A stretch of DNA of 64,000 bases, from NCBI GenBank assembly GCA_016879935.1, contig JAACJQ010000056.1, forward strand, positions 1-64,000, given 5' to 3'. The translations under genes and the position numbers were made by a program. Position 1 is the stretch's first letter. Every line of letters starts with the position of its first letter. This document shows, piece by piece, positions 1 through 64,000 of this stretch. Source of the DNA: Archangiaceae bacterium. GTDB taxonomy: Bacteria; Myxococcota; Myxococcia; Myxococcales; Myxococcaceae. The notes under the pieces are model-generated. The model had not been told where the DNA came from, searched no databases, and worked only from the letters and a program-made list of their open reading frames with translations.

Positions 1-136
1 GAATCGTCCGCCATCCGTGGTGCGCGGGGCCAAACGGCACGTAAACACCACTCCTGCGACCCATGCGGTCGTTGAACTCGTGGTCGCGCGGGCGCACGCG
101 ATGCCGGCGAAGCGCAAGCAGCGCCGCATCGTCCAC
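1..136 (-). CDS. Possible 5' end of a gene leaving the window
   Basis: A reading frame on the minus strand is open from a GTG at 136 to the window edge and reads like protein (segments such as HEFNDRMGRRSG and YVPFGPAHHGW). It would be divergent from the RelA/SpoT gene. An alternative is a plus-strand C-terminus ending at the TAG at 167-169, whose last 35 codons have a high G/C third position. I cannot choose between them from this fragment, and neither product is recognised. Confidence 0.25.
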   Translation of the reverse strand, partial: MDDAALLALRRHRVRPRDHEFNDRMGRRSGVYVPFGPAHHGWRTI

Positions 137-191
137 GCGAGCCCGTCGCGACGCTGCGCAAGGTGGTAGACCAGAGGTAGTGTGCGCCGCC

Positions 192-1262
192 GTGAGCGAC
201 GTGATGGTTCAGCAGTTCGTGCAGCTCTCGGCCCGGCTGCGGAGCGTCGGCCAATCGCTTCACGACCGGCTCGCGCAGTTGCTGCGCACGAAGGACGTGC
301 CGGTCTCGTTCGTGACCTGGCGCCTGAAAGACCAGGCCAGCCTCGCGCACAAGCTCGGGCGGCCCGACAAGAGCTACCGCTCGTTGTGGGACGTGACCGA
401 CCTCGTCGGCCTGCGCGTGTCGGTCTCGTTCGAGGACCACGTCGAGCAGGTGGCGCGCCTCATCGAGCAGCACTTCGAGGTCGACTTCGGCAACTCGCTC
501 GAGCGCGTGAAGCCCGCCGGCTATCGATCGGTGCACTACGTCTGCGCGCATCGCGAAGGGCCGCACCCCGACTTCCGCTTCGAGGTGCAGGTGCGCACCG
601 CGCTCCAGCATGCGTGGGCCGAGGTGGAGCACGACCTCGGCTACAAGGTGAACGACGCCGTGCCCGACGCCATCGCCCGCCGCTTCGCGCGCGTGGCCGG
701 GCTTCTCGAGCTGGCTGATCAGGAGTTCGTCTCGATTCGCCGCGACCTCGCCAGCTCGCGTGAGGCCGCGAAGAAGACGCTCGCGCGGAGCGACGGTGAC
801 CTGCCCATCGACCTCCTCTCGCTCGAGGCGCTCGTGCATCAGCCTGCGCTCGAGGCGCTCGACGAGTCGGTCGCGCGTTCGCTCGGCCAGCCGCTGATGC
901 AGACGTCGTTCTTCCCCGACTACCTCGTCGAGGTGTTGCGGCTGTGCGGGCTCTCGACGACGGCGGCAGTGCTGCAAGCCGTCGAGCATCACGCAGCCGA
1001 AGTTTCGACCGCGTTGCCGAAGTACTTCGCGTTCGCTCGGCAGGAGCTCGGCTTCGACGCCACGCTGCTCTCGAGCGTCGAGCGCGGCTACGGGCTGCTC
1101 TTCGTCGCCCACCTCGCGGTCATTCGCGGCTCCGAGCTGGGGCTGAGCAAGGTGGCGCGCCTCACACGGCTGTACCAGCAGCTCGAGTTCCCCAACGACG
1201 AACGCTCCGCCCATCGCGTGGCGTCGGCTGCGGTGGCGGCGCTGTCGCTCGAGCCCAGATGA
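192..1262 (+). CDS. RelA/SpoT-domain (p)ppGpp synthetase-like protein
   Basis: The N-terminal half carries the RelA/SpoT nucleotidyltransferase motifs in order: RLKDQAS, DVTDLVGLRV, KPAGYRSVHY and EVQVRTALQHAWAEVEH followed by GYK. This family transfers pyrophosphate from ATP to GTP or GDP to make the (p)ppGpp alarmone. No HD hydrolase, TGS or ACT domain is present, so this is a synthetase-only protein. The C-terminal 200 or so residues are helical and unrecognised. Start is uncertain: GTG 192, GTG 201 and ATG 204 are close together; an AGAGG lies near 173-177. The open frame extends to 63, but that part is Arg/Ser-rich and looks non-coding. Activity toward GTP rather than another acceptor is inferred from the family only. 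Confidence 0.8.
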   Translation: MSDVMVQQFVQLSARLRSVGQSLHDRLAQLLRTKDVPVSFVTWRLKDQASLAHKLGRPDKSYRSLWDVTDLVGLRVSVSFEDHVEQVARLIEQHFEVDFGNSLERVKPAGYRSVHYVCAHREGPHPDFRFEVQVRTALQHAWAEVEHDLGYKVNDAVPDAIARRFARVAGLLELADQEFVSIRRDLASSREAAKKTLARSDGDLPIDLLSLEALVHQPALEALDESVARSLGQPLMQTSFFPDYLVEVLRLCGLSTTAAVLQAVEHHAAEVSTALPKYFAFARQELGFDATLLSSVERGYGLLFVAHLAVIRGSELGLSKVARLTRLYQQLEFPNDERSAHRVASAAVAALSLEPR

Positions 1263-1347
1263 AAGTCGGCCGAAAATCACGGTGACCTGTAGCTGGCGTT
1301 GACAGATTCGCCGGAATCTCTCGCGCGCCGAGAACGATGACTCCGGT

Positions 1348-2847
1348 GTGCGATACCCACTCCTCATTTTGCTGATCGCGAGCGGCTGCGGCGTGGTCGC
1401 GCCCGACGAGGAATACGAGTCTCCTTCGCAGGGTGAAGACCGCGAGGTGACCTCGCTTCGACAGGGCCTCGTCGAGTGCAACGAGCGGCAGGCGACCGGC
1501 TACCGAAGCGGTTCGGCCTTCACCATCACGCTGGTGACCGCCGACGGAGAGCCCATCGAGAAGGGCACCGCCTCGGCGTACGGCCTCATGCAGGCCGCGG
1601 CCGCGCGACAGGGCGTGCGCATCGTCATCAACAGCGGCTTTCGCACCATGTCGGAGCAGCAGTACCTCTACGCCTGCTACGTGAACTGCAACTGCAACAG
1701 CTGCAACCTCGCGGCGCGGCCCGGCTACAGCAACCACCAGAGCGGCAGCGCGCTCGACCTCAACACCGCGAACTCGGCGGTCCTCAACTGGCTCAACGCG
1801 AACGCTGGCGCGTACGGGTTTCGACGAACGGTGCCGAGCGAGCCATGGCACTGGGAGTATTTCGGTGGAGCGCCGGCAGGAGGCCCATGCTCCGCGCCGC
1901 CGCCTCCGCCGCCGTGTGACCGAACGGCGGGGCCCTTCACCTTCAGCTGTGACGGGGCGCAGAGCGGCCAGACCTGCGTGAACCTGAATGACCCGGGCGA
2001 CTCCCACTCGTGGAGCGACAACTTCTTCTGCAGCACCGCCGACCTCGGTCTTCGCTACTCGTGGAAAGACCCCGTCGCAGGCATGGACTGCGTGAACACC
2101 GCCGAAGCGGCCGAAGAGAACCCCGCCGTCTGGGCCGACAACTTCTTATGCGCGCCGAAGCAGACACCGTGGAGGTTCAGCTGGTCGAGCGCCGGCCCCA
2201 TCGCGAACCGCACCTGCGTGCAGTGGAACGAGCCGGCCGACCGCTTCTCGTGGAGCGACAACTTCCTCTGCGCCGAGCCGGTGATGTCGTTCAGCAACGC
2301 GGGCTTCACCTTCAGCATGAACGGCGCGGTGCCTGGCGCGCACTGCGTGAACGTCGACGAGCCCGCCGACCCCGACACGTGGAACGACAACTTCTTCTGC
2401 AGCACCGTCGACCTCGGCATGCGCTGGTCGAACGCGGGCCCCATCGCGGGCATGCGCTGCACGAACGTGAACGAAGGCGCCGAGCCGCGCGCTGCCATGT
2501 GGGCCGACAACTTCCTCTGCGTGCCGCCTTCGGTGACGACGCACCTGCGCTGGTCGTCGGCCGGGCCCATCGCGGGGCTGCCGTGCGTGCGGTGGTTCGA
2601 GCACTCCGAGACGAACGTGACGTGGCTCGACAACTGGATGTGCATCGACGAGCGGCCGCTGGGGCTGCAGACGAACGAGGGGCTGCGCGTCAGCTTCCCC
2701 GTCGTCGACGAGAGCGCTCCCGTGGTCGGGAACGCGGCCGACGCGGGCGCCGAGCCGAAGTCGGTCGAGGCCGTCACCGGCGGGTGCAGCGCGGCGCCGC
2801 TCCCGGGCCTTCTGCTCGCCGTGCTGTTCATGCGCCGACGGCGCTGA
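1348..2847 (+). CDS. VanY-like D-Ala-D-Ala carboxypeptidase lipoprotein with W-x-DN-F/W-x-C repeats
   Basis: The protein starts at GTG 1348 with a short signal and lipobox (IASGC). It then has a VanY/M15B peptidase domain (about residues 45-180) with the zinc-site motifs NHQSGSALDLN and EPWHWEY. Such enzymes trim peptidoglycan stem peptides. The rest is about eight copies of a 40-residue module ending in W-(S/A/N/L)-DN-(F/W)-x-C, each with paired Cys. The C-terminus is GGCSAAPLPG, a short hydrophobic stretch and RRRR, resembling the MYXO-CTERM sorting tail. Having both a lipobox and such a tail is unusual, and one may not function. The repeats resemble no binding domain I can name; a cell-wall or surface-binding role is inferred. 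It is followed by a hairpin terminator and a convergent ahcY. Confidence 0.85.
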   Translation: MRYPLLILLIASGCGVVAPDEEYESPSQGEDREVTSLRQGLVECNERQATGYRSGSAFTITLVTADGEPIEKGTASAYGLMQAAAARQGVRIVINSGFRTMSEQQYLYACYVNCNCNSCNLAARPGYSNHQSGSALDLNTANSAVLNWLNANAGAYGFRRTVPSEPWHWEYFGGAPAGGPCSAPPPPPPCDRTAGPFTFSCDGAQSGQTCVNLNDPGDSHSWSDNFFCSTADLGLRYSWKDPVAGMDCVNTAEAAEENPAVWADNFLCAPKQTPWRFSWSSAGPIANRTCVQWNEPADRFSWSDNFLCAEPVMSFSNAGFTFSMNGAVPGAHCVNVDEPADPDTWNDNFFCSTVDLGMRWSNAGPIAGMRCTNVNEGAEPRAAMWADNFLCVPPSVTTHLRWSSAGPIAGLPCVRWFEHSETNVTWLDNWMCIDERPLGLQTNEGLRVSFPVVDESAPVVGNAADAGAEPKSVEAVTGGCSAAPLPGLLLAVLFMRRRR

Positions 2848-2853
2848 AACGAC

Positions 2854-2883
2854 GAAGGCCACCGAATCGCTCCGGTGGCCTTC
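2854..2883. terminator. Bidirectional terminator between the VanY gene and ahcY
   Basis: GAAGGCCACCG and CGGTGGCCTTC form a perfect 11-bp stem around an 8-nt loop, seven bases after the stop at 2847 and 24 bases past the ahcY stop. The plus-strand side continues into a pyrimidine-rich CTCTTC, so it is better placed to end the plus-strand transcript. Confidence 0.75.
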
Positions 2884-2907
2884 CTCTTCACTCCGTCAGC
2901 CTGTGGC

Positions 2908-4245
2908 TCAGTAGCGGTAGTGCTCGGGCTTGAACGGGCCCTCGACCGCGACGTTCAGGTACTTGGCCTGAACCTCGGTGAGCTTCGTGAGCTTCGCGCC
3001 GACCTTCTCGAGGTGCAGGCGCGCGACGTGCTCGTCGAGCTTCTTGGGCAGCACGTACACCTTGCCGGCCTCGAACTTCTGGCCGACGTCGATGGCGCCC
3101 CACAGCGCGAGCTGCGCGAGCGTCTGGTTCGTGAACGAGTTCGACATCACGAACGACGGGTGGCCGGTGCCGCAGCCGAGGTTCACCAGGCGGCCGCGGG
3201 CGAGCAGGGTGATGCGCTTGCCCGAGGGGAAGATGAACTGGTCGACCTGGGGCTTCACGTTCTCTTCACGAATCTCGGGGTTCTTCTCGAGCCAGCTGAC
3301 CTGAATCTCGGAGTCGAAGTGCCCGATGTTCGCGAGAATCGCGCCGTCCTTCATCTTCATCATGTGCTCGCCCGTGACGACGTCGACGCAGCCCGTGGCC
3401 GTGCAGATGATGTCGGCCTGCGGAGCGATCTCGTCCATCGTGACGACGTGGAAGCCTTCCATCGACGCCTGGAGCGCGTTGATGGGGTCGACTTCGGTGA
3501 CGTACACGCGCGCGCCCATGCCGCGAGCCGCGAACGCGCAGCCCTTGCCCACGTCTCCGTAGCCCGCGATGACGACGGCCTTGCCGGCGATCATCACGTC
3601 GGTCGCGCGCTTGATGCCGTCGAGGAACGACTCACGGCAGCCGTACAGGTTGTCGAACTTCGACTTGGTGACCGAGTCGTTGACGTTGATGGCGGGAACC
3701 TTGAGCTCGCCCTTCTTCGCCATCTCGTACAGGCGGTGCACGCCCGTGGTCGTCTCTTCCGAGATGCCCTTCACGGCCTCGGGGCCCGTCAGCAGCTGCG
3801 GGTACTTCTGGTGCAGCCAGATGGTGAGGTCGCCACCGTCGTCGAGGACCATGTTCGGGCCCTTGCCGTCCTTGAAGGCGAAGATCTGCTGGTCGAGGCA
3901 CCAGTCGTACTCCTCGAGCGTCTCGCCCTTCCACGCGAACACGGGCACGCCCGACTTCGCGATGGCGGCGGCGGCGTGGTCGACCGTCGAGAAGATGTTG
4001 CACGAGGTCCACGTGACTTCGGCGCCGAGCGCGACGAGCGTCTCGATGAGCACCGCGGTCTCGATCGTCATGTGCAGACAGCCGGCGATGCGCGCGCCCT
4101 TGAGGGGCTGCTTCGCGCCGTACTGCGTGCGGAGCGACATGAGGCCGGGCATTTCCTTCTCGGCCATCGAGATCTCTTTGCGGCCCCACTCGGCCAGCTT
4201 GATGTCCTTCACCTTGTACGCGGGGAACGTCGTCTTCTGATCCAT
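2908..4245 (-). CDS. ahcY: Adenosylhomocysteinase (SAH hydrolase)
   Basis: It hydrolyses S-adenosylhomocysteine reversibly to adenosine and homocysteine, clearing the product of methyltransferases and feeding the methionine cycle. The 445-residue length is typical of the bacterial type. Visible motifs are the NAD-binding [10 protein letters not shown], the substrate-pocket [17 protein letters not shown] and the conserved tail KPEHYRY that contributes the cofactor-binding Lys and Tyr. ATG 4245 is the start. The gene lies 62 bp downstream of sahR on the same strand, so the two are probably one transcript. metK, the enzyme that makes the methyl donor, is 5 kb away on the other strand. Confidence 0.97.
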
Positions 4246-4307
4246 GGTTGTCTTTCAGGACTGCGAGAGAGGTACTGCGTTGACTGCAAGACTGCGGGCG
4301 CTGCGGC

Positions 4308-5315
4308 TCAGGTCACGGCTCCTGAGGAAGGTGGTTTCATCGCGACCCACGCGTGCCACGTGAGCGAGGCGTCGGGGCCATCGGGGTGGAACGCAGCGGG
4401 AATGGGGACTCCGGCGAGCACGGTGAGCTGCGCTTCGACGAGGAGGCGGCGCACTTCCGCGTCGGCGAACCCGAGCCACACGTCGCCTTGCTCGCGCATG
4501 GTGTCGACGTCGTGCGGCAGGTAGTCGAGCACCACGAGGTGACCGCCACGCTTGAGCAGGCGCGCGAGTGAACGAACGGCCTGCGCAGGGCGCGAGGCGT
4601 GGTGGAGCGACCGGCCGGCGAAGACGAGATCGGCGCCACCCGCGACGTCGACACGCTCCACCAGGGCGGCGTCGTCGTACGACCCTTCGAAGAGCGAGAC
4701 GTGGTGAAAGCCGCGCGAGCCGACGCGTTGGGCGACGCGCGCGAGCTGGGCCCGGCTGCGGTCGACCGCGATGATCCGCTGGTAGAGCGGCGCGAGCACG
4801 TCGAGCACCAGGCCGTCACCAGTGCCGACGTCGATGGCGAGCTGGCGGCCGGGGAGCAGGGGAGACAGCGCCGCGAGGTGCGCCAGGTGCTCGGGCGCGG
4901 TCGGCGTCGAGGCGCCCTTCTCGGCCGGGAGCACGTCGAAGTGTTCGACGCCACGCGCTTCACGGGCCGCGATGACGGCGGGCAGCCGCGAGAGGCTCCC
5001 ATCGGCGAGGCACAGGCGACGCCCTTCGGCCACCGCATCGGCCACCACGGGGTCGTCTTCGATGTCGACGGCCCGCAGGAAGGTGCGCGTTCCATCACGG
5101 CGCGCTTCGAGCAGCCCGACGTCACGCAGCGGAGCCACCTTTCGGCTCACCTGCGGCTGGCTGTCGTCGAGCAACGTGGCGAGCTCCGAGACCGAGAGCT
5201 CGTCTTCGGCACACAGCGCGAGCACCTGAAGCCGACCCGATTCCGCGAAGAGCTTGAACAGCTCCACCCGCGGCATCGCGCGCGAACCCGAGGTGCTGGC
5301 GAGCTGGAGGGACAT
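4308..5315 (-). CDS. sahR: SahR-like ArsR-family regulator with methyltransferase-fold sensor domain
   Basis: An N-terminal winged helix of ArsR type (about residues 14-90; LSVSELATLLDDSQPQVSRKV is the recognition region) is fused to a class I SAM-methyltransferase fold (AIDVGTGDGLVLDVLAP is motif I). This architecture next to ahcY matches SahR, described as a repressor of SAM-cycle genes that binds S-adenosylhomocysteine. The C-terminal domain is therefore inferred to be a ligand sensor, though catalytic activity cannot be excluded. Start is ATG 5315, or ATG 5276, which would fit the predicted promoter better because the -10 ends only about 12 nt before 5315. Upstream palindromes GAATATTC (5328-5335) and CATGCGCATG (5339-5348) are operator candidates. 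Confidence 0.8.
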   Translation of the reverse strand: MSLQLASTSGSRAMPRVELFKLFAESGRLQVLALCAEDELSVSELATLLDDSQPQVSRKVAPLRDVGLLEARRDGTRTFLRAVDIEDDPVVADAVAEGRRLCLADGSLSRLPAVIAAREARGVEHFDVLPAEKGASTPTAPEHLAHLAALSPLLPGRQLAIDVGTGDGLVLDVLAPLYQRIIAVDRSRAQLARVAQRVGSRGFHHVSLFEGSYDDAALVERVDVAGGADLVFAGRSLHHASRPAQAVRSLARLLKRGGHLVVLDYLPHDVDTMREQGDVWLGFADAEVRRLLVEAQLTVLAGVPIPAAFHPDGPDASLTWHAWVAMKPPSSGAVT

Positions 5316-5326
5316 GAACGAGCTGA

Positions 5327-5355
5327 TGAATATTCGTCCATGCGCATGAATGCAA
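5327..5355 (-). promoter_or_regulatory. Predicted sahR promoter with overlapping palindromes
   Basis: On the minus strand TTGCAT (5355-5350) is followed by a 17-bp spacer and TATTCA (5332-5327). The perfect palindrome CATGCGCATG lies in the spacer and GAATATTC overlaps the -10, the geometry expected for repressor sites. Assigning them to SahR autoregulation is inference. Confidence 0.45.
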
Positions 5356-5366
5356 GCGTGTGTGAA

Positions 5367-5394
5367 TTCGACAGCGATTCCAGTCTGTTATGGT
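5367..5394 (+). promoter_or_regulatory. Predicted promoter for the 5401 lipoprotein gene
   Basis: TTCGAC (5367-5372), a 16-bp spacer and TATGGT (5389-5394) precede ATG 5401 by six bases. No Shine-Dalgarno sequence fits in that space, so transcription starting about seven bases past the -10 would give a leaderless mRNA. Confidence 0.3.
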
Positions 5395-5400
5395 CACAAC

Positions 5401-5826
5401 ATGAGTTTGAGGTGGCTTGTGGTTCTGCTCATCACCGTCTCATGTGCAGCGCGCGTCGTGAGGCCACTCGTGTGGGCGCTGCCGACTGGGGAACCTGCCG
5501 GTCCGCTCTGCGATGGCGGTGTCATCGTCGATGAAGAGGTTCCTGATGCCCGAGCGGCAGGGCCGAGTTCGATCGCGGGCTTCATCCCCGCGTCGGATGC
5601 GCAGGCCTGCGTTCGCCTGATGAACGACGAGATCGATCACTACTGGGAGTCACGTCGACTCACCTTCGAGTTCGAGAGCAACGAGGACGGTATGGTGGTC
5701 GACGTCTGCGCGCTGCGTGTGCCGCCAACTCCTCGCGCGGTGACGTGCGCGGCAAACGCGTTGCGGAATGGACGACACTCGAAGGCCGAACGCGGCGTGT
5801 ACCTGTTCAGCTTCTTTGCCGATTGA
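5401..5826 (+). CDS. Small predicted lipoprotein, unknown function
   Basis: The ATG at 5401 gives a 141-residue protein with a clean signal sequence and lipobox (LLITVSC, Cys 15). An in-frame ATG further upstream would place non-hydrophobic residues before the signal, so it is unlikely. The mature part has scattered Cys and a C-terminal motif CALRVPPTPRAVTCAANALR, which recalls the TonB-like or AgmX/PglI-type tails of myxobacterial envelope proteins but is too short to assign. It is divergent from sahR across 85 bp. Confidence 0.6.
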   Translation: MSLRWLVVLLITVSCAARVVRPLVWALPTGEPAGPLCDGGVIVDEEVPDARAAGPSSIAGFIPASDAQACVRLMNDEIDHYWESRRLTFEFESNEDGMVVDVCALRVPPTPRAVTCAANALRNGRHSKAERGVYLFSFFAD

Positions 5827-5958
5827 CGATTGCGAGTGATTTCGGAAGCCGCAACCAACTCGAAAAGGCCGGCACTTGAGAGCGCAGGGCTGATCGAGGG
5901 CGCTCCGAAGCATCAGGTGAAAGTCGGTCGCGAAGAATCGGGCAACGGCCGCGATCGA

Positions 5959-6077
5959 TGACCGGGAGCGGGCAGGGCTCGCACCATCTCGCCCATGACC
6001 GGAACGGGACGCCGGATGTCCGCCGGCGGACGCGTTTTCATGTCCGGTAGCGGACAGCGCGCGTCCTCCAGCGGACA
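5959..6077. repeat. Cluster of five 16-bp palindromic repeats in a gene-free region
   Basis: The interval 5827-6254 (428 bp) has no convincing gene. Within it five related 16-mers occur at 5959, 5996, 6017, 6041 and 6062, approximating TGTCCGGNAGCGGACA. The copies at 6017 and 6041 are near-perfect inverted repeats (GTCCGCCGGCGGAC; TGTCCGGTAGCGGACA); the outer ones are degenerate. The start-to-start spacings are 37, 21, 24 and 21 bp, close to two helical turns for the last three. They could be operator sites, protein-binding repeats or RNA hairpins. The reading frames crossing them give only low-complexity Arg/Pro or Gly/Ser peptides. Confidence 0.6.
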
Positions 6078-6200
6078 GGCCCGCGATGGCGTCGGCCAGC
6101 CCGGCACTCGCGTCGTCGCATTCCTCCCGGTCCTCGTCACTTCGGGCGTCGGAGCGCCCTTTCGACACCACCGCTTCTTTGGAGCCGCTGAAACGACGAC

Positions 6201-6230
6201 GCCCCGGCGCTCCGTTGGGAGGGCCAGGGC
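6201..6230 (-). terminator. Likely terminator after the 6255-6863 lipoprotein gene
   Basis: Minus-strand GCCCTGGC and GCCGGGGC pair with one mismatch around a 14-nt loop, followed by GTCGTCGTTTC. It begins 25 bases past the stop at 6255. Confidence 0.5.
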
Positions 6231-6254
6231 ATCGGGCACTTCAAGAAGACCAGA

Positions 6255-6863
6255 TTACTTCGACGCAGCGACGGCGATCTGGCCACCGGCCATCACGTTC
6301 ACGTCCTCGTTGAAGGTGTTCGTGCCTTCCGAGGTGGTGATGGTGCCGATGAGCTTCATCGAGACCGCGCCCGACGAGCTCGACAGGCCCGTGACGCTCA
6401 CCGACTGCTTCACGTCAGCCTCGATGAAGTCGTTGAACGCGCCCTGCACCTCGATGCGGCCCTTGAACGTCTGGTCGACGCTCGCGCCGCTGGCTCCGGC
6501 GATGACCGACTGGGTGACCGTGAAGCTGCCGTTGTAGACCGCCACGCCCGCCGCGCTCTTCGCCGCGCCGCAGTTCGTGTACTTGATGGTGAACGACTGG
6601 TTCACCGTGGCGCCCGTGCCGCCGCCCGTGTTCACGTTGAGCGAGAAGCCCGACAGCGACGCTTCGCCACCCTCGGGGCACTTCCACGACGCGCTCCCCG
6701 TGATGTCAGCGGGAGACGCCGACCGGTTCGCGCCAGCCGACGACGCGCTCGACGCCGCGAAGAACGCCTGCGCCGCGCCTTCCTTGCCACCAGCAATCTT
6801 CGCCGTGCCTCCGCAGCCAACGAGAGCGAGCGTGCCGAGGGCGATGAGAACGATCTTCTTCAT
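6255..6863 (-). CDS. Predicted lipoprotein, unknown function
   Basis: ATG 6863 is chosen because it directly starts the signal MKKIVLIALGTLALVGC and has GGGAGA about 7 bases upstream. The lipobox is LVGC (Cys 17). The 202-residue protein has an Ala/Ser-rich linker and then alternating Ser/Thr/Val/Gly strands with two Cys (SWKCPEGG, YTNCGAA), suggesting a beta-sandwich. It shares this style, though not obvious sequence, with the lipoprotein at 12910-13695. No family is recognised. Confidence 0.7.
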   Translation of the reverse strand: MKKIVLIALGTLALVGCGGTAKIAGGKEGAAQAFFAASSASSAGANRSASPADITGSASWKCPEGGEASLSGFSLNVNTGGGTGATVNQSFTIKYTNCGAAKSAAGVAVYNGSFTVTQSVIAGASGASVDQTFKGRIEVQGAFNDFIEADVKQSVSVTGLSSSSGAVSMKLIGTITTSEGTNTFNEDVNVMAGGQIAVAASK

Positions 6864-6984
6864 GTGGTTGGTCTCCCCAAACAGGTGGTGCAGCGGGTGG
6901 TTCGTTGCCGGCCTGGCCGGAGCTGATCCGCGTTCCAGCGGGGCGAACCCTACTTGAGGCCCGCCCGCCCGCAAACGTCCGCCG

Positions 6985-7560
6985 TCACTTGAGGGTCGTC
7001 TTCAGCTCGGCGTCCTTGTCCTTCATCAACTTCAGCAGGTTCGGCCAGCCGCCCTCCTTCATGATCGGCTTGATCTGGTCGTCGCGAATGCCGATGAGCA
7101 TCGAGTCACCCAGCACCGCCACGTCGATCACCTTCCAGCCCGCTGCCGACTTCGCGACCTCGTACTTCACCTTGAGCTCCTGCTTCTTCGCAGGGTGGTT
7201 GATGAGAATGGTCGAGGCGATGGAGGCCTTGTCGCCCGTCACCGTCGGCTCGTCGTAGATGACCGTGTCGAGGTTCTCGAAGTTCGCCCGAATCTTGGGG
7301 AACGCGATCTTCCCGAAGAGCTGGTGGAAGAGCGCGATGAACTCCTTCTGCTGCTCGGGCGTGCCCTTCGCCCAGTCGTCTCCCAGCAGGAACTTGCCCT
7401 GCTCTTCACCGGCGAAGAGCTTGAGCGCGGCCAGGTCCTTCCCGTAGCGCACCGAGTTGATGATCACCTTGAGCGGCTTGGAGACCTCGTCTTTCGGCGT
7501 GCCGGCGAAGGCGGGCACGGCAAGAGCGAGGGTAGCGGCGACGACGAGGGTTCGGTTCAT
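6985..7560 (-). CDS. mlaC: MlaC/Ttg2D-family periplasmic phospholipid-binding protein
   Basis: The protein starts at ATG 7560 with a cleavable signal ending AFA and has the toluene-tolerance/MlaC layout: an N-terminal segment with GDDWAKGTPEQQKEFIALFHQLF and a C-terminal LKVKYEVAKSAAGWKVIDVAVLG. MlaC shuttles phospholipids between the outer membrane and the MlaFEDB transporter. Length (191 aa) is normal. No mlaA, B, D, E or F gene is nearby, so it is an orphan copy here; family assignment is good but partner identity is unknown. It is divergent from the kinase gene. Confidence 0.8.
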   Translation of the reverse strand: MNRTLVVAATLALAVPAFAGTPKDEVSKPLKVIINSVRYGKDLAALKLFAGEEQGKFLLGDDWAKGTPEQQKEFIALFHQLFGKIAFPKIRANFENLDTVIYDEPTVTGDKASIASTILINHPAKKQELKVKYEVAKSAAGWKVIDVAVLGDSMLIGIRDDQIKPIMKEGGWPNLLKLMKDKDAELKTTLK

Positions 7561-7638
7561 GCGGGCTCCGACGACGAGGTGGCGGCATTCTTCACGGAAG
7601 GCCCCCCGCCGCAACGGACAAGTGCCACCTCACCACCG

Positions 7639-9507
7639 TTGAGTCGGCGCTCACTCGATGGTCTCTTCCGGCCTGCGGTGGCCGACGCTCGCGAACGTTA
7701 CGTCTTCATCAAGAAGCTGGCCGAAGGCGGCATGGCCGACGTGTTCCTCGCGCGCGACGTGATGAGCACGCCGCCCCGCTTGTGCGTCGTCAAACAGCTG
7801 CTGCCCGACCTGCGCTCGAAGAAGGAGCACGTCGGCATGTTCCTCGACGAGGCCGACCTCGCCGTTCGCCTCGCGCACCCGAACGTGGTGCGCACCATCG
7901 ATCGCGGCACCAGCCGTGACGGCCCGTTCCTCGTGCTCGAGTACCTCGCCGGCTACGACCTCGACCTCGTCATCGAGCGGCTGCGTGACGTCGGCGGCCG
8001 CATGCCGTGGCAGCTCGCGGTGCAGATCATCATCTCGACCGCCGAAGGCATGGCGTACGCGCACGCGCTCACCGGCAACGACGGCAAGCCGCTCAACCTC
8101 GTGCACCGCGACCTCACGCCGTCGAACATCTTCCTCACCTTCGACGGCGTGGTGAAGGTGCTCGACTTCGGCATCGCCCGCGCCGAGGAGCGCCGCACCC
8201 GCACCAGCACCGGCATGCTCAAGGGCAAGGCCCGCTACCTCGCGCCCGAGCTCATTCAGCAGCTGCCGGGCGACGGCCGCGTCGACCAATTCTCCCTCGG
8301 CGCCGCGCTCTACGAATCACTCGCGCTGCGGCCCCTGTTCAGCGGCGAGAACGAGCTCGCGGTCATTCACGCCATCATCGAGAGCCGCCGCCCCTCGCTC
8401 ATCGATCAGCGCCCCGACATTCCCCCCGAGGTCGACGCCGTCTTCCGGAAGATGACCGCGCGCCTGCGCGAAGAGCGCTTCGCTTCGATGAACGAGGTCG
8501 CCCGTGCACTCAAGGCGGTGATGCCGCCGGAGGATCAACGGCCCGCGCTCTCGACCTTCGTGCGGCAGCAGTTCGGCGCCGACTTCGAAGCGCATGCCGC
8601 GCTCATGGCCCGGCTCGCCAGCGCCTCGACCTCTGAGCTGCGCGCCTACTTCGAGAAGGGCGTGAACCTCACCGACGCGCTCAGCGACCCCTCACGGCTC
8701 GCGAAGACGCAGGTCGTCGTCAACCAGCAGATTCCAGTCGAGGCGCGGCGCACCCCCATGGCGCCCGTCACCCTCGAGCTGCCCGACGAAGCGCCGCCTG
8801 CTCCCCGCCCGCCAACGCCTGCCCAGCCCAAACCGCTCCTGAGCGTCACGGCCGAAGAGCCCCAGCACGTTCCCGCGGCGAAGCCGCTGCGACTGCCCGA
8901 CGAGCTGCCGCTCGGCGTCGAAGGCGCAGGCGGTGCTCCCGACCTCGTCGAGGAGCCGCCCACGGGCCCCAGGCTGTGGCTCGTGGCGGTCGGCCTGGTG
9001 GTGCTGGTGGTCGTCGGTGCGCTGGCCGTGCGTGCCTTCTCGGGCAAGCCCCCGGTCGTGGCGCGCGGCGCGCTACTCGTGCGCTCTCAGCCACCTGGCG
9101 CCAGCATTCAGCTCGACGGCGTGGCGGTGCAGTTCAGAACGCCCGCGGCCCTGCCCGACCTGATGCCGGGCCAGCACACGATCGTGCTGGAGCACCCCGA
9201 CACGCTCGGCGCCACCACCACCGCCCTCGTCGTCTCGGGCGCGCAGCAGACCGTCGACCTCGTGCTGCCTCCGAAAGAGGGCCTGCTCCTGTTCGCCATC
9301 TCGCCGCCCGACGCCATCGTGACGGTCGACGGGCGTGAGGTCGCGCTCGATGGGGGGCTCGGCCAGTCGTCACCGCTCGACACGGGCGTTCATGACGTCG
9401 AGATTCGCGCCATGGGCTTCATGCCGAAGGCGATGCGCTTCGACATCGTCGACGGGGCGCGGGTGCCCGTGGAGCTCACGCTCGAGCCCGACCCTGCGGC
9501 GCCGTGA
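7639..9507 (+). CDS. Ser/Thr protein kinase with transmembrane segment and PEGA tail
   Basis: A Hanks-type kinase domain begins at YVFIKKLAEGGMADVFLA (glycine loop), followed by the VVK lysine, HRDLTPSNIF catalytic loop, DFGIA and APEL. All catalytic residues are present, and T replaces K in HRDLKPxN as is common in myxobacterial kinases. A Pro-rich linker leads to one membrane helix (WLVAVGLVVLVVVGALAV, near 9000), then two PEGA-type repeats (RSQPPGASIQLDG; ISPPDAIVTVDG). The kinase is thus cytoplasmic with an outward PEGA sensor or wall-binding region. The start is unclear: TTG 7639 and GTG 7678 are both in frame without good ribosome-binding sites. Substrates cannot be read from the context. 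Confidence 0.85.
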   Translation: MSRRSLDGLFRPAVADARERYVFIKKLAEGGMADVFLARDVMSTPPRLCVVKQLLPDLRSKKEHVGMFLDEADLAVRLAHPNVVRTIDRGTSRDGPFLVLEYLAGYDLDLVIERLRDVGGRMPWQLAVQIIISTAEGMAYAHALTGNDGKPLNLVHRDLTPSNIFLTFDGVVKVLDFGIARAEERRTRTSTGMLKGKARYLAPELIQQLPGDGRVDQFSLGAALYESLALRPLFSGENELAVIHAIIESRRPSLIDQRPDIPPEVDAVFRKMTARLREERFASMNEVARALKAVMPPEDQRPALSTFVRQQFGADFEAHAALMARLASASTSELRAYFEKGVNLTDALSDPSRLAKTQVVVNQQIPVEARRTPMAPVTLELPDEAPPAPRPPTPAQPKPLLSVTAEEPQHVPAAKPLRLPDELPLGVEGAGGAPDLVEEPPTGPRLWLVAVGLVVLVVVGALAVRAFSGKPPVVARGALLVRSQPPGASIQLDGVAVQFRTPAALPDLMPGQHTIVLEHPDTLGATTTALVVSGAQQTVDLVLPPKEGLLLFAISPPDAIVTVDGREVALDGGLGQSSPLDTGVHDVEIRAMGFMPKAMRFDIVDGARVPVELTLEPDPAAP

Positions 9508-9534
9508 GCACTGGCTGATCATCACACCCGCGCG

Positions 9535-9563
9535 TTGACCCCCTTGACGCTGCGCGCTACAGG
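9535..9563 (+). promoter_or_regulatory. Predicted metK promoter
   Basis: TTGACC (9535-9540), a 17-bp spacer and TACAGG (9558-9563) lie 48 bp before the metK start. A second TTGACG at 9544 is too close to the -10 to serve as its -35. No known SAM riboswitch fold fits the 104-bp leader interval. Confidence 0.45.
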
Positions 9564-9611
9564 GCGCGCCGTCTGCTGTTTCACCCTTCACCTGCACGAG
9601 ACGAAGCCACC

Positions 9612-10781
9612 ATGCCCAAGGACTATCTCTTCACTTCCGAATCCGTGACCGAAGGCCACCCGGACAAGATCTGCGACCAGATCAGCGACGGCGTGGTCGA
9701 CGCGCTCATCGAGAAGGACCCGCACGCCCGCATCGCGGTCGAGACCCTGGTCAAGACGGGCCTCGCCATCGTCGCCGGCGAAGTCACCACCAACGCGTGG
9801 ATCGACATTCCCAAGATCGTGCGCAACACCATCACGCGCATTGGCTACACCGACTCGTCGATGGGCTACGACGGCCACACGTGCGGCGTCATGGTCGCCA
9901 TCGAAGGCCAGTCGCAGGACATCGCCCGCGGCGTCGATGAAGGCGCGAAGAAGGAGCAGGGCGCCGGCGACCAGGGAATGATGTTCGGCTACGCGTGCAA
10001 CGAGACGCCCGAGCTCATGCCCGCGCCGATTCACTACGCGCACGCGCTGACCAAGAAGCTCGCCGACGTTCGCCGCAAGAAGCACGACTGGATTCGCCCC
10101 GACGGCAAGTCGCAGGTGTCGATCGAGTACAAGAACGGCAAGCCGGTGCGCATCGACGCCGTCGTTCTCTCGACGCAGCACGCGGAAGAAGTGACGAACA
10201 AGAAGATCAAGGACGTCATCATGGAGGAGGTCATCAAGGCCGCCCTCCCCGCGAAGCTGATGGACAAGAAGACCAAGTTCTTCATCAACCCCACCGGCCG
10301 CTTCGTCATCGGCGGCCCCATGGGCGACTCGGGCGTCACGGGCCGCAAGATCATCGTCGACACCTACGGCGGCATGGGCCGTCACGGCGGCGGCGCGTTC
10401 TCGGGCAAGGACCCCTCGAAGGTCGATCGCTCGGCCGCGTACATGGGCCGCTACATCGCGAAGAACGTCGTCGCGGCCGGCCTGGCTGACCGCTGCGAAG
10501 TGCAGGTCTCGTACGCCATCGGCGTCGCCGAGCCCGTCAGCGTGCTCGTCGAGACGTTCGGTACGGCCAAGGCCGACGAAGACGCGATCGGCCGCGCGGT
10601 TCGCGAGGTCTTCGGCCTCAAGCCCCGCCAGATCATCGAGCACCTCGACCTGCTCAAGCCCATCTACCAGCGCACGGCGGCGTACGGTCACTTCGGCCGC
10701 TCCGAGTTCAGCTGGGAGAAGACGGACAAGAAGGACGCGCTCCGCGACGCGGTCGGCAACTCGAAGATCAAGGCCGCCTGA
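9612..10781 (+). CDS. metK: S-adenosylmethionine synthetase
   Basis: It condenses methionine with ATP to make S-adenosylmethionine, releasing phosphate and pyrophosphate. The 389-residue sequence shows the family motifs [33 protein letters not shown] and the P-loop-like [22 protein letters not shown] 9612 is preceded by a short purine-rich GAGACGAAG. With sahR-ahcY nearby this window holds two enzymes of the SAM cycle, and metK is a plausible SahR target although no matching operator was found. An intrinsic terminator follows. Confidence 0.97.
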
Positions 10782-10807
10782 GTCTGAAGGTCGCATGAAG
10801 GTCGCGC

Positions 10808-10844
10808 AGCCCTTCTCCGGTGGATCGGAGAGGGGCTGTTTGCT
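10808..10844 (+). terminator. Intrinsic terminator of metK
   Basis: CAGCCCTTCTCCG and CGGAGAGGGGCTG form a 13-bp stem (one G-U pair) with a 6-nt loop, followed by TTTGCTT. It lies 27 bases past the stop at 10781 and shows that the next gene starts after it. Confidence 0.85.
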
Positions 10845-10878
10845 TGAAGGGCTCCCGACGACACAAAAGGACGAACCG

Positions 10879-11970
10879 ATGGCCCGGTCTCAACCGAAGT
10901 CGAAGCAGGGTGCCTCTTCACTCGCCGCGCTCGCGGCGCGCCTCGATACGCGCAAACGCGACCTGCCCGCTGACGCCACGCTGACCCGTTCGTTGCTGCG
11001 GTCGAACGACAAGCCAGCGGGCGCGAAGCCGGTCGAGTCGTCGAAGGTGGCCGAGAAGCTCGCCACCAAGCCGGTCGAGAAGCCTGCTGCGAAGGTGGCG
11101 GTCGTCGAGAAGCTCTCGACGAAGCCGGACGAGAAGCCTGCTGCGAAGATGGCGGTCGTCGAGAAGCTCGCGGCGAAGCCGGTCGAGAAGCCTGCTGCGA
11201 AGGTGGCCGTCGTCGAGAAGCTCGCGGCGAAGCCGGTCGAGAAGCCTGCTGCGAGGGTGGCGGTCGTCGAGAGGCTCTCCGCGAAGCCCGTGGAGCGGCC
11301 CGTGTCGAAACCGGTGGAGCGCCCTGCTCCGACGAGCCGGCCAGCCACACCCTCGCGCGTCGACGTGCGGCCGGTGACGACCTCGAGGCCCGAGCAGGTG
11401 TTGGGTCGTGCGGCGGCGTTGAGCTCACTCCAGCGTGCTCCGGCCGCTCCTGCGGCGCGAACGCCGACGGTGACGAAGGCGCCCGCGGCCGATTCGCGTC
11501 GCCGCTACCCGCGCGCGAGCATCGCGGTCGGAGCCCGTCTTTCCCTCGCCGACGATCCGTCCCGCGTCTTCGAGGCGACGCTGCCGACGGTGAACATCAG
11601 CGTGGGCGGCCTGTTCCTCGAGTCGAGCTTCTTCCTCAAGATGGGCACGAAGCTGCTCGTCGAGCTGAAGCTGCCGCCGAAGGGGCGCATCGTTCACGTG
11701 AAGGCCGAGGTGGTGCGCGTCGACTCGAACATCGACGGGCAGTCGGGCTTCGCGCTGCGCTTCACCGAGTACCTCGATGGCAGTGAAGTCGTCCTCGCGA
11801 CGCACTTCCTCTCGCCGGTGCTCAAGGAGTTCCTCACCGCGTACGCCAAGCAGCATCGCTTCGAGGCGAACGCCGAATACATCGCGCACACCGCCGACGT
11901 GCTGGCCGCGTGGGAGCTCAAGAAGGCCGAGCTCGGCGGCGACGTGTGGAGTCTGACCTCGTTGTCATGA
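10879..11970 (+). CDS. PilZ-domain protein with tandem Lys/Pro/Ala repeat region
   Basis: ATG 10879 is preceded by AAAGGACG and follows the metK terminator; an earlier in-frame start would run through that terminator. The N-terminal region is basic and disordered, with four near-identical 18-residue repeats of the type KLAAKPVEKPAAKVAVVE and degenerate copies after them. The C-terminal third is a PilZ domain with the c-di-GMP motifs RRYPR (RxxxR) and NISVGG, closest to the myxobacterial TIGR02266 type. It may link c-di-GMP to an envelope or nucleic-acid target; the basic repeats recall AlgP/histone H1-like tails, but this is inference. The stop overlaps the uppP start (ATGA). Confidence 0.85.
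   Translation: MARSQPKSKQGASSLAALAARLDTRKRDLPADATLTRSLLRSNDKPAGAKPVESSKVAEKLATKPVEKPAAKVAVVEKLSTKPDEKPAAKMAVVEKLAAKPVEKPAAKVAVVEKLAAKPVEKPAARVAVVERLSAKPVERPVSKPVERPAPTSRPATPSRVDVRPVTTSRPEQVLGRAAALSSLQRAPAAPAARTPTVTKAPAADSRRRYPRASIAVGARLSLADDPSRVFEATLPTVNISVGGLFLESSFFLKMGTKLLVELKLPPKGRIVHVKAEVVRVDSNIDGQSGFALRFTEYLDGSEVVLATHFLSPVLKEFLTAYAKQHRFEANAEYIAHTADVLAAWELKKAELGGDVWSLTSLS
11056..11271 (+). repeat. Four tandem 54-bp in-frame repeats
   Basis: Four 54-bp units encode 18 residues each (KLATKPVEKPAAKVAVVE and variants); a fifth, degenerate unit follows to about 11325. Near-identity at the DNA level makes copy-number change by slippage or recombination plausible. Confidence 0.85.
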
Positions 11971-12836
11971 GCTACCTCGAAGCAGTCGTGTTGGGCCTCG
12001 TGCAGGGGCTGACCGAGTTCCTGCCCATCTCGTCGACGGCGCACCTGCGCATCGTGCCGGCGCTGCTCGGCTGGAGCGACCCTGGCGCGGCGTACTCGGC
12101 AGTCATTCAGCTCGGCACCGTCGGCGCGGTGCTCGTGTACTTCGCGAAAGACCTCGTGCAGCTGACGAAGGCCTTCCTGAAAGGGCTCGTCGAGAAGAAA
12201 CCGTTCGGCACGCTCGATTCACGGCTCGCGTGGTTCGTGGGCCTGGGCACGATTCCCATCGGCGTGTGCGGCCTGCTGTTCAAGAAGACCATCGAGACGT
12301 CGCTGCGAAGTCTGTACGTGATCTCCGCGTCGCTCATCGTGCTCGCGCTCGTGCTGCTCTTGGTCGAACGACTCGCCGCGCACAAACGCACGCTCGAAGA
12401 GATGACGCTGAAAGACGGAATCATCGTCGGGCTCTGGCAGGCGGTGGCGTTGATTCCCGGCAGCTCGCGCTCGGGCACGACCATCACCGGCGCTCTCTCG
12501 CTCGGCTTCACGCGCGCCGACGCGGCCCGCTACTCGTTCTTGCTCTCGATTCCCGCGACGACGCTGGCCGGCGTGTTCGAGCTCAAGCACCTGCTGCAGG
12601 CGACCGATGGGCCGGGCATCGACGTGATGATCATCGGCACGGTGGTGTCGTTCGTGTCGGGGCTCGCGGCCATCTGGGGGCTGCTCCAGTTCCTGAAGAA
12701 CCGGTCGATGCTCGTCTTCGTCGTCTACCGCGTGGTGATGGGGCTCGCGTTGCTGGGGCTGCTGTCGGCGGGCCGGCTCGAGGCGTCGCCGATGAAGGCT
12801 CCCGTCGCGGCACCTGCTGACGCCGGCATTCCCTGA
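11967..12836 (+). CDS. uppP: Undecaprenyl-diphosphate phosphatase
   Basis: This integral membrane enzyme dephosphorylates undecaprenyl pyrophosphate to recycle the lipid carrier of cell-wall synthesis. The two BacA/UppP signatures are present: QGLTEFLPISSTAHL near the N-terminus and PGSSRSGTT in the middle, in a 289-residue protein with about eight hydrophobic helices. The start is ATG 11967, which overlaps the PilZ gene stop by 4 nt, so the two are translationally coupled. Coupling of a c-di-GMP receptor to carrier recycling is suggestive but not proof of a shared role. A short hydrophilic Ala/Pro tail ends the protein. Confidence 0.95.
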   Translation: MSYLEAVVLGLVQGLTEFLPISSTAHLRIVPALLGWSDPGAAYSAVIQLGTVGAVLVYFAKDLVQLTKAFLKGLVEKKPFGTLDSRLAWFVGLGTIPIGVCGLLFKKTIETSLRSLYVISASLIVLALVLLLVERLAAHKRTLEEMTLKDGIIVGLWQAVALIPGSSRSGTTITGALSLGFTRADAARYSFLLSIPATTLAGVFELKHLLQATDGPGIDVMIIGTVVSFVSGLAAIWGLLQFLKNRSMLVFVVYRVVMGLALLGLLSAGRLEASPMKAPVAAPADAGIP

Positions 12837-12909
12837 GCCCGCAACTTCCTCCATCGGCCCGGGTTGAATTCTCCGTCGGGCGATGACGCCCATTTTCCCG
12901 GAGCGAACC

Positions 12910-13695
12910 ATGCAGAAGACCTGGTGGATGTTGCTGACGATGTCGCTGGCGGTGGTCGGGTGTGGGCGCGGCGTCGAGGCCGACTCGGCGGAAGACGCTG
13001 ACGAATCGGCGGTCGTCTCGTCGGCCGAGTCTGCGCTCACGGCCGAGCTCTCCGATGAGGTCGCGCAGCCCATGAGCACCACTCCTGAGGCGATGGCCAT
13101 GAACGCCGTCACGCGCATCGGCAGCCGCATGAAGCCTGCTGGTTGTGCCACTGCCACGCAGACCGGAGCGACCGTCGTCTACACGCTCACCAACTGCACC
13201 GGCCCCTACGGCCTCGTCAAAGTCACCGGCACGCTGACCGCGGTCTACTCGCGCGCGGCGGGTGGCGGCGTGAACGTCGTCATCACTGGCACAGGCGTCA
13301 AAGCCAACAACGCCACCATGGACATCAACAGCACCGTCGTCGCGACGCAGAGCAACGGCGTGAAGAAGGCCCAGGTCACCATCAACGGCGCCGGCACGGG
13401 CCCGCGTGGCAACTCCATCAACCGGAACGGCGCGTACACCATCACCTTCGACACCACGACCGAGTGCATCACCATCGACGGCACCTGGCAGACCGGCACC
13501 GCGCGCCTCGGCGCCAGCACCGTCGTCGCCGGCTACAAGCGCTGCAAGGGCGAGTGCCCCGCGGCCGGTGGCTCCATCGTGCACACCTCGGCGAAGAACG
13601 AAGTCGTCACCCTCACGTACGACGGCAGCGCCACCGCGAAGTACACCAGCAGCGGCGGCCGCACGGGCTCCGTGCCCTTGCAGTGCGGCAACTGA
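12910..13695 (+). CDS. Predicted lipoprotein, unknown function
   Basis: Start ATG 12910 has GGAG upstream and gives a signal with lipobox AVVGC (Cys 18). An acidic Asp/Glu/Ala/Ser linker is followed by a Thr/Val/Gly-rich beta region with paired Cys (GCATAT, TNCTGPYG, TECITIDG, RCKGEC). The content suggests an extracellular beta-structured domain with disulphides. No family is recognised. A strong terminator follows. Confidence 0.7.
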   Translation: MQKTWWMLLTMSLAVVGCGRGVEADSAEDADESAVVSSAESALTAELSDEVAQPMSTTPEAMAMNAVTRIGSRMKPAGCATATQTGATVVYTLTNCTGPYGLVKVTGTLTAVYSRAAGGGVNVVITGTGVKANNATMDINSTVVATQSNGVKKAQVTINGAGTGPRGNSINRNGAYTITFDTTTECITIDGTWQTGTARLGASTVVAGYKRCKGECPAAGGSIVHTSAKNEVVTLTYDGSATAKYTSSGGRTGSVPLQCGN

Positions 13696-13723
13696 CGAGC
13701 CGAAGAGACTGCCTTCACACCGA

Positions 13724-13765
13724 CGCCGGGTTCCTTCACGGGAGCCCGGCGTTCTTGTCTGTTTT
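13724..13765 (+). terminator. Intrinsic terminator after the 12910-13695 gene
   Basis: CGCCGGG (13724-13730) pairs with CCCGGCG (13745-13751), and inner TTCC/GGAG adds to the stem. A TTCTTGTCTGTTTT tail follows. Confidence 0.75.
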
Positions 13766-13819
13766 GGCTGACACGCCCGGTGGTTGCGCCGGTGCTCGGT
13801 CGCAGCAAAGAAGGGCGCC

Positions 13820-15607
13820 ATGCGTCGCCTCCTTCTCGTCCTCGCGGTCGCCACCTCGTGCACGCCGCCGGCTCCGAAGCCCGTGCCCATCGAGCGCTTC
13901 GGCTTCACGCCGCGCTGGGCCTACCAACCGTGGATCTCGAAGGACATCAGCACTGGCGCCGACACCTTCGACTTCGTGGGTGGCTTCGAGCAGCGCGACA
14001 TTCCCGTGGGGGTGGTCGTGCTCGATAGCCCCTGGGAGACCAACTACAACACCTTCATCCCCAACGACTCCCGCTACCCGAACTTCGAAGACATGTTGGC
14101 GAACCTGCACGGCCGCAACGTGCGCACGGTGTTGTGGATCACGCAGATGCTCAACGACGCCTCGCTCGACGTCGAGGTGGGCGGCGACACGTACCCGGGC
14201 CCGGCCGACGGCTTCAACGAAGCCAAACGCCGCGGCCTCTTCGTCAACGAGGGCAAGACGCACTTCTGGTGGAAGGGCACCGGCGGCGGCATCGACTTCT
14301 TCAACGACGAAGCGAAGACGTTCTGGCACGCGAAGCAGGAGCGCGTGCTCAAGGTCATCGACGGGTGGAAGCTCGACTTCGGCGAAGAGTACCTGCGCGA
14401 AGGCAATCAACTGACGACGCCTGCCACCGACGTGGTGGTGAAGACGAAGCAGGGCGACAAGTCGCTGCAGGCGTACTCCGAGGCCTACTACGAGGACTAC
14501 CTGACCCACGCGCGCTCGGTGCGCGGCGACCAGTTCCTCACCATGGTGCGCCCCTACGACCGCTCGTACGGCTACCCGGGCCGCTTCTTCGCGCGAAAGG
14601 AGCACGCGCCCATCGGCTGGGTCGGCGACAACCGGCGCGATTGGATTGGGCTCGAAGACGCGCTCGACCACATGTTCCGCTCGGCGAAGGCGGGCTACGT
14701 GGCGGTGGGCTGCGACCTCGGTGGCTACCTCGACGTCGACGATTTGAACGTCACCGGCCCGAAGATTCCCTTCAGCCAGACGAACTTCGCGCGGTGGACG
14801 GCGATGAGCGCCATGTCGGCCTTCATGCAGCTGCACGGGCGCGGCAACCTCACCCCGTGGACGGTGCCCGAGCGCGCCGACGAGACGGTGGCGCTGTACC
14901 GCTACTGGGCGAAGCTGCACGTGCAGCTCGGGCCCTACCTCTTCTCGACGGGCGAAGCGGCGTATCGCGGCAAGGGTGACGTCATCCTCCGGCCGCTCGG
15001 CGCGGAGAGCGCGTGGCCCGGCGACTACCGCTACCTGCTCGGCAACGGCTTTCTCGTCGCGCCGATTCTCGATGACACCGGCCGGCGTGACGTGTGGCTG
15101 CCCGAAGGCGCGCGCTTCTTCTCGTGGTGGGACGAGAGCGCCGCTCCGCTCAACGGCGGTGGAACGCTGGCGAACCTCGACTTCACCGACCGCACCCGCA
15201 TTCCCATCTTCGTGAAGGAGGGCGCCATCATCGTCGCCGACGTGAAGGACGCGACGACCCGGCTCGGCAGCGCGGCGCACGCGGGGAAGGTGACCGTGCT
15301 GACGTGGCCTGCGGCGACCGAGACGAGCTTCACCGTCTACGAAGACGTCGAGGCCGACTCGTACGCCATCACCGTGCGCCAGGGGCAAGTGAAGCTCGAC
15401 GCCGTGAAGCAGGGCGCGTTCGTGCAGATCTGGAGCGACACGGCGCCGACCTCGGTCTCGCTCGACGGCAAGGCGCTCACGCAGCGCGGCTCGAAGGCCG
15501 AGCTCGACAGCGCCGACGATGGCTTCGTGGTGAGCGCCTCGTCGAAGCTGTTCTGGGTTCGGGTGCCCGCGAAGGCGTCGGGCGCCGCGACGCTCACGTG
15601 GAATTGA
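13820..15607 (+). CDS. Glycoside hydrolase family 31 lipoprotein
   Basis: ATG 13820 has AAGAAGG upstream and opens a lipoprotein signal (LAVATSC, Cys 14). The 595-residue protein has the GH31 barrel: WKLDFGEEY holds the likely nucleophile Asp186 and VGDNRRDW the likely acid/base Asp270, with VGCDLGGY and LGPYLF downstream and a beta-sandwich C-terminal region. GH31 enzymes are retaining alpha-glucosidases, alpha-xylosidases, transglycosylases or sulfoquinovosidases. The substrate cannot be settled here; the KxDFGE form resembles non-classical members more than maltases (WxDMNE). Lipid anchoring suggests action on sugars at the cell surface. Confidence 0.88.
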   Translation: MRRLLLVLAVATSCTPPAPKPVPIERFGFTPRWAYQPWISKDISTGADTFDFVGGFEQRDIPVGVVVLDSPWETNYNTFIPNDSRYPNFEDMLANLHGRNVRTVLWITQMLNDASLDVEVGGDTYPGPADGFNEAKRRGLFVNEGKTHFWWKGTGGGIDFFNDEAKTFWHAKQERVLKVIDGWKLDFGEEYLREGNQLTTPATDVVVKTKQGDKSLQAYSEAYYEDYLTHARSVRGDQFLTMVRPYDRSYGYPGRFFARKEHAPIGWVGDNRRDWIGLEDALDHMFRSAKAGYVAVGCDLGGYLDVDDLNVTGPKIPFSQTNFARWTAMSAMSAFMQLHGRGNLTPWTVPERADETVALYRYWAKLHVQLGPYLFSTGEAAYRGKGDVILRPLGAESAWPGDYRYLLGNGFLVAPILDDTGRRDVWLPEGARFFSWWDESAAPLNGGGTLANLDFTDRTRIPIFVKEGAIIVADVKDATTRLGSAAHAGKVTVLTWPAATETSFTVYEDVEADSYAITVRQGQVKLDAVKQGAFVQIWSDTAPTSVSLDGKALTQRGSKAELDSADDGFVVSASSKLFWVRVPAKASGAATLTWN

Positions 15608-15655
15608 ACGCGCTGGTGATGACGTGAGCGTCGGAGCCATGATGCTCGGCTCGAG

Positions 15656-17608
15656 ATGACGCACGCGACACCACCAACCGCGCGGGTCGAGTGCCCGAGG
15701 TGCCGCACGTCGTTCCCCGCGGGCCCGCACGCAGACAAGACCGTCGTGGTGTGCGGTTCGTGCGGGCAGCACTTCGCCATCGACTTCCGGCCGCCAGACG
15801 AGACGCGGTTGACCTGCAGGGCGTGCGGCACCGCCTTCATCGGGCAGGGCATCATCGAGGGAACGCCCGTCGAGTGCGGGCACTGTGGCGAGCTGTGGGT
15901 CGTCGGGAAGGAGTCGACGAGGCCCGTCGCGCCTTCGCCACCGGCACGAGACGCCGAACCCGAGGAGCCGAGGCGCGCTCCGCCCGGCTCGCCGCCGATG
16001 ACGACGACGTGTCAGCGCTGCAGCCAGCTCGTGCTCGTGCGTGGGCCTGCGCCCGCCTCCATCGTGGCGGCCGGGTGTGGTGACTGCGGAGCGACGCGCC
16101 TCGACGCAGCAGGTGTCGCCCGCCGCCGCGCCGCCTCGTTGCCCACGTCGGAGACCGAAGGCTTCGTCTGCCCCGTCTGTCGTGAGCCCGCGCTCGTCGC
16201 GGCTGGTGCCGCGTTCTCGTGCGGCGCGTGCGGCGAGCGGTTTCAGGCGCTGTCGGAACAAGCCGAGCCCATCGCCACCGCCGAGACCGCGCGCCTCGTG
16301 CTCGGTCACCCACCGACGGCGCGCGCCGCGCCCGGGCCCATCGCGTCGCGCTGCACCGAGTGCAGAGGCATGCGGCTCGAGCGTGGGCCGGGGCCGCGGT
16401 CGGTGCCGGTGTCTGGCTGTGACCGCTGCGGGCTCCCGAAGCTCGATGGGGCCGCGTTGGCGGAGCGCCTCGAGGCCAACCGCCGGCGCGTCGCGCACAA
16501 ACGGGTCGACTTCTTCGCCTCACACGTCACTTTCTGCCTCGTCTGCCTCAACCAGCGCGTGCGGCAGATTCGGGAAGACCACTTCGAGTGTTCGGCGTGC
16601 GGAGAGGTCTACGACCGCCCCGTCGAGTCGGGCGTGGTGCCGGCGGTCGCGCCCCCGGTGCCGAAGGGCCGGCCCGACTCACGGCTCGCGTTGCTCGAGC
16701 GCATCGCCGCCTCTCCATACGACGACGGGCTGCGGCTCTCGTTGGGAGAGCTCTACGAGGCCCAGGGCGACCCACGCGCCGAGTTCATCGCGTTGCAGCT
16801 CGCCGAAGCGCGGGGGCAGGGCAGCCCGTCGGCGCGCGAACGCATCGCGAGTCTGCTCGAGCGACACGGCGCGCGTTGGGTGCCCCGCGGCATCAACCTC
16901 GAGTTCTCGGAGTTCCGTCGCGGGCTGCTGCACACCGCGTACTGGTTCGACGAGACCGACGTCGACCACCACGCGTGGATGAGCGTCGAGCGCCTCGTCA
17001 TCGGTGCGCTGTTGCCTGAAGGCGCGCGGGCTCCTTTCGACGAGACGCTCCGGCCCGCGTTGCGAGAGCTCGAGGGGTGTCGCAGCCGCATGCTGGTCGG
17101 GTTGCTCGCAGCGCCTCCGCCGAAGCTCGAGCAGCTGCGCCTCGAAGTGTCGCGCGCCGAGTTCGTCGCCGGCCTGGAGCTGCAGATGGAGCAGGTCATC
17201 GACCGGTTGCCGCTCGTCACGCGGCTCGGCTTCGGCACCAGCGTCGTCGCCTCACCCGGTGCGTCGGAGTTCTCAGGGCCGAACCCGCTCGTCGACGCGC
17301 TCGTCACGCGCCTGCGCACGAAGCTGCACGTGCTGCGCGTTCCAGGCACCGGGGAGCGGCCGGTGATGGTGCAGGCGCTGCTGCGGCGGGTCGCTCCCGA
17401 GCTGGTGGTGCAGCTCGAGTTCTTCAACTCGCCGGCGGGCAGCGCGTGGCTCGAGGTCGACACCTCGCGCATCACCCTCTGTACCGAAGGCCACGTGGGC
17501 GACCCACCCATCGAGGCGATGAAGGGCGTGATGCGCGCGGCCGGCTTCGCGAAGGTGACGGCGCTCGACGTCGGCAAAGGCGAACGGGTGTCGGTCTCGA
17601 CGAGGTGA
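15656..17608 (+). CDS. Six-zinc-ribbon protein with TIGR02996-type domain
   Basis: Twelve CxxC pairs (for example CPRC, CGSC, CRAC, CGHC, CQRC, CGDC, CPVC, CGAC, CTEC, CDRC, CLVC, CSAC) in the first 330 residues predict about six zinc ribbons. Then ERIAASPYDDGLRLSLGELY and EAQGDPRAEFIALQLAEARG match the TIGR02996 module, followed by a region with leucine-rich-repeat-like spacing. This module is known mainly from large planctomycete and myxobacterial paralogue families of unknown function. A second family member lies at 40198. ATG 15656 is the start, without a clear ribosome-binding site. The acetyltransferase gene starts 2 nt after the stop, so the two are one operon. Function is unknown; zinc ribbons suggest nucleic-acid or protein binding. 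Confidence 0.75.
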   Translation: MTHATPPTARVECPRCRTSFPAGPHADKTVVVCGSCGQHFAIDFRPPDETRLTCRACGTAFIGQGIIEGTPVECGHCGELWVVGKESTRPVAPSPPARDAEPEEPRRAPPGSPPMTTTCQRCSQLVLVRGPAPASIVAAGCGDCGATRLDAAGVARRRAASLPTSETEGFVCPVCREPALVAAGAAFSCGACGERFQALSEQAEPIATAETARLVLGHPPTARAAPGPIASRCTECRGMRLERGPGPRSVPVSGCDRCGLPKLDGAALAERLEANRRRVAHKRVDFFASHVTFCLVCLNQRVRQIREDHFECSACGEVYDRPVESGVVPAVAPPVPKGRPDSRLALLERIAASPYDDGLRLSLGELYEAQGDPRAEFIALQLAEARGQGSPSARERIASLLERHGARWVPRGINLEFSEFRRGLLHTAYWFDETDVDHHAWMSVERLVIGALLPEGARAPFDETLRPALRELEGCRSRMLVGLLAAPPPKLEQLRLEVSRAEFVAGLELQMEQVIDRLPLVTRLGFGTSVVASPGASEFSGPNPLVDALVTRLRTKLHVLRVPGTGERPVMVQALLRRVAPELVVQLEFFNSPAGSAWLEVDTSRITLCTEGHVGDPPIEAMKGVMRAAGFAKVTALDVGKGERVSVSTR

Positions 17609-17610
17609 CG

Positions 17611-18369
17611 ATGGCTTTTCGAACCGTGACGGCAGAGCGCCTCGAGCACGATGGCTTCTTCTGCCGCATGAGCCAGATGGAGACCGCCGGCAATCAGCAG
17701 AAGGTGCGCTGGGCGCGCGCGCGGTTCGCCGAGGGGTTGTCGCTGACGCTCCTGGGCGGGAAGGAGCGCGGCTTCGTCGAGGTGATGCCGGGCGAGCACT
17801 GCTGGCGGCCGATTCACGCGAAGGGCTGGGACGTCGTTCACTGTCTCTGGGTCGTCGGCGCGTCGAAGGGGCGCGGTCGCGGCGGGGCGCTGCTCGACCT
17901 GGTGGAGGCGCGCGCGAAGGAGCACGGCCGTGCGGGTGTGGCCGTCGTGACCCGCGAGAAGCACTGGGTGACGCCGCGCAGCTTCTTCGAGCGGCGCGGC
18001 TACACGGTGGCCGACGAGACCGACGGCTTCGTGCTGCTCGCTCGGGCGCTCGAGCAGGGGCCTCGTCTGCCGCGCTTCGTGACGCACGACTTCGCTGGGC
18101 GCCTGCGCCAGTACCCCTCGGGGCTCGTCGTCGTCCGCACCGCCCAGTGTCCCTATCTCGAGGACGCGACGGGCAATGCGCTCGCGCTCGCCAGGGCGTT
18201 GCGGGTGCCGGCGCGCGTGGTCGAGTTCACGTCGGCCAGGCAGCTCCGCGCCGAGGCGCCGACGCCGTACGGCGTGTTTGCGATTTCACTCGACGGGAAG
18301 CTGCTGTCGACGACGTATGAGCTGCCGAAGCTCCTGGCGAAACGCGCGGCGCAGCTCCGTTCGGAGTGA
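17611..18369 (+). CDS. GNAT acetyltransferase with YoaP-like C-terminal domain
   Basis: The first half is a GNAT fold: GWDVVHCLWVVGASKGRGRG is the acetyl-CoA loop, followed by VAVVTREKHWVTPRSFFERRGY. The second half contains VVVRTAQCPYLEDATGNALA and PTPYGVFAISLDGKLLS, matching the thioredoxin-like YoaP domain fused to GNAT domains in other bacteria. A CPY site fits that fold. ATG 17611 has GAGGTGA just upstream, overlapping the previous stop. The acceptor substrate is unknown. Confidence 0.8.
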   Translation: MAFRTVTAERLEHDGFFCRMSQMETAGNQQKVRWARARFAEGLSLTLLGGKERGFVEVMPGEHCWRPIHAKGWDVVHCLWVVGASKGRGRGGALLDLVEARAKEHGRAGVAVVTREKHWVTPRSFFERRGYTVADETDGFVLLARALEQGPRLPRFVTHDFAGRLRQYPSGLVVVRTAQCPYLEDATGNALALARALRVPARVVEFTSARQLRAEAPTPYGVFAISLDGKLLSTTYELPKLLAKRAAQLRSE

Positions 18370-18407
18370 CTGCTTGTCGTCTCGCCCCTGTGTTTCCTGG
18401 TCACGTC

Positions 18408-18538
18408 GCGGCGCCACGCGTGGCCCGAGTCCCAAACGAAGCAGCTGGGTGTCGCTTCTCCATGTGACGGGCCGTGCTCGGGCTTCAGGCAGGCGCGGCG
18501 TCGCGCTCCAGACAGACACGTTGCGGCGCCACGCGTGG
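18408..18538. repeat. Pair of 16-bp direct repeats in an intergenic gap
   Basis: GCGGCGCCACGCGTGG occurs at 18408-18423 and again at 18523-18538, within the 218-bp gap between convergent genes. No gene, terminator or mobile element was seen in the gap. Confidence 0.5.
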
Positions 18539-18587
18539 TGGAACAGCGGGTGATTCCTCCGAGCTCGCGCTCCAGCCAGGGCGACGC

Positions 18588-20600
18588 TCAGCCGGACGAA
18601 GGGCGATGTGTTCCGCGGCGAGTGGGCCGCATCGCGAACAGGGTCAGTGCCAGCAGCAGGCCCGAGGCGTCGTCGCTCGCGCCGCAACCGCACCCGACGA
18701 CGAGCTCGCGACGCTCGACGCCACCGTCGAGCGCTCCCGCATCTGCCACTCCAGCGTCGACAGCCCCCGCGTCGACACCGGCATCCATTTCGACGCTGGC
18801 GTCTCGGCCGCTCTCGACGCCCGCATCGGCACAGGTCACCGTCACCTGAATCTCCTCCTCCACCGTGCCCACCGCGTTGGTGAGCGAGACGGTGACGGTC
18901 TGCGTGCCACGGGTGCGTTCGGGCACCACCCAGGTGAAGACGCCGTCGGGGCTCACGGCCGCACCCATGGGGCCGTTGATGAGCTGCCACACCCGCGGAG
19001 CGTCGCCTGCGCCCATGAGCTGAACGACCGCGGGCCGCCCGCACTGCAACGTCAGCGCGTCGGTGGCGATCGACGGGCCAACCCCCACCACGGCACCGAC
19101 GTCGACTGGCGCCGATTCCGCGCTGAACGCACCGACGTTGCCGAGCGCGTCGGTGCCGCGAATCGCCCAACGCCAGCGCCCCGGCCCGACGAAGCGCTGC
19201 GTGGCGTTTCCACTGACGGAGACGACGCTCGAGCCGCCATCCTCGAGGCGCTCCTGCAGGTCGATGGATGTCACGGTCGAGAGCGCGTCGACGGGCGTGC
19301 TCCAGGTGATGGTGACTCGCGCGCCACCATCGGCGGCGCTGGCGGTCACCAACGGTGGCTGTGCAGAGGGACCCGTCGAGTCGAGCGTCGCCGTCACCGC
19401 CGCCGTCCAGTCCGACTCGTTCTGTGCGAGGTCGCGCGCGAGTGCCCGGTAACGCCAGCGCCCGTCGCCGCGGCTCAGCGACACCATCGAGCTGCCCGCG
19501 TCGACCATGAAGCTCGCGATGCCGCCGTCGGCTGCCGTCTCTTCGACGACGACACTGACGGGGCCGACGAAGTCGTCGGGCACAGGGCTCCACGAGAGCG
19601 TGAGCGGACCAGTGCGAGCCGCGAGGGGAACGAGCGAGAGGCCCTGTGGTGCAGCGGGAGCCGTGCGGTCGAGCTTCACCGCCTGTGACGGCGCAGACCA
19701 CGGGCCCACCACGCCGCCCCTCACCACCGCGACGCGTGCCACCATGCTGCCCTCGTCTTCGAGCTGCACCCACGCCTCGGGGCTGCGGGAAGCCGGGCGA
19801 CCGTTGATGCCGTCTCTCCACACGCAGCCCGCGTCGAGGTTGCAGAACGACACGACCCAGAACTCCGCGTTGGGAATGCCCGCGTCCCAGGTGATGGTGG
19901 TGCCGTAGCCATTCGTCACCGTCTGCTCGAACACGGGCGGCGCAGGCTGAGGCAGGCTGCGATCGGCCATCACGACCACGACGGGTTTAGGCCCCAGCGG
20001 CAGGTCGGGCAGGTTCCACGCGTTGTCGCGCGCCTCGAGCCACACCTCCCAGGCGCCTTCGCCGAGGTAGGTCTCGAACGGGTTGGCGAGGCTGAGGTCG
20101 AGGTTGAAGCTCGAGAAGTCGTCGAGGCCGACGGGCGAGACGCGCAGGAAGTAGCCCTGAACGCCGCTGAGCGCGTCGCTTCCAGGTGAGTAGGGGAGCA
20201 CCACGCGGCCCGTCGACACCAGCGTGCCTGCATCGACCCGCGGAGAGATGGGCGGGGTCCAGTCGGTGCGAAAACACTGCTCGGCGCTCGGAGGGCCTTC
20301 TTCGCCCAGCACGTTGCGGTGGTACGCCCGCCAACACCAGCGAGCGCCTTCGGGCTGGAAGGGCAAGGCGGTGTTCAGGCCCCACCGGGAGTTCGTCTGC
20401 TCGGTCAACGTGGCGGTGTAGCCACCGTCTGCCGGGCGGAACTCGATGCGCAGCCCGCCCGCAGGGAGACCAGCGTCGTCGGAGAAGTCGACCACCGAGA
20501 AGTACGCGCCACGCCCAATGGTCCACCCGTCGGCGCCGGGCTCCGAGAGCACGGGCGCGAAAGGCACCGCCAACGTCGAGAGCAGCACGACCGCGAACAC
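18588..20600 (-). CDS. Surface protein with Fn3-like repeats and MYXO-CTERM tail
   Basis: A signal sequence (MFAVVLLSTLAVPFAP) leads into a 670-residue protein with several Fn3-like beta-sandwich repeats, visible as recurring LDRTAPAAP/LDSTGPSAQPP starts and WxWxIRGTDALGN/WRYRALARDLAQN ends. An Asp/Ala/Gly linker (DAGVDAGAVDAG and similar) precedes GCGCGASDDASG, a hydrophobic helix and basic residues, the MYXO-CTERM sorting pattern. It is probably exported and anchored at the cell surface, with the repeats acting as spacer or adhesion modules. ppa starts upstream on the same strand with a 21-bp gap between its stop (20622) and this ATG. Confidence 0.78.
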   Translation of the reverse strand: MFAVVLLSTLAVPFAPVLSEPGADGWTIGRGAYFSVVDFSDDAGLPAGGLRIEFRPADGGYTATLTEQTNSRWGLNTALPFQPEGARWCWRAYHRNVLGEEGPPSAEQCFRTDWTPPISPRVDAGTLVSTGRVVLPYSPGSDALSGVQGYFLRVSPVGLDDFSSFNLDLSLANPFETYLGEGAWEVWLEARDNAWNLPDLPLGPKPVVVVMADRSLPQPAPPVFEQTVTNGYGTTITWDAGIPNAEFWVVSFCNLDAGCVWRDGINGRPASRSPEAWVQLEDEGSMVARVAVVRGGVVGPWSAPSQAVKLDRTAPAAPQGLSLVPLAARTGPLTLSWSPVPDDFVGPVSVVVEETAADGGIASFMVDAGSSMVSLSRGDGRWRYRALARDLAQNESDWTAAVTATLDSTGPSAQPPLVTASAADGGARVTITWSTPVDALSTVTSIDLQERLEDGGSSVVSVSGNATQRFVGPGRWRWAIRGTDALGNVGAFSAESAPVDVGAVVGVGPSIATDALTLQCGRPAVVQLMGAGDAPRVWQLINGPMGAAVSPDGVFTWVVPERTRGTQTVTVSLTNAVGTVEEEIQVTVTCADAGVESGRDASVEMDAGVDAGAVDAGVADAGALDGGVERRELVVGCGCGASDDASGLLLALTLFAMRPTRRGTHRPSSG

Positions 20601-20621
20601 CGGCCGAGCCTAGTCGAAGCC

Positions 20622-21287
20622 TCAGCGCGAGGGGCCGAACAGGTCCTGCAGCTGGCCGTACTTGTCGCGATAGTCCTGGAGCGACAGCTTGATGGTCTCG
20701 AGGGCCTCTTCGCGGCCATAGACCTCGGCGATCTCCACCGCGGGTTTGGGGCTGTCGGGCAGCTGCTTGTAGGTGAGGAAGTAGTGACGCAGGCGATCGA
20801 TGAGCTGCGTCGGCACGTGGGCGACGTCTTTCCACCCGCCGTAGACGCTGTCGCCCTTGAGCACCGCGATGATTTTGTCGTCGGCCTGGCTGCCGTCGAT
20901 CATGCGCAGGCCGCCGATGGGAATCGCCTCGATGAGAATGGCGCCGTGCTGAATCGGCTTCTCGGTGAGCACACAGATGTCCATCGGGTCGCCGTCGCCC
21001 TGAATGCCCGGCCGGCCGACGCGCTCGCTGCAGCGCTGGCCCACCTTGGTGTTGCAGAACGTGCGGGGAATGAAGCCGTAGAGCGAGGGCGGCTGGCTCG
21101 AGAAGCGCTGCGGGCGATCGAGCTTCAGAATGCCGGTGGCCTTGTCGACCTCGTATTTGACGGCGTCGGTGGGCACCATCTCGATGTAGCTGGTGACGAT
21201 GTCGGGCGATTGATCGCCCGGCGACACGCCGTGCCACGGGTGCGCCTGGAAGAAGAGGCCGAAGGCCTGCGTGAGCGACGGAGTCAT
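20622..21287 (-). CDS. ppa: Inorganic pyrophosphatase, family I
   Basis: It hydrolyses pyrophosphate to drive biosynthetic reactions. The family I signature GDGDPMDICVL is present with EMVPTDAVKYEVDK near the N-terminus and GGWKDVAHVP after it. At 221 residues it is longer than the E. coli enzyme and has a variable C-terminal extension of helical character. ATG 21287 is the start. It sits in a minus-strand run with kdsB upstream (39-bp gap). Confidence 0.93.
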   Translation of the reverse strand: MTPSLTQAFGLFFQAHPWHGVSPGDQSPDIVTSYIEMVPTDAVKYEVDKATGILKLDRPQRFSSQPPSLYGFIPRTFCNTKVGQRCSERVGRPGIQGDGDPMDICVLTEKPIQHGAILIEAIPIGGLRMIDGSQADDKIIAVLKGDSVYGGWKDVAHVPTQLIDRLRHYFLTYKQLPDSPKPAVEIAEVYGREEALETIKLSLQDYRDKYGQLQDLFGPSR

Positions 21288-21326
21288 GGCCTCGTCTCTA
21301 CACCGGTTGTCGTGCTCGCGCCTCGT

Positions 21327-22076
21327 TCAGGGCGGGTAGGTCTTCGGCAACCCTGAAAGCGCTGCTTCTGCGAGCGGTACGTCTTCTGGCCGGTCGACCG
21401 CCGCCGAGTCGTGCTTCGTCAGCACGCAGTGAATGGCGATGCCGTGGCCGAGCGCGCGGAGCTGCTCCAGGGACTCGGTCTGCTCGAGCGCCGTCGGCTT
21501 CAACGTCGCGAGCTGCTGCAGCGTCTTCACCCGGTAGCCATAGATGCCCACGTGGCCGAGCCGTTGAATGCCCGGGCCTGCGTCGCGCTGAAATGGGAGG
21601 TCGGCGCGCGAGAAGTAGAGGGCGCGGCCCTGCTCGTCGAGCACCGCCTTCACCACGTTCGGGTTGCTTCGCTCTTCGTCACGCAGCGGCCGCACCAGCG
21701 TCGCCATCGAGACGGCGTCGTTCGAGAACACCTGCCCGAGCGCCCACAACGCCTGCGGGTGGAGCGCGGGCTCGTCTCCCTGCACGTTCACCACCACGGC
21801 CTCGGCCGGGAGCTTCAGCGCCTGCGCGACCTCGGCGACACGATCGGTGCCCGACGCACAGGTGGGCGACGTCATCATCGTCTCTCCACCGAAACCGCGG
21901 ACCGCCGTCGCGATGCGCTCGTCGTCGGTCGCCACGATGACGCGCTCGAAGCTCTTCGACTCGTGGCAGCGCTCGACGACGTGCTGGATCATCGGTTTGC
22001 CGCTGATCAACGCGAGCGGCTTGCCCGGAAAGCGCGACGACGCAAATCGCGCAGGAATCACGGCGGTGACGGTCAT
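21327..22076 (-). CDS. kdsB: 3-deoxy-manno-octulosonate cytidylyltransferase
   Basis: It activates Kdo with CTP to give CMP-Kdo for lipopolysaccharide inner core synthesis. The N-terminus VIPARFASSRFPGKPL is the nucleotide-binding motif; VVNVQGDEPAL contains the metal-binding Asp, and GHVGIYGYRV and LEQTESLEQLRAL are family hallmarks. ATG 22076 gives 249 residues, the usual length. The 48-bp gap to the divergent gene at 22125 must hold both promoters. Confidence 0.95.
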   Translation of the reverse strand: MTVTAVIPARFASSRFPGKPLALISGKPMIQHVVERCHESKSFERVIVATDDERIATAVRGFGGETMMTSPTCASGTDRVAEVAQALKLPAEAVVVNVQGDEPALHPQALWALGQVFSNDAVSMATLVRPLRDEERSNPNVVKAVLDEQGRALYFSRADLPFQRDAGPGIQRLGHVGIYGYRVKTLQQLATLKPTALEQTESLEQLRALGHGIAIHCVLTKHDSAAVDRPEDVPLAEAALSGLPKTYPP

Positions 22077-22124
22077 GGGTGGGGTTCTTGCCAGCATGCA
22101 CGATTGCCGGGTAGGCATGACGTC

Positions 22125-23222
22125 ATGACGACGACGAAGCTCGGTTCCGTCCCCACTTCTCCGAAGCTGCCTTCCGTCTCGACCCGCACCACGACGCCGA
22201 CTGCGACTGCTGCGGTCGCGAAGGCGCTGGGCGTGACGAGCGAGACCTCGCAGGCCGTGACCTTCGACGCCGCCGCTCAGGAGCGCGCGGGTGTGCTCAA
22301 CCCCGCTGGCCAGCACATCGCGAAGTCGGCCGACCCGGGTGCGCTGTGGGGCGAGAAGCCGGCGAACCCCGCGAACGCCGAGCTGCGCGCCGCGATGATG
22401 GAGTTCCGCAAGCTCTCGCCCGAAGGCCAGAAGGCGAAGATCGAAGAGCTCAAGACGAAGCAGGACGCGCTCTCGAAGAAGATGCTGGCCCGCATCGAGA
22501 CCCTCGACGCGCGGTACAAGCAGATGCGCAACGTCGACAAGGGCGAGATGCTGCGCAACCTCGGCAACAAGACCGACGCGATGTCGCCCAGCGAGAAGCA
22601 GCACCTCGACACGTTGCTCAACAAGGCCGACGGCATCGCGAAGCAGATCGAAGAGCTGAAGGCGAAGGCGGCGACGCTGCCCGACTCGCGCTCCGCGACG
22701 CCCGAGCAGAAGGAAGAGCGCACGAAGCTGGCGCGGCAGATCAAGAACGCCCGCTCGCGTTTGTCCGACGCGACGAAGGCCGCCACCACCTACGTCGACT
22801 CGCTCGGCCTCAAGGCCGATCGCCTCGCGGTGAACGAGCAGAAGATCGACCCGAACGCGCCGGCGCCGAGCAGCTCGAGTTCGCTGCTGTCGATGATGGC
22901 CGAGTGGTTCCACTTCGACAAAGTCATCAACTTCTTCACGGGCGTCTTCACCGGCCTCATCACGTTCGACGAAATCAACATGACGCCGACGCAGCGCGAG
23001 ACGGTTCGCGAGCGGCGCACGGAAGAGGCGAACAAGGAGCTCGATCGCCGCCTCGAGGTTCGTCGCGAACACGAGAAGCGCGTCGACTCGACCGTCTCGA
23101 ACCGCAAGCAGTCGGAGCACGTGGAAGAGGTCGACCCGCGGACGCAGCGTCAGTCGCTCGAGGCCGCCCTGCGCAGCTTGAGCAAGAACGACGTGCCGAC
23201 TGGCACCGCCCGCGCCCGCTGA
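22125..23222 (+). CDS. Coiled-coil protein, unknown function
   Basis: The 365-residue product starts with a Thr/Ser/Pro-rich segment lacking any signal peptide. Long charged helices with heptad character follow (for example EGQKAKIEELKTKQDALSKK and ADGIAKQIEELKAKAATLPD). A short hydrophobic stretch (FDKVINFFTGVFTGLITFDE) lies near residue 270 and a basic helical tail ends the protein. This resembles secreted effectors or structural coiled-coil proteins, but no family is recognised. ATG 22125 is chosen over ATG 22117, which is out of frame. Confidence 0.65.
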   Translation: MTTTKLGSVPTSPKLPSVSTRTTTPTATAAVAKALGVTSETSQAVTFDAAAQERAGVLNPAGQHIAKSADPGALWGEKPANPANAELRAAMMEFRKLSPEGQKAKIEELKTKQDALSKKMLARIETLDARYKQMRNVDKGEMLRNLGNKTDAMSPSEKQHLDTLLNKADGIAKQIEELKAKAATLPDSRSATPEQKEERTKLARQIKNARSRLSDATKAATTYVDSLGLKADRLAVNEQKIDPNAPAPSSSSSLLSMMAEWFHFDKVINFFTGVFTGLITFDEINMTPTQRETVRERRTEEANKELDRRLEVRREHEKRVDSTVSNRKQSEHVEEVDPRTQRQSLEAALRSLSKNDVPTGTARAR

Positions 23223-23226
23223 AGCG

Positions 23227-23730
23227 TCACTTCGCGGGAATCGCTGCACCTTCGAGGGCCGCGACGATGCGGAGCGCTTCGCGGCTGCTGACTTTCAGCC
23301 CCTTCGTTTTCGCGTTCTTCACGAGCAGGGAAGCGACCTGCGCCAGTGTCGCGCCATCGGCTGCGTCGGCGACGTCGCCTGCGAGTGCTGCCAGCGCGTG
23401 AAGCCGCTCAGGCTTGATGTCGGGCAGGGCGCTCTCGAGCTGGGGCCGTGTCACTCGCGCAGGCTCGAAGCCATAGCGCGCCAGATGCACGCGGCGGAGT
23501 GAGGAAGTCCACCGTGCGACGAGCTCGGCCGTGATGGGCCGAAGACCGGTGCGGAGCTCTCCGGCCAGCTCACGCTCGATGAGAAACGAAACCTCGTCGT
23601 ACGTCTTCGCCAGCGTGGCGCCATCGACCAGCGCGGCCTCGATGGCGGTGATGGCGGCTTCGACAGCGGCCGTGCGTTCGGCGAATGAGGCGCTGCGCCA
23701 GCTCGCCGCAGTCTGCATGGGGAAGGTCAT
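23227..23730 (-). CDS. Hypothetical Ala-rich helical protein
   Basis: A 167-residue, mostly helical protein starting at ATG 23730, three bases past the stop of the gene upstream (23733), so the two are probably translated together. It has no signal, Cys or recognisable catalytic motif. The segment ALPDIKPERLHALAALAGDV and a C-terminal KTKGLKVSSREALRIVAAL look like helical bundle units. It ends 5 bases from the convergent coiled-coil gene. Confidence 0.55.
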   Translation of the reverse strand: MTFPMQTAASWRSASFAERTAAVEAAITAIEAALVDGATLAKTYDEVSFLIERELAGELRTGLRPITAELVARWTSSLRRVHLARYGFEPARVTRPQLESALPDIKPERLHALAALAGDVADAADGATLAQVASLLVKNAKTKGLKVSSREALRIVAALEGAAIPAK

Positions 23731-23732
23731 GC

Positions 23733-24077
23733 TCACACCGCCTGACTGAAGAGGCACGCCTCGCAGTCTTCGCCGATGCAGGTGTGCGTCCATCGCTGGT
23801 TCACGACCTCGGACTCGAGCTCGAACGCAGACTGAATCGTCGCGTCGATTACGTCCGCCGTTCCGGGAGTGAAGAGCACCGCCTCGGCCGCCGAGAGCCA
23901 CGCGTCATGTCCGTCCGAGAGCGACCACGCCTGGAGCGGGCGATCTCCCAAGAGCGCCAGTGGCGCAGCAGGCATGCCCACGAGCCGGCCAGCAAAGGCC
24001 TCGAGCTGTTGGCGTTCGAGCTCGTTCAGCGGCTCAGGCAATCGAACGGTGCGGCGATGGCGAAGGTGAACGGGCAC
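23733..24077 (-). CDS. Small protein with Cys motif, unknown function
   Basis: GTG 24077 is preferred because the upstream in-frame residues read as the shadow of the gene before it, which ends at 24088. The 114-residue product has a conserved-looking C-terminus THTCIGEDCEACLFSQAV with three Cys, which could bind a metal or form a disulphide. It lies between the VCBS lipoprotein gene (10-bp gap) and the helical protein (2-bp gap) in one minus-strand operon. No family is recognised. Confidence 0.5.
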   Translation of the reverse strand: MPVHLRHRRTVRLPEPLNELERQQLEAFAGRLVGMPAAPLALLGDRPLQAWSLSDGHDAWLSAAEAVLFTPGTADVIDATIQSAFELESEVVNQRWTHTCIGEDCEACLFSQAV

Positions 24078-24087
24078 GGTGGCGACG

Positions 24088-26049
24088 CTACTTCGGGAGC
24101 ACCACCCGGTAGAGCGCGGCGTCGCCCTGCCGCACCTCGAGGAGCCGCCCATCGGCGGGCACGCGCTCGAACTTCTGCGTGGTGCCCATCGCGTCGGGCC
24201 AGCGAACCGTCAGCTCATCGACGCCGTCGCACGCGCCAACGCCCACGTGCACCACGAGGTCATTCTGCATGCCGAAGTGGCCGTAGCCGCCGCCCACCTC
24301 GCGCACGATGGTCTTTCCGCCGGCCTTCACCGTCACCTTCGCGCCGATGGCCGCGCGGTTCGTCGTCGTTCCATTGCCACGCAAGCGGAGCAGCAGTGAC
24401 TTCCCGGCCGGCCCCTGGTTTTCGTACAGCTTCACCTCGTTGCCCTTCTTCCAGAGCGCGGCGCAGTCCCGTGCAGTGCTGGCTCCGGCGATGACGTCGA
24501 GGTCTCCATCACGGTCGAAGTCGGCGATGGCGAGGCCCGACATGCACGCGTGCTTGAGATTGAACGGCTCGGCCTTGTCGACGAAGCGCCCGTCGGCCTG
24601 CTGCTGGAGGATGACGCCGTACTGATCCGGGTAGTCGCTCGCCGCGACGATGAGGTCTTGCAGGCCGTCGTTGTCGAGGTCTCCGCCCGCGGCCATCAGC
24701 CCGCCTTCGTTCCACGACGAGCCGATGCGCGGCAGGCCCATGCCCGTCGTCTGATTGCCGGGCCGTGTGAAGCGCACGTTCGAGCCCATCGACTCGTTCT
24801 TCAGCAGCTCGGAGCTGTCACTGCCTGTGCCCGCCCAGAAGTGGTGAATCTCGGCGCTGTAGAGGTCCTGCTTGCCATCGCCGGTGAGGTCGCCGCACCA
24901 GGTGGTGAAGGTGTTGCCGTTGTTCCGCCATGGCTGGTCGTCGACACCGTCGTTCCAGCTCGAGCCCGGGTCCATGCCGCAGCCGATGTTCGGCCGGCCC
25001 ACGGTCGCGCAGCGCGCGTCGGCCTGGTTCACCGTGCACCAGCACTTGAAGTTCTCGTTGTCGGCGTACTCGACGTTGCTGTCACCCGCGAAGCCCGAGG
25101 CCTCGCTCTGGTCGACGAAGCGGCCGCGCCCGTCGTTGCGGTAGAGCAGGTTCTTCTGCCGGCCGTACGCGCTGACGAGCAGCTCCGGCGCTCCGTCGTC
25201 GTCGAGGTCGCAGCTGGTGACGCCGTACGCAGGCCGGTGATTGGTGAAGGTGTCGAAGCCCGAGCGCGTGGTGGTGAGGCCGGCCGGGTCGGTGTTCTTC
25301 GTGAAGCCTCCGGTGCCCTGACCGAGCAGCAGCTGCGCCTGCAGGCCCTGATAGGTGCGGCCGTAGTACTCGTAGAAATAGCCGACGAAGAGGTCGAGCT
25401 TTCCGTCGCGGTCGGCGTCGGTGAAGGTGGCCGAGGTGGTGGGCAGGCGCTCCGAGGCGCTGCCGCGAACGGGCGTTGGCGGTGCGAGGGAGAAGTGGCC
25501 CTTGCCGTCGTTGAGCATCAGCTCACTGCGGTCGCCGATGTCGGGCTTCGACGGGTCGTCGTACGTGCCCGAGAACGCGTCGAGGTCGCCGTCATTGTCC
25601 ACATCACCGAAGACCGCGAGGTGGGCCGCGCGCCAGTGCGTCTCGCTCCCGTCACGAACCTGGAAGAGCCCGTTGCCCGTCTCGTCGACGAAGCGGCGCA
25701 AGCCGTCGGGCCCTTTTCGGTTCATCAGCTGCCACACGAGCCGCGCGCCACCATCGGGCTGCTGCAGCTGGCGCACGTTCGACGAGACGGCATGCACGAC
25801 GAGGTCGGGGTAGCCGTCGGCGTCGAGGTCGGCGACGGTGAGCCGATTGCCGCGCACCTGGTCGAGCGCCCACGTCTCGGTGGTGTCGACGAAGAGCGCG
25901 CCTGGCGTCGACGCGGTGCACACGGGCGCCGCTTCGAGCGGAGCGACGCGGTCGTCGAAGGTGACGGCTCCGGTGCCGCCGAGCGCCGTGCTGTTCGCGG
26001 GGGAAAGACAGGCCGAGCAACCGAAGAGAACCAGCAGCAGGTGACGCAT
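24088..26049 (-). CDS. VCBS/FG-GAP repeat lipoprotein with ASPIC/UnbV domain
   Basis: The 653-residue protein begins with a short signal and Cys11/Cys14 lipobox candidates (LFGC, CSAC). Six or more FG-GAP/VCBS repeats with Ca-binding D-x-D-x-D-G loops follow (DLDADGYPDL, DVDNDGDLDA, DADRDGKLDL, DLDDDGAPEL, DLDNDGLQDL, DFDRDGDLDV), predicting a beta-propeller. The C-terminus (RAAIGAKVTVKAGGKTIVRE; DELTVRWPD) is an ASPIC/UnbV domain, the CRTAC1-like pairing. Such proteins are extracellular and Ca-binding; a ligand is not known. Confidence 0.85.
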   Translation of the reverse strand: MRHLLLVLFGCSACLSPANSTALGGTGAVTFDDRVAPLEAAPVCTASTPGALFVDTTETWALDQVRGNRLTVADLDADGYPDLVVHAVSSNVRQLQQPDGGARLVWQLMNRKGPDGLRRFVDETGNGLFQVRDGSETHWRAAHLAVFGDVDNDGDLDAFSGTYDDPSKPDIGDRSELMLNDGKGHFSLAPPTPVRGSASERLPTTSATFTDADRDGKLDLFVGYFYEYYGRTYQGLQAQLLLGQGTGGFTKNTDPAGLTTTRSGFDTFTNHRPAYGVTSCDLDDDGAPELLVSAYGRQKNLLYRNDGRGRFVDQSEASGFAGDSNVEYADNENFKCWCTVNQADARCATVGRPNIGCGMDPGSSWNDGVDDQPWRNNGNTFTTWCGDLTGDGKQDLYSAEIHHFWAGTGSDSSELLKNESMGSNVRFTRPGNQTTGMGLPRIGSSWNEGGLMAAGGDLDNDGLQDLIVAASDYPDQYGVILQQQADGRFVDKAEPFNLKHACMSGLAIADFDRDGDLDVIAGASTARDCAALWKKGNEVKLYENQGPAGKSLLLRLRGNGTTTNRAAIGAKVTVKAGGKTIVREVGGGYGHFGMQNDLVVHVGVGACDGVDELTVRWPDAMGTTQKFERVPADGRLLEVRQGDAALYRVVLPK

Positions 26050-26122
26050 GCCGCGCGCAGTACCGGGGCCCGCTCGTGGTTTCCACCGTAAGCCGGGAGA
26101 ACATCCTGACGCGACGGGAGGC

Positions 26123-26692
26123 TCAGTGCACCGCTGCGCGCAACGGCAGCACTTCCAGCAGCTCTGCTTCGGCCGAGAGCAGCACCTCGAGCCGCGCCTC
26201 CACCACGTCTTCCGGCTCCACGGCTTTTGCGAGGCGCACGAACAACTTCTGGTGGCCGTCTTCGCTCTTCGCGAGCTCGGCGTAGAACTTCTTCAGCGCC
26301 GGGTCGGTGAGCCCGCTCGCGAGCAGCTCGAGCCGCTCGAAGCTCCGCGCTTCGATGATGCCGGCGATGAGCAGCCGGTCGAGGCGCCGCTCCTTCGCCG
26401 GGTTTCGCACCAGCACCTGGAGCCCCTTCGCGTACGGGTCGCCACCATCACGGCCCAGCGTCAGCCCACGTGCCTCCATGATCTGCAGCACCTTCGCGAG
26501 GTGTGACGCCTCTTCTCTCGCGAGCCGCGCCATCTGCGCCGGCAGGCCGGGCACCTCGGGGTGGGCCTGCAGAATCGACAGCGCGTTCGCGGCCGCCTTC
26601 TTCTCGCAGTGCGCGTGGTCGATGAGCACCTCGTCGAAGTGGGCGAGGGCGTGCGGCAACCAGCGAGGCGAGGTGACGGCTTTGAGCTGCAT
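26123..26692 (-). CDS. miaE: tRNA-(ms2io6A)-hydroxylase
   Basis: MiaE hydroxylates the isopentenyl group of ms2i6A37 in tRNA using a carboxylate-bridged diiron site. The protein has the ferritin-like ligand motifs IDHAHCEKKAA, REEASHLAKV, GIIEARSFERL and SEDGHQKLF. It is 189 residues, the normal length. It lies 12 bp downstream of the M16 protease gene, probably cotranscribed. No miaA or miaB is in the window, so its substrate must be made elsewhere. Confidence 0.88.
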   Translation of the reverse strand: MQLKAVTSPRWLPHALAHFDEVLIDHAHCEKKAAANALSILQAHPEVPGLPAQMARLAREEASHLAKVLQIMEARGLTLGRDGGDPYAKGLQVLVRNPAKERRLDRLLIAGIIEARSFERLELLASGLTDPALKKFYAELAKSEDGHQKLFVRLAKAVEPEDVVEARLEVLLSAEAELLEVLPLRAAVH

Positions 26693-26704
26693 CGAAGAGC
26701 CTCG

Positions 26705-29410
26705 TTACTTCGGCGCGCTCACCTTGCGAAAGTCGCCGACCTTCACCACCGTGAACCGCGCAGGGTCGATGTTCTTCTTGAGCGCCGCGGTCACGTCCTT
26801 CGACGAGAGCGCCTTCACCGCGTCGTCGAACTTCTGCTCCCACTCGAAGGTGCGGCCCGTCTCGAGCTGCTCGGTCAGCTCACCCGCGACGCCGCTGTCG
26901 TCGGCGCGGCCCTGCTCACGCTGCTGGAGCAGACCCTTGCGCGCGAGCTCGAGCTCGGCGTCGGTGAAGCCCTTGTTCACGGCCAGCTCGAGCTCTTCCT
27001 TGAAGCCCTTCTCGACCTTCGGCGCGTTCTCGGGCGCCGAGATGGCGTAGCCAAGCAGCGCGCCGTTGTCTTCGAAGGTGCCCGCGCGGAGGAAGGTGCC
27101 CGCGCCGTAGCTCCAGCCCTCCTTCTCACGCAGCCGCTGCGGCACGCGCCCGTTGAGGAAGCCGCCGCCCAGCATCGCGTCGGCCAGCACGAGCGCCGCG
27201 TAGTCGGTGTCCGTCTCCTTCAGTGGGAGCGTGGTGCCCGTGACGAAGCACGCCATCGCCTTGTCGGGCGTGTCTTGCGTGAGGTTCTTCGGCTCCACCT
27301 TCACGAACGGGCGGGGAATGCGCACGTACGGCTCCTTCGCCTTGAAGCTCCCGAGCTTCTCGGTGAGCTGCTTCGTCACCGCCTCGGGGTCGAAGTCGCC
27401 GACGACCGCGCCGAAGCCGGCCTGCGCGCCGTACACCTTCGCGTGCAGGGCCTTGAGGTCTTCCAGCTTCGCGGCCTTCACCTCGGCCATCTGCTCGTCG
27501 AGCGTCAGCACGGCGAACGGGTGACCCTTGGGCCAGGTGTTGATGGCCTTCTGCAGCCCGAGGAAGGCGAGCGCGTTGGGGTCGTCTTTCTTCTGCTCGA
27601 GCTCGGCCAACAGCTCGCGCTTGAGCGACTCGAGCTCGTTCTTGTCGAACGCGGGCTGCGTCAGCGCCTCGGCGACGAGCGAGAGCGTGTCGGCCAGCTG
27701 AGGCTTGCGCACCTCGATGGAGACGACGACGCCCTGCGCATCGGCGCGCATGCTCACGCTGGCCCGCAGCGCATCGAGCGCGTCTTTGTACTGCTGGCGC
27801 GTCTTCGACTTCGTGCCGCGCGACAACATGCGGGCGGTGAGGTCGGCGTTCGTCTTCTGGTTCTGCAACGTCTTGTCGCTGCCGTAGGCGAGCCGCAGCA
27901 CCACGTGCACCGTCTCACCGCGCGTCTTCTTCGGCAGCAGCGCGAGCTTCATGCCGAACGGCAGGGTCGTGCGGGTCGTGCGCGCATCGAGGTTCTTGTT
28001 GCTGGCCTCGAACACCTCACCCTTCGAGAGCGCCTCCTGGCCCTTGTAGCTCTTGAGCACGGGGCCGAGGTCGACGAGCGCGGGGATCTCGGCGCGGTCG
28101 GGGCTCTCGGTCGGCACGTACTCACCGAGCGTGCGGTTCGACTGCTTCAGGTACTTCATGGCCACGCGGTTGGCGTCGGCGGTGGTGACGGCCTTGATGC
28201 GGTCGCGGTGCAGGAAGAGCAGGCGCCAGTCGCCCATGGCCGCGAACTCCGAGAGCAGCACGCCGATGCGCTCGCTGTCGTTGAGCACCAGGTCGATCTG
28301 CTTGAGCAGCTGGCCCTTCGCGCGCTCCACCTCGGCGTCGGTGACGGGCGTCTTCACGAGGCCCTCCACGGTCGACACGAGCACCTCGCTCGCCGGAGCC
28401 GGCTTTTCCTTCTGGTTCAGCTCGGCGAAGCAGAGCAGGGCGCCGGGCTCCTTGAGCTGGAAGTTGAAGCAGCCGGCCTTGGCGGCCTTCTTCTGCTCGA
28501 CGAGGCCCTTGTAGAGGCGGCCCGACGGCGAATCGCCGAGCACCTGGGTGAGCACGTCGACGGCGGCGTAGTCGGGGTCGCTGCCGGCGGGCACGTGGTA
28601 GCCGAGCGCGAGCACGGGCGTTCCACCGACGCGGCGCACGGTGATGGCGTGCTCTCCGTCCTGCACGGGCTCGACGGTGTACGTCGTGGGCAACACGCGC
28701 TTCGGGCGGGGAATGTCGCCGAACGAAGCGGCGATCCACTCCAGCGCCTTCGCTTCGTCGAACTTGCCGGCCACGACGAGCAGCGCGTTGTCGGGCTGGT
28801 AGTAGCGCGCGTAGAAGGCCTGCAGTCGCTCCTGCGGAACGGTCTCGATGTCGCTGCGGGCGCCGATGGTGGTGGCGCCGTAGTTGTGCCACGTGAACGC
28901 CGCCGCCATCACGCGGTCGAAGAGCACGCTCTGCGGCGAGTTCTCACCCATCTCGAACTCGTTGCGCACGACCGTCATCTCGGGCGCGAGCTTCTCCTTC
29001 GTGATGACGGTGTTCACCAGCCGGTCGGCCTCGAGCGAGAGCGCCCACTTGAGGTTCTCGTCGCTGGCCGCCAGCGTCTCGAAGTAGTTCGTTCGGTCGT
29101 ACCAGGTGGTGCCGTTCGCGTCGGCGCCCTTCTCGGTGAGGGCCTTCTTGATGTCCTTGAACGACTTCGTCTCTTTGAAGAGCAGGTGCTCGAGCAGGTG
29201 AGCCATGCCCTTCTCGCCGTAGTCTTCGTGGCGGCTGCCGACGAAGAGGGTGAGGTTCACCGTGACGTTGGGCTTGCTCGAGTCGGGCACGAGCAGAATG
29301 CGCAGACCGTTGGGCAGCGAGTACTCGGTGAGGCCTTCGGCCGTGGCGACCTGCGTCGGCTTCACGGGAGCGCCGGCGAGGGAGACGGCGACGAGCGTGG
29401 TGAGGAGCAT
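26705..29410 (-). CDS. M16-family metalloprotease with two peptidase domains
   Basis: The 901-residue protein has a signal sequence and two M16 halves. The first carries the inverted zinc motif HLLEH in KGMAHLLEHLLFKET with a downstream Glu in LEADRLVNTV, so it should be active. The second half, beginning near residue 480, contains RMLSRGTKSKTRQQYKDALD where HxxEH would sit and is an inactive partner domain, as in pitrilysin-type and processing peptidase-like enzymes. It probably degrades small proteins or peptides in the periplasm or outside. ATG 29410 is the start. Confidence 0.9.
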   Translation of the reverse strand: MLLTTLVAVSLAGAPVKPTQVATAEGLTEYSLPNGLRILLVPDSSKPNVTVNLTLFVGSRHEDYGEKGMAHLLEHLLFKETKSFKDIKKALTEKGADANGTTWYDRTNYFETLAASDENLKWALSLEADRLVNTVITKEKLAPEMTVVRNEFEMGENSPQSVLFDRVMAAAFTWHNYGATTIGARSDIETVPQERLQAFYARYYQPDNALLVVAGKFDEAKALEWIAASFGDIPRPKRVLPTTYTVEPVQDGEHAITVRRVGGTPVLALGYHVPAGSDPDYAAVDVLTQVLGDSPSGRLYKGLVEQKKAAKAGCFNFQLKEPGALLCFAELNQKEKPAPASEVLVSTVEGLVKTPVTDAEVERAKGQLLKQIDLVLNDSERIGVLLSEFAAMGDWRLLFLHRDRIKAVTTADANRVAMKYLKQSNRTLGEYVPTESPDRAEIPALVDLGPVLKSYKGQEALSKGEVFEASNKNLDARTTRTTLPFGMKLALLPKKTRGETVHVVLRLAYGSDKTLQNQKTNADLTARMLSRGTKSKTRQQYKDALDALRASVSMRADAQGVVVSIEVRKPQLADTLSLVAEALTQPAFDKNELESLKRELLAELEQKKDDPNALAFLGLQKAINTWPKGHPFAVLTLDEQMAEVKAAKLEDLKALHAKVYGAQAGFGAVVGDFDPEAVTKQLTEKLGSFKAKEPYVRIPRPFVKVEPKNLTQDTPDKAMACFVTGTTLPLKETDTDYAALVLADAMLGGGFLNGRVPQRLREKEGWSYGAGTFLRAGTFEDNGALLGYAISAPENAPKVEKGFKEELELAVNKGFTDAELELARKGLLQQREQGRADDSGVAGELTEQLETGRTFEWEQKFDDAVKALSSKDVTAALKKNIDPARFTVVKVGDFRKVSAPK

Positions 29411-29490
29411 GCGTGGCAGACACTACGCAGCTGCCCGCGAGTCAATGCATTGGTGTCAGCCGAATGGAGTCGTGAGATCGTCGCGGCATC

Positions 29491-30051
29491 GTGTTCGCGC
29501 TCCTCATGTGCTCGGTGCTGGCGCAGGCGGCTGATGCTCCGACGCTGGCGAAGGTGGAGCGCAGCGCGAGCCTGCTCGAAGCTCGGCCGACCACGCAGCA
29601 ATTGGTGGTGCGTGCGTTGCTCGCGCCGGTGAGCGCCGCGGGAGGCACGGGCACCGGCATTCTCATCGGCGCCGGCATCGGCTTCGGGCTGGGCTTTCTC
29701 GGTGACCTCGTCACGCTCGCGCGCGGGCCTGGGCCGCTCATGCTCGGCGCGGCGAACTTCATGTCGACGGTGGGCGCCATCATCGGCGGCGTCATCGGCT
29801 ACCTGCTGGGCTCGAGCTCGCCCGGCCAGCTGTACGAGACGTCGTTGTCGGCGCGCAAACGCGCGGTGCTCTGGGGCCTGCTCGTCACCGTCATCACCGG
29901 CACGGCGTGGCTGGTGGCGGTGCTGACCGGCACGTTCGTGGTGGCGCTCCCGTGGCTCATCGCGGGAGGCGCCATCGTGTCGGTCGCGGTGCCCGTCTTC
30001 TCCGACCTGTCACGGCCCCGCGTGGAAGCCGTGACGGTCGCGAGGTTCTGA
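29491..30051 (+). CDS. Predicted membrane protein, unknown function
   Basis: Starting at GTG 29491, a signal-like MFALLMCSVLAQAADA is followed by a helical segment and four hydrophobic helices, two of them Gly-rich (GILIGAGIGFGLGFLGDL; VGAIIGGVIGYLLGSS), giving 186 residues. No family is recognised. It is divergent from the M16 gene across 80 bp and its stop abuts the stop of the convergent lipoprotein gene. Confidence 0.6.
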   Translation: MFALLMCSVLAQAADAPTLAKVERSASLLEARPTTQQLVVRALLAPVSAAGGTGTGILIGAGIGFGLGFLGDLVTLARGPGPLMLGAANFMSTVGAIIGGVIGYLLGSSSPGQLYETSLSARKRAVLWGLLVTVITGTAWLVAVLTGTFVVALPWLIAGGAIVSVAVPVFSDLSRPRVEAVTVARF

Positions 30052-32328
30052 CTACGGCGTCAGCGCGGTGAAGAGGTCGAACGTGCCGTGGCCGGTCTGC
30101 GAGTACGAGTCGACCACAATGAAGATGGTGCGGTCGGTGGTGCCGGTGTTCGTGAATCGCGCAGTCTCGGCGCCGCTCACCGATGAGTCACTCGAGTCGA
30201 AGCACGTCGAGCTCATGCCGCACGCAGCGGCTTCGGTGAGCATGATCGACGCGTCCCAGTTGTTGGGGATGACGACGGCGGTGAGCTGCTTGCCGGGCGG
30301 CACCACGATGCTGAAGACGCGGTCGGGCCCGCGGTTCTGAAACGAGGAGCAGCTCGAGGCCGTCTCGACGTCGTCGAGGTAGTTCGTGGTGGTGAGGCCC
30401 GTGAGCGAGCCCGACATCGCGATGACCTGCGGGGCCTGGCAGGTGTCTCCCGGCATGGCCGACAGCGGAATCACCTCGGTGGTGATGGTGAAGTTGCCCG
30501 ACTGTGCCTGCTCGTGGCCGTCGACGACCACCAGCGCGGTGGTTGGAGTCGTGGTGGTGTTGCGAATCACGACCTCTTCGATCGACGCCGTACGCGGGCC
30601 GTCGGAGGAGGTGGTGCACGTCGCGCCGACGGTGCCGGCGTCGATGGAGAGGCCACACGCGCCCGGTGACGCGATGACGTTCAGCACCGCGTCCCAGCCG
30701 TCGGCGGTGACGGTGGCGCGAACGAGCGAGCTCGGCGGCACGGTGACGCTGAACACCGAGTCGGGCGCGTCGGACGTCGCGGTGCAGCCACCGTTGTCGA
30801 AGAAGTCGAAGCGGCTGCTGCGGCCGGTGGTCGTCGACGCGAACGTGCCGGCGTCGAGGGCGGTGGGCGAGGCGCAGGTGTCTCCGCCGATGACGACGGT
30901 GGGCGCGGGCGACAAGGTGGCACTCAGGTTGAACGTGCCGGTGCCACTGCTGCTCGAGTCGGAGTCGACGACCAGCAACACCGTCTGTGCAGCGCCCGAG
31001 AGGTTGTCCCAGGTGAGGCGCTCCTGCGCGTCGGTGCCGGCTGCGTCGACGCCGTTCACGCAGACCTGTGCCGTGCAGTTCGCTGCGCCCTGCACGAGGT
31101 TCAAGCTCGCGTCGAAGCCCGTCGGCACCACCGTCGCCACGAGGCGCTGACCCGCCGGCACCTGCACGCTGTACGCGCGGTCGACGTTGCCGTGGAACTG
31201 GCAGCGGCCCGAGAACGAGGCCTCGTAGTCGTCGTTGAAGCCGGTGAGCGGCTGGTTGGTGAGCGGCGTGCCCGGCGTGAGCACGACCGGTGAGTCGCAG
31301 GTGTCGCCAGTGAGAATCGGGTGGAAGTCGACCGACAGCGCGAACGACCCGAAGTCGCGCGCGGTGTAGCCGTCGACGATGAGCAGCACCTGTCTGGCCG
31401 CGCCGCCGTTCGTGAAGGTGAGCTGCTCGAGGTTGCCGGTCGACGCGGAGTCACGGCTGGCGAGGCACGTCATGGCTCCTGGGGATCCGCACGCGGCCGC
31501 GTTCGAGACGAGGTTGAGCGCGACGTCGAAGTTCGTGAGCGGAGAGACCGAGACGTCGAGCCGCGTCGCTGCGGGAATGTTGATCGCGTAGACGACGTCG
31601 CGACCTTCGGCGCGGAGGCAGTTCGTTCCCGGGTTTCCGTTTCCGTAGTGGGGCAGCACACCCGTGGTGTTCCCCATCACGAGCCCAGCCGCAGTGATGG
31701 CAATCGGCGCAGCACAGGTGTCTCCGGTCGGTGTTGCGGAGCCGCCAGCCGTCGCGGAACCGCCCGCGGTCGCGGAACCGCCCGCCGTCGCGGAACCGCC
31801 CGCCGTCGCGGAACCGCCCGCCGTCGCGGAACCTCCCGCCGTCGCGGAACCTCCCGCCGTCGCGGAACCGCCCGCCGTCGCAGCGCCACCCGCCGTCGCA
31901 GCGCCACCCGCCGTCGCGGAACCGCCGGCGTCACCGCCGGCCGTCGCGTTGCCACCGGCTGACGCCGTGCCGCCTGCTGACGCCGTGCCGCCTGCTGTCG
32001 CCGTACCGCCCGCATCTGACGAGCCACCTGCCGTCGCGGAGCCACCAGCCGCCGCGATTCCTCCACCACTCGCGACACCACCAGCGCTCGCTGTGCCACC
32101 GCCTGCCGATGCCGCGCCGCCAGCACTCGAGTCGCCCCCTCCCTGACTCGAGCCTCCTCCAGTCGGCGCCGTGCACTTCCCACTCATGCACGTGCTCCCC
32201 GTCGAGCACATGCTGTCCGAGGTGCACTGATCACTCGTCGGCGAAAAGCAGCCGGCCAACGAGACAAGACCCACCCACAACGGAAGCGCGCGGGCGCGCC
32301 CCCGGTACGAACGCAGCGAAGTTGTCAT
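30052..32328 (-). CDS. Lipoprotein with Gly/Ala/Ser repeats and four PPC-like domains
   Basis: ATG 32328 opens a twin-Arg-like basic N-region and lipobox (LVSLAGC). A short Cys cluster (CTSDSMCSTGSTCMSGKC) is followed by about 140 residues of GGSATA-type repeats. Four modules of about 110-130 residues follow, each starting GDTC-x-(A/S/D)-P and containing F/Y-S-(I/V)-V-P and a terminal GTFxL strand, resembling pre-peptidase C-terminal (PPC) beta-sandwiches. No protease domain is present. The repeat spacer probably projects the PPC-like domains from the outer membrane. A long hairpin covers the ribosome-binding site (32330-32370). Confidence 0.75.
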   Translation of the reverse strand: MTTSLRSYRGRARALPLWVGLVSLAGCFSPTSDQCTSDSMCSTGSTCMSGKCTAPTGGGSSQGGGDSSAGGAASAGGGTASAGGVASGGGIAAAGGSATAGGSSDAGGTATAGGTASAGGTASAGGNATAGGDAGGSATAGGAATAGGAATAGGSATAGGSATAGGSATAGGSATAGGSATAGGSATAGGSATAGGSATPTGDTCAAPIAITAAGLVMGNTTGVLPHYGNGNPGTNCLRAEGRDVVYAINIPAATRLDVSVSPLTNFDVALNLVSNAAACGSPGAMTCLASRDSASTGNLEQLTFTNGGAARQVLLIVDGYTARDFGSFALSVDFHPILTGDTCDSPVVLTPGTPLTNQPLTGFNDDYEASFSGRCQFHGNVDRAYSVQVPAGQRLVATVVPTGFDASLNLVQGAANCTAQVCVNGVDAAGTDAQERLTWDNLSGAAQTVLLVVDSDSSSSGTGTFNLSATLSPAPTVVIGGDTCASPTALDAGTFASTTTGRSSRFDFFDNGGCTATSDAPDSVFSVTVPPSSLVRATVTADGWDAVLNVIASPGACGLSIDAGTVGATCTTSSDGPRTASIEEVVIRNTTTTPTTALVVVDGHEQAQSGNFTITTEVIPLSAMPGDTCQAPQVIAMSGSLTGLTTTNYLDDVETASSCSSFQNRGPDRVFSIVVPPGKQLTAVVIPNNWDASIMLTEAAACGMSSTCFDSSDSSVSGAETARFTNTGTTDRTIFIVVDSYSQTGHGTFDLFTALTP
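31733..31930 (-). repeat. Eleven tandem 18-bp repeats inside a lipoprotein gene
   Basis: Eleven copies of an 18-bp unit (plus strand GCCGTCGCGGAACCGCCC and variants) encode GGSATA/GGAATA on the minus strand. Neighbouring degenerate copies extend to about 32140. Several units are identical, so copy number could vary in frame. Confidence 0.9.
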
Positions 32329-32329
32329 G

Positions 32330-32370
32330 GTGCGTGGGCCTTTGTGCAATCGCTGTGCACAGGCCCGCAC
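32330..32370 (-). promoter_or_regulatory. Leader hairpin sequestering the ribosome-binding site of the 30052-32328 gene
   Basis: Arms 32330-32348 and 32354-32370 pair almost fully (GTGC/GCAC, GGGCCT/AGGCCC, TGTGCA/TGTGCA) around a 5-nt ATCGC loop. The only good ribosome-binding site, minus-strand AAAGG at 32343-32339, lies inside one arm, 10 nt before ATG 32328. Translation control is inferred. Confidence 0.5.
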
Positions 32371-32589
32371 ACCGACTCAACCGCGCGGCGTTCGGGCGAA
32401 AACGTTCGATGTCGACGGTTCTCCCGCGCCGCGCGAACGACGTGGCGATCGACGACTGACACCCTGCTGGCAGGGGCTGATCACAACCGCGGTTCGACGA
32501 GAACGCGACCGTGGTTGCGTTCGCGCACAAGCAAGCCCGCGTGTGTGTTCGGCGCGCGGCTCGGTCCGTGACTTGCTCAACCACGAGGC

Positions 32590-33390
32590 ATGCGACGACT
32601 GATGGTGCTGCTGCTCGCGGCGTGTGGAGGCGTGACGGTCACCAACGTGGATGCAGGCGCTGACGGGCCGATCTTCTCGGGCGGCCTCGGTGGCGTCGGC
32701 GGAGGCGGACTCCTCATCACAGGTGGAGGCTCAGCTGCTGGCGGCAGTGCTGCACCGTCGGGCGGCGCGGCGACTGGTGGCGGGGCGAGCGGCGGTGCCT
32801 CGGTCGTCGACGCGGGTTCTCCTCGAGATGCGGGCTTCGAGAACCCACGCTTCGACCTTCCCGATGCGGGTGATGCGGGCGCGATGACGTGCGCCTGGCT
32901 CGACGGTGACAACTGCTGGAAGCGCCACGTCGACGCGATCGTGCAGTGCGGCCTGCCGGTCGGAGCCATCGGCCAGTTCACCGCCGATGGCCGCCAGTGC
33001 GTCTTCGACGGCGGGCTGACGATGACGTTCTCGGGCGAAGTCCCCGAGGTGACGGACGGCGGCACATTCTGGATCGCGGCGTTCCGGCTCTCGACGCCGA
33101 CGAACCCCTCATGCTTCGAGACGGCCTACGCGCTGGGCCGCGCGCGCTTCTCTGCAGGCTCGACGCGCGTCTGGTCTCACAACACGTCGTTGTTCAGCTA
33201 CGAGATCGTCTGCCCTGACCGCTCCGTCTTCGACAACGCACCGGAGCACGGAGCGTGTTCCGACTTCGGCTTGCGCTACCTCGGCGGAGGCGTGCCCGGT
33301 CATGACCTCCACTGCGACGGCACCGAGTGCCGAGTCAGCTTCAACGGCGCGCGTGAAGGCAAACGCATCGCCGCGCGATGCCTGCGGTGA
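32590..33390 (+). CDS. Predicted lipoprotein with Gly-rich linker
   Basis: ATG 32590 gives a short signal with lipobox LLLAAC (Cys 12), a Gly/Ala/Ser linker of about 60 residues with a DAGSPRDAGF motif typical of myxobacterial secreted proteins, and a compact C-terminal domain with eight or so Cys (MTCAWLDGDNCWKRH, CFETAYAL, CDGTECRVSF). Disulphide-stabilised extracellular domain is inferred. No family is recognised. The 261-bp gap before it holds the leader hairpin and no other gene. Confidence 0.65.
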   Translation: MRRLMVLLLAACGGVTVTNVDAGADGPIFSGGLGGVGGGGLLITGGGSAAGGSAAPSGGAATGGGASGGASVVDAGSPRDAGFENPRFDLPDAGDAGAMTCAWLDGDNCWKRHVDAIVQCGLPVGAIGQFTADGRQCVFDGGLTMTFSGEVPEVTDGGTFWIAAFRLSTPTNPSCFETAYALGRARFSAGSTRVWSHNTSLFSYEIVCPDRSVFDNAPEHGACSDFGLRYLGGGVPGHDLHCDGTECRVSFNGAREGKRIAARCLR

Positions 33391-33393
33391 CCG

Positions 33394-33855
33394 TCACGTC
33401 GGCTTCGGTGGTACCACCGCGTGCTGTCCGAACCGCAACGAGTCGAGCGAGAGCACGGCCTCGCGCATGAAGGCGACCAGCGCGAACACGAACAGCCCCA
33501 TCGCGACGATGAACAGCACCGCCACCGCCGCGCCCAGGTTCGTCTGCGTGAGGTACCCGACGAAGGCGATGGTGATGAGCAGACAGACACTGAGCGCCGC
33601 GCCGACGCCCGAGGTGAGCGCGCGATGAATCAACCGCGCCCGATGTGACAGCGTCGACAACTCCGTGTGCGCGCGCCGCTGCTCGTCCTCGCCCAGCGTC
33701 GGGAGCTGTGACTCCAACAACCGCGCGCGGTCGATGATTCGGGAGAGCCGGGTCGTCAGCACGCCGAGGGTGGTGCCGATGGCCGAGAGCAGAAAGACGG
33801 GAGCCACCGCCAACTGAATCGTGTGCGTGATGTCCGAGAGCGCGTTGTCAGCCAT
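33394..33855 (-). CDS. DUF2721-family membrane protein
   Basis: The 153-residue protein has an N-terminal hydrophobic helix (LAVAPVFLLSAIGTTLGVLT), a conserved-looking basic stretch TRLSRIIDRARLLE, a charged loop and two further helices (ALSVCLLITIAFVGYL; AVAVLFIVAMGLFVFALVAF). This order matches DUF2721. Function is unknown. Stop codons of this and the convergent lipoprotein gene are 3 bases apart. Confidence 0.8.
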   Translation of the reverse strand: MADNALSDITHTIQLAVAPVFLLSAIGTTLGVLTTRLSRIIDRARLLESQLPTLGEDEQRRAHTELSTLSHRARLIHRALTSGVGAALSVCLLITIAFVGYLTQTNLGAAVAVLFIVAMGLFVFALVAFMREAVLSLDSLRFGQHAVVPPKPT

Positions 33856-33925
33856 GCCGACATGCTGACCGCCCCGGGCTGCGTTCGCCGCTTTTCCACC
33901 ACTGCCGCGAGAAGTTCTTCCGAAG

Positions 33926-34801
33926 TCAGCGAGCAGCTTTCACCCAGTCTTCGATGCGATGCACGAGGCGTCGCCGCTCCGGCCCGAAGACGGGCACGAG
34001 CGGGTACGCGTGGGGCAGATCGCTCGCTTCGTCATGCTCGACGTCGACGCCGGCCACGCGCGCCTTCTCGACGAAGGCGTGAATCTCTCCGCGAAACGCC
34101 TCCTGCCCGCCGCTCGCCATGAACGTACGCGGCAGCCCCTGCAGGTCGGCGAACGCGGGTGACGCGAGCGGGTTCGTCGCATCGGCGCCGGCGAGGTATG
34201 CGCTCGCCAGCCGGCGAATCACGTCAGCCTCGAGGTAGTCGTGCGGCGCGTCGTCGACGGTCGGCGAGCTCGCGGTGAGGTCGAGCCACGGAGAGACGAG
34301 CAACAACCCGGTGACCCGCTCACCACGCAGCCGCTGCCACGCGCCGAGCGCGAGCGTTCCACCCGCAGAGTCTCCTGCGAGCATCACGTCGTCGCTCTCG
34401 TGGAGCACCGACTCGAGCACCTTCGTCACGTCGTCGAGCCCGGCGGGGAAGGGCGCCTCGGGCGCGAGGCGGTAGAGCGGAAAGACCGTGCGCCGCTTCA
34501 GCGTCGTCGCGAGCGAACGAAGAAAGTACGCGTGCGTCGCGAAGGAGCCACCATGAAAGCCGCCGCCGTGCACGTAGACGAGCAGCCCGCGCGAGGCGCC
34601 ATCGGGCAGCAGGAAGCGGCACGGCACGCCCGCGACCTCGCCGTCCCACTCCTTCACCTCGGGCCACGACATCGAGCGTGACGCCGCGTCGAGCAGCGCC
34701 CTCGCCTGCTGCGGGTCTTTCGGGAGCAGGCGGCTCTGCTGCTTGAGCAGCTCGACCGTTCCCTGAATTCGAAAACTCGGCGCTGCAGGTCGTGACGTCA
34801 C
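33926..34801 (-). CDS. HSL-family alpha/beta hydrolase
   Basis: A cytoplasmic-looking 291-residue esterase/lipase of the hormone-sensitive lipase family: oxyanion-hole HGGGF, nucleophile elbow GDSAGG, a downstream Asp region and HAYPLVPVFGP with the catalytic His. GTG 34801 overlaps the stop of the preceding gene by four bases (GTGA), so it is the last gene of a coupled trio. Substrate is probably a short acyl ester, but context does not define it. Confidence 0.85.
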   Translation of the reverse strand: MTSRPAAPSFRIQGTVELLKQQSRLLPKDPQQARALLDAASRSMSWPEVKEWDGEVAGVPCRFLLPDGASRGLLVYVHGGGFHGGSFATHAYFLRSLATTLKRRTVFPLYRLAPEAPFPAGLDDVTKVLESVLHESDDVMLAGDSAGGTLALGAWQRLRGERVTGLLLVSPWLDLTASSPTVDDAPHDYLEADVIRRLASAYLAGADATNPLASPAFADLQGLPRTFMASGGQEAFRGEIHAFVEKARVAGVDVEHDEASDLPHAYPLVPVFGPERRRLVHRIEDWVKAAR

Positions 34802-35958
34802 GGGTCTGCTGTAACCACCGAGACGCCAGGAGCCAGTGCATCGGCCTTCTCCTGGGTCAGCAGCGCGTACGAGCCCTGGCTGTTGCGCAGCGTCGCGTTG
34901 AAGAGCGCGACGGCGAAGTGGTTCATCAGCGGCTGCGCGACGGCGGCCTTCGGTGCGGGGTCGGCGCAGCCATCGTTGAGCACGCTCTTCACGTTCGCGC
35001 CGGGAATGTCGAGCTTGATGCTGTCTGACACCGCCGCGAGGTCGAACGCGCAGATGTCGGAGAAGGTGAAGTGCCCGCCCTTCGTGATGTCGAGCAGCCA
35101 GCGCGGCTTCTTCATGGCCGCCCAGCTCGGCGCGACGTTGTCGTCCCACTTCAGCGTGCGGTCGCCGTGCGCGCCCTGAATCATCACCGGAATGCCGAGG
35201 TCGGGCTTGCCGAGGTCGATGAAGAAGAGGTCGGTCGACGGAGGCGCCTGCGGCACGATGACCTTCACGCGTTTGTCGATGGCGGCGACGCGGAGCGCGG
35301 TGAGGGCTCCGAAGCTGTGGCCCGTCACGCCGACGCGCTCGGGGTCGACCATGCCGTACAGCGGGTCGGTCTCGGGCAGCCGTTGGTACGCGGTGATGAG
35401 GTACTGCGCGTCGACGGGCCGCGTGCCCAGGCCGATGCCGACGTCCTGCAGTTGGTTGCGCACCGCATAGTCGAGCGTGCCGCCTTCGTGGTCGGCAGAG
35501 ACCACCACGTAGCCATGAGACGCGAGCAGCACCGTGTAGAAGGTCGACTGCCAGCGAATCGCGCCCTGCCCGTGCGAGAAGACGACGAGCGGAAACGGGC
35601 CGTGCGACTTCGCGGGCGTCGCGTCACGCACCGCGGGCGTCTCGAGCAGCGGCACGTTCACGAGCGCGGCCTTCTGCTCCTCGGTGAAGCGCTCCCTGAT
35701 GTCGTAGCTGACGGTGGGCTTGCCGCGCGTGTCTTGCGTCGCCGGGTACCAGATCTCGGTGATGAGCAACCGCGGCGAACCATCGGGCTTCGGGCGGCGG
35801 CGGTCTTCGTGCGTGACGGTGCGAACGCCGACGGGGAAGGGGCCGAGCTTCGACGGTTCGGGGGTCGCGTTGGGCCCGGCGGGTTCGAACGGCAGCGGGT
35901 CGACCGCGGCCATGGGCGAGCACGCCGCGACGAAGAGGAGGGCGACGGCGGCGCGCAT
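34798..35958 (-). CDS. PAF-acetylhydrolase/dienelactone hydrolase-like lipoprotein
   Basis: ATG 35958 overlaps the last base of the previous stop. The product has lipobox FVAAC and an alpha/beta hydrolase fold with VVFSHGQGA, the nucleophile elbow TGHSFGA and a late His in KGGHFTFSD. The N-terminal PVGVRTVTHEDRRR and LITEIWYPA are typical of the plasma PAF acetylhydrolase/chlorophyllase-like group, which cleaves short or oxidised acyl chains from phospholipids. Lipid anchoring places it in the envelope. It is the middle gene of three overlapping genes, preceded by the 5'-nucleotidase-like lipoprotein. Confidence 0.82.
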   Translation of the reverse strand: MRAAVALLFVAACSPMAAVDPLPFEPAGPNATPEPSKLGPFPVGVRTVTHEDRRRPKPDGSPRLLITEIWYPATQDTRGKPTVSYDIRERFTEEQKAALVNVPLLETPAVRDATPAKSHGPFPLVVFSHGQGAIRWQSTFYTVLLASHGYVVVSADHEGGTLDYAVRNQLQDVGIGLGTRPVDAQYLITAYQRLPETDPLYGMVDPERVGVTGHSFGALTALRVAAIDKRVKVIVPQAPPSTDLFFIDLGKPDLGIPVMIQGAHGDRTLKWDDNVAPSWAAMKKPRWLLDITKGGHFTFSDICAFDLAAVSDSIKLDIPGANVKSVLNDGCADPAPKAAVAQPLMNHFAVALFNATLRNSQGSYALLTQEKADALAPGVSVVTADP

Positions 35959-37493
35959 CACTTCACCTTCAAGAAGCCCTCGAGCGGCTTCTTCTCGTCC
36001 GACTTCTTCGCCGCCGTCCACTCGATGAGCGCCGCCTGCCACGACACCTTCGTCTCCGTCGGCGCGGGGTCGGCCTTGTTGAGCGCGAAGCCATCACCGC
36101 CCAGGTACAGGTAGTCCGACGTCGCGACCGTGTACGTCTTCTTCGGGTCGATGGCCGCGCCCTTCGCGTCGACCCAGCCGTCACCCTTCGGCTTCACGCC
36201 GGCGACGCGCGCCTCGGTGTTGTCGAGCGCCGCGAGCAACGCTTCGCCGGTGAGCTTCACGATGACGATCTGGTTGTCGAACGGCACGAGGTCGTAGATC
36301 GACGCCTTCGTCACGGCGCCCTTGGGCAGCGCCTGACGCACGCCCTTGCGGTTGAGCAGCGCGACGTCGGTCTTGAACTGCTCCTTGAGCGAGGTGGTCA
36401 GCCAGTGCGCCATCACCGGCGACTCCTGCTCGATGCCGTCTTTCGTGAACGCGATGGTTCCACCGAGCGCCTCGTCGAGCTTCTTCTTCCAGGCGTCGAC
36501 CAGCTCCTTCGCTTTCGGGTCGGCGGGCGGCGCGCCTTCGGAGTTCACCTCGACCGACGTCACCACGCTCGTCACCTGCACCGGCGTCGCGCCGAGCGCC
36601 ACCGAGAGCGAGACCTTCGCGTACGTCGAGAGCCGGCTGCCCGGGTAGACCAGCTTGGTGCCGCCCACCGAGTCGGGGAACGGGCCGTCGCAGCGGCGCC
36701 CCGCGAAGAAGGCGAGGTTCCAGTCGGCGTGGCCTTCGAGAATCGCCGGCGCGTCGTTGAGACAGCCGTCGCTCACGACACCGACGACGTGGGGCCCTGC
36801 GGCCTTCACGTCGGCCATCACCTTCGTCAGCGCGTCGGCCTCGTCGATGGCCTCGAGCCCCTTCATGCGCCCGGGCATCGGCGTCACCGTCGCCTTGCGC
36901 GCGGCGAGCCCGATGATGGCGACCTTCACGCCCTTGCGCGTCAGCAACCGGAAGCTGCCCAGCCCCAGCGCCTTGCCGTCATCGTCTTTCGCGACGAGGT
37001 TGGCCGCGAGATAGGGGAAGCCACCCTTGTTGCGGTTCGAGAGGAACTGCTCGCGGTTCCAGTCGAGCTCGCGGTTGCCGAGCGCCGAGGCCGCGTACCC
37101 CATCTGTCGCATCACCTCGGCCGTCGGCTCGCCCTTGAAGTAGCTCGAGATGGCCTGGCCATTCGCGTTGTCGCCGGTCGAGACGACGATGGTCGAGCCG
37201 TTCTCACACGCCGCGTCTCCCGTCTCCTTCAGCGGCCCTGCGCAGTGGCCTTCGGAGGCGACCCAGCGGCCGAGCAGCTCGGCAGCGCCACCACGCGACT
37301 TGCCCTCGTCGGTGACCGGCAACAGGTACCCGTTCTCGGCGCCCGTGATGAGCACCGTGACGGTCTCCTGCTTCAACGTCTTCGGGTCGACCGGCGCAGC
37401 GGCGTGCGTGTCGGGAGCGGGGTCTTCCTTCTTCTTGTCGGGGCAGGCGAGCAACGGCAGAACGGCGAGCAGGGCGAGAGCGCGACGCATCAT
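35958..37493 (-). CDS. 5'-nucleotidase (UshA)-like lipoprotein with degenerate metal site
   Basis: The signal has lipobox LPLLAC (Cys 17). Residues 45-290 follow the calcineurin-like metallophosphatase domain and residues 330-500 the 5'-nucleotidase C-terminal domain (LYLGGDGFA). Key metal and catalytic residues are changed: the D-x-H-G site reads A-E-N-G (52-55), G-N-H-E reads GNRE (139-142), the S-H-L-G site reads SDGC and the G-H-x-H site reads AGRR. Asp108 (TGDN) and Asn140 remain. It is therefore likely inactive as a nucleotidase or has a changed role, for example ligand binding. It heads an overlapping operon with two hydrolases. Confidence 0.85.
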   Translation of the reverse strand: MMRRALALLAVLPLLACPDKKKEDPAPDTHAAAPVDPKTLKQETVTVLITGAENGYLLPVTDEGKSRGGAAELLGRWVASEGHCAGPLKETGDAACENGSTIVVSTGDNANGQAISSYFKGEPTAEVMRQMGYAASALGNRELDWNREQFLSNRNKGGFPYLAANLVAKDDDGKALGLGSFRLLTRKGVKVAIIGLAARKATVTPMPGRMKGLEAIDEADALTKVMADVKAAGPHVVGVVSDGCLNDAPAILEGHADWNLAFFAGRRCDGPFPDSVGGTKLVYPGSRLSTYAKVSLSVALGATPVQVTSVVTSVEVNSEGAPPADPKAKELVDAWKKKLDEALGGTIAFTKDGIEQESPVMAHWLTTSLKEQFKTDVALLNRKGVRQALPKGAVTKASIYDLVPFDNQIVIVKLTGEALLAALDNTEARVAGVKPKGDGWVDAKGAAIDPKKTYTVATSDYLYLGGDGFALNKADPAPTETKVSWQAALIEWTAAKKSDEKKPLEGFLKVK

Positions 37494-37681
37494 GCGGCGC
37501 TCGATAGCACCTCTCAGCGAGTGAGAGCGGGACGAAGAGACTTTTCAATCTCACCGCAGAGACGCGCGCGAGGAGCCAACCGTCGAGAAGCGCGAGCGCC
37601 ATCACTTCGGCACCGAAGCTGCTCAGGCACTCGTTCGCCGGGCAGGGTGATGGGGTGGGGGAAGGGGCCCGGCAGGTGATG

Positions 37682-37728
37682 GCGCGGAGGAGCCGAATCG
37701 GGGGATCGGCTCCTTCGCGCCTCCTTTT
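37682..37728 (+). other. Strong hairpin with T-run just upstream of the Rpn-like gene
   Basis: GCGCGGAGGAGCCGA and TCGGCTCCTTCGCGC (37682-37696 and 37706-37720) form a 15-position stem with a two-base mismatch (GA opposite TT) around a 9-nt loop, followed by CTCCTTTT. It ends shortly before the ribosome-binding site GGGGAGGG (37730-37737). It looks like a terminator but has no obvious upstream plus-strand gene, so it may be an attenuator or protect against read-through into the nuclease gene. Confidence 0.5.
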
Positions 37729-37741
37729 CGGGGAGGGTGGC

Positions 37742-38827
37742 GTGGGCACGCAGCGCAGCTCGAAGTTCCGGTCACATCACGACAGCCTGTTTCGCGCGGC
37801 ATTCGCCCGGCCCGAAGCGCTGCGCAGCGAGGCCGAGGTGCTGCTCCCTCCGCCCTTCGTGCGCAGCCTCGACTTCAGCCGCGTCGACTTGCTGCAGACG
37901 CGCTTCATCGACGAGTCGCTGGCGCACAGTGAGAGTGACGCGACGTTTCGTATCGCGCACCACCGCCGGGAGGCGTTCGTCTACGTGCTGCTCGAGCACC
38001 AGCGAAAGAGTGACGCGCTGATGCCGTGGCGGTTGCTCCGCTACATGACGAGCGTGTGGATGAGCGTGCTCGGCCGCGAGCCTGAGCGGCGCACGCTGCC
38101 CATGCTCGTGCCGATGGTGCTCTCGAACGTGCCGGGAGGCTGGAAGGGGCCTCGCGCGTTCTCCGAGGTGGTGGAGCTCGTCGACGACGGCTTGCTGTCA
38201 TCGGTGATTCCAGACTTCGAGTTCGTGCTCGACGACCTCGCCGAGGCCAGCACCGAGTCGTTGCGTGATCGGCCCGGGCCGGAGTTCACGCGGCTCGCGT
38301 TGTGGTTGCTCGCCTCGTCGTCGAACGCAGACAGGCTCATCGGTGAAGCGCCGAGCTGGTCAGACACCGTGGAGCGATTGCATCAGGAGGCCCCCGATGA
38401 CCACCGCCGCGCCGTCATGTACCTTCTCAAGACCGTGAGCTTGACCCCTGCCCAGGCGAAGAAGATTCGAAAGCTCTTCTGGATGGGCCCCGACAAGCGC
38501 GTCGTCACGGTCGAAGACATCGCGTTCGCCGGGCTCGAAGAGGAGCGCGCGCAGTACAGGCAGCTCGGCCTCGAAGAAGGTCTCAAGCGGGGCGAGGGAG
38601 CGGGCCTGAAGCGTGGCCTCGAGGAGGGGCTCGAAAAGGGAATCGAGCAGGGGCGGGAAGAGCTGGTGTCCGTGCTCCGCGGTCTCTTGCTCACGCAGTG
38701 GCGGGCGCGCTTCGGCAAGGTGCCGCGCGCGGTGCAGAGCCGGTTCGCGAAGGCCGACGTGAAACAGCTCAAGCAGTGGGCACAGCGGCTCGTAACGGCG
38801 AAGTCGGCGAGCGACGTGCTCCGCTGA
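37742..38827 (+). CDS. Rpn/PD-(D/E)XK-type recombination-promoting nuclease homologue
   Basis: GTG 37742 is used because GGGGAGGG lies just upstream. The N-terminal domain begins SHHDSLFRAAFARPEA and contains SDATFRIA and YVLLEHQRK, matching the Rpn/transposase_31 PD-(D/E)XK nuclease core (Asp, Asp, E-x-Q/K). A charged repeat EEGLKRGEGAGLKRGLEEGL links it to a C-terminal DUF4351-like segment. Rpn proteins are DNA endonucleases that promote RecA-independent recombination; many are phage-defence or toxin-like. No transposase ends were found. The stop abuts the convergent yceI-like stop. Confidence 0.8.
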   Translation: MGTQRSSKFRSHHDSLFRAAFARPEALRSEAEVLLPPPFVRSLDFSRVDLLQTRFIDESLAHSESDATFRIAHHRREAFVYVLLEHQRKSDALMPWRLLRYMTSVWMSVLGREPERRTLPMLVPMVLSNVPGGWKGPRAFSEVVELVDDGLLSSVIPDFEFVLDDLAEASTESLRDRPGPEFTRLALWLLASSSNADRLIGEAPSWSDTVERLHQEAPDDHRRAVMYLLKTVSLTPAQAKKIRKLFWMGPDKRVVTVEDIAFAGLEEERAQYRQLGLEEGLKRGEGAGLKRGLEEGLEKGIEQGREELVSVLRGLLLTQWRARFGKVPRAVQSRFAKADVKQLKQWAQRLVTAKSASDVLR

Positions 38828-39430
38828 TCAGAGCGGCCGGGTGACGAGCTCGATGACGAGCTCCACCACGTCGCGATTGCCGAGTAACCCCAGCAGCGCC
38901 GAGAACGGCTGCACACCGTAATCGCTGAGCGCGATGCGCAACCGCGCCGAGCCGCGCAGCCGATTCTCGAGCAGCGTCACCGTGACCGGAACTTCGACCT
39001 CTCTCGTCACGCCGTGCAGCGTGAGGCGGCCCTTGATGGAGCCCTTGCCCGTCTCGTCCAGCATCGACTGCGTGCTCTCGAAGTGGATGGTGGCGAACTT
39101 CTCGACGTCGAGCTGACCGGGGCCCTTGAGGTGCTCTTCGATGGTCTTGCGGTCCGGGTCTTTCACTGGCGGCCCAACGCGCAGCTTCTCTCTGAGCGCT
39201 GGCTCGTCTGGAATCAACGACGCGGTCTCGACCGTGACGTCGACCTTCACGTGGGTCGGGTCCGGCCGGTCGAGGCTGCCACCGAAGCGTGTGGCGCGAA
39301 CGACGTGGTCATGACCGGCCGCAGCGGCGATGCCCCGCTTCCACACCAGCACCGAGAGCTCGCTCTTCTCGGGGTCGAGCGGCTCGGCGACGGCGACGGA
39401 CGCGATGAGGCACAGCAGCAGACTTCTCAC
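38828..39430 (-). CDS. YceI-family periplasmic protein
   Basis: GTG 39430 (AGAAGG upstream) gives a signal MRSLLLCLIASVAVA and a YceI-type lipid-binding lipocalin-like barrel. Visible motifs are AAGHDHVVRATRFGGSL, KFATIHFESTQ, GRLTLHGVTREVEVPV and the terminal DVVELVIEL strand. YceI homologues bind isoprenoid or amphiphilic lipids such as polyprenyl quinones. With 200 residues it has the normal length. Ligand here is unknown. Confidence 0.85.
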   Translation of the reverse strand: MRSLLLCLIASVAVAEPLDPEKSELSVLVWKRGIAAAAGHDHVVRATRFGGSLDRPDPTHVKVDVTVETASLIPDEPALREKLRVGPPVKDPDRKTIEEHLKGPGQLDVEKFATIHFESTQSMLDETGKGSIKGRLTLHGVTREVEVPVTVTLLENRLRGSARLRIALSDYGVQPFSALLGLLGNRDVVELVIELVTRPL

Positions 39431-39523
39431 GGGCCTTCTGTGCCGGGCTCGCCTTCGCTTCGCCACCACAACTTCGACCACCGCCCGGGTGGTTCAAGTC
39501 GTTCTCGGGTAGAAACCGTCTTC

Positions 39524-40201
39524 GTGATCTTCCTCGCGCTCTCGTGCCTGCAGGGCCGCCCGATGCAGAGCGCGTTCGACGAGCTCGCGGGCCTCGGGGT
39601 CGGCGTGCAGCTGACGCCGGGAAACGAGCCGACGCGGCACTTCGACGCGAAGGTGAAGTCGTCGGGCGTTCCGTTTCGCACGCATCACGGGTTCTCGTTT
39701 CACGCGCGCGTCGCCCAGGTCTGGCGTGACGACGGCGCCTGCGTCATCGCGACCGACAGCGTGCATCCTCCCAAGGAGAACACGCCGGCCGCACAGCACT
39801 TCGATGCCTGGCTCGAGCAGCATGGCGACGAGCGTGTGCTCGAGACGATGTACCCGGGGTATCGGCTGGGCACCGGTGACGAGCTGGAGCGGGCGATGTC
39901 GCTCGGCGTCACCCTCGCCGTCGACGTCTCGCACCTGTTCATTCAGCGCACGTCGGGCGTGTTGACCGATGGCACGCTCCGCAAGGTGTTCGACTACGAG
40001 CGCATCGCCGAGGTGCACGTCTCGATGAATGACGGCCGGCATGATTCACATCGACTCCTGCGACGAGACGCCTTCGGGCTCGCCTGGGCGAGGGAGCGCA
40101 CGAAGCACGGTCTCCCGCTCATTCACGAGGCGTATCTGCACAAGGCCACGGCCGAGATGCGCCGCGCTCAGCTCTCGCTGCTGCACGAGGCGGTGGCATG
40201 A
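39524..40201 (+). CDS. TIM-barrel sugar-isomerase-like protein
   Basis: The frame is open well upstream, but the plausible start is GTG 39524, giving 225 residues. The sequence reads as a short xylose-isomerase-like TIM barrel: AFDELAGLGVGVQLTPGN, VDVSHLFIQR and EVHVSMNDGRHDSHRLL supply possible metal-binding Asp/His/Glu residues. No catalytic reaction can be assigned. The stop overlaps the start of the next gene (ATGA), a TIGR02996-type protein. Confidence 0.6.
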   Translation: MIFLALSCLQGRPMQSAFDELAGLGVGVQLTPGNEPTRHFDAKVKSSGVPFRTHHGFSFHARVAQVWRDDGACVIATDSVHPPKENTPAAQHFDAWLEQHGDERVLETMYPGYRLGTGDELERAMSLGVTLAVDVSHLFIQRTSGVLTDGTLRKVFDYERIAEVHVSMNDGRHDSHRLLRRDAFGLAWARERTKHGLPLIHEAYLHKATAEMRRAQLSLLHEAVA

Positions 40202-41871
40202 CCGGGCCAGCCATCACGTCGTCGCCGTTTGCGCTGCGCCAGTGGTCCATCGAGCACGAGGTTCGGCCGCACCTCGCGAAGGTCTTCGAGAAGAAGCCCG
40301 AGATACAGTCCGTCCTGATGTGCGTCGGGCAGTACTGGGCCGACGAAGCCGACGACGCCGTGCACTCGCACCTCGTCTTCTCGTCTCGCCCGACGCCTCG
40401 CTGGCCGCACGAGTGCGAAGACACCTATCTCGAGACCCGCGGCGACGGTGACCTCTGCTCGTCGTGCGCGTGGGGCTCGGACGAAGAGCTCGAGTTCACC
40501 TGGCTGTCGTGGGACTCCAACGGCTCCGCGATTCGCGCGTGGCAGGCGCTCTGCATCGAAGGTGCGTCGCAAGAGGAGTCACCGAACGACTCCTACACGC
40601 CCGTGTTGCTCGCCCGCCGCACCGAGGACGGCTTTTCGCTCGACGTCGTCGGGCCCGTGATGCGGCCCTGGCTCGATCTGCCGCAGACCGCGTACCCCGA
40701 GTGGTTCGAGCGGCAGGGCACGAAGGCCACCGAGGTGCACCTCGAGGCGCGAGACGCCGCAGAGCTTCCCTTTCGTGAGGCCATCGCCCAGGCGCCGTTC
40801 GACGACGGGCCTCGGCTGGTGTTCGCCGATTGGCTGCAGCAACGGCAGGACCCACTGGGAGAGTTCATCTCGTTGTCGCTCTCGAAGCAGCGCACCGACG
40901 AGGTCGAGCGCCGTCGCCAGGAGTTGCTGGCCAGGCACACCGAGGCGTGGCTGGGGCCGTTGGTTCGGGTCGTCGCGCCGGGCTCGGCCGATTTCTCGCG
41001 TGGGTTGCTCACCTCGGCGTCGGTGCACTTCGACGCGTCGACGCGCGAACTCGCGAACGACTCGCTCTTCTCGACGGTCGAGACGTTGCGCTTCGGCGCG
41101 ACGAGTGAGGTCGTCTTCTCGCCGACGATGACCGCGCTGAAGTCGGTCGCCGGCGTTCGGTCGTTCGAGTCGCTGCCCGCGTCGGTCGAAGAGGTCGCGT
41201 GCTCCCTCGAGGCCGTGCGGCGTGGCGTGCCTGCACGTGTTCGCCGGCTCACCATCGTCTGCGGTGCCGACCAGGACGAAGGGCAGGCCATCGAAGCCGC
41301 AAGGTCGGTGCGCACCGTGGAGCGGCTCAGCATCGCGCGTGGCTCGTTCGAGACGAACGCGCAGGTCGAGCTGCGAGACGGCATGGGCCTCGACCTCGGT
41401 GGGTGGAGCCCGGCGCAGATGCCGACGGGCTGGTGGCTCCACGTTCCCCGCGAAGGCGCTGCGACGCTCGAGCTGCGCGGCCTGTCGTCGTCGTCGTCGA
41501 GCACGAGCTTCCGCGACCATCTGCTCGCGCAGGTGCTCGAGCGCGGTGGTGTCTCGGCGCTGCGGCTGCGGCCGAATGACCTGTGGAAGCCCTCGCGCGC
41601 CGACGTCGAAGGGCTCGAGGCCCGCACGAAGCTGCCGGTCGAGGTCGAGGCGGCCGCTCCCATCGACGACGTGCCACCACTGCCTCCACCGAAACGAGAG
41701 GCGCCCGCGCCGATGCCGGTGCGGGTCGACCCGGTGACGCGCTCCGTTCACCTCGAGGTGGTCGACTCCGCGCCAATCACGGCCGCCAGTCGACTCCCGA
41801 GGTTTCCGCTCTTCGTGCTCATCGTCGGCGTGCTGGGCCTCATCGCGCGCGCGTGCGCCGCAGGGCCGTGA
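40198..41871 (+). CDS. TIGR02996-type domain protein with C-terminal membrane anchor
   Basis: The first 180 residues form an unrecognised domain with several Cys/Trp (CEDTYLETRGDGDLCSSCAW). The TIGR02996 module follows: PFREAIAQAPFDDGPRLVFA, DWLQQRQDPLGEFISLSLSK. A leucine-rich-repeat-like region, a Pro-rich linker (VPPLPPPKREAPAPMPV) and a C-terminal hydrophobic helix (FPLFVLIVGVLGLIA) complete it, giving a tail-anchored 557-residue protein. It shares the module with the zinc-ribbon protein at 15656 but little else. It is coupled to the TIM-barrel gene by a 4-nt overlap. Confidence 0.7.
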   Translation: MTGPAITSSPFALRQWSIEHEVRPHLAKVFEKKPEIQSVLMCVGQYWADEADDAVHSHLVFSSRPTPRWPHECEDTYLETRGDGDLCSSCAWGSDEELEFTWLSWDSNGSAIRAWQALCIEGASQEESPNDSYTPVLLARRTEDGFSLDVVGPVMRPWLDLPQTAYPEWFERQGTKATEVHLEARDAAELPFREAIAQAPFDDGPRLVFADWLQQRQDPLGEFISLSLSKQRTDEVERRRQELLARHTEAWLGPLVRVVAPGSADFSRGLLTSASVHFDASTRELANDSLFSTVETLRFGATSEVVFSPTMTALKSVAGVRSFESLPASVEEVACSLEAVRRGVPARVRRLTIVCGADQDEGQAIEAARSVRTVERLSIARGSFETNAQVELRDGMGLDLGGWSPAQMPTGWWLHVPREGAATLELRGLSSSSSSTSFRDHLLAQVLERGGVSALRLRPNDLWKPSRADVEGLEARTKLPVEVEAAAPIDDVPPLPPPKREAPAPMPVRVDPVTRSVHLEVVDSAPITAASRLPRFPLFVLIVGVLGLIARACAAGP

Positions 41872-42070
41872 CGAGCGCATTCGCATTCCGCAGCTCGTCG
41901 TCGACGTGCCGGCCCTGAGCGCACGACGGCTGCGCGGTCGATCGTTCGCGTCGGCGTGCTCGCGTCCGTTGCCGTGACGAGAGGCGCGTTCGTGGGCGCC
42001 CTCGGCCCGCTGGCGAACGCTCGCGTCATCGGCGTTCAGCGGCGTTCGTGCGAGCAGTCTGGGTCAGACC

Positions 42071-42649
42071 TCAACGACGGGCGGCCGCGCGATCCATGGT
42101 GCGCTTCATCCACGTGATGGCCGCCGAGCGCTGCGGGCCCTTCACGAGGAACGCGGGAATGCTGCCGCCCGGGTCAGAGAACGACGTGTAGACGACGCGC
42201 ACGCCGCCAGTCGGCAACGCCTCGAAGTGCCACGAGCCCCAGAGCTTGGTGAGACGCACGAAGGTGCTGCGCACGGGCGCGGCAGGGTCGCTCGTCGCGC
42301 GGTACCGCATCGTGCAGGTCGTCGGCGTGCGGTCGACCGTCTGGTGCAGCACGTAGTCGCGCTGGCTCACGACCGCGGGCGCGATCTCCTCCCACGTCAC
42401 GCGAACGCCGCCGTCCTCCGAGAGCACCTTGCGTGACTTGAGATCGGGCTCGGTCGGGTCGTACGAGCCGTCGCCCCAGACCTCGTCGCAGAGCGCCTCG
42501 AGCGTGGCCTTCGTCGTCGTCGCGGTCAGCCGCAGCTCGAAGAAAGAAGAGCCCACGACCTCGCGCTTCTCGAGCGTGAGGCCGTCGACCGTTCCGTCGG
42601 CGACGAACGTCGGCTCCGCTGCCAGCACGAGCAGCACCACCGTCACCAT
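42071..42649 (-). CDS. START-domain-like protein
   Basis: A signal-like N-terminus (MVTVVLLVLAAEPTF) precedes a START/polyketide-cyclase-like fold: SSFFELRLTATTTKATLEAL, SQRDYVLHQTVDRTP, and the C-terminal VRVVYTSFSDPGGSIPAFLV are typical. Such domains bind lipids or hydrophobic ligands. It is 192 residues. The start ATG 42649 overlaps the end of the preceding gene by 7 nt. Confidence 0.7.
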   Translation of the reverse strand: MVTVVLLVLAAEPTFVADGTVDGLTLEKREVVGSSFFELRLTATTTKATLEALCDEVWGDGSYDPTEPDLKSRKVLSEDGGVRVTWEEIAPAVVSQRDYVLHQTVDRTPTTCTMRYRATSDPAAPVRSTFVRLTKLWGSWHFEALPTGGVRVVYTSFSDPGGSIPAFLVKGPQRSAAITWMKRTMDRAAARR

Positions 42650-43326
42650 GCCGCGCCCACCGCGACCCCCGTGAGGTGCGGCCCCACGAGCGGGGTCACC
42701 GAGAGGGGAGGAGGCCGCGCCAGCGCGCGAAGGTTGTGCGGCGTCGTCAGCACCATCGCCTCACCGATGATGATGCCGATGCCCACGTTCCACGCGGCGC
42801 TCTCCCAGTGCTGCCAGCCGAGGCCGAGCACGAGGCCGGTCGCGACGTTGAACAGCACGTTACCAGCGTGCATCACCCACGAGACGCAGAAGTCTTCGTC
42901 CTTCGCGTCGTTCTCGAGCAGGCGCTCGGCTTCGGCGAGACCCTCGGGCGTGTCGGGCAGCTCTCTGACTTTCGGTGCGTGCACGATGACGTCGAGCGGC
43001 AGCAGCAACTCGAAGATGGCGCCAAAGCCGCTCGAGATGGCGCCGACGATGAAGTCGATGCGATCGGCTGGCTTGTCGAGGAAGGGAATCGCGATGGCCT
43101 GCGCGAGCGTGCCGGCGATGTAGGCGCCGCCCCAGCTCCAGCGCCAGACGTTGGCGCGCACGGCCTCGTCGGTCTCGAGCGACTTGATCAACGAGAGCCG
43201 CGCGGAGTCGACACCATCGAGCCCCGGCGCAGGCGCCGCGAGCAACGAGCTGAGCACCGCCGCGAGGAGCACGAGCCAAACGCTATGGTCAAAACTCGCC
43301 CAGCACCATGAACCCCTGTGCGTCAT
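42643..43326 (-). CDS. Predicted membrane protein, unknown function
   Basis: The product has a hydrophobic N-terminus (WLVLLAAVLSSLLAAPAPG) and three or four further helices (GGAYIAGTLAQAIAIPFL; VLFNVATGLVLGLGWQ; AAWNVGIGIIIGEAMVL). Its start is uncertain: ATG 43326 would overlap the upstream gene by 38 nt and adds polar residues; GTG 43272 would begin at the signal. No family is recognised. It is part of a minus-strand run of three envelope genes. Confidence 0.6.
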   Translation of the reverse strand: MTHRGSWCWASFDHSVWLVLLAAVLSSLLAAPAPGLDGVDSARLSLIKSLETDEAVRANVWRWSWGGAYIAGTLAQAIAIPFLDKPADRIDFIVGAISSGFGAIFELLLPLDVIVHAPKVRELPDTPEGLAEAERLLENDAKDEDFCVSWVMHAGNVLFNVATGLVLGLGWQHWESAAWNVGIGIIIGEAMVLTTPHNLRALARPPPLSVTPLVGPHLTGVAVGAAW

Positions 43327-43705
43327 GGGTCACGAATGGGGCGAACGAGACGGTGCGCCTTCGCGCGAGCAGCAACATCACGGTGCCGGTGATGGTCGTC
43401 GCGATGCCGACCAGCAGCACGCCGAACGACACGCGCTGAAGTGACGTCGCCGCCTGCGCCTCTTCGAGCAGACCGCGCACCTTGAGCGAGCCATCGGGGT
43501 TCAGATGCAGCGCCGCGCCGGAGCGGCCGACGAAGAGAAAGACGGCTCCGCAGGCGGTGATGGCGCCGCCGACCCCGATGACGTTGAGGGCGACCCGCTT
43601 CTTGTCGCCGAACTCCGAGAAGGGGTGCTCGACCTCGTCGGCTCGGGCGAGTGACGGGGTGATCAGCGAAATGAGCAGGGCGAGGGCGGCCGTTTTCTTG
43701 ATCAC
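43289..43705 (-). CDS. Small membrane protein with signal peptide
   Basis: The 138-residue protein has a signal (MIKKTAALALLISLITPSLARA) and two transmembrane helices (VALNVIGVGGAITACGAVFLF; VSFGVLLVGIATTITGTVML) separated by a polar loop with LNPDGSLKVRGLLEEAQAAT. It is the first gene of the run of three. No function can be assigned. Confidence 0.6.
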   Translation of the reverse strand: MIKKTAALALLISLITPSLARADEVEHPFSEFGDKKRVALNVIGVGGAITACGAVFLFVGRSGAALHLNPDGSLKVRGLLEEAQAATSLQRVSFGVLLVGIATTITGTVMLLLARRRTVSFAPFVTHDAQGFMVLGEF

Positions 43706-43777
43706 GGCTCTACCTCGCGTCTGATCAGTCGCGACAACGCTGTTTCACCCTGAAGCACCACTCGAACGGAGCACACC

Positions 43778-43978
43778 ATGTCGACGACCACGATGGCCAC
43801 TGACTCGAAGCGCACCTGGGACGGAGCCGATCGCCGCTCGGGAGCGACGCCCCAGGCTCCGCTCTTCGGTGAGCTGTTGGTCGAGAGCAGCTGGCGCCCG
43901 GCTGACGTGGTGCCCGCCGCGAGCGAGGGCTGGCTGCGCGCGTTCGGCTACGTGAAAGATCGCCGCACCACGAAGTGA
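43778..43978 (+). CDS. Short hypothetical protein
   Basis: A 66-residue reading frame with G/C-rich third positions and GGAG 9 bases before ATG 43778. It has no signal or known motif (ends GWLRAFGYVKDRRTTK). It is short and isolated between two minus-strand genes, so support is moderate. The 110 bp after it show nothing recognisable. Confidence 0.45.
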   Translation: MSTTTMATDSKRTWDGADRRSGATPQAPLFGELLVESSWRPADVVPAASEGWLRAFGYVKDRRTTK

Positions 43979-44088
43979 GCCCGTGAGACGAAGACGGAGC
44001 TCGCCTGATGAGCGGTGGCTCCATCGATTCTGCCGATCCACAGCCACGGCGAATGTGGCGAGCAAAGACGAGAGTCGAACTGGGGAAG

Positions 44089-44622
44089 TCAGTGAACGAG
44101 CTTGTCGAGCTCCGTGAACAGTTCGGCCACCTTCTCTTTCGACAGCCGGCCCTGCGCCTTCCACACGGCGCGGCCGGAGCCGTCGAGCACCAATACCGTC
44201 GATGACTTCGGAGGCAGGTTCCACGGCGTTGTCGCCAGGCTGCCCTTGAAGTCGAGGTACACCGGCAGGTGCACCTTCTTCTCGACGTCACGCACCGCCG
44301 CGAGCACGAAGTTCCTCGCTGGAAACCAGTCGTAGGCCGCCACGTTCGCGACCGCGACCACCGACACCTGATCCAACATGTGCTCGGTCTTGCCCTTCTC
44401 GTAGAGGGCGTCTTTGACGTGCTGATTGAGCGCCGTGGAGTCCCGGTCTTCGTAGAAAAGGACCGTCGGCTTCGCCCAGAGCGCACTCAGCCTCGTCGTG
44501 GAACCGCTTGATGTCTCAACGGTTGCATCCAAGGTGACACCTCCGTCAGCGGGGTTCGTATGGGCCTGGGTCGCCGCCAACGCGACGACGAAGGCCACTG
44601 TCCGGGTTGCGCGAAGCAACAT
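44089..44622 (-). CDS. YtfJ-family thioredoxin-like exported protein
   Basis: The 177-residue product has a signal (TVAFVVALAATQAHT) and a thioredoxin-like fold of YtfJ type: KPTVLFYEDRDS, VAVANVAAYDWFPARNF, PVYLDFKGSLATTPWNL and STVLVLDGSGRAVWKAQGRL. The CxxC of redox-active thioredoxins is absent, as usual in YtfJ. ATG 44622 is the start, with no good ribosome-binding site; GTG 44598 is an alternative. The start touches the predicted CarH operator of the divergent carotenoid operon, so it may share that control. Confidence 0.7.
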   Translation of the reverse strand: MLLRATRTVAFVVALAATQAHTNPADGGVTLDATVETSSGSTTRLSALWAKPTVLFYEDRDSTALNQHVKDALYEKGKTEHMLDQVSVVAVANVAAYDWFPARNFVLAAVRDVEKKVHLPVYLDFKGSLATTPWNLPPKSSTVLVLDGSGRAVWKAQGRLSKEKVAELFTELDKLVH

Positions 44623-44661
44623 TGGACATCATCTATACAGAGCTTGTACAAACCCTGCAAC
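44622..44661 (+). promoter_or_regulatory. Predicted CarH-type operator and promoter of the carotenoid operon
   Basis: Three hexamers T-N-x-ACA occur at 44623 (TGGACA), 44634 (TATACA) and 44645 (TGTACA), exactly 11 bp apart and in the same orientation. A weak fourth match (TGCAAC) is at 44656. The pattern fits the 11-bp direct repeats bound by CarH-type regulators, which bind DNA as tetramers in the dark. TTGGAC (44622-44627) and TGTACA (44645-44650) form a -35/-10 pair with a 17-bp spacer, so bound repressor would cover the promoter. crtE starts at 44709 after a leader with GGAGG at 44694. Confidence 0.7.
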
Positions 44662-44708
44662 GCGATCCCGGCTCCCGCATCCAACCGGTTCGTGGAGGAA
44701 CACATCGA

Positions 44709-45779
44709 ATGACGAGCATTCCGATCTCAGCCGTGCCCATGGGTGCCGAAGCGGCGCTGGCCTCGTTTCAGCTCGAGCTGGAGCACGCGCTCGCCGACCT
44801 GCTCGTGATGCCCGACGAAGCGGCGATGGATCCCCGGTGGTCGCGGGCGATGGTCGAGCTACGCGCGTACACGCTCCGGCCCGCGAAGCGCGTACGGCCG
44901 ACGTTGCTGCTGGCGGGCTGGGCGATGGCGTCGGGCGAGCTGACGCGCGGCGTGCCCGAAGGCGTGAAGCAGTTCGCTGCGGGCCTCGAGCTGCTCCACA
45001 CCTTCATGCTCATTCACGACGACGTGGCCGACCGCGCGGCGACGCGGCGTGGCGGGCCGTCGCTGCACCGGGCGCTCTCGAGCGGCAAGGCGGGCGAAGA
45101 TCTCGCGGTCGTCGTCGGCGACCACGTCTACTCGCGCGCCGTCGAGGTGATGCTGACCTCGGGCATGCCGCACGCCGCCGAGGCCACGCGGTACATGATG
45201 GCCATCTGCCGGCACACCGCCGTCGGCCAGTACCTCGACATCGATCTCGCCCGCACCCCGCTGCAGGACGTGACCATCTTCCAGACGCTCAAGGTCGCGA
45301 ACCTCAAGACGGCGCGGTACGGCTTCGTGGCTCCGCTCGTCGCGGGTGCGATGCTCGGCGGCGCCGACAAGGCGTTGCTCGAGCAGCTCGAGCGCGTGGG
45401 GCGTCAGGTCGGCCTCGCGTTTCAGCTGCGCGACGATCTCATCGGCCTGTTCGGTGACGACAGCGTCGCCGGCAAAGATGGCGGTGGCGACTTCGTCGAG
45501 GGCAAGCGCACCTTCCCCGTGGTCGCCGCGTGGACGCGTGCTGACTCGGCTGGCCGCGCGAAGCTCGAGCAGCTGTGGGCGTCCGACGTGAAGGACGAGA
45601 AGGCGCTCCAGTCGGCCCGCAGCGAGATCGACGCGTGGGGCGGCCGTGAAGCGACGCAGCGGGTGATCGAGCGCATGACGCGCAGCGCCCGCAAGACGCT
45701 CGAGCTGCTCCCCTCCGGAGCCGGAGCCCGCATGGTGCTCGACGGCCTCATTGCGCGAATGGTGCGGAGAGCCCGATGA
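44709..45779 (+). CDS. crtE: Geranylgeranyl diphosphate synthase
   Basis: It elongates farnesyl to geranylgeranyl diphosphate, the C20 precursor of phytoene. The 356-residue prenyltransferase has the first Asp-rich motif DDVADRAATRRGG and second motif QLRDDLIGLFGDD, with KPAKR-like RPAKRVRPTLL near the N-terminus. ATG 44709 is chosen since GGAGG lies 10 bases upstream; an earlier in-frame TTG would start inside the operator. It is the first gene of an eight-gene operon; its stop overlaps the crtI start (ATGA). Confidence 0.93.
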   Translation: MTSIPISAVPMGAEAALASFQLELEHALADLLVMPDEAAMDPRWSRAMVELRAYTLRPAKRVRPTLLLAGWAMASGELTRGVPEGVKQFAAGLELLHTFMLIHDDVADRAATRRGGPSLHRALSSGKAGEDLAVVVGDHVYSRAVEVMLTSGMPHAAEATRYMMAICRHTAVGQYLDIDLARTPLQDVTIFQTLKVANLKTARYGFVAPLVAGAMLGGADKALLEQLERVGRQVGLAFQLRDDLIGLFGDDSVAGKDGGGDFVEGKRTFPVVAAWTRADSAGRAKLEQLWASDVKDEKALQSARSEIDAWGGREATQRVIERMTRSARKTLELLPSGAGARMVLDGLIARMVRRAR

Positions 45780-47329
45780 GCCGCGCCATCGTCATCGGTG
45801 CAGGCGTCGGTGGCCTCACGGCGGCGATGAAGCTCGCCCACCAGGGCTGGCAGGTCGACTTGTACGAGAAGCAGTCGGTGCCGGGTGGCCGCTGTGGACG
45901 CATCGAGGCGAACGGGTTCACCTTCGACCTCGGCCCCACCATCATGCTCATGCCCTTCGTCTTCGAGCAGACGTTCGCGTCGGTGGGCAGACGCCTGTCG
46001 GACTACCTCACACTCGTTCGCTGCGACCCGAACTACAAGGTCACCTTCCGCGACGACTCGAGCATCACGCTCACCAGCGAGCTGACGAAGATGCGTGACG
46101 AGCTCGAGCGCCTCGAGCCCGGCAGCTTCGAGAACTACCTGCGCTTCCTCGCGAAGGGCCGCGACCGCCACGACACCTCGATGGAGCGCTTCGTCGGCAA
46201 ACACTTCGACTCACTCGCGCAGTTCCTCGCGCCGTCGAACCTGCCGCACGCGCTGCGCATCGGCGCTCACCAGAAGCTGTACTCGCAGGTCTCGAAGTCG
46301 TTCCGCGACGAGCGGCTGCGCCAGACGATGTCGTTCCAGACGATGTACCTGGGCGTGTCTCCGTACGAGGCGCCAGCGGTGTTCTCGCTGCTGCCGTACA
46401 CCGAACTCGCCGTCGGCATCTGGTACCCGCTCGGCGGCATGGGCGCGATCCCTCGTGCGCTCGAGAAGGTGTGCCACGAGCTGGGCGTCTCCACGCACTA
46501 CAACCGCTCGGTCACGCGCATCGTGATGGAGGGCCGTGTCGCGAAGGGCGTCGAGTTCGCCGACGGAACGGTGGAGCGTGCCGACGTCGTCATCTGCAAC
46601 GCCGACTTCCCCTGGGCGCAGAAGCACCTCGTGCCCGCCGAGGTCTCGGCGACGAAGGCGCTCGAGAAGAAGCGGTACACCTCGTCGGGCTACATGCTGT
46701 ACCTCGGCCTGAAGCGCCGCGAAGAGAAGCTGCTGCACCACAACGTCTTCTTCGGCCGCGACTTCGAGGGCAGCTTCGCGAGCATCTTCGAGAAGCTCGA
46801 GGTGCCCGATGACCCGTCGTTCTACGTGAATGCGCCGGCGCACACCGACCCGACGATGGCGCCAGAAGGCAAAGACGCGCTCTACGTGCTCGTGCCCGTG
46901 CCGCACCGCGCTCAGCACCTCGACTGGAAGGTCGAAGGCCCGAAGGTTCGCGCGAAGGTGTTCGCCCGCCTGAAGGAGCTCGGAATCGACCTCGAGCCCG
47001 ACATCGAGGTCGAGCGCGTCATCACGCCCGACGACTGGGAGCGTGAGCTCAACCTCGAGCGCGGCTCGAACTTCGGGCTCGCGCAGAACATGTTCCAGAT
47101 TGGTCCCTTCCGTCCGAAGGTCTGGGACGACCAGGTGCAGAACCTCTTCTATTGCGGCGCGTCGGTGCAGCCCGGCACGGGCGTTCCGACGGTGATGATC
47201 TCGGCCGACCTCTGCGTGAAGGCCATCGAGCAGCACGCGACGATGAAGCCCAACGTTCGGTCGATGGGCGCGACGGCCCAGTCCTCCATCGAAGGCCCGC
47301 GGCTCGCGGCTCGAGAGGCGCTCTCGTGA
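45776..47329 (+). CDS. crtI: Phytoene desaturase (CrtI type)
   Basis: This FAD-dependent enzyme introduces the conjugated double bonds in phytoene. The N-terminal Rossmann fold is VIGAGVGGLTAAMKLAHQGW with YEKQSVPGGRCG and DLGPTIMLMPFV. The C-terminal FYCGASVQPGTGVPTVMISA is the CrtI signature region. Length (517 aa) is normal. In Myxococcus two CrtI-type desaturases share the job; here the second desaturase is CrtD-like (48336). The number of double bonds it makes cannot be predicted. Confidence 0.93.
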   Translation: MSRAIVIGAGVGGLTAAMKLAHQGWQVDLYEKQSVPGGRCGRIEANGFTFDLGPTIMLMPFVFEQTFASVGRRLSDYLTLVRCDPNYKVTFRDDSSITLTSELTKMRDELERLEPGSFENYLRFLAKGRDRHDTSMERFVGKHFDSLAQFLAPSNLPHALRIGAHQKLYSQVSKSFRDERLRQTMSFQTMYLGVSPYEAPAVFSLLPYTELAVGIWYPLGGMGAIPRALEKVCHELGVSTHYNRSVTRIVMEGRVAKGVEFADGTVERADVVICNADFPWAQKHLVPAEVSATKALEKKRYTSSGYMLYLGLKRREEKLLHHNVFFGRDFEGSFASIFEKLEVPDDPSFYVNAPAHTDPTMAPEGKDALYVLVPVPHRAQHLDWKVEGPKVRAKVFARLKELGIDLEPDIEVERVITPDDWERELNLERGSNFGLAQNMFQIGPFRPKVWDDQVQNLFYCGASVQPGTGVPTVMISADLCVKAIEQHATMKPNVRSMGATAQSSIEGPRLAAREALS

Positions 47330-48339
47330 CGAACGCGCTCGCGCTCCAGGCGTCGTCGGGTTCGTCGCTCGTCGCCGAGGGGTACGAGCGCGCGAAGGCG
47401 CTCACGAAGCACCACGCGAAGTCGTTCTTCTTCTCGAGCGTGGCGATGTTCGGTGCGCGTCGGCGTGGTGCGTTCGCGCTCTACGCGTTCTGCCGCCGCC
47501 TCGATGACCTCGTCGATGGTGACAACGCCGGTGATGGAACGGTGTCGGCTCCGGTCGCGCTGCCCTCACAGTTGTCGGAGCGCCTGGCCCTCGCCCGCGC
47601 GGCCGTCTCGTCGCTGTACGGAACCGAGTCGGGCGCGGTGTGGCGCGACCTGCCGTGGCACGAGTCGGAGGTCGCTGCGTTTCGCGACACGGTGCTTCGC
47701 TACGGCATTCCCGAGCGCCCGTTTCAGGAACTCATCTCGGGCATGGAGATGGACCTCACGAAGTCTCGCTACGCGAACTTCGACGAGCTGCACCTCTACT
47801 GCTACCGGGTCGCGGGCGTCGTCGGCGAGATGATGACGCCGGTGCTGGGCCACGCGAACGACCGTTGCCTGCCGTACGCGGCCGACCTCGGCGTCGCGAT
47901 GCAGCTGACGAACATTCTCCGTGACGTGAAGGAAGACCTCGGCCGCGGCCGCATCTACCTCGCCTCGAACGAGCTCTCGGCCTTCGGCATCAGTGAGCAC
48001 GATCTGCTCCGCTGGTCGCGCGGTGACGAGAAGCCCTCGCTCGCGTGGACGCACTTCATGCAGTTCCAGATTTCGCGCGCGCGGGCGTACCAGCAGCGCT
48101 CGTCGTTCGGCGTGCCCGACCTCCGCGGCTTCGGCAGCCAGCGTGTGGTTCGCCTCATGGGCACGGTCTACGGCGGCATTCTCGAGATCATCGAGCAGCA
48201 GCAGTACGACGTGTTCTCGAAGCGCGCGCACGTGCCGCTGAGTGGAAAGCTCGCCCGGGCGTTTTCGGTGCTGCTCACTCCGAACCCGACCGCGATCGGT
48301 CCGGCGACGCCCATTCCCCAGCTCGAGGCGGCCAGGTGA
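47326..48339 (+). CDS. crtB: Phytoene synthase
   Basis: It condenses two geranylgeranyl diphosphates to phytoene. The 337-residue protein has the first motif FCRRLDDLVDGDN, the YCYRVAGVVGEMM segment and the second Asp motif QLTNILRDVKEDLGRGR. GTG 47326 overlaps the crtI stop (GTGA); the next gene overlaps in the same way. Typical squalene/phytoene synthase family throughout. Confidence 0.95.
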   Translation: MTNALALQASSGSSLVAEGYERAKALTKHHAKSFFFSSVAMFGARRRGAFALYAFCRRLDDLVDGDNAGDGTVSAPVALPSQLSERLALARAAVSSLYGTESGAVWRDLPWHESEVAAFRDTVLRYGIPERPFQELISGMEMDLTKSRYANFDELHLYCYRVAGVVGEMMTPVLGHANDRCLPYAADLGVAMQLTNILRDVKEDLGRGRIYLASNELSAFGISEHDLLRWSRGDEKPSLAWTHFMQFQISRARAYQQRSSFGVPDLRGFGSQRVVRLMGTVYGGILEIIEQQQYDVFSKRAHVPLSGKLARAFSVLLTPNPTAIGPATPIPQLEAAR

Positions 48340-49751
48340 AGCGCGTCGCCGTCATCGGAGGTGGCATCGGAGGCCTGACCGCCGCGGGCATGCTCGCGCG
48401 CAAGGGCCATCAGGTGACGCTCTTCGAGGCGACGGACGCGCTTGGTGGAAAAGCAGGCACCCTGCGCGTCGACGGGCTCGTGTTCGACACCGGGCCGACC
48501 GTGATGACGATGCCCGACACCGTGCGGGCGACGTTCGCCGACCTCGGCGCGGAAGACCTGATGCCGCGCCTCGAGCGCCTCCCGCTCCAGACGCACTACC
48601 GCTACGCCGACGGGCGCGAGTTTCTCTGCTGGGAAGACCTCGACCGCGCCGCCGAGAGCGCCGCCGCGCTCCACCCCGCCGATGGCGACGGCCTGCGCTC
48701 GTTCTTCGCCGACGCGCAGAAGGTGTACCGCGCTGCGGGCCAGCCGTACCTCGACGCTCCGTACGAGACGATGATGGGCTTCATGGCGCGCGCGGCCCGC
48801 AACGGTCTCGGCACCCTCGTCACCGGGCTCAAGCTGTCGACGCTCGACGCCCTCGGCCGGAAGCACTTCGAGAGTCAGCACCTGCAGCAGTTCGTCAATC
48901 GTTTTGCGACGTACGCCGGAGCGTCTCCCTACGAGGCGAACGCGGCCTTCGCGATGATCGCCCACATCGAGCGCGCCTTCGGCGTGCACCACGCCATCGG
49001 AGGGCTCGGCGGCATCGTCGAAGGGCTCGTTGCGGCGGTGAAGCGCTGTGGCGTCGAGGTGGTGCTCGGTCAGAAGGCGACGCACGAGAAGCGCGGCAGC
49101 TCCTTCGTCGTGGCCGAGCGCGAGTTCGACGCCGTCGTGGTGAACGCCGACCCGCTCGCGCTGCAACACCGCGCCGGCGACCCGCTCACCATGTCTGGCT
49201 ACGTCGCGATGTTCGACGTGCCGAAGCGGCTCTCGCTGCCGCACCACACCATTCTCTTCTCGAGCGACTACCGGAAGGAGTTCGCCGAGCTCTCCGCCGG
49301 CCGCCTCGCCGACGAACTCACCGTGCACGTCTGCCACCCGGCCGCGACCGACCCGACGATGGCGCCCGAAGGCCGCAGCGGGCTCTACGTGATGGTGAAC
49401 GTGCCGCCAATTCAGCCGGCCGACGAGTGGAAGACGAACGCGCGCGTGCTCGAGGCGCAGGTGCGTTCACGCCTGGGCGCGATGATTCCAGAGCTGCTCG
49501 GCGTCCCGCTTCGGCTCGTCGCGGAGCGCACGCCGGTCGACCTCGAGAAGAAGGGCGCGCCGCGCGGCTCCATCTACGGCTACCTGCCGCACGGAAAGTT
49601 CGGGCCCTTCAAGCGGCCTGCGATGCGTGGCGAACCCGGCGTCTTCTTCGCAGGTGGAGGAACGCACCCCGGTGGCGGTGTTCCCCTCGTGATGCTCTCG
49701 GGCCGTTTCGCTGCGGGCATGACCGACGCTCACCTCGGAGGCCGCCCGTGA
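48336..49751 (+). CDS. crtD: Carotenoid 3,4-desaturase (CrtD-like)
   Basis: A second FAD desaturase: VIGGGIGGLTAAGMLARKGH, FEATDALGGKAG, and DTGPTVMTMPD near the start. The C-terminal VFFAGGGTHPGGGVPLVMLS is closer to the GGSxHPGxGVPM motif of CrtD (1-hydroxycarotenoid 3,4-desaturase) than to CrtI. Immediate linkage to crtC supports CrtD, because CrtC makes its 1-hydroxy substrate. An alternative is a CrtIa-type desaturase that completes phytoene or isomer conversion. Start is GTG 48336 (overlap with crtB stop); 471 aa. Confidence 0.78.
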   Translation: MKRVAVIGGGIGGLTAAGMLARKGHQVTLFEATDALGGKAGTLRVDGLVFDTGPTVMTMPDTVRATFADLGAEDLMPRLERLPLQTHYRYADGREFLCWEDLDRAAESAAALHPADGDGLRSFFADAQKVYRAAGQPYLDAPYETMMGFMARAARNGLGTLVTGLKLSTLDALGRKHFESQHLQQFVNRFATYAGASPYEANAAFAMIAHIERAFGVHHAIGGLGGIVEGLVAAVKRCGVEVVLGQKATHEKRGSSFVVAEREFDAVVVNADPLALQHRAGDPLTMSGYVAMFDVPKRLSLPHHTILFSSDYRKEFAELSAGRLADELTVHVCHPAATDPTMAPEGRSGLYVMVNVPPIQPADEWKTNARVLEAQVRSRLGAMIPELLGVPLRLVAERTPVDLEKKGAPRGSIYGYLPHGKFGPFKRPAMRGEPGVFFAGGGTHPGGGVPLVMLSGRFAAGMTDAHLGGRP

Positions 49752-50650
49752 ACCACGTCGAGCTGCCGACGAAGAGCGGCGCCTACCGCTGGTACTACGC
49801 CGACGTGACGGCGGGCGACGTCAGCGCCGTCTTCATCTTCATGGTCGGCAGCATCTTCTCGGCCCGCTACTCCGCCTCGCTCAAGAAGGGCGGCCTGCCG
49901 CGGGAACACGCCGCGGTGAACTTTGCGCTCTACGAGAAGGGCGTGCGCTCGTTGTGGGTGCTCACCGAGTACCAGGCCGTGTCCATCTCCGACGACGCGC
50001 GCACGCTGCGAATCGGCGCTTCGTCACTCGCCTATGATGACGACGGCTTCACCATGGTGGTGAAGGACAAGACGACGCCGTGGGGCGCGCCGACCGAAGC
50101 CACGCTGCGCTTCTCGCCGAAGACGGCGCTCGGCCCCGACCTCGAGCTCGTCGAAGGGCTCTCGCACCACTGGCGGCCCATCTGCGTTCGCGGCGAAGCG
50201 CGCGTCACCGTGCCGACGCAAGACGTCGACGTCACCGGCCGCGGCTACCACGACGGCAACCATGGCGACGCGCCGCTCGGCAGCGATCTCCAGGGCTGGG
50301 AGTGGACCCGAACGCACCACCCGGTTCACTCGACCATCAGCTACCGCCCGTGGGGAGGCGCGCCCCTCATCGACGTGCTCGCCACCGAGCGCGACGTGCA
50401 GGTGACTCGCCGCGCCCCCGAGCCGATTCCCACCGTGCGCAGCGGCTGGGGCCTTCGAGTTCCCGCGTCGCTCGGCATCGGGGGAGCGCCCGCGATGCTC
50501 GAGTCGTCTCCGTTCTACGCACGCCTCGAAGCGCAGGCGGCCGACACGCAGGCCATGGGTGAGGTCGCCGACTTCGCGCGCTTCCACAGCCCCGCCGTCA
50601 GGTGGATGGCGAACTTCCGCACGCGCTACGCCAAAGAGGGTGCCCGATGA
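49748..50650 (+). CDS. crtC: Carotenoid 1,2-hydratase
   Basis: CrtC hydrates the terminal double bond of acyclic carotenoids, giving the 1-hydroxy group needed for glycosylation. The 300-residue protein has the AttH/CrtC lipocalin-like two-barrel features: GAYRWYYADVTAGD, HHWRPICVRGEARVTV and GRGYHDGNHGDAPLG, the latter with the conserved GYHD-NxG catalytic region. GTG 49748 overlaps the crtD stop. Position after crtD and before the glycosyltransferase fits the order of modification steps. Confidence 0.9.
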   Translation: MNHVELPTKSGAYRWYYADVTAGDVSAVFIFMVGSIFSARYSASLKKGGLPREHAAVNFALYEKGVRSLWVLTEYQAVSISDDARTLRIGASSLAYDDDGFTMVVKDKTTPWGAPTEATLRFSPKTALGPDLELVEGLSHHWRPICVRGEARVTVPTQDVDVTGRGYHDGNHGDAPLGSDLQGWEWTRTHHPVHSTISYRPWGGAPLIDVLATERDVQVTRRAPEPIPTVRSGWGLRVPASLGIGGAPAMLESSPFYARLEAQAADTQAMGEVADFARFHSPAVRWMANFRTRYAKEGAR

Positions 50651-51792
50651 ATCTCTTCGTCACGACCTGGGCGGTGTTGGCCGCGGGCTTCACCGGCGTC
50701 GCGCTGTACCGGCTGATTCGTCAGCGCGGCGTCGAAGCGGCGCGCGCCCGCCGCCGTCCGCACGTGCTGCTCATTCGCCCCGTCGACGCGCCCACGCCGC
50801 TCGAGCTCGAGAACCTCGGCACGCCCATCGACTACCCGGGGCAGCTCACGCACGTGGTGGTCTCTCCGTTCCGCCCGCGGCTCTCGTCGGCGAACGTGCG
50901 CTGGCTCGCGTCAGACCCACTCAGCCGCAACCGCAAGGTCGGGCACATCGCCTACGCGCTCTCGACGCTGCAGGCCGAGCGCGCCGTCTCGCCCGACGAG
51001 CCGGCCATCGACGAGCGGGTCGACTCGCTCGAGTCCTCTCCCGAGCAGGTGGTGGTGTGTGTCGACGCCGACGTTCGGGTCGACGCGGCCCTCATCGGGT
51101 CGCTCGTCGACGAGCTGCGAAACGGCGCCGCGCTCGCGTCTGCCGCCCCTCGGCCGTCGGTCTCGCACTCTCTGGGAGGCCGCGCCGTTCGAGGCCTGCT
51201 CGTTCAGTCGCACCACGCCTTCGAGGTCATCGACGTGATGAGCGCCGGCGCGCGCGCCATCTGCGGCAAGGCCATCGCGCTGTCGCCCGTCGCTGCCGCC
51301 GAGTTGCTCCGGCTCTCTGACTGCATCGGCGAAGACCTCGAGCTGTCGCACGTGCTGCACGAGCGGGGGCTGCCGGTCACGTTGGCGAAGGCCACGGCGA
51401 ACGTGCCACAACCTGCGCACGTGCCCGTCGCTGCCGTCGTCGAGCGTTTCACCCGGTGGATGCAGGTGCTGCGCGCGCATCGCCCCGGCCTGTTTCCGAC
51501 GGTGCCCCTCTTCTTCGCGCCGACGCCACTGTTGATGGCGCTGGCCTCGGTCGTCGCGACTCCCAGCGCCGCCGTCGCGCTCTCCCTGCTCGTCGCCTCG
51601 CGAATCGCCCTCGCCAACCGGCAGGACAACCGCGGTGGGCTCCGGTTCGAGTGGCTGCTCGCCGAAGGCCTGCTGTGGGTCTGTTGGCTCAATGCGCTCC
51701 GCCAGGGTGGCACCGTCGAGTGGCGTGGGCGAAGGTTCACCCTGCGCTCCGGTGGAAAGATGGAGGCGCTCGCGCCCGAGGAGGCCCGATGA
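50647..51792 (+). CDS. GT21-like glycosyltransferase, likely carotenoid glucosyltransferase
   Basis: A 381-residue membrane-anchored family 2/21 glycosyltransferase. An N-terminal helix (TTWAVLAAGFTGVALYRLI) precedes a GT-A domain with VVVCVDADVRV (DxD), EDLELSHVL (acid) and RFTRWMQVLRAHRP, the R-x-x-R-W motif of ceramide-glucosyltransferase-like enzymes. Two hydrophobic segments follow (PTPLLMALASVVATPSAAVA). ATG 50647 overlaps the crtC stop by 4 nt. Its place next to crtC suggests it glycosylates the 1-hydroxy carotenoid; ceramide glycosylation is the alternative. Confidence 0.75.
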   Translation: MNLFVTTWAVLAAGFTGVALYRLIRQRGVEAARARRRPHVLLIRPVDAPTPLELENLGTPIDYPGQLTHVVVSPFRPRLSSANVRWLASDPLSRNRKVGHIAYALSTLQAERAVSPDEPAIDERVDSLESSPEQVVVCVDADVRVDAALIGSLVDELRNGAALASAAPRPSVSHSLGGRAVRGLLVQSHHAFEVIDVMSAGARAICGKAIALSPVAAAELLRLSDCIGEDLELSHVLHERGLPVTLAKATANVPQPAHVPVAAVVERFTRWMQVLRAHRPGLFPTVPLFFAPTPLLMALASVVATPSAAVALSLLVASRIALANRQDNRGGLRFEWLLAEGLLWVCWLNALRQGGTVEWRGRRFTLRSGGKMEALAPEEAR

Positions 51793-52505
51793 TTCGCGAC
51801 CAGAAAGGTGGCCTCTTCGCCTCCGTCATCGATTGGTACATCGCGCGAAAGGTGCGCACCTCGTTTCGTGGCGTCTGGGTGCGGGGAACGCTCCCCTCGT
51901 CGTCGAACGGCCTCATCGCGTACCTGAACCACTCGAGCTTCTGGGACGGCTTCATCGCCCATCAGCTCGGCAAACTCGCGGGGTGGGACGCGTACGCGCT
52001 GATGGAAGAGGAGAACCTGGCGAAGTACCGCTTTCACACGCGCATCGGCGCCTTCAGCGTGCGGCGCGGAGATGCCCGCTCGGCCGTCGAGACGTTGCGC
52101 TATGCGAAGTCGGTGCTCGCTCGCCCCAACGCCGCCGTCGTCATCTTCCCCCAGGGAGAGATTCGTGCTGGGCAGGGCCCGCTCGGCTCGTTCTCGCGCG
52201 GCCTCGAGGTGCTCGCGCGCTCGTCGAAGAAGCTGAGCGTGCCCATCGCGATTCGCTACGCCTTCCTCGAGCATGAGCACCCCGACGTGCTCATCGACGT
52301 CGGAACACCGCACGCGCCTGGCGACCTGGCCGCCTACGAAGCCGGGTTGAACGACGTCTACGCGAAGGTGATGCAGGCCCGCTCGACCGAAGGTTTCACG
52401 TTGCGCATCAAGGGCCGCTCCGGCGTCCAGGACCGTTGGGACTCGGTGCGCCGCCTCCCCACCGAAACGCAGGAGAGCCCGGCTCAGCCCGCGGCGCAGC
52501 CGTGA
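51789..52505 (+). CDS. PlsC-family acyltransferase, likely acylating the carotenoid glycoside
   Basis: The 238-residue protein has the 1-acylglycerol-3-phosphate acyltransferase signature: NHSSFWD (HX4D) near residue 47 and FPQGEIRAGQG downstream. Its position after the glycosyltransferase suggests it esterifies the sugar with a fatty acid, as in myxobacterial carotenoid glycoside esters. A general phospholipid role cannot be excluded. ATG 51789 overlaps the preceding stop; the last base of its stop is the first base of the carH start. Confidence 0.8.
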   Translation: MIRDQKGGLFASVIDWYIARKVRTSFRGVWVRGTLPSSSNGLIAYLNHSSFWDGFIAHQLGKLAGWDAYALMEEENLAKYRFHTRIGAFSVRRGDARSAVETLRYAKSVLARPNAAVVIFPQGEIRAGQGPLGSFSRGLEVLARSSKKLSVPIAIRYAFLEHEHPDVLIDVGTPHAPGDLAAYEAGLNDVYAKVMQARSTEGFTLRIKGRSGVQDRWDSVRRLPTETQESPAQPAAQP

Positions 52506-53404
52506 TGGAACGCACGTATCGAATCAACGTCGCCGCCGAGATGAGCGGCGTCTCGGAAGGCCTCATTCGCGCCTGGGAGCGCCGCTACGGCGTGCTCAAG
52601 CCCAAACGCACCCCGTCGGGCTATCGCGCGTACACCGAGAGCGACATCTCGGTGCTCAAGCGCCTCAAGCAGCTCACCGAAGAGGGCGTCAGCATCGCCG
52701 AGGCCGTCAAGCTGCTGCCGAGCATCAAGCGCGACGTGAAGGAGCAGCTCGACAAGGCCGAGCGCGCGACGCCGAAGGCGCCCAAGGCCGGCCAGACTGA
52801 CAAGTGGCGCCACGAGATTCTGGTCGCGGCCGAGCGGCTCGACCAACAGACGCTCGAGCTGGTGCTCGACGAGGCGATGGCCTCGATGCCGCCGGTCGCG
52901 TTCTGGGAAGAGGTGTTGGCGCCGCTACAACGAGAGGTCGGCGAGCGCTGGCACGCGGGAACACTCACCGTCGCCGAGGAGCACCTCGTCACGCAGGCGG
53001 CTCGTCAGCGCGTCATCGCGTTGCTGCACCAGGCGCCGCGCCGGTCGAAACGTCACGTCGTCGCCGCCTGCTTCCCCAACGACGAGCACGAGCTGGGCCT
53101 CATGGGCGCGGCGCTCCGGTTTCGTCACGCCGGGTGGCGCGTCACCTTTCTCGGCGCGCGCACGCCGGCGGAGCACCTCGCGCGCGTCGTGCGGGTCGTG
53201 CAACCACAGGTCGTCGCCCTGAGCGCGGTGAATGACGAGGGCATCGCGCGCTTCGAGTCGACGCTCACCGAGATGATGGCTGAACGCGGCGAGGCAGAGT
53301 TCATCGTCGGTGGGCGCGCCGCCGAGCTGCACGCAGACGTCGTGACGCGGGTGGGCGCGCGAATCGTGACGACCTCTGCCGAGTGGGCCGAGCTGCTGGG
53401 GTGA
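52505..53404 (+). CDS. carH: CarH-type B12-dependent light-sensing MerR repressor
   Basis: The 299-residue protein has an N-terminal MerR DNA-binding domain (residues 5-75; WERRYGVLKPKRTPSGYRAY), a four-helix bundle and a C-terminal cobalamin domain. All B12-site residues of CarH are visible: the W-x9-EH motif (Trp149, Glu159, His160) and DEHELG with lower ligand His195. The Trp-to-His spacing of 46 equals that of Thermus CarH. Adenosylcobalamin-bound CarH tetramers repress in the dark; light breaks the Co-C bond and releases DNA. Being last in the operon it would autoregulate through the operator at 44622. Whether it is a strictly B12-dependent CarH or a B12-facultative CarA-like form is untested. 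Confidence 0.92.
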   Translation: MERTYRINVAAEMSGVSEGLIRAWERRYGVLKPKRTPSGYRAYTESDISVLKRLKQLTEEGVSIAEAVKLLPSIKRDVKEQLDKAERATPKAPKAGQTDKWRHEILVAAERLDQQTLELVLDEAMASMPPVAFWEEVLAPLQREVGERWHAGTLTVAEEHLVTQAARQRVIALLHQAPRRSKRHVVAACFPNDEHELGLMGAALRFRHAGWRVTFLGARTPAEHLARVVRVVQPQVVALSAVNDEGIARFESTLTEMMAERGEAEFIVGGRAAELHADVVTRVGARIVTTSAEWAELLG

Positions 53405-53420
53405 GGCGGCCCTGCCTCAC
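53401..53420. terminator. Hairpin over the convergent stops of carH and the 53417 gene
   Basis: GTGAGGC and GCCTCAC form a perfect 7-bp stem with a 6-nt loop, spanning both stop codons of these convergent genes. There is no T-run, so termination in either direction is only possible. Confidence 0.4.
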
Positions 53421-53830
53421 ATGCAGGTGAGGCCGGCGTCACCAAGCACGCAGCTGGTCTGCGTGGGCGTCGCGGGGCACGAGAACTCCACTGCGAGCAC
53501 GCCCGACTGGCTGCAGCGCAGAATCTGAAGCCCGCCATCGGGGTCGCAACGAACGCGGCCCGGGTTGCTGCAGAAGTCGCCCACGCCGTTCCCCCGGGTG
53601 TCGCAATCGACGGTGTCTCCGACACGGCGACACCCATCGGCGCCTTTGCAGTCGCTCACCACCGTCCACACGAGCGAGCGGCAGGCCAGCAACCGTGTCG
53701 ACGACTCGCACGCCCCGACGTTCTCGTCCTTGCAGGCCTCGCCCGCTTTCGGAGTCGTCGTCGTCGTCATCGTGCCGCACGCGAGAGCCAGGAGCGCGAC
53801 GCCGAACACTGCGGTGGTGATGCGAGCCAT
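53417..53830 (-). CDS. Cys-rich predicted lipoprotein
   Basis: The 137-residue product has lipobox ALLALAC (Cys 18), a Thr-rich stretch and at least eight Cys in the mature part (AGEACKDENVGACESS, DCKGADGCRRVGDTVDC, DFCSNPGRVRCDPDG). The pattern recalls the DUF-type Cys-rich myxobacterial lipoproteins with disulphide-stabilised folds. Function is unknown. It is divergent from the aro operon across 68 bp. Confidence 0.65.
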   Translation of the reverse strand: MARITTAVFGVALLALACGTMTTTTTPKAGEACKDENVGACESSTRLLACRSLVWTVVSDCKGADGCRRVGDTVDCDTRGNGVGDFCSNPGRVRCDPDGGLQILRCSQSGVLAVEFSCPATPTQTSCVLGDAGLTCM

Positions 53831-53898
53831 GCGTCAAACACTACACCCGACGCGTCGTGAGTGGTGAACCCCGCGAGGGGGCCGAATAGGAAGCCCGG

Positions 53899-55668
53899 GT
53901 GGACCTGCTCCGCCACCTGGACCCGCGCTTGCGCCCCGCGCTCGAGAGCGAGCTGCGCCACCGAACGTCGGCGCCCATCGACGGAGTGCCCCGCGGCGTG
54001 ACGGTGGTGCTCGCTGGCCATCGCGGCGCGGGCAAGACGACGGTGCTCCCTCACGTGGCGGCTGTGCTCGGGCGACCGGGAATCGACCTCGACGCCGAGC
54101 TCGAGCGGCGCGAAGGCCGGTCGCTTCGCGAGTGGTTTCAGCACGACGTCGCCTCGTTTCGCGCTGCCGAGCGCGCCGTGTTCTCGTCTTTGCCCGCGGG
54201 AAGCCTCGTCGCCGTCGGTGGCGGCTTCCTCGCCAACCACGGTGACCTGCTCGGCGCGTGTCTGACGGTGCTCGTGCCCGTGTCGTGGGAGACGTTCGCC
54301 GAGCGGTTGGGCGCCGACACCTCGCGCCCGCGGCTGATGCCCGACGTCTCGCTGCGAGAAGAGCTCGAGACCATCTGGGCCGAGCGTGAAGAGAAACACC
54401 GACGCGTGAAGACGATGTCGTTCGTCGACTTCGCGTTGGCGTTGACGAAGCCAGCCAGGCCACGGCGCGTGGTGACGTTGCCGCCCGATGCGCACCCCGC
54501 GGAGTTCGCGTGGAGGGCGCGGCACGCCGGCGCCGATTTGCTCGAGGTGAGAACCGATGTGACGGCGACGGAGATCGAGCTGGCTCCCGTGGTGCGTGCA
54601 CTGCCAGTGCTCGTCGCGGAGCGCGGCCTCGTCGCGCCGCTCGAGTGGGCTCGGTCGGCGGCGCTGCTCGATTCCGACTCCGGTTCGCTGCGCTCGTTTC
54701 ATTCCGAGCGGCCGATGACGACGGCCGAGGTGCTGGCGCACTGGCGCGCCGTTCCCGACGGCGCGCAGGTGAAGCACGTCGAGCCGCTCGGCTCGTTGCG
54801 AGAAGCGCCGCGCCTGTTCGAGACGCAGCGGGCGCTGCAGGAGAAGTTCGGCCGTCATCGCGTGACGGTGCTCGCGACGGGCCCACTCGCGTTGCCTTTT
54901 CGCGCGTTGCTCGCCGAGCAGAACGCGCTCGACTACCTCGCGCTCGAGCCGACGTGGAGCGCCGCTGCGGGCCAACGCCTGCTCCAGGACGCCGTTCGTG
55001 CGCATCGCCGCGCGACGAAGCATGGAATGACGGAGCGGCTCGGCATTCTCGGCTCGCCGCTCGCGCACTCGAGGAGCCCGCGGCTGCACGTGCAACCGTT
55101 CGACCGCATCGAGCTGCCGCCGGACGCCGACGTTGCCGAGGTGCTGCGCGCGCTGCGGCCCCACTATCGCGGCTTCGCGGTGACGAACCCGTTCAAGAAG
55201 GCCGCTGCATCGGCGGCGAACGCCACGCGTGACGCGGTGAACACGCTCGTGCGCGACGAGGCGGGGTGGGGTTCGTTCAACACCGACCGTGAAGGCGCTG
55301 CGGCGACGTTGAGCGTGCTCATCGAGCGAGCGAACTCGAAGCAGGTGACGGTGCTGGGAGACGGTGGCGTCACCGGCGCGCTTCGCGAAGCAGCCGAGCA
55401 GCTCGGCGTCGTGCTCGTGGTGAAGCGTCGCGCCGACGCGAACGGCTCCATCGGCGGCCCCGTGGTGTGGACCTGGCCTGCCACGATTGCTCCACCACCT
55501 GGGCTTCGTTTCGAGAACGCCCTCGTCGCCGTCATCGCCTACGGCCGGCCCGCACGTGCCATCGCCGCGACCGTGCGTGAACGAGGTGGAACTGCGCTGC
55601 GTCTCGGGCCACGGTGGTTCATCGCGCAGGCACGGCGGCAGCGAAGCCTCTGGGAGTCGGCCACATGA
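53899..55668 (+). CDS. Trifunctional shikimate kinase-dehydroquinate dehydratase-shikimate dehydrogenase
   Basis: One 589-residue protein fuses three shikimate pathway enzymes. Residues 1-190 are shikimate kinase (Walker A GHRGAGKTT, GIDLDAELERREG, VAVGGGFL). Residues about 200-365 are type I dehydroquinate dehydratase: LLEVRTD (Glu216, Arg218), SFHSER (His268) and Lys292 in QVKHVE match catalytic residues. Residues about 378-589 are shikimate dehydrogenase: GSPLAHSRSP, Lys433 in NPFKK, Asp463 in NTDREG and the NADP loop VLGDGGVTGA. The dehydrogenase domain is short in its substrate half. GTG 53899 has AGGAAG upstream. Order of domains differs from that of the pathway steps (DHQD, SDH, SK). 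Confidence 0.88.
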   Translation: MDLLRHLDPRLRPALESELRHRTSAPIDGVPRGVTVVLAGHRGAGKTTVLPHVAAVLGRPGIDLDAELERREGRSLREWFQHDVASFRAAERAVFSSLPAGSLVAVGGGFLANHGDLLGACLTVLVPVSWETFAERLGADTSRPRLMPDVSLREELETIWAEREEKHRRVKTMSFVDFALALTKPARPRRVVTLPPDAHPAEFAWRARHAGADLLEVRTDVTATEIELAPVVRALPVLVAERGLVAPLEWARSAALLDSDSGSLRSFHSERPMTTAEVLAHWRAVPDGAQVKHVEPLGSLREAPRLFETQRALQEKFGRHRVTVLATGPLALPFRALLAEQNALDYLALEPTWSAAAGQRLLQDAVRAHRRATKHGMTERLGILGSPLAHSRSPRLHVQPFDRIELPPDADVAEVLRALRPHYRGFAVTNPFKKAAASAANATRDAVNTLVRDEAGWGSFNTDREGAAATLSVLIERANSKQVTVLGDGGVTGALREAAEQLGVVLVVKRRADANGSIGGPVVWTWPATIAPPPGLRFENALVAVIAYGRPARAIAATVRERGGTALRLGPRWFIAQARRQRSLWESAT

Positions 55669-56702
55669 ACAGCTTCGGAGAACTCTTTCGCGTCACCACG
55701 TTCGGCGAGAGCCACGGGCCGGCCATGGGCGCGGTCATCGACGGGTGCCCTGCCGGCGTTCCGCTCACGAAGGCGTTCGTTCAGCGCGCGCTCGATCGGC
55801 GGCGGCCGGGGCAGAGCGCAGTGACGACCGCGCGGCAGGAGGCCGATCAGGTGGAGCTGCTCTCGGGCGTCTACGAAGACAAGACGCTCGGCACGCCGAT
55901 CGCCGCCATCGTTCGCAACACCGATGCACGCAGCCAGGACTACGCGAAGCTCGCGAAGGAAGACCGCCCCGGTCACGCCGATCGGGTCTGGCGCGAGCGC
56001 TTTCATCATCGCGACCCTCGCGGCGGAGGTCGCACGAGCGGGCGTGAGACGTTGTGCCGGGTCATCGGTGGCGCCGTCGCCGATGCATTGCTCGCGAACG
56101 AGACGCCGAAGCTGAACGTCGTCGCGTGGGTCTCGCAGGTCGGGCCGTTCGTCGCGCCGTTGCCCGCGGCTGGGCTCACGCGTGCGCAGGTCGACGCCCA
56201 CCCGACCCGTTGTCCCGATGTGGCGCTCGCGGCCGAAATCGAAGCGCGCATTCTCGAAGCGAAGGCCGCCGGAGACTCGCTCGGTGGTGCCATCACGGTT
56301 CGCATCGAGGGCGCGCCCCTGGGTCTGGGTGAGCCGGTGTTCGGCAAGCTGAAGTCGCGGCTCGCTGATGCGTTCGCAGGGGTCGGCGCGGTGACTGGTG
56401 TCGTGTGGGGCCCGGCCGATCTCGAGCATCGGCTGCGATTGCCGGGCACGCAGTTTCACGCGACGAACGCCGATGGAACGCCGAGCGACGTGTACGGCGG
56501 CATTCAGGGCGGGCTCGCGAATGGAGAGCCTGTGCTCGCGCGAGTGCTGTTCAAACCGCCCGCGACCCTCACCGACCACGCGAAGGCCGGCCGTCACGAC
56601 CCGTGCATTCTGCCGCGCGCCGTTCCCGTCATCGAGGCGATGGCCTCGATGGTGTTCGCCGATCTCCTCTTGTCCTTCCTCGCGAGGCCGCACCGCGCAT
56701 GA
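55665..56702 (+). CDS. aroC: Chorismate synthase
   Basis: It converts EPSP to chorismate with reduced FMN. Signatures: TTFGESHGPAMGAVIDGCPA, RRRPGQSAVTTARQEADQVE, HRDPRGGGRTSGRET and FKPPATL near the end. Residue count is 345, normal. ATG 55665 overlaps the fusion gene stop (ATGA). The usual DYRGGGR reads HHRDPRGGGR, with a small local change near the FMN site that does not remove the conserved Arg residues. Confidence 0.95.
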   Translation: MNSFGELFRVTTFGESHGPAMGAVIDGCPAGVPLTKAFVQRALDRRRPGQSAVTTARQEADQVELLSGVYEDKTLGTPIAAIVRNTDARSQDYAKLAKEDRPGHADRVWRERFHHRDPRGGGRTSGRETLCRVIGGAVADALLANETPKLNVVAWVSQVGPFVAPLPAAGLTRAQVDAHPTRCPDVALAAEIEARILEAKAAGDSLGGAITVRIEGAPLGLGEPVFGKLKSRLADAFAGVGAVTGVVWGPADLEHRLRLPGTQFHATNADGTPSDVYGGIQGGLANGEPVLARVLFKPPATLTDHAKAGRHDPCILPRAVPVIEAMASMVFADLLLSFLARPHRA

Positions 56703-57727
56703 CGACTCTTCCTCCTGGCGCCCTCACTCCGTCGGTCGATCGCACGGGCCGCTTCGTCGACCTCGTGAAGTCGTTGCCCGACGAGACGGTGGTCTTCGCC
56801 GACGCGCGCGTGCTCCGGCTGCACCGTGACGTCGCGAAGTCGCTCTCGAAACGCACGGTCATTCCGCTCACTGCAGGAGAAGGCCTCAAGTCGCTCGCGA
56901 CCATCGAGCGGGTGGCGAAGCGGCTCTCGGGCGTGTCCCGCTCGGCCACCTTCGTCGCGCTCGGTGGTGGAACGGTCGGAGACGTCGTCACCGTCATCGC
57001 GCACCTGCACAAACGAGGCGTGAAGCTCGTTCACGCGCCCACCACGTTGCTCGCCGCGGTCGACAGCTCCATCGGTGGCAAAGGCGCAGTGAACGTCGGC
57101 GACGTGAAGAACGCGCTCGGTGTGTTCCACGGGCCCGTCGAGACGTGGCTGTGCCCGAAGTTCTTCGACACGTTGTCGGAGGCGCAGCGCAGGGAAGGGC
57201 GGCTCGAGGCGTGGAAGATGGTCGTCACGCTCGACGCAGCGACGGCCCGACGGTGGATGAAGAAGACGCCGAACGACCTCGCGCTGCTGCGAGAAGCGCG
57301 CGACCTGAAGGAGGCTGTCGTGCGCACCGACCCGTACGAGACGAAGGGCGTGCGCGTGGTGCTGAACTTCGGCCACACGTTTGGTCACGTGCTGGAGAGC
57401 GTGAGCGGCTTTTCGCTGCGTCACGGAGAGGCGGTCGGGCTCGGCATGCTGTGCGCGCTCGATGTTGGTGTCGACCTCGGCCTCACGCCGCGTGGAGTCG
57501 CCGAGGCGATCGAAGCCGCGCTCCCGAATGCGAAGAACGCGCGCGCGGTGCTGGCGAAGCTCGCGAAGGTGCCGGTGTCGAAGGTGGCGAAGGTGCTCGC
57601 TGCCGACAAGAAGGGCAGCGCGAGCCAGCTCCGCATGGTGCTGCTCGAAGACCTGGGCCGGTGGCGCACGGTCGGCGTCGACGCGAAGACGTGGCAGTCG
57701 CGGTGGACGGGGTCGTGGCGTGCCTGA
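56699..57727 (+). CDS. aroB: 3-dehydroquinate synthase
   Basis: It cyclises DAHP to 3-dehydroquinate using NAD and a divalent metal. Visible are FVALGGGTVGDVVTVIAHLH, HAPTTLLAAVDSSIGGKGAV and the metal site LNFGHTFGHVLES plus LRHGEAVGLGM. The 342-residue length is typical. ATG 56699 overlaps the aroC stop (ATGA), and the stop overlaps aroA by 8 nt. Confidence 0.95.
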   Translation: MTTLPPGALTPSVDRTGRFVDLVKSLPDETVVFADARVLRLHRDVAKSLSKRTVIPLTAGEGLKSLATIERVAKRLSGVSRSATFVALGGGTVGDVVTVIAHLHKRGVKLVHAPTTLLAAVDSSIGGKGAVNVGDVKNALGVFHGPVETWLCPKFFDTLSEAQRREGRLEAWKMVVTLDAATARRWMKKTPNDLALLREARDLKEAVVRTDPYETKGVRVVLNFGHTFGHVLESVSGFSLRHGEAVGLGMLCALDVGVDLGLTPRGVAEAIEAALPNAKNARAVLAKLAKVPVSKVAKVLAADKKGSASQLRMVLLEDLGRWRTVGVDAKTWQSRWTGSWRA

Positions 57728-58922
57728 GGTGCTGACACCTCCGCTCTCGAAGTCAGACGCGCACCGCGTGCTCGTGCTGCGTGAGCTCTGCGAGGGCACT
57801 CACGAAGCCGCGCTCGAAGGGGCGACCGACGTCCCCGAAGACGTGCTGGTGCTCTCGCGTGGGTTGAAGACGCTGCGTGGCTCGAGGGGTGAGCTCGACT
57901 GCCACGATGCGGGCGCGCCGTTTCGGTTCCTGCTGACGCAGGCTGCGCTTCGTCCGAACTCGGTGTTCCACTTCACGGGCACGGCGCGACTCGCCGAACG
58001 TCCCCAGCGGCCGCTCGTCGACGCGTTGGCGAAGTCGTTGGGCGTTCGTTTCACCGAAGGTTCTCCCTGGCCCCTCACCGTGACGACGGGCCCGACTCCG
58101 ACCGTTCAGCGCTTCGAGGTCTCTGGAGTCGAGTCGAGCCAGTTCGCGTCGAGCCTCGTGCTCGGCGCCGCACGGCTCGTTCATCACGGCAACCCCGACG
58201 TCGTCGTCGACGTCACGGGAGAATCAACGAGCGCCGGCTACCTCGCGCTCACCCTCGATTGGGTCCGTCGCTTCGGCTTTCGCGTCGAGGTGAACGGCTC
58301 GCGAATCACCATCGGCGGGCGTGGAACGTCGGTCGCGCCCAGCCTGCCCGGTGACTGGTCGTCGCTCACGTACCTGTTGCCACTCGCGTGGAGATCGAAC
58401 GCGCGTGTCGCGTCGGTCGACCTCGCCTCGACACATCCCGACCGCACCTTCGCCACGCACCTCGAGGCAGCCGGTCTTTCACTGGCGACCATCGAAGGGG
58501 GCACCGAAGTGCGCGGAGCGCTCACCCGTGGCGTCTTGGTCGACGCCTCCATCTGCCCAGACGCGGTGCCCGGCCTCGTCGCGCTCGCGCTCGTGGCGCC
58601 CGCCCCGTCGACCTTCGTGCGCTGCAGTGTCTTGCGGCTCAAAGAGAGCGACCGCCTCGCTGCGCTCGTCGACCTCGTTCACCTCACGGGCGGAGCGACC
58701 TCGCTCGACGGCGACACGCTCACCGTCTCACCGCCACGAACGCCACGCGGCGGAACCTTCGACGGAAGGAGCGACCACCGCCTCGTCATAGCCGCTGCCG
58801 TCTCCGGCTCGCTGCTCGGCGTGACGATTTCCGTGCGCGGCACCAGCGCCGTCGCCAAGAGCTTCCCCGGGTTCTGGAGAGAAGCAGCGAAGGCCCACGT
58901 GACCCGAAGGGAGGCCGAGTGA
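57720..58922 (+). CDS. aroA: EPSP synthase
   Basis: It adds the enolpyruvyl group of PEP to shikimate 3-phosphate. PPLSKSDAHRVLVL is the N-terminal substrate loop; GAPFRFLL, TGTARLAERPQRPLVDAL and LKESDRLAALVDLV are conserved EPSP synthase motifs. GTG 57720 is used since it lies in frame just before the conserved N-terminus. 400 residues, slightly shorter than the common form. The glyphosate-site motif here reads GTARLAERP rather than the common GNAGTAxRP; the inhibitor response is not predictable from sequence alone. It overlaps the next gene (GTGA). Confidence 0.92.
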   Translation: MPEVLTPPLSKSDAHRVLVLRELCEGTHEAALEGATDVPEDVLVLSRGLKTLRGSRGELDCHDAGAPFRFLLTQAALRPNSVFHFTGTARLAERPQRPLVDALAKSLGVRFTEGSPWPLTVTTGPTPTVQRFEVSGVESSQFASSLVLGAARLVHHGNPDVVVDVTGESTSAGYLALTLDWVRRFGFRVEVNGSRITIGGRGTSVAPSLPGDWSSLTYLLPLAWRSNARVASVDLASTHPDRTFATHLEAAGLSLATIEGGTEVRGALTRGVLVDASICPDAVPGLVALALVAPAPSTFVRCSVLRLKESDRLAALVDLVHLTGGATSLDGDTLTVSPPRTPRGGTFDGRSDHRLVIAAAVSGSLLGVTISVRGTSAVAKSFPGFWREAAKAHVTRREAE

Positions 58923-60343
58923 AGACGTACGACGCGGTGGTGGTTGGCTCCGGCCCGAACGGACTCGCAGCCGCGCTCGTGCTCGCGAAGGCGGGGCACT
59001 CGGTGAAGGTCATCGAAGGCCAGCCGACGTTCGGAGGTGGCGCGCGCTCGATGGCGCTCACCCAGCCGGGCTTCGTCCACGACCTCTGCTCCGCGATTCA
59101 CCCGCTCGCGGCGGGCTCACCGTTCTTCGCCACGTTGCCGCTCGAGAAGTACGGCGTGCGCTTCATCCACTCCGACTTCCCGCTCGTGAACCCGCTCGCC
59201 GGTGACGACGCCGCCGTGCTCGAGCGGAGCGTGGAGGCGACCGCGGCGCGGCTGCGCTCGGACGAGAAGGCGTACCTTCGCGTGATGAAGCCGCTCGTCG
59301 ACGGCTTCGATGACTTGAAGGCGCTCATCTTCAACCCGCTCACGAAGCCGCCGCTCAAGGCGCCGCTGCTCGCCGCGCGCTTCGGCCTCAAGGCCCTCGA
59401 GAGTGTCGTCGACTTCGTCGAGAACGAGTTTCAAGACCCGCGCACGAAGGCGCTCTTCGGTGGCTGTGCCGCGCACTCGTTCTCTCCGCTCACCACGCCG
59501 CTCACGAACGCCTTCGGGCTGATTCTCGCCATCACGGGGCACGCGGTGGGCTGGCCGTTCATCGAGGGCGGCTCGCAGAAGCTGGTCGACGCGCTGGTCG
59601 CGATGATTCGCGAGGCCGGCGGAGAGCTCGAAGCCAGTCACCCCATCTCGTCGCTCGCGGAGCTTCCGCCGCATCGGCTCGCGCTCTTCGACACGCACGC
59701 GCACGTGATGACGAAGGTGTGCGGTGACGCGCTGCCCGCCTCGTATCGCCGCCGCATCGACGAAGGCTTCGTGCGTGGGCCCGGGGTCTTCAAGGCCGAC
59801 TACGCGCTCGATGCGCCGATGCCCTGGCTGTCGAAAGACGCGCACCGCACCTCGTGCCTTCACGTCTGCGGCGACATCGAAGCGCTCACCGAATCAGAGG
59901 CCGCGCCCACCAACGGCCAGCTCGCGGAGCGCCCGTACGTGCTCGTCGCGCAGCACTCCGCCTTCGACGCGACGCGTGCGCCCGAGGGCCAACACACGTT
60001 GTGGACGTACTGCCACGTGCCCAACGGCTCCACCGTCGACATGACGAGTCGCATCGAGGCGCAGCTCGAGCGCTTCGCTCCGGGCTTTCAGCGGCATGTG
60101 CTGGCTCGGCATACGAAGACGACGGCCGAGTTCGAGCGCACCAACGCCAGCTACCTGGGTGGCGACATCTCGGGCGGAGCCGTCGAAGGCGTGCAGGTGT
60201 TCTTTCGACCCACCATCGGGCTGCCCTACGTCACGCCGAACGAGCGAATTCTGCTGTGTTCTTCCTCGGCGCCGCCGGGCCCAGGCGTTCATGGGATGTG
60301 TGGGTACTGGGCAGCAACGGAAGCGCTGAGCCGCCTGCGCTGA
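58919..60343 (+). CDS. CrtI-fold FAD/NAD(P)-dependent oxidoreductase (PYROXD2-like)
   Basis: The 474-residue protein has VVVGSGPNGLAAALVLAKAG (FAD-binding), EGQPTFGGGARSM and GPGVHGMCGYWAATEALSRL near the C-terminus, a pattern of the phytoene-dehydrogenase-related COG1233 group closer to PYROXD2-like oxidoreductases than to the two carotenoid desaturases upstream. GTG 58919 overlaps the aroA stop, so it is translated with the shikimate operon. The substrate is unknown. It may be a carotenoid enzyme recruited near the crt genes or an oxidoreductase tied to aromatic metabolism. Confidence 0.8.
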   Translation: MKTYDAVVVGSGPNGLAAALVLAKAGHSVKVIEGQPTFGGGARSMALTQPGFVHDLCSAIHPLAAGSPFFATLPLEKYGVRFIHSDFPLVNPLAGDDAAVLERSVEATAARLRSDEKAYLRVMKPLVDGFDDLKALIFNPLTKPPLKAPLLAARFGLKALESVVDFVENEFQDPRTKALFGGCAAHSFSPLTTPLTNAFGLILAITGHAVGWPFIEGGSQKLVDALVAMIREAGGELEASHPISSLAELPPHRLALFDTHAHVMTKVCGDALPASYRRRIDEGFVRGPGVFKADYALDAPMPWLSKDAHRTSCLHVCGDIEALTESEAAPTNGQLAERPYVLVAQHSAFDATRAPEGQHTLWTYCHVPNGSTVDMTSRIEAQLERFAPGFQRHVLARHTKTTAEFERTNASYLGGDISGGAVEGVQVFFRPTIGLPYVTPNERILLCSSSAPPGPGVHGMCGYWAATEALSRLR

Positions 60344-60413
60344 CCCGTCGTGTTGAGTGCGTGCAGTTCGGCGCGAAACCCTGCCAGCTCATCGCTAGGC
60401 TTTCGGTCGAAGC

Positions 60414-62111
60414 ATGAACGGGTTCCTTCGCTGGCTCGACGAGTTCTCTCGCGCCTCGTCCTTCCCTGACGAGCGTGGCCGCATGCAGGCGCGGTTCGTC
60501 GTCGTCGGTTCGGTGCTCGGCGGCATCATGAGCCTGACCTCGACGCTGCTGTTGTTCGTCTGGGCGAAGACGCCACAGGTTCTGCAGTCGGGAATCGGGT
60601 TCGCGCTGTGCCTGACGATGGTGGGGTTGTGGCGCGCGACGCTCAACCGCGATCTCGTCTCCCACCTCGCGGGCGTGGTCTTGTCGATCAGCTATCTCTT
60701 CGGCGCGTTCAACGAGCAGAACCTGAGCACCTCGTCGCTCTTCGCCATCATTCCCGTGCTCGCCCTCTTCCTCTCGGGGCGTCGCGTCGGCGGGCTGTGG
60801 CTGGTGCTGGTGATGGTTCAGATGGGCCTCGTCGGCGCACTGCTGCGGCCCGAGGCGGAGCTCGAACGGCAGATGTTCGACGCTCAGCTCGTGCGCGTGT
60901 TCGTGCTCGCACCCACCATCTTCCTCATCGGGTTCCTCTACGAGTCTGGGCACGAGCGCACCATCGCCACCCTGAATCAGGCGCGTGAGGCGGCCGAGGC
61001 GGCGAACCGCGAGAAGAGCCGCTTCCTCGCGAAGGTGAGCCACGAGATTCGAACGCCGCTCAACGGCGTGCTTGGCACCACCGAGCTCGCGCTGCTCGAC
61101 GACGTGTCGCCGTCGACGCGTGAGCAGCTGGCCACCATTCACCGCTCGGGCGGAACGTTGCTCGCGCTCATCAACGATCTGCTCGACCACGCCCGCGTCG
61201 AGTCCGGCCGGTTCGAGCTGCAGAGCACTCCGTTTCTGCCCGCGCAGGTGGTGACCGAGATCGTCGACCTGAACCGGGCGCGTGCGCAGGCGAAGGGTCT
61301 CTCCCTCACTGTCGTGGTCGAGGTGCCCGCGTCGTTGCGCCTGCTGGGTGACGCCGTTCGCCTCAAGCAGGTGCTCGGCAACCTCGTCACCAACGCCATC
61401 AAGTTCACGCCGGCCGGCACCATCGTCGTCCGCGCCGAAGGCCAGCCCGAGGGAGCGCGTTTTCGCCTTCGCCTCTCGGTGAGCGACACCGGGCCGGGCA
61501 TCGGGGCGGCTGATCAGGGTCGCCTCTTCCTGCCGTTCTCGCAGCTGTCGGCCGACACCGAGGGCACCGGGCTGGGGCTCGCCATCTCGCGGCAGCTCGT
61601 CGAGGCGATGAATGGCCGGTTGTTGTTGTCGAGCGAGGTGGGCAAGGGTTCGACGTTCACGCTCGAGGTGACGCTGTCGCAGACCGACCTCAACCCGCAG
61701 CACACGCCGGCAAGCTCGTCGTGGCGCTTCTCGGGCCGCGCGCTGGTGGTCGACGACAACACCATCAACGTCGGCGTCGCGGCGGGGCTGCTGACTCGGT
61801 TGGGGCTCGAGGTGCAGTCGGCGGCCAACGGCGCCGAAGCGCTCGACGTGCTCTCGAAGCACCAGTTCGACCTCGTGCTGATGGACCTGCAGATGCCGGT
61901 GCTCGACGGCCTCAGCGCGACGAGAGCGGTGCGGGCCCGGGGTGACGCGACGCCCATCGTCGCCCTCACCGCCAATGCCATGCAGGAAGAGCTGCAGGCC
62001 TGTCTCGAGGCCGGCATGACCGACTGCCTCACCAAGCCCCTGCGTCTTCAGCGGCTGGTCGAGCTGCTCCTCCGCGTCTTGCCCGCGCCCGACAAGGTGC
62101 GCCTCGCCTGA
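60414..62111 (+). CDS. Hybrid sensor histidine kinase
   Basis: About six N-terminal membrane helices (residues 30-180) are followed by a HisKA domain with KVSHEIRTPLNG (His210), an HATPase domain (LGNLVTNAIKFTPAG; DTGPGIG; GTGLGLAISRQLVEAMNG) and a C-terminal receiver with VLMDLQMPVLDG (phospho-acceptor Asp491) and the conserved Lys in CLTKPL. No separate response regulator or Hpt gene is adjacent, so the phosphorelay partner lies elsewhere. The sensor domain resembles 6TM hydrophobic sensors without a periplasmic loop. Confidence 0.92.
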   Translation: MNGFLRWLDEFSRASSFPDERGRMQARFVVVGSVLGGIMSLTSTLLLFVWAKTPQVLQSGIGFALCLTMVGLWRATLNRDLVSHLAGVVLSISYLFGAFNEQNLSTSSLFAIIPVLALFLSGRRVGGLWLVLVMVQMGLVGALLRPEAELERQMFDAQLVRVFVLAPTIFLIGFLYESGHERTIATLNQAREAAEAANREKSRFLAKVSHEIRTPLNGVLGTTELALLDDVSPSTREQLATIHRSGGTLLALINDLLDHARVESGRFELQSTPFLPAQVVTEIVDLNRARAQAKGLSLTVVVEVPASLRLLGDAVRLKQVLGNLVTNAIKFTPAGTIVVRAEGQPEGARFRLRLSVSDTGPGIGAADQGRLFLPFSQLSADTEGTGLGLAISRQLVEAMNGRLLLSSEVGKGSTFTLEVTLSQTDLNPQHTPASSSWRFSGRALVVDDNTINVGVAAGLLTRLGLEVQSAANGAEALDVLSKHQFDLVLMDLQMPVLDGLSATRAVRARGDATPIVALTANAMQEELQACLEAGMTDCLTKPLRLQRLVELLLRVLPAPDKVRLA

Positions 62112-62296
62112 GGTTTCTCAGCACGCGAGAAGCCCTGGAACTGACTGTCAAAGGTCTGAACGTGGAACGAGGAAACTCCAGATCAGCGACGCGCCGATGT
62201 GCCACGTGACCTGCAATAGACACCTTCGGGCGACATAACCCTGCGGATCAGGGGTCGTGCAGCGGTTGGCAGGGCGCTCGCATTGCCGGCCCGCCC

Positions 62297-62599
62297 ATGG
62301 ACACGTTCAGCGAGAAGTTCGAGACGATGATGGATGACAAGCGGGTTCGCGCGGTCGGAATCGCGCTCGCGGCCGTGCTGCTCGCCATCTCGATGGGGCT
62401 GCTCATCGCGGCCAAGACGCCGTCGAAGCCCATCGTGCTCGGCAAGGTGCTGCCCGACGCGCCGGCGAACGTGCTGATGCTCCGGTGGATGCCCGACATG
62501 CGCGTGGCGGAGATGCGGGCGCTGCTGCCTGCCCCGATGGCGCGCATCTCGAACACGGCGCCGCAGGCTCGCAGCAACGCGATGCTCAGCCGCCGCTGA
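62297..62599 (+). CDS. Small single-pass membrane protein
   Basis: A 100-residue protein with high G/C third positions, an acidic N-terminus, one hydrophobic helix (AVGIALAAVLLAISMGLLIAA) and a basic C-terminal tail. No family is recognised. The preceding 185-bp gap after the kinase shows only a small hairpin at 62111-62133 (GGTTTCTC/GAGAAGCC). Confidence 0.5.
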   Translation: MDTFSEKFETMMDDKRVRAVGIALAAVLLAISMGLLIAAKTPSKPIVLGKVLPDAPANVLMLRWMPDMRVAEMRALLPAPMARISNTAPQARSNAMLSRR

Positions 62600-62625
62600 G
62601 TCGACGTTTCGACGTTCAGTCCTCC

Positions 62626-62668
62626 CGACCCCGGTTGGAGCAAAGCGCTCCATCGGGGTCGTGGTGTT
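62626..62668. terminator. Strong terminator between the small protein and the M48 gene
   Basis: CGACCCCG(gt)TGGAGC and GCTCCA(t)CGGGGTCG (62626-62661) form a stem of about 14 pairs with a bulge, then TGGTGTTTCTG. It lies between convergent genes and could serve both. Confidence 0.7.
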
Positions 62669-62675
62669 TCTGCAG

Positions 62676-63872
62676 TCAGTCGAGAGACAGCTCGGCGCCC
62701 AGCGCGCGATCGACGAGGGTGACTTCGACGCCGAGTTTCGTGGCCAGGTCGAGCAGCAGCGTTCGCTCCTCGGCGCTCACGTGACCATCGGCGCGGGCGA
62801 CGAGGCACAAGTCACGCAGCACCTGGCCGCGGCGGAGCACGGGCACCACGGCGACGGCGTTCGAGATTCGTCGTGGCAGATCGTCAGAGAGCGCCTTCAC
62901 GTTGACGCGGTCGACGGAGCCGACACCGAAGAACCGCTCGAGCACCTTGCGTTCCTTCTCGTCGAGCTCGCCGTTCGCGCTGGCGACGGCGACTCCGCCC
63001 GCGAGCAGCAGCCGGCGCATGGCTTCGGGAATCTCGCCTTTGTCTTCGAGGTACGTCGGCTCCATCACGGCCATGAGCTCGGCGACTTCGGTCTCGAGCT
63101 GCGTGCGTGAGAGGCCGGTTCCGGCGAACTGTTCGGCGCGTGAGAAGGCGTTGGCGGCCTGCAGGCGGAGCGGGCTGAACGGGTGCGTGGCGAACCAGTC
63201 GGGCTGGGGTTTGCGGTTGGCGTCGTCGGCGGAGCGTTTCCCGAGCTCCTCCTGCATGTCGCCGAGCTGGGAGATGAGATCCTCCGCGCGCATGCTGGTG
63301 AGGCCCTGACGCAGGCCCGAGGCGAGCTTGAGGAGTGAGCTGGTGACGCCGTCGAGTTTGCCAGCGCAGGTGAGGCCAGCGCGGTCGGCGGAGATCTCGG
63401 CGTAGCGGCTCCAGGCGAAGAGCTGCGTGGCGGCGACGCCAACCATCGACGACTCGACGAGCGCCTTCATGGGCAAGCGGTGGTGGCCGAAGAGGTGATG
63501 CCCGAGCTCGTGGCCGATGACGAACTTGAGCTCTTCGTCATCGAACGATTCGAAGAGTGACGAGGAGAACAGCATGAAGACGCGGCCGTCTTCCGGCCGG
63601 GCCATGCCCGCGTTGAAGCTCGCGTCGGGGTAGATGTACGTCTCGAGCGTGCCCTCGAAGCCGAGCGTCTTCGTGCAGTGGCCGACGAGCGTGGCGAGGC
63701 GGGGAGACATCGGCGGCGTCACGCGGAGCGCCGTGGCGAGGAAGGAGCGGCGAATGCCGAGGTCCTTCTGTTTCTCCGCGTCGTCGACGATGCGCTTGAT
63801 GTGCGGGTCCGCGAGCAACTTCGCTTCGAGATCGGAGTCACCCTGCGCGCGAAGGTCGAGTCTGGGAGCCAT
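62676..63872 (-). CDS. M48-type metalloprotease with TerB-like C-terminal domain
   Basis: The start is ATG 63872, since the residues upstream in the frame are not conserved-looking. The peptidase has VIGHELGHHLFGHH (HExxH zinc site) with EISADRAG supplying the third ligand, in about the first 260 residues. The C-terminal 130 residues (LLLAGGVAVASANGELDEKE; LVARADGHVSAEERTLL) match a TerB-like helical domain with acidic metal-binding motifs. No signal peptide is visible. M48 proteins degrade membrane or misfolded proteins; the fusion with a TerB-like domain is a myxobacterial-type architecture. 398 aa. Confidence 0.82.
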   Translation of the reverse strand: MAPRLDLRAQGDSDLEAKLLADPHIKRIVDDAEKQKDLGIRRSFLATALRVTPPMSPRLATLVGHCTKTLGFEGTLETYIYPDASFNAGMARPEDGRVFMLFSSSLFESFDDEELKFVIGHELGHHLFGHHRLPMKALVESSMVGVAATQLFAWSRYAEISADRAGLTCAGKLDGVTSSLLKLASGLRQGLTSMRAEDLISQLGDMQEELGKRSADDANRKPQPDWFATHPFSPLRLQAANAFSRAEQFAGTGLSRTQLETEVAELMAVMEPTYLEDKGEIPEAMRRLLLAGGVAVASANGELDEKERKVLERFFGVGSVDRVNVKALSDDLPRRISNAVAVVPVLRRGQVLRDLCLVARADGHVSAEERTLLLDLATKLGVEVTLVDRALGAELSLD

Positions 63873-64000
63873 GAGCCGGGTTTCTACTCCGCCCGCGAGG
63901 TGCGGCGTGTGCGCGCAGCCGAGTTGTTTCCCGACGCCCGTCACCAGGTAGGCTCGCACCAATGGGTGGGTTCCCGTCAGCAACACCGACCTCTTCGAGA

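Follow-up and report, generated by a model that had tools for sequence, protein, structure and literature searches.

An array of 11-bp direct repeats between crtE and a divergent YtfJ-like gene as a putative CarH operator in an uncultured myxobacterium

The window analyzed here is a 64,000-nucleotide stretch of the genome of an Archangiaceae bacterium (GenBank assembly GCA_016879935.1, contig JAACJQ010000056.1, positions 1 to 64,000). It carries a plus-strand carotenoid operon of eight tightly coupled genes, the first of which is crtE and the last carH. A Shine-Dalgarno sequence, GGAGGA (44694 to 44699, +; read from the sequence), precedes crtE, which encodes a polyprenyl/geranylgeranyl diphosphate synthase (44709 to 45779). 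Downstream lie genes for a crtI-family phytoene desaturase (45776 to 47329; TIGR02734, 503.9 bits), a crtB-like phytoene synthase (47326 to 48339; NF045686, 4e-63), a second desaturase of the crtI/crtD family (48336 to 49751; TIGR02734, 265.3 bits), a crtC-like carotenoid 1,2-hydratase (49748 to 50650; NF045922, 2.6e-25), a glycosyltransferase (50647 to 51792; PF13506; M. xanthus orf6 counterpart), and an acyltransferase (51789 to 52505; PF01553; M. xanthus orf9 counterpart). The ATG of carH (52505 to 53404), whose product combines MerR DNA-binding and cobalamin-binding domains, overlaps the preceding stop codon. We take the gene order to be that of M. xanthus carB minus crtYc/crtYd and carA. 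Shikimate-pathway genes lie 3′ of carH (53899 to 58922, +; named from translations as a shikimate kinase-like fusion protein, chorismate synthase, dehydroquinate synthase, and an EPSP synthase-like protein), and the first two of these also adjoin the crt operon of the relative G047. Relatives with names are MAGs of uncultured Myxococcaceae. Divergent from crtE is a gene for a YtfJ-like protein of 177 amino acids with a likely signal peptide (44089 to 44622, −; PF09695, 27.6 bits against a cut-off of 24), which the preliminary description of this DNA did not mention.

An array of repeats occupies positions 44619 to 44662 (+), 86 bp ahead of the crtE ATG (44709). It is made up of three full repeats, DR1 (acatTGGACAt, 44619 to 44629), DR2 (catcTATACAg, 44630 to 44640), and DR3 (agctTGTACAa, 44641 to 44651), followed by a degenerate fourth, dr4 (acccTGCAACg, 44652 to 44662; TGCAAC at 44656). 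The TnnACA words of the full repeats (44623 to 44628, 44634 to 44639, and 44645 to 44650) follow one another at 11-bp steps, so the positions and spacing of TGGACA, TATACA, and TGTACA given in the preliminary description were borne out; dr4, which it did not mention, keeps the same 11-bp register. These are the only three TnnACA words on the plus strand between 44600 and 44709. A CarH operator has three or more tandem nnnnTnnACAn repeats of 11 bp, as this array does. A search for the exact triple gave a single match in the window, none in any of 100 dinucleotide shuffles, and again a single match in the complete 9,527,372-base genome, where the reversed control pattern had 0 matches and no non-crt site matched. 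When the local 110 bp, which are AT-richer, were resampled 20,000 times under a first-order Markov model, none scored 12/12 and 10 scored 11/12. Other genomes do have exact TnnACA triples away from their crt genes, but several of these are TTGAACA arrays that recur next to unrelated genes, and the triples are therefore no evidence for a wider CarH regulon. Recurrent TnAACA/TTGAACA repeats, three in a row and 11 bp apart, occurred at the non-crt loci L141-L152 (G060, G063, G067, G075, G078, G058, G059, G061, G070, G072, G053, and G055), some of them beside a response-regulator gene.

The preliminary description also held that the operon ends with a gene bearing the B12-site residues of CarH, and all of the diagnostic motifs are present in the translation of 52505 to 53404. 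PF13411, PF02607, and PF02310 all matched above cut-off (MerR-type DNA-binding and cobalamin-binding domains), the recognition helix reads RAWERRY (pattern RxWERRY), and the B12-binding motif DEHELG-x41-SAV-x26-GG fits D/ExHx2G/P-x41-SxT/V-x22-27-GG with the published spacings. The closest solved full-length relative is Thermus CarH (3whp, E = 7e-29; 5c8d, E = 9e-29). The CarH equivalog model NF052513 was the best NCBIfam match but scored 145.3 bits, below its 400-bit cut-off; such a score is as expected for a divergent branch, and the cut-off reflects curation rather than any trait that defines CarH biologically. In the alignment with 5c8d, the Arg-Asp salt-bridge pair of Thermus is Glu-Arg here and two interface glycines are Pro and Gly, at positions that we take to be the dimer-interface contacts of the Thermus structure. 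Both the Glu-Arg pair and the Gly/Pro variants match the pattern published for myxobacterial CarH (PMC9304148). As a CarH, the protein would be predicted to undergo AdoCbl-dependent, light-reversed oligomerization. An intact Wx9EH motif distinguishes CarH from CarA (PMC9304148); it is present here (WHAGTLTVAEEH, 52949 to 52984), and by this criterion the translated product is a CarH rather than a CarA. A genome-wide search for a second full-length MerR-B12 protein found none, and hence no CarA-like match. A CarF-type plasmalogen desaturase is encoded elsewhere in the genome (G000:C430:72136-72669, −; PF10520, 211.9 bits), and CarF without CarA has likewise been reported for Cystobacter.

Of the preliminary description, the promoter pair was the less secure part. 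The proposed TTGGAC-17-TGTACA pair is present, but its match to the sigma-70 consensus is weak (6/12 positions), and a sigma-70 scan of 43900 to 45000 at a strict threshold listed no promoter. By consensus scoring, the best rightward candidate is TGGACA-18-TACAAA (44623 to 44652, +; 9/12), which fits better than the original pair both here and in the congener G095; its −35 (44623 to 44628) is the TnnACA word of DR1, and its −10 (44647 to 44652) overlaps DR3. The array upstream of crtE contains a 9/12 candidate for the promoter of a carotenoid gene. Candidates in sister genera are clearer, namely, TTGACA-16-TATACA (G011), TTGACC-17-TATACA (G012), and TTGACT-17-TATACA (G010). Since the −10 TATACA is itself a repeat in these three genomes, the operator there covers both promoter elements; the same is very probably true in the window, where the promoter is a consensus-scored candidate. 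A candidate leftward promoter (44632 to 44660, −) also lies inside the array: TTGCAG (44660 to 44655) is separated by 17 bp from TATAGA (44637 to 44632), and the same TTGCAG-17-TATAGA occupies the same position in G090, G094, G012, and G089. Its −35 is the conserved ACCCTGCAAC of dr4, and transcription from it would be expected to start no more than a few bases from the ATG of the YtfJ-like gene.

The preliminary description had named absence of the repeats from close relatives with the same operon as grounds for giving up its reading; we found the array, in register, in 5/5 operon-bearing congeners. The carH-terminated operon is common to G092 and G095, whose operons were fully read out, and in the other three a CarH match lies on the same contig and strand about 7 to 9 kb downstream of crtE. 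The sixth congener, G093, has neither a close crtE nor CarH. Across the family, the best three-repeat score reached 9/12 or more in 73 of 76 crtE upstream regions and lay between 10 and 12 in nearly all of these, while shuffled sequences reached at least 9 in 3% of cases and at least 10 in about 0.5%. The three low scorers were a second crtE copy in G081, whose other copy has four exact repeats, and the crtE regions of G047 and G088, both of which lack any CarH. With G081 set aside, every crtE promoter in a genome with a CarH or CarA-like protein scored at least 9/12 (72/72). Besides the CarH-like gene at the crt operon, some sister genomes have a second one at another locus (L115 and L116 in G011, L117 in G010, L042 in G008).

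The array was lost together with CarH. In G047 (about 100% complete), carH is absent between the acyltransferase and aro genes, the flanking genes are in place, and the array has decayed to 7/12, the level of shuffles, upstream of an otherwise intact crt operon and beside an intact divergent gene (G047:C61:20000-33500, L108). G088 has neither CarH nor the array. In G089, the array is kept and CarH was not found, on a contig that breaks off within the acyltransferase gene, immediately ahead of where carH would be expected. G047 thus amounts to a natural deletion in which regulator and operator have gone together.

These losses bear on whether the array might instead be no more than AT-rich promoter DNA that serves two divergent genes, its 11-bp period a by-product of stacked −35 and −10 elements. 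The consensus TTGACA itself fits TnnACA, promoter-like elements lie on both strands of the region, and conservation among congeners extends to nonmotif columns: those between T and ACA are also well conserved (0.81 versus 0.90) and shifted masks score similarly, and therefore column conservation alone cannot separate an operator from a promoter. Yet G047 retains both genes, and hence both promoters, and has lost the array along with carH, whereas G095 lacks the divergent gene and keeps all three full repeats (12/12), having lost only dr4, whose ACCCTGCAAC is kept in 4/4 congeners with that gene. The exact triple is, moreover, unique in 9.5 Mb, and we regard an origin in promoter sequence as improbable. 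It is less probable still that the array serves another regulator, such as a B12-independent CarA-type protein acting on inverted repeats with the antirepressor CarS. M. xanthus CarA and CarH do use the same operator (PMC8156234), and CarF, a factor of the CarA pathway, is encoded in this genome; however, the sole full-length MerR-B12 protein of the genome has the intact Wx9EH that CarA lacks. Chance periodicity, to which two-mismatch triples in window shuffles (mean, 0.55) might point, is already refuted by the conserved position of the array across genus and family and finds no exact triple in any shuffle or local resampling, leaving it a negligible prospect.

We consider it highly probable that the array is the operator, that is, the putative binding site, of the CarH that the last gene of this operon encodes. 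The nnnnTnnACAn pattern of known CarH operators (PMC9304148) is matched by the repeats, the CarH motifs are present, and the array is kept in congeners, all of which supports the CarH reading first proposed for this DNA. In characterized systems, AdoCbl-bound CarH in the dark sits on tandem repeats along one face of the DNA and blocks RNA polymerase, and light cuts the Co-C bond and releases CarH (PMC9304148, PMC8156234). The CarH encoded here may act as a tetramer or, as in Cystobacter, as paired dimers. By analogy with this work, binding, occlusion, and a light response would be predicted here: in the dark, CarH on the array would shut off the crt genes; green, blue, or UV light would break the Co-C bond, and the CarH oligomer would fall apart; the crt genes and carH would then be transcribed. 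Since the operon to be repressed ends in carH itself, the circuit would be autoregulated.

Operators of this design, with tandem 11-bp nnnnTnnACAn repeats over a crt promoter, are already on record for the CarH proteins of myxobacteria, Thermus, and Bacillus, and therefore the kind of system is known and is new in this organism. The nearest likeness is to the Pcrt operators of Cystobacterineae, including Myxococcus and Cystobacter (PMC9304148), which belong to the same family and share the crtE-first operon ending in carH, the 11-bp nnnnTnnACAn repeats with flanking pseudorepeats, and, in Cystobacter, the absence of carA. The Pcrt arrays contain five repeats, the fourth of which includes a TTGACA −35, whereas the present array consists of three full repeats plus one pseudorepeat, lacks TTGACA, and runs up to the start codon of a divergent gene, and the operon lacks crtYc/crtYd and carA. 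The CarH operator of Thermus thermophilus (5C8D/5C8E; Jost et al. 2015 via PMC9304148) has, as here, three tandem 11-bp direct repeats, which overlap the promoter (a candidate promoter here); Thermus belongs to a different phylum, its interface pair is Arg-Asp rather than Glu-Arg, and the present protein has Pro in place of one of the two interface glycines of Thermus, a variant also reported for myxobacterial CarH (PMC9304148). PcrtSc2 of Sorangium cellulosum, in the crtE-crtD intergenic region, likewise has three tandem direct repeats between divergent genes with overlapping promoters (candidate promoters here), but both of its divergent genes make carotenoids, while the left gene here is YtfJ-like (PMC9304148). 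The CarA/CarH operator at PB of M. xanthus belongs to a homologous promoter and operon and, unlike the present array, comprises about 55 bp of inverted repeats recognized by both proteins (PMC8156234).

The position of the array suggests a second target. The YtfJ-like ATG (44622 to 44620) touches DR1, as it does in every genome of this genus that has the gene. Across the family, the divergent gene is present in 71/76 crtE regions, and in most genomes about 0 to 35 bp separate its candidate ATG from the leftmost repeat. This leaves so little space that a nearby promoter for the YtfJ-like gene must overlap the operator, and since the array abuts the ATG and contains a candidate leftward promoter, bidirectional control is likely. 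That the array also controls the YtfJ-like gene is thus likely, as a good prediction rather than a finding; the same CarH occupancy would silence this gene too. Divergent control has been described in Sorangium in a text that does not bring up such control for Cystobacterineae (PMC9304148), and a literature search found neither light regulation of a YtfJ-like gene nor bidirectional control for this suborder. We give roughly even chances to a broader proposal: that throughout Myxococcaceae the CarH/CarA operator switches transcription in both directions in response to light, acting on the crt operon and the conserved YtfJ-like gene, and that in this genus the YtfJ-like gene has a leaderless transcript, which begins at its start codon or close to it, and both of its promoter elements lie within the array. 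A light-related function for the YtfJ-like gene is a fair guess.

What is new, then, is the organism, the compactness of its operator, a natural loss of carH and operator together, and the likely control in two directions. A known light-control design is extended to an uncultured myxobacterial genus, in a form with compact three-plus-one repeats and no CarA. The conserved and uncharacterized YtfJ-like gene is a likely second target of light control and, if so, would add to the photo-oxidative response a member not listed before.
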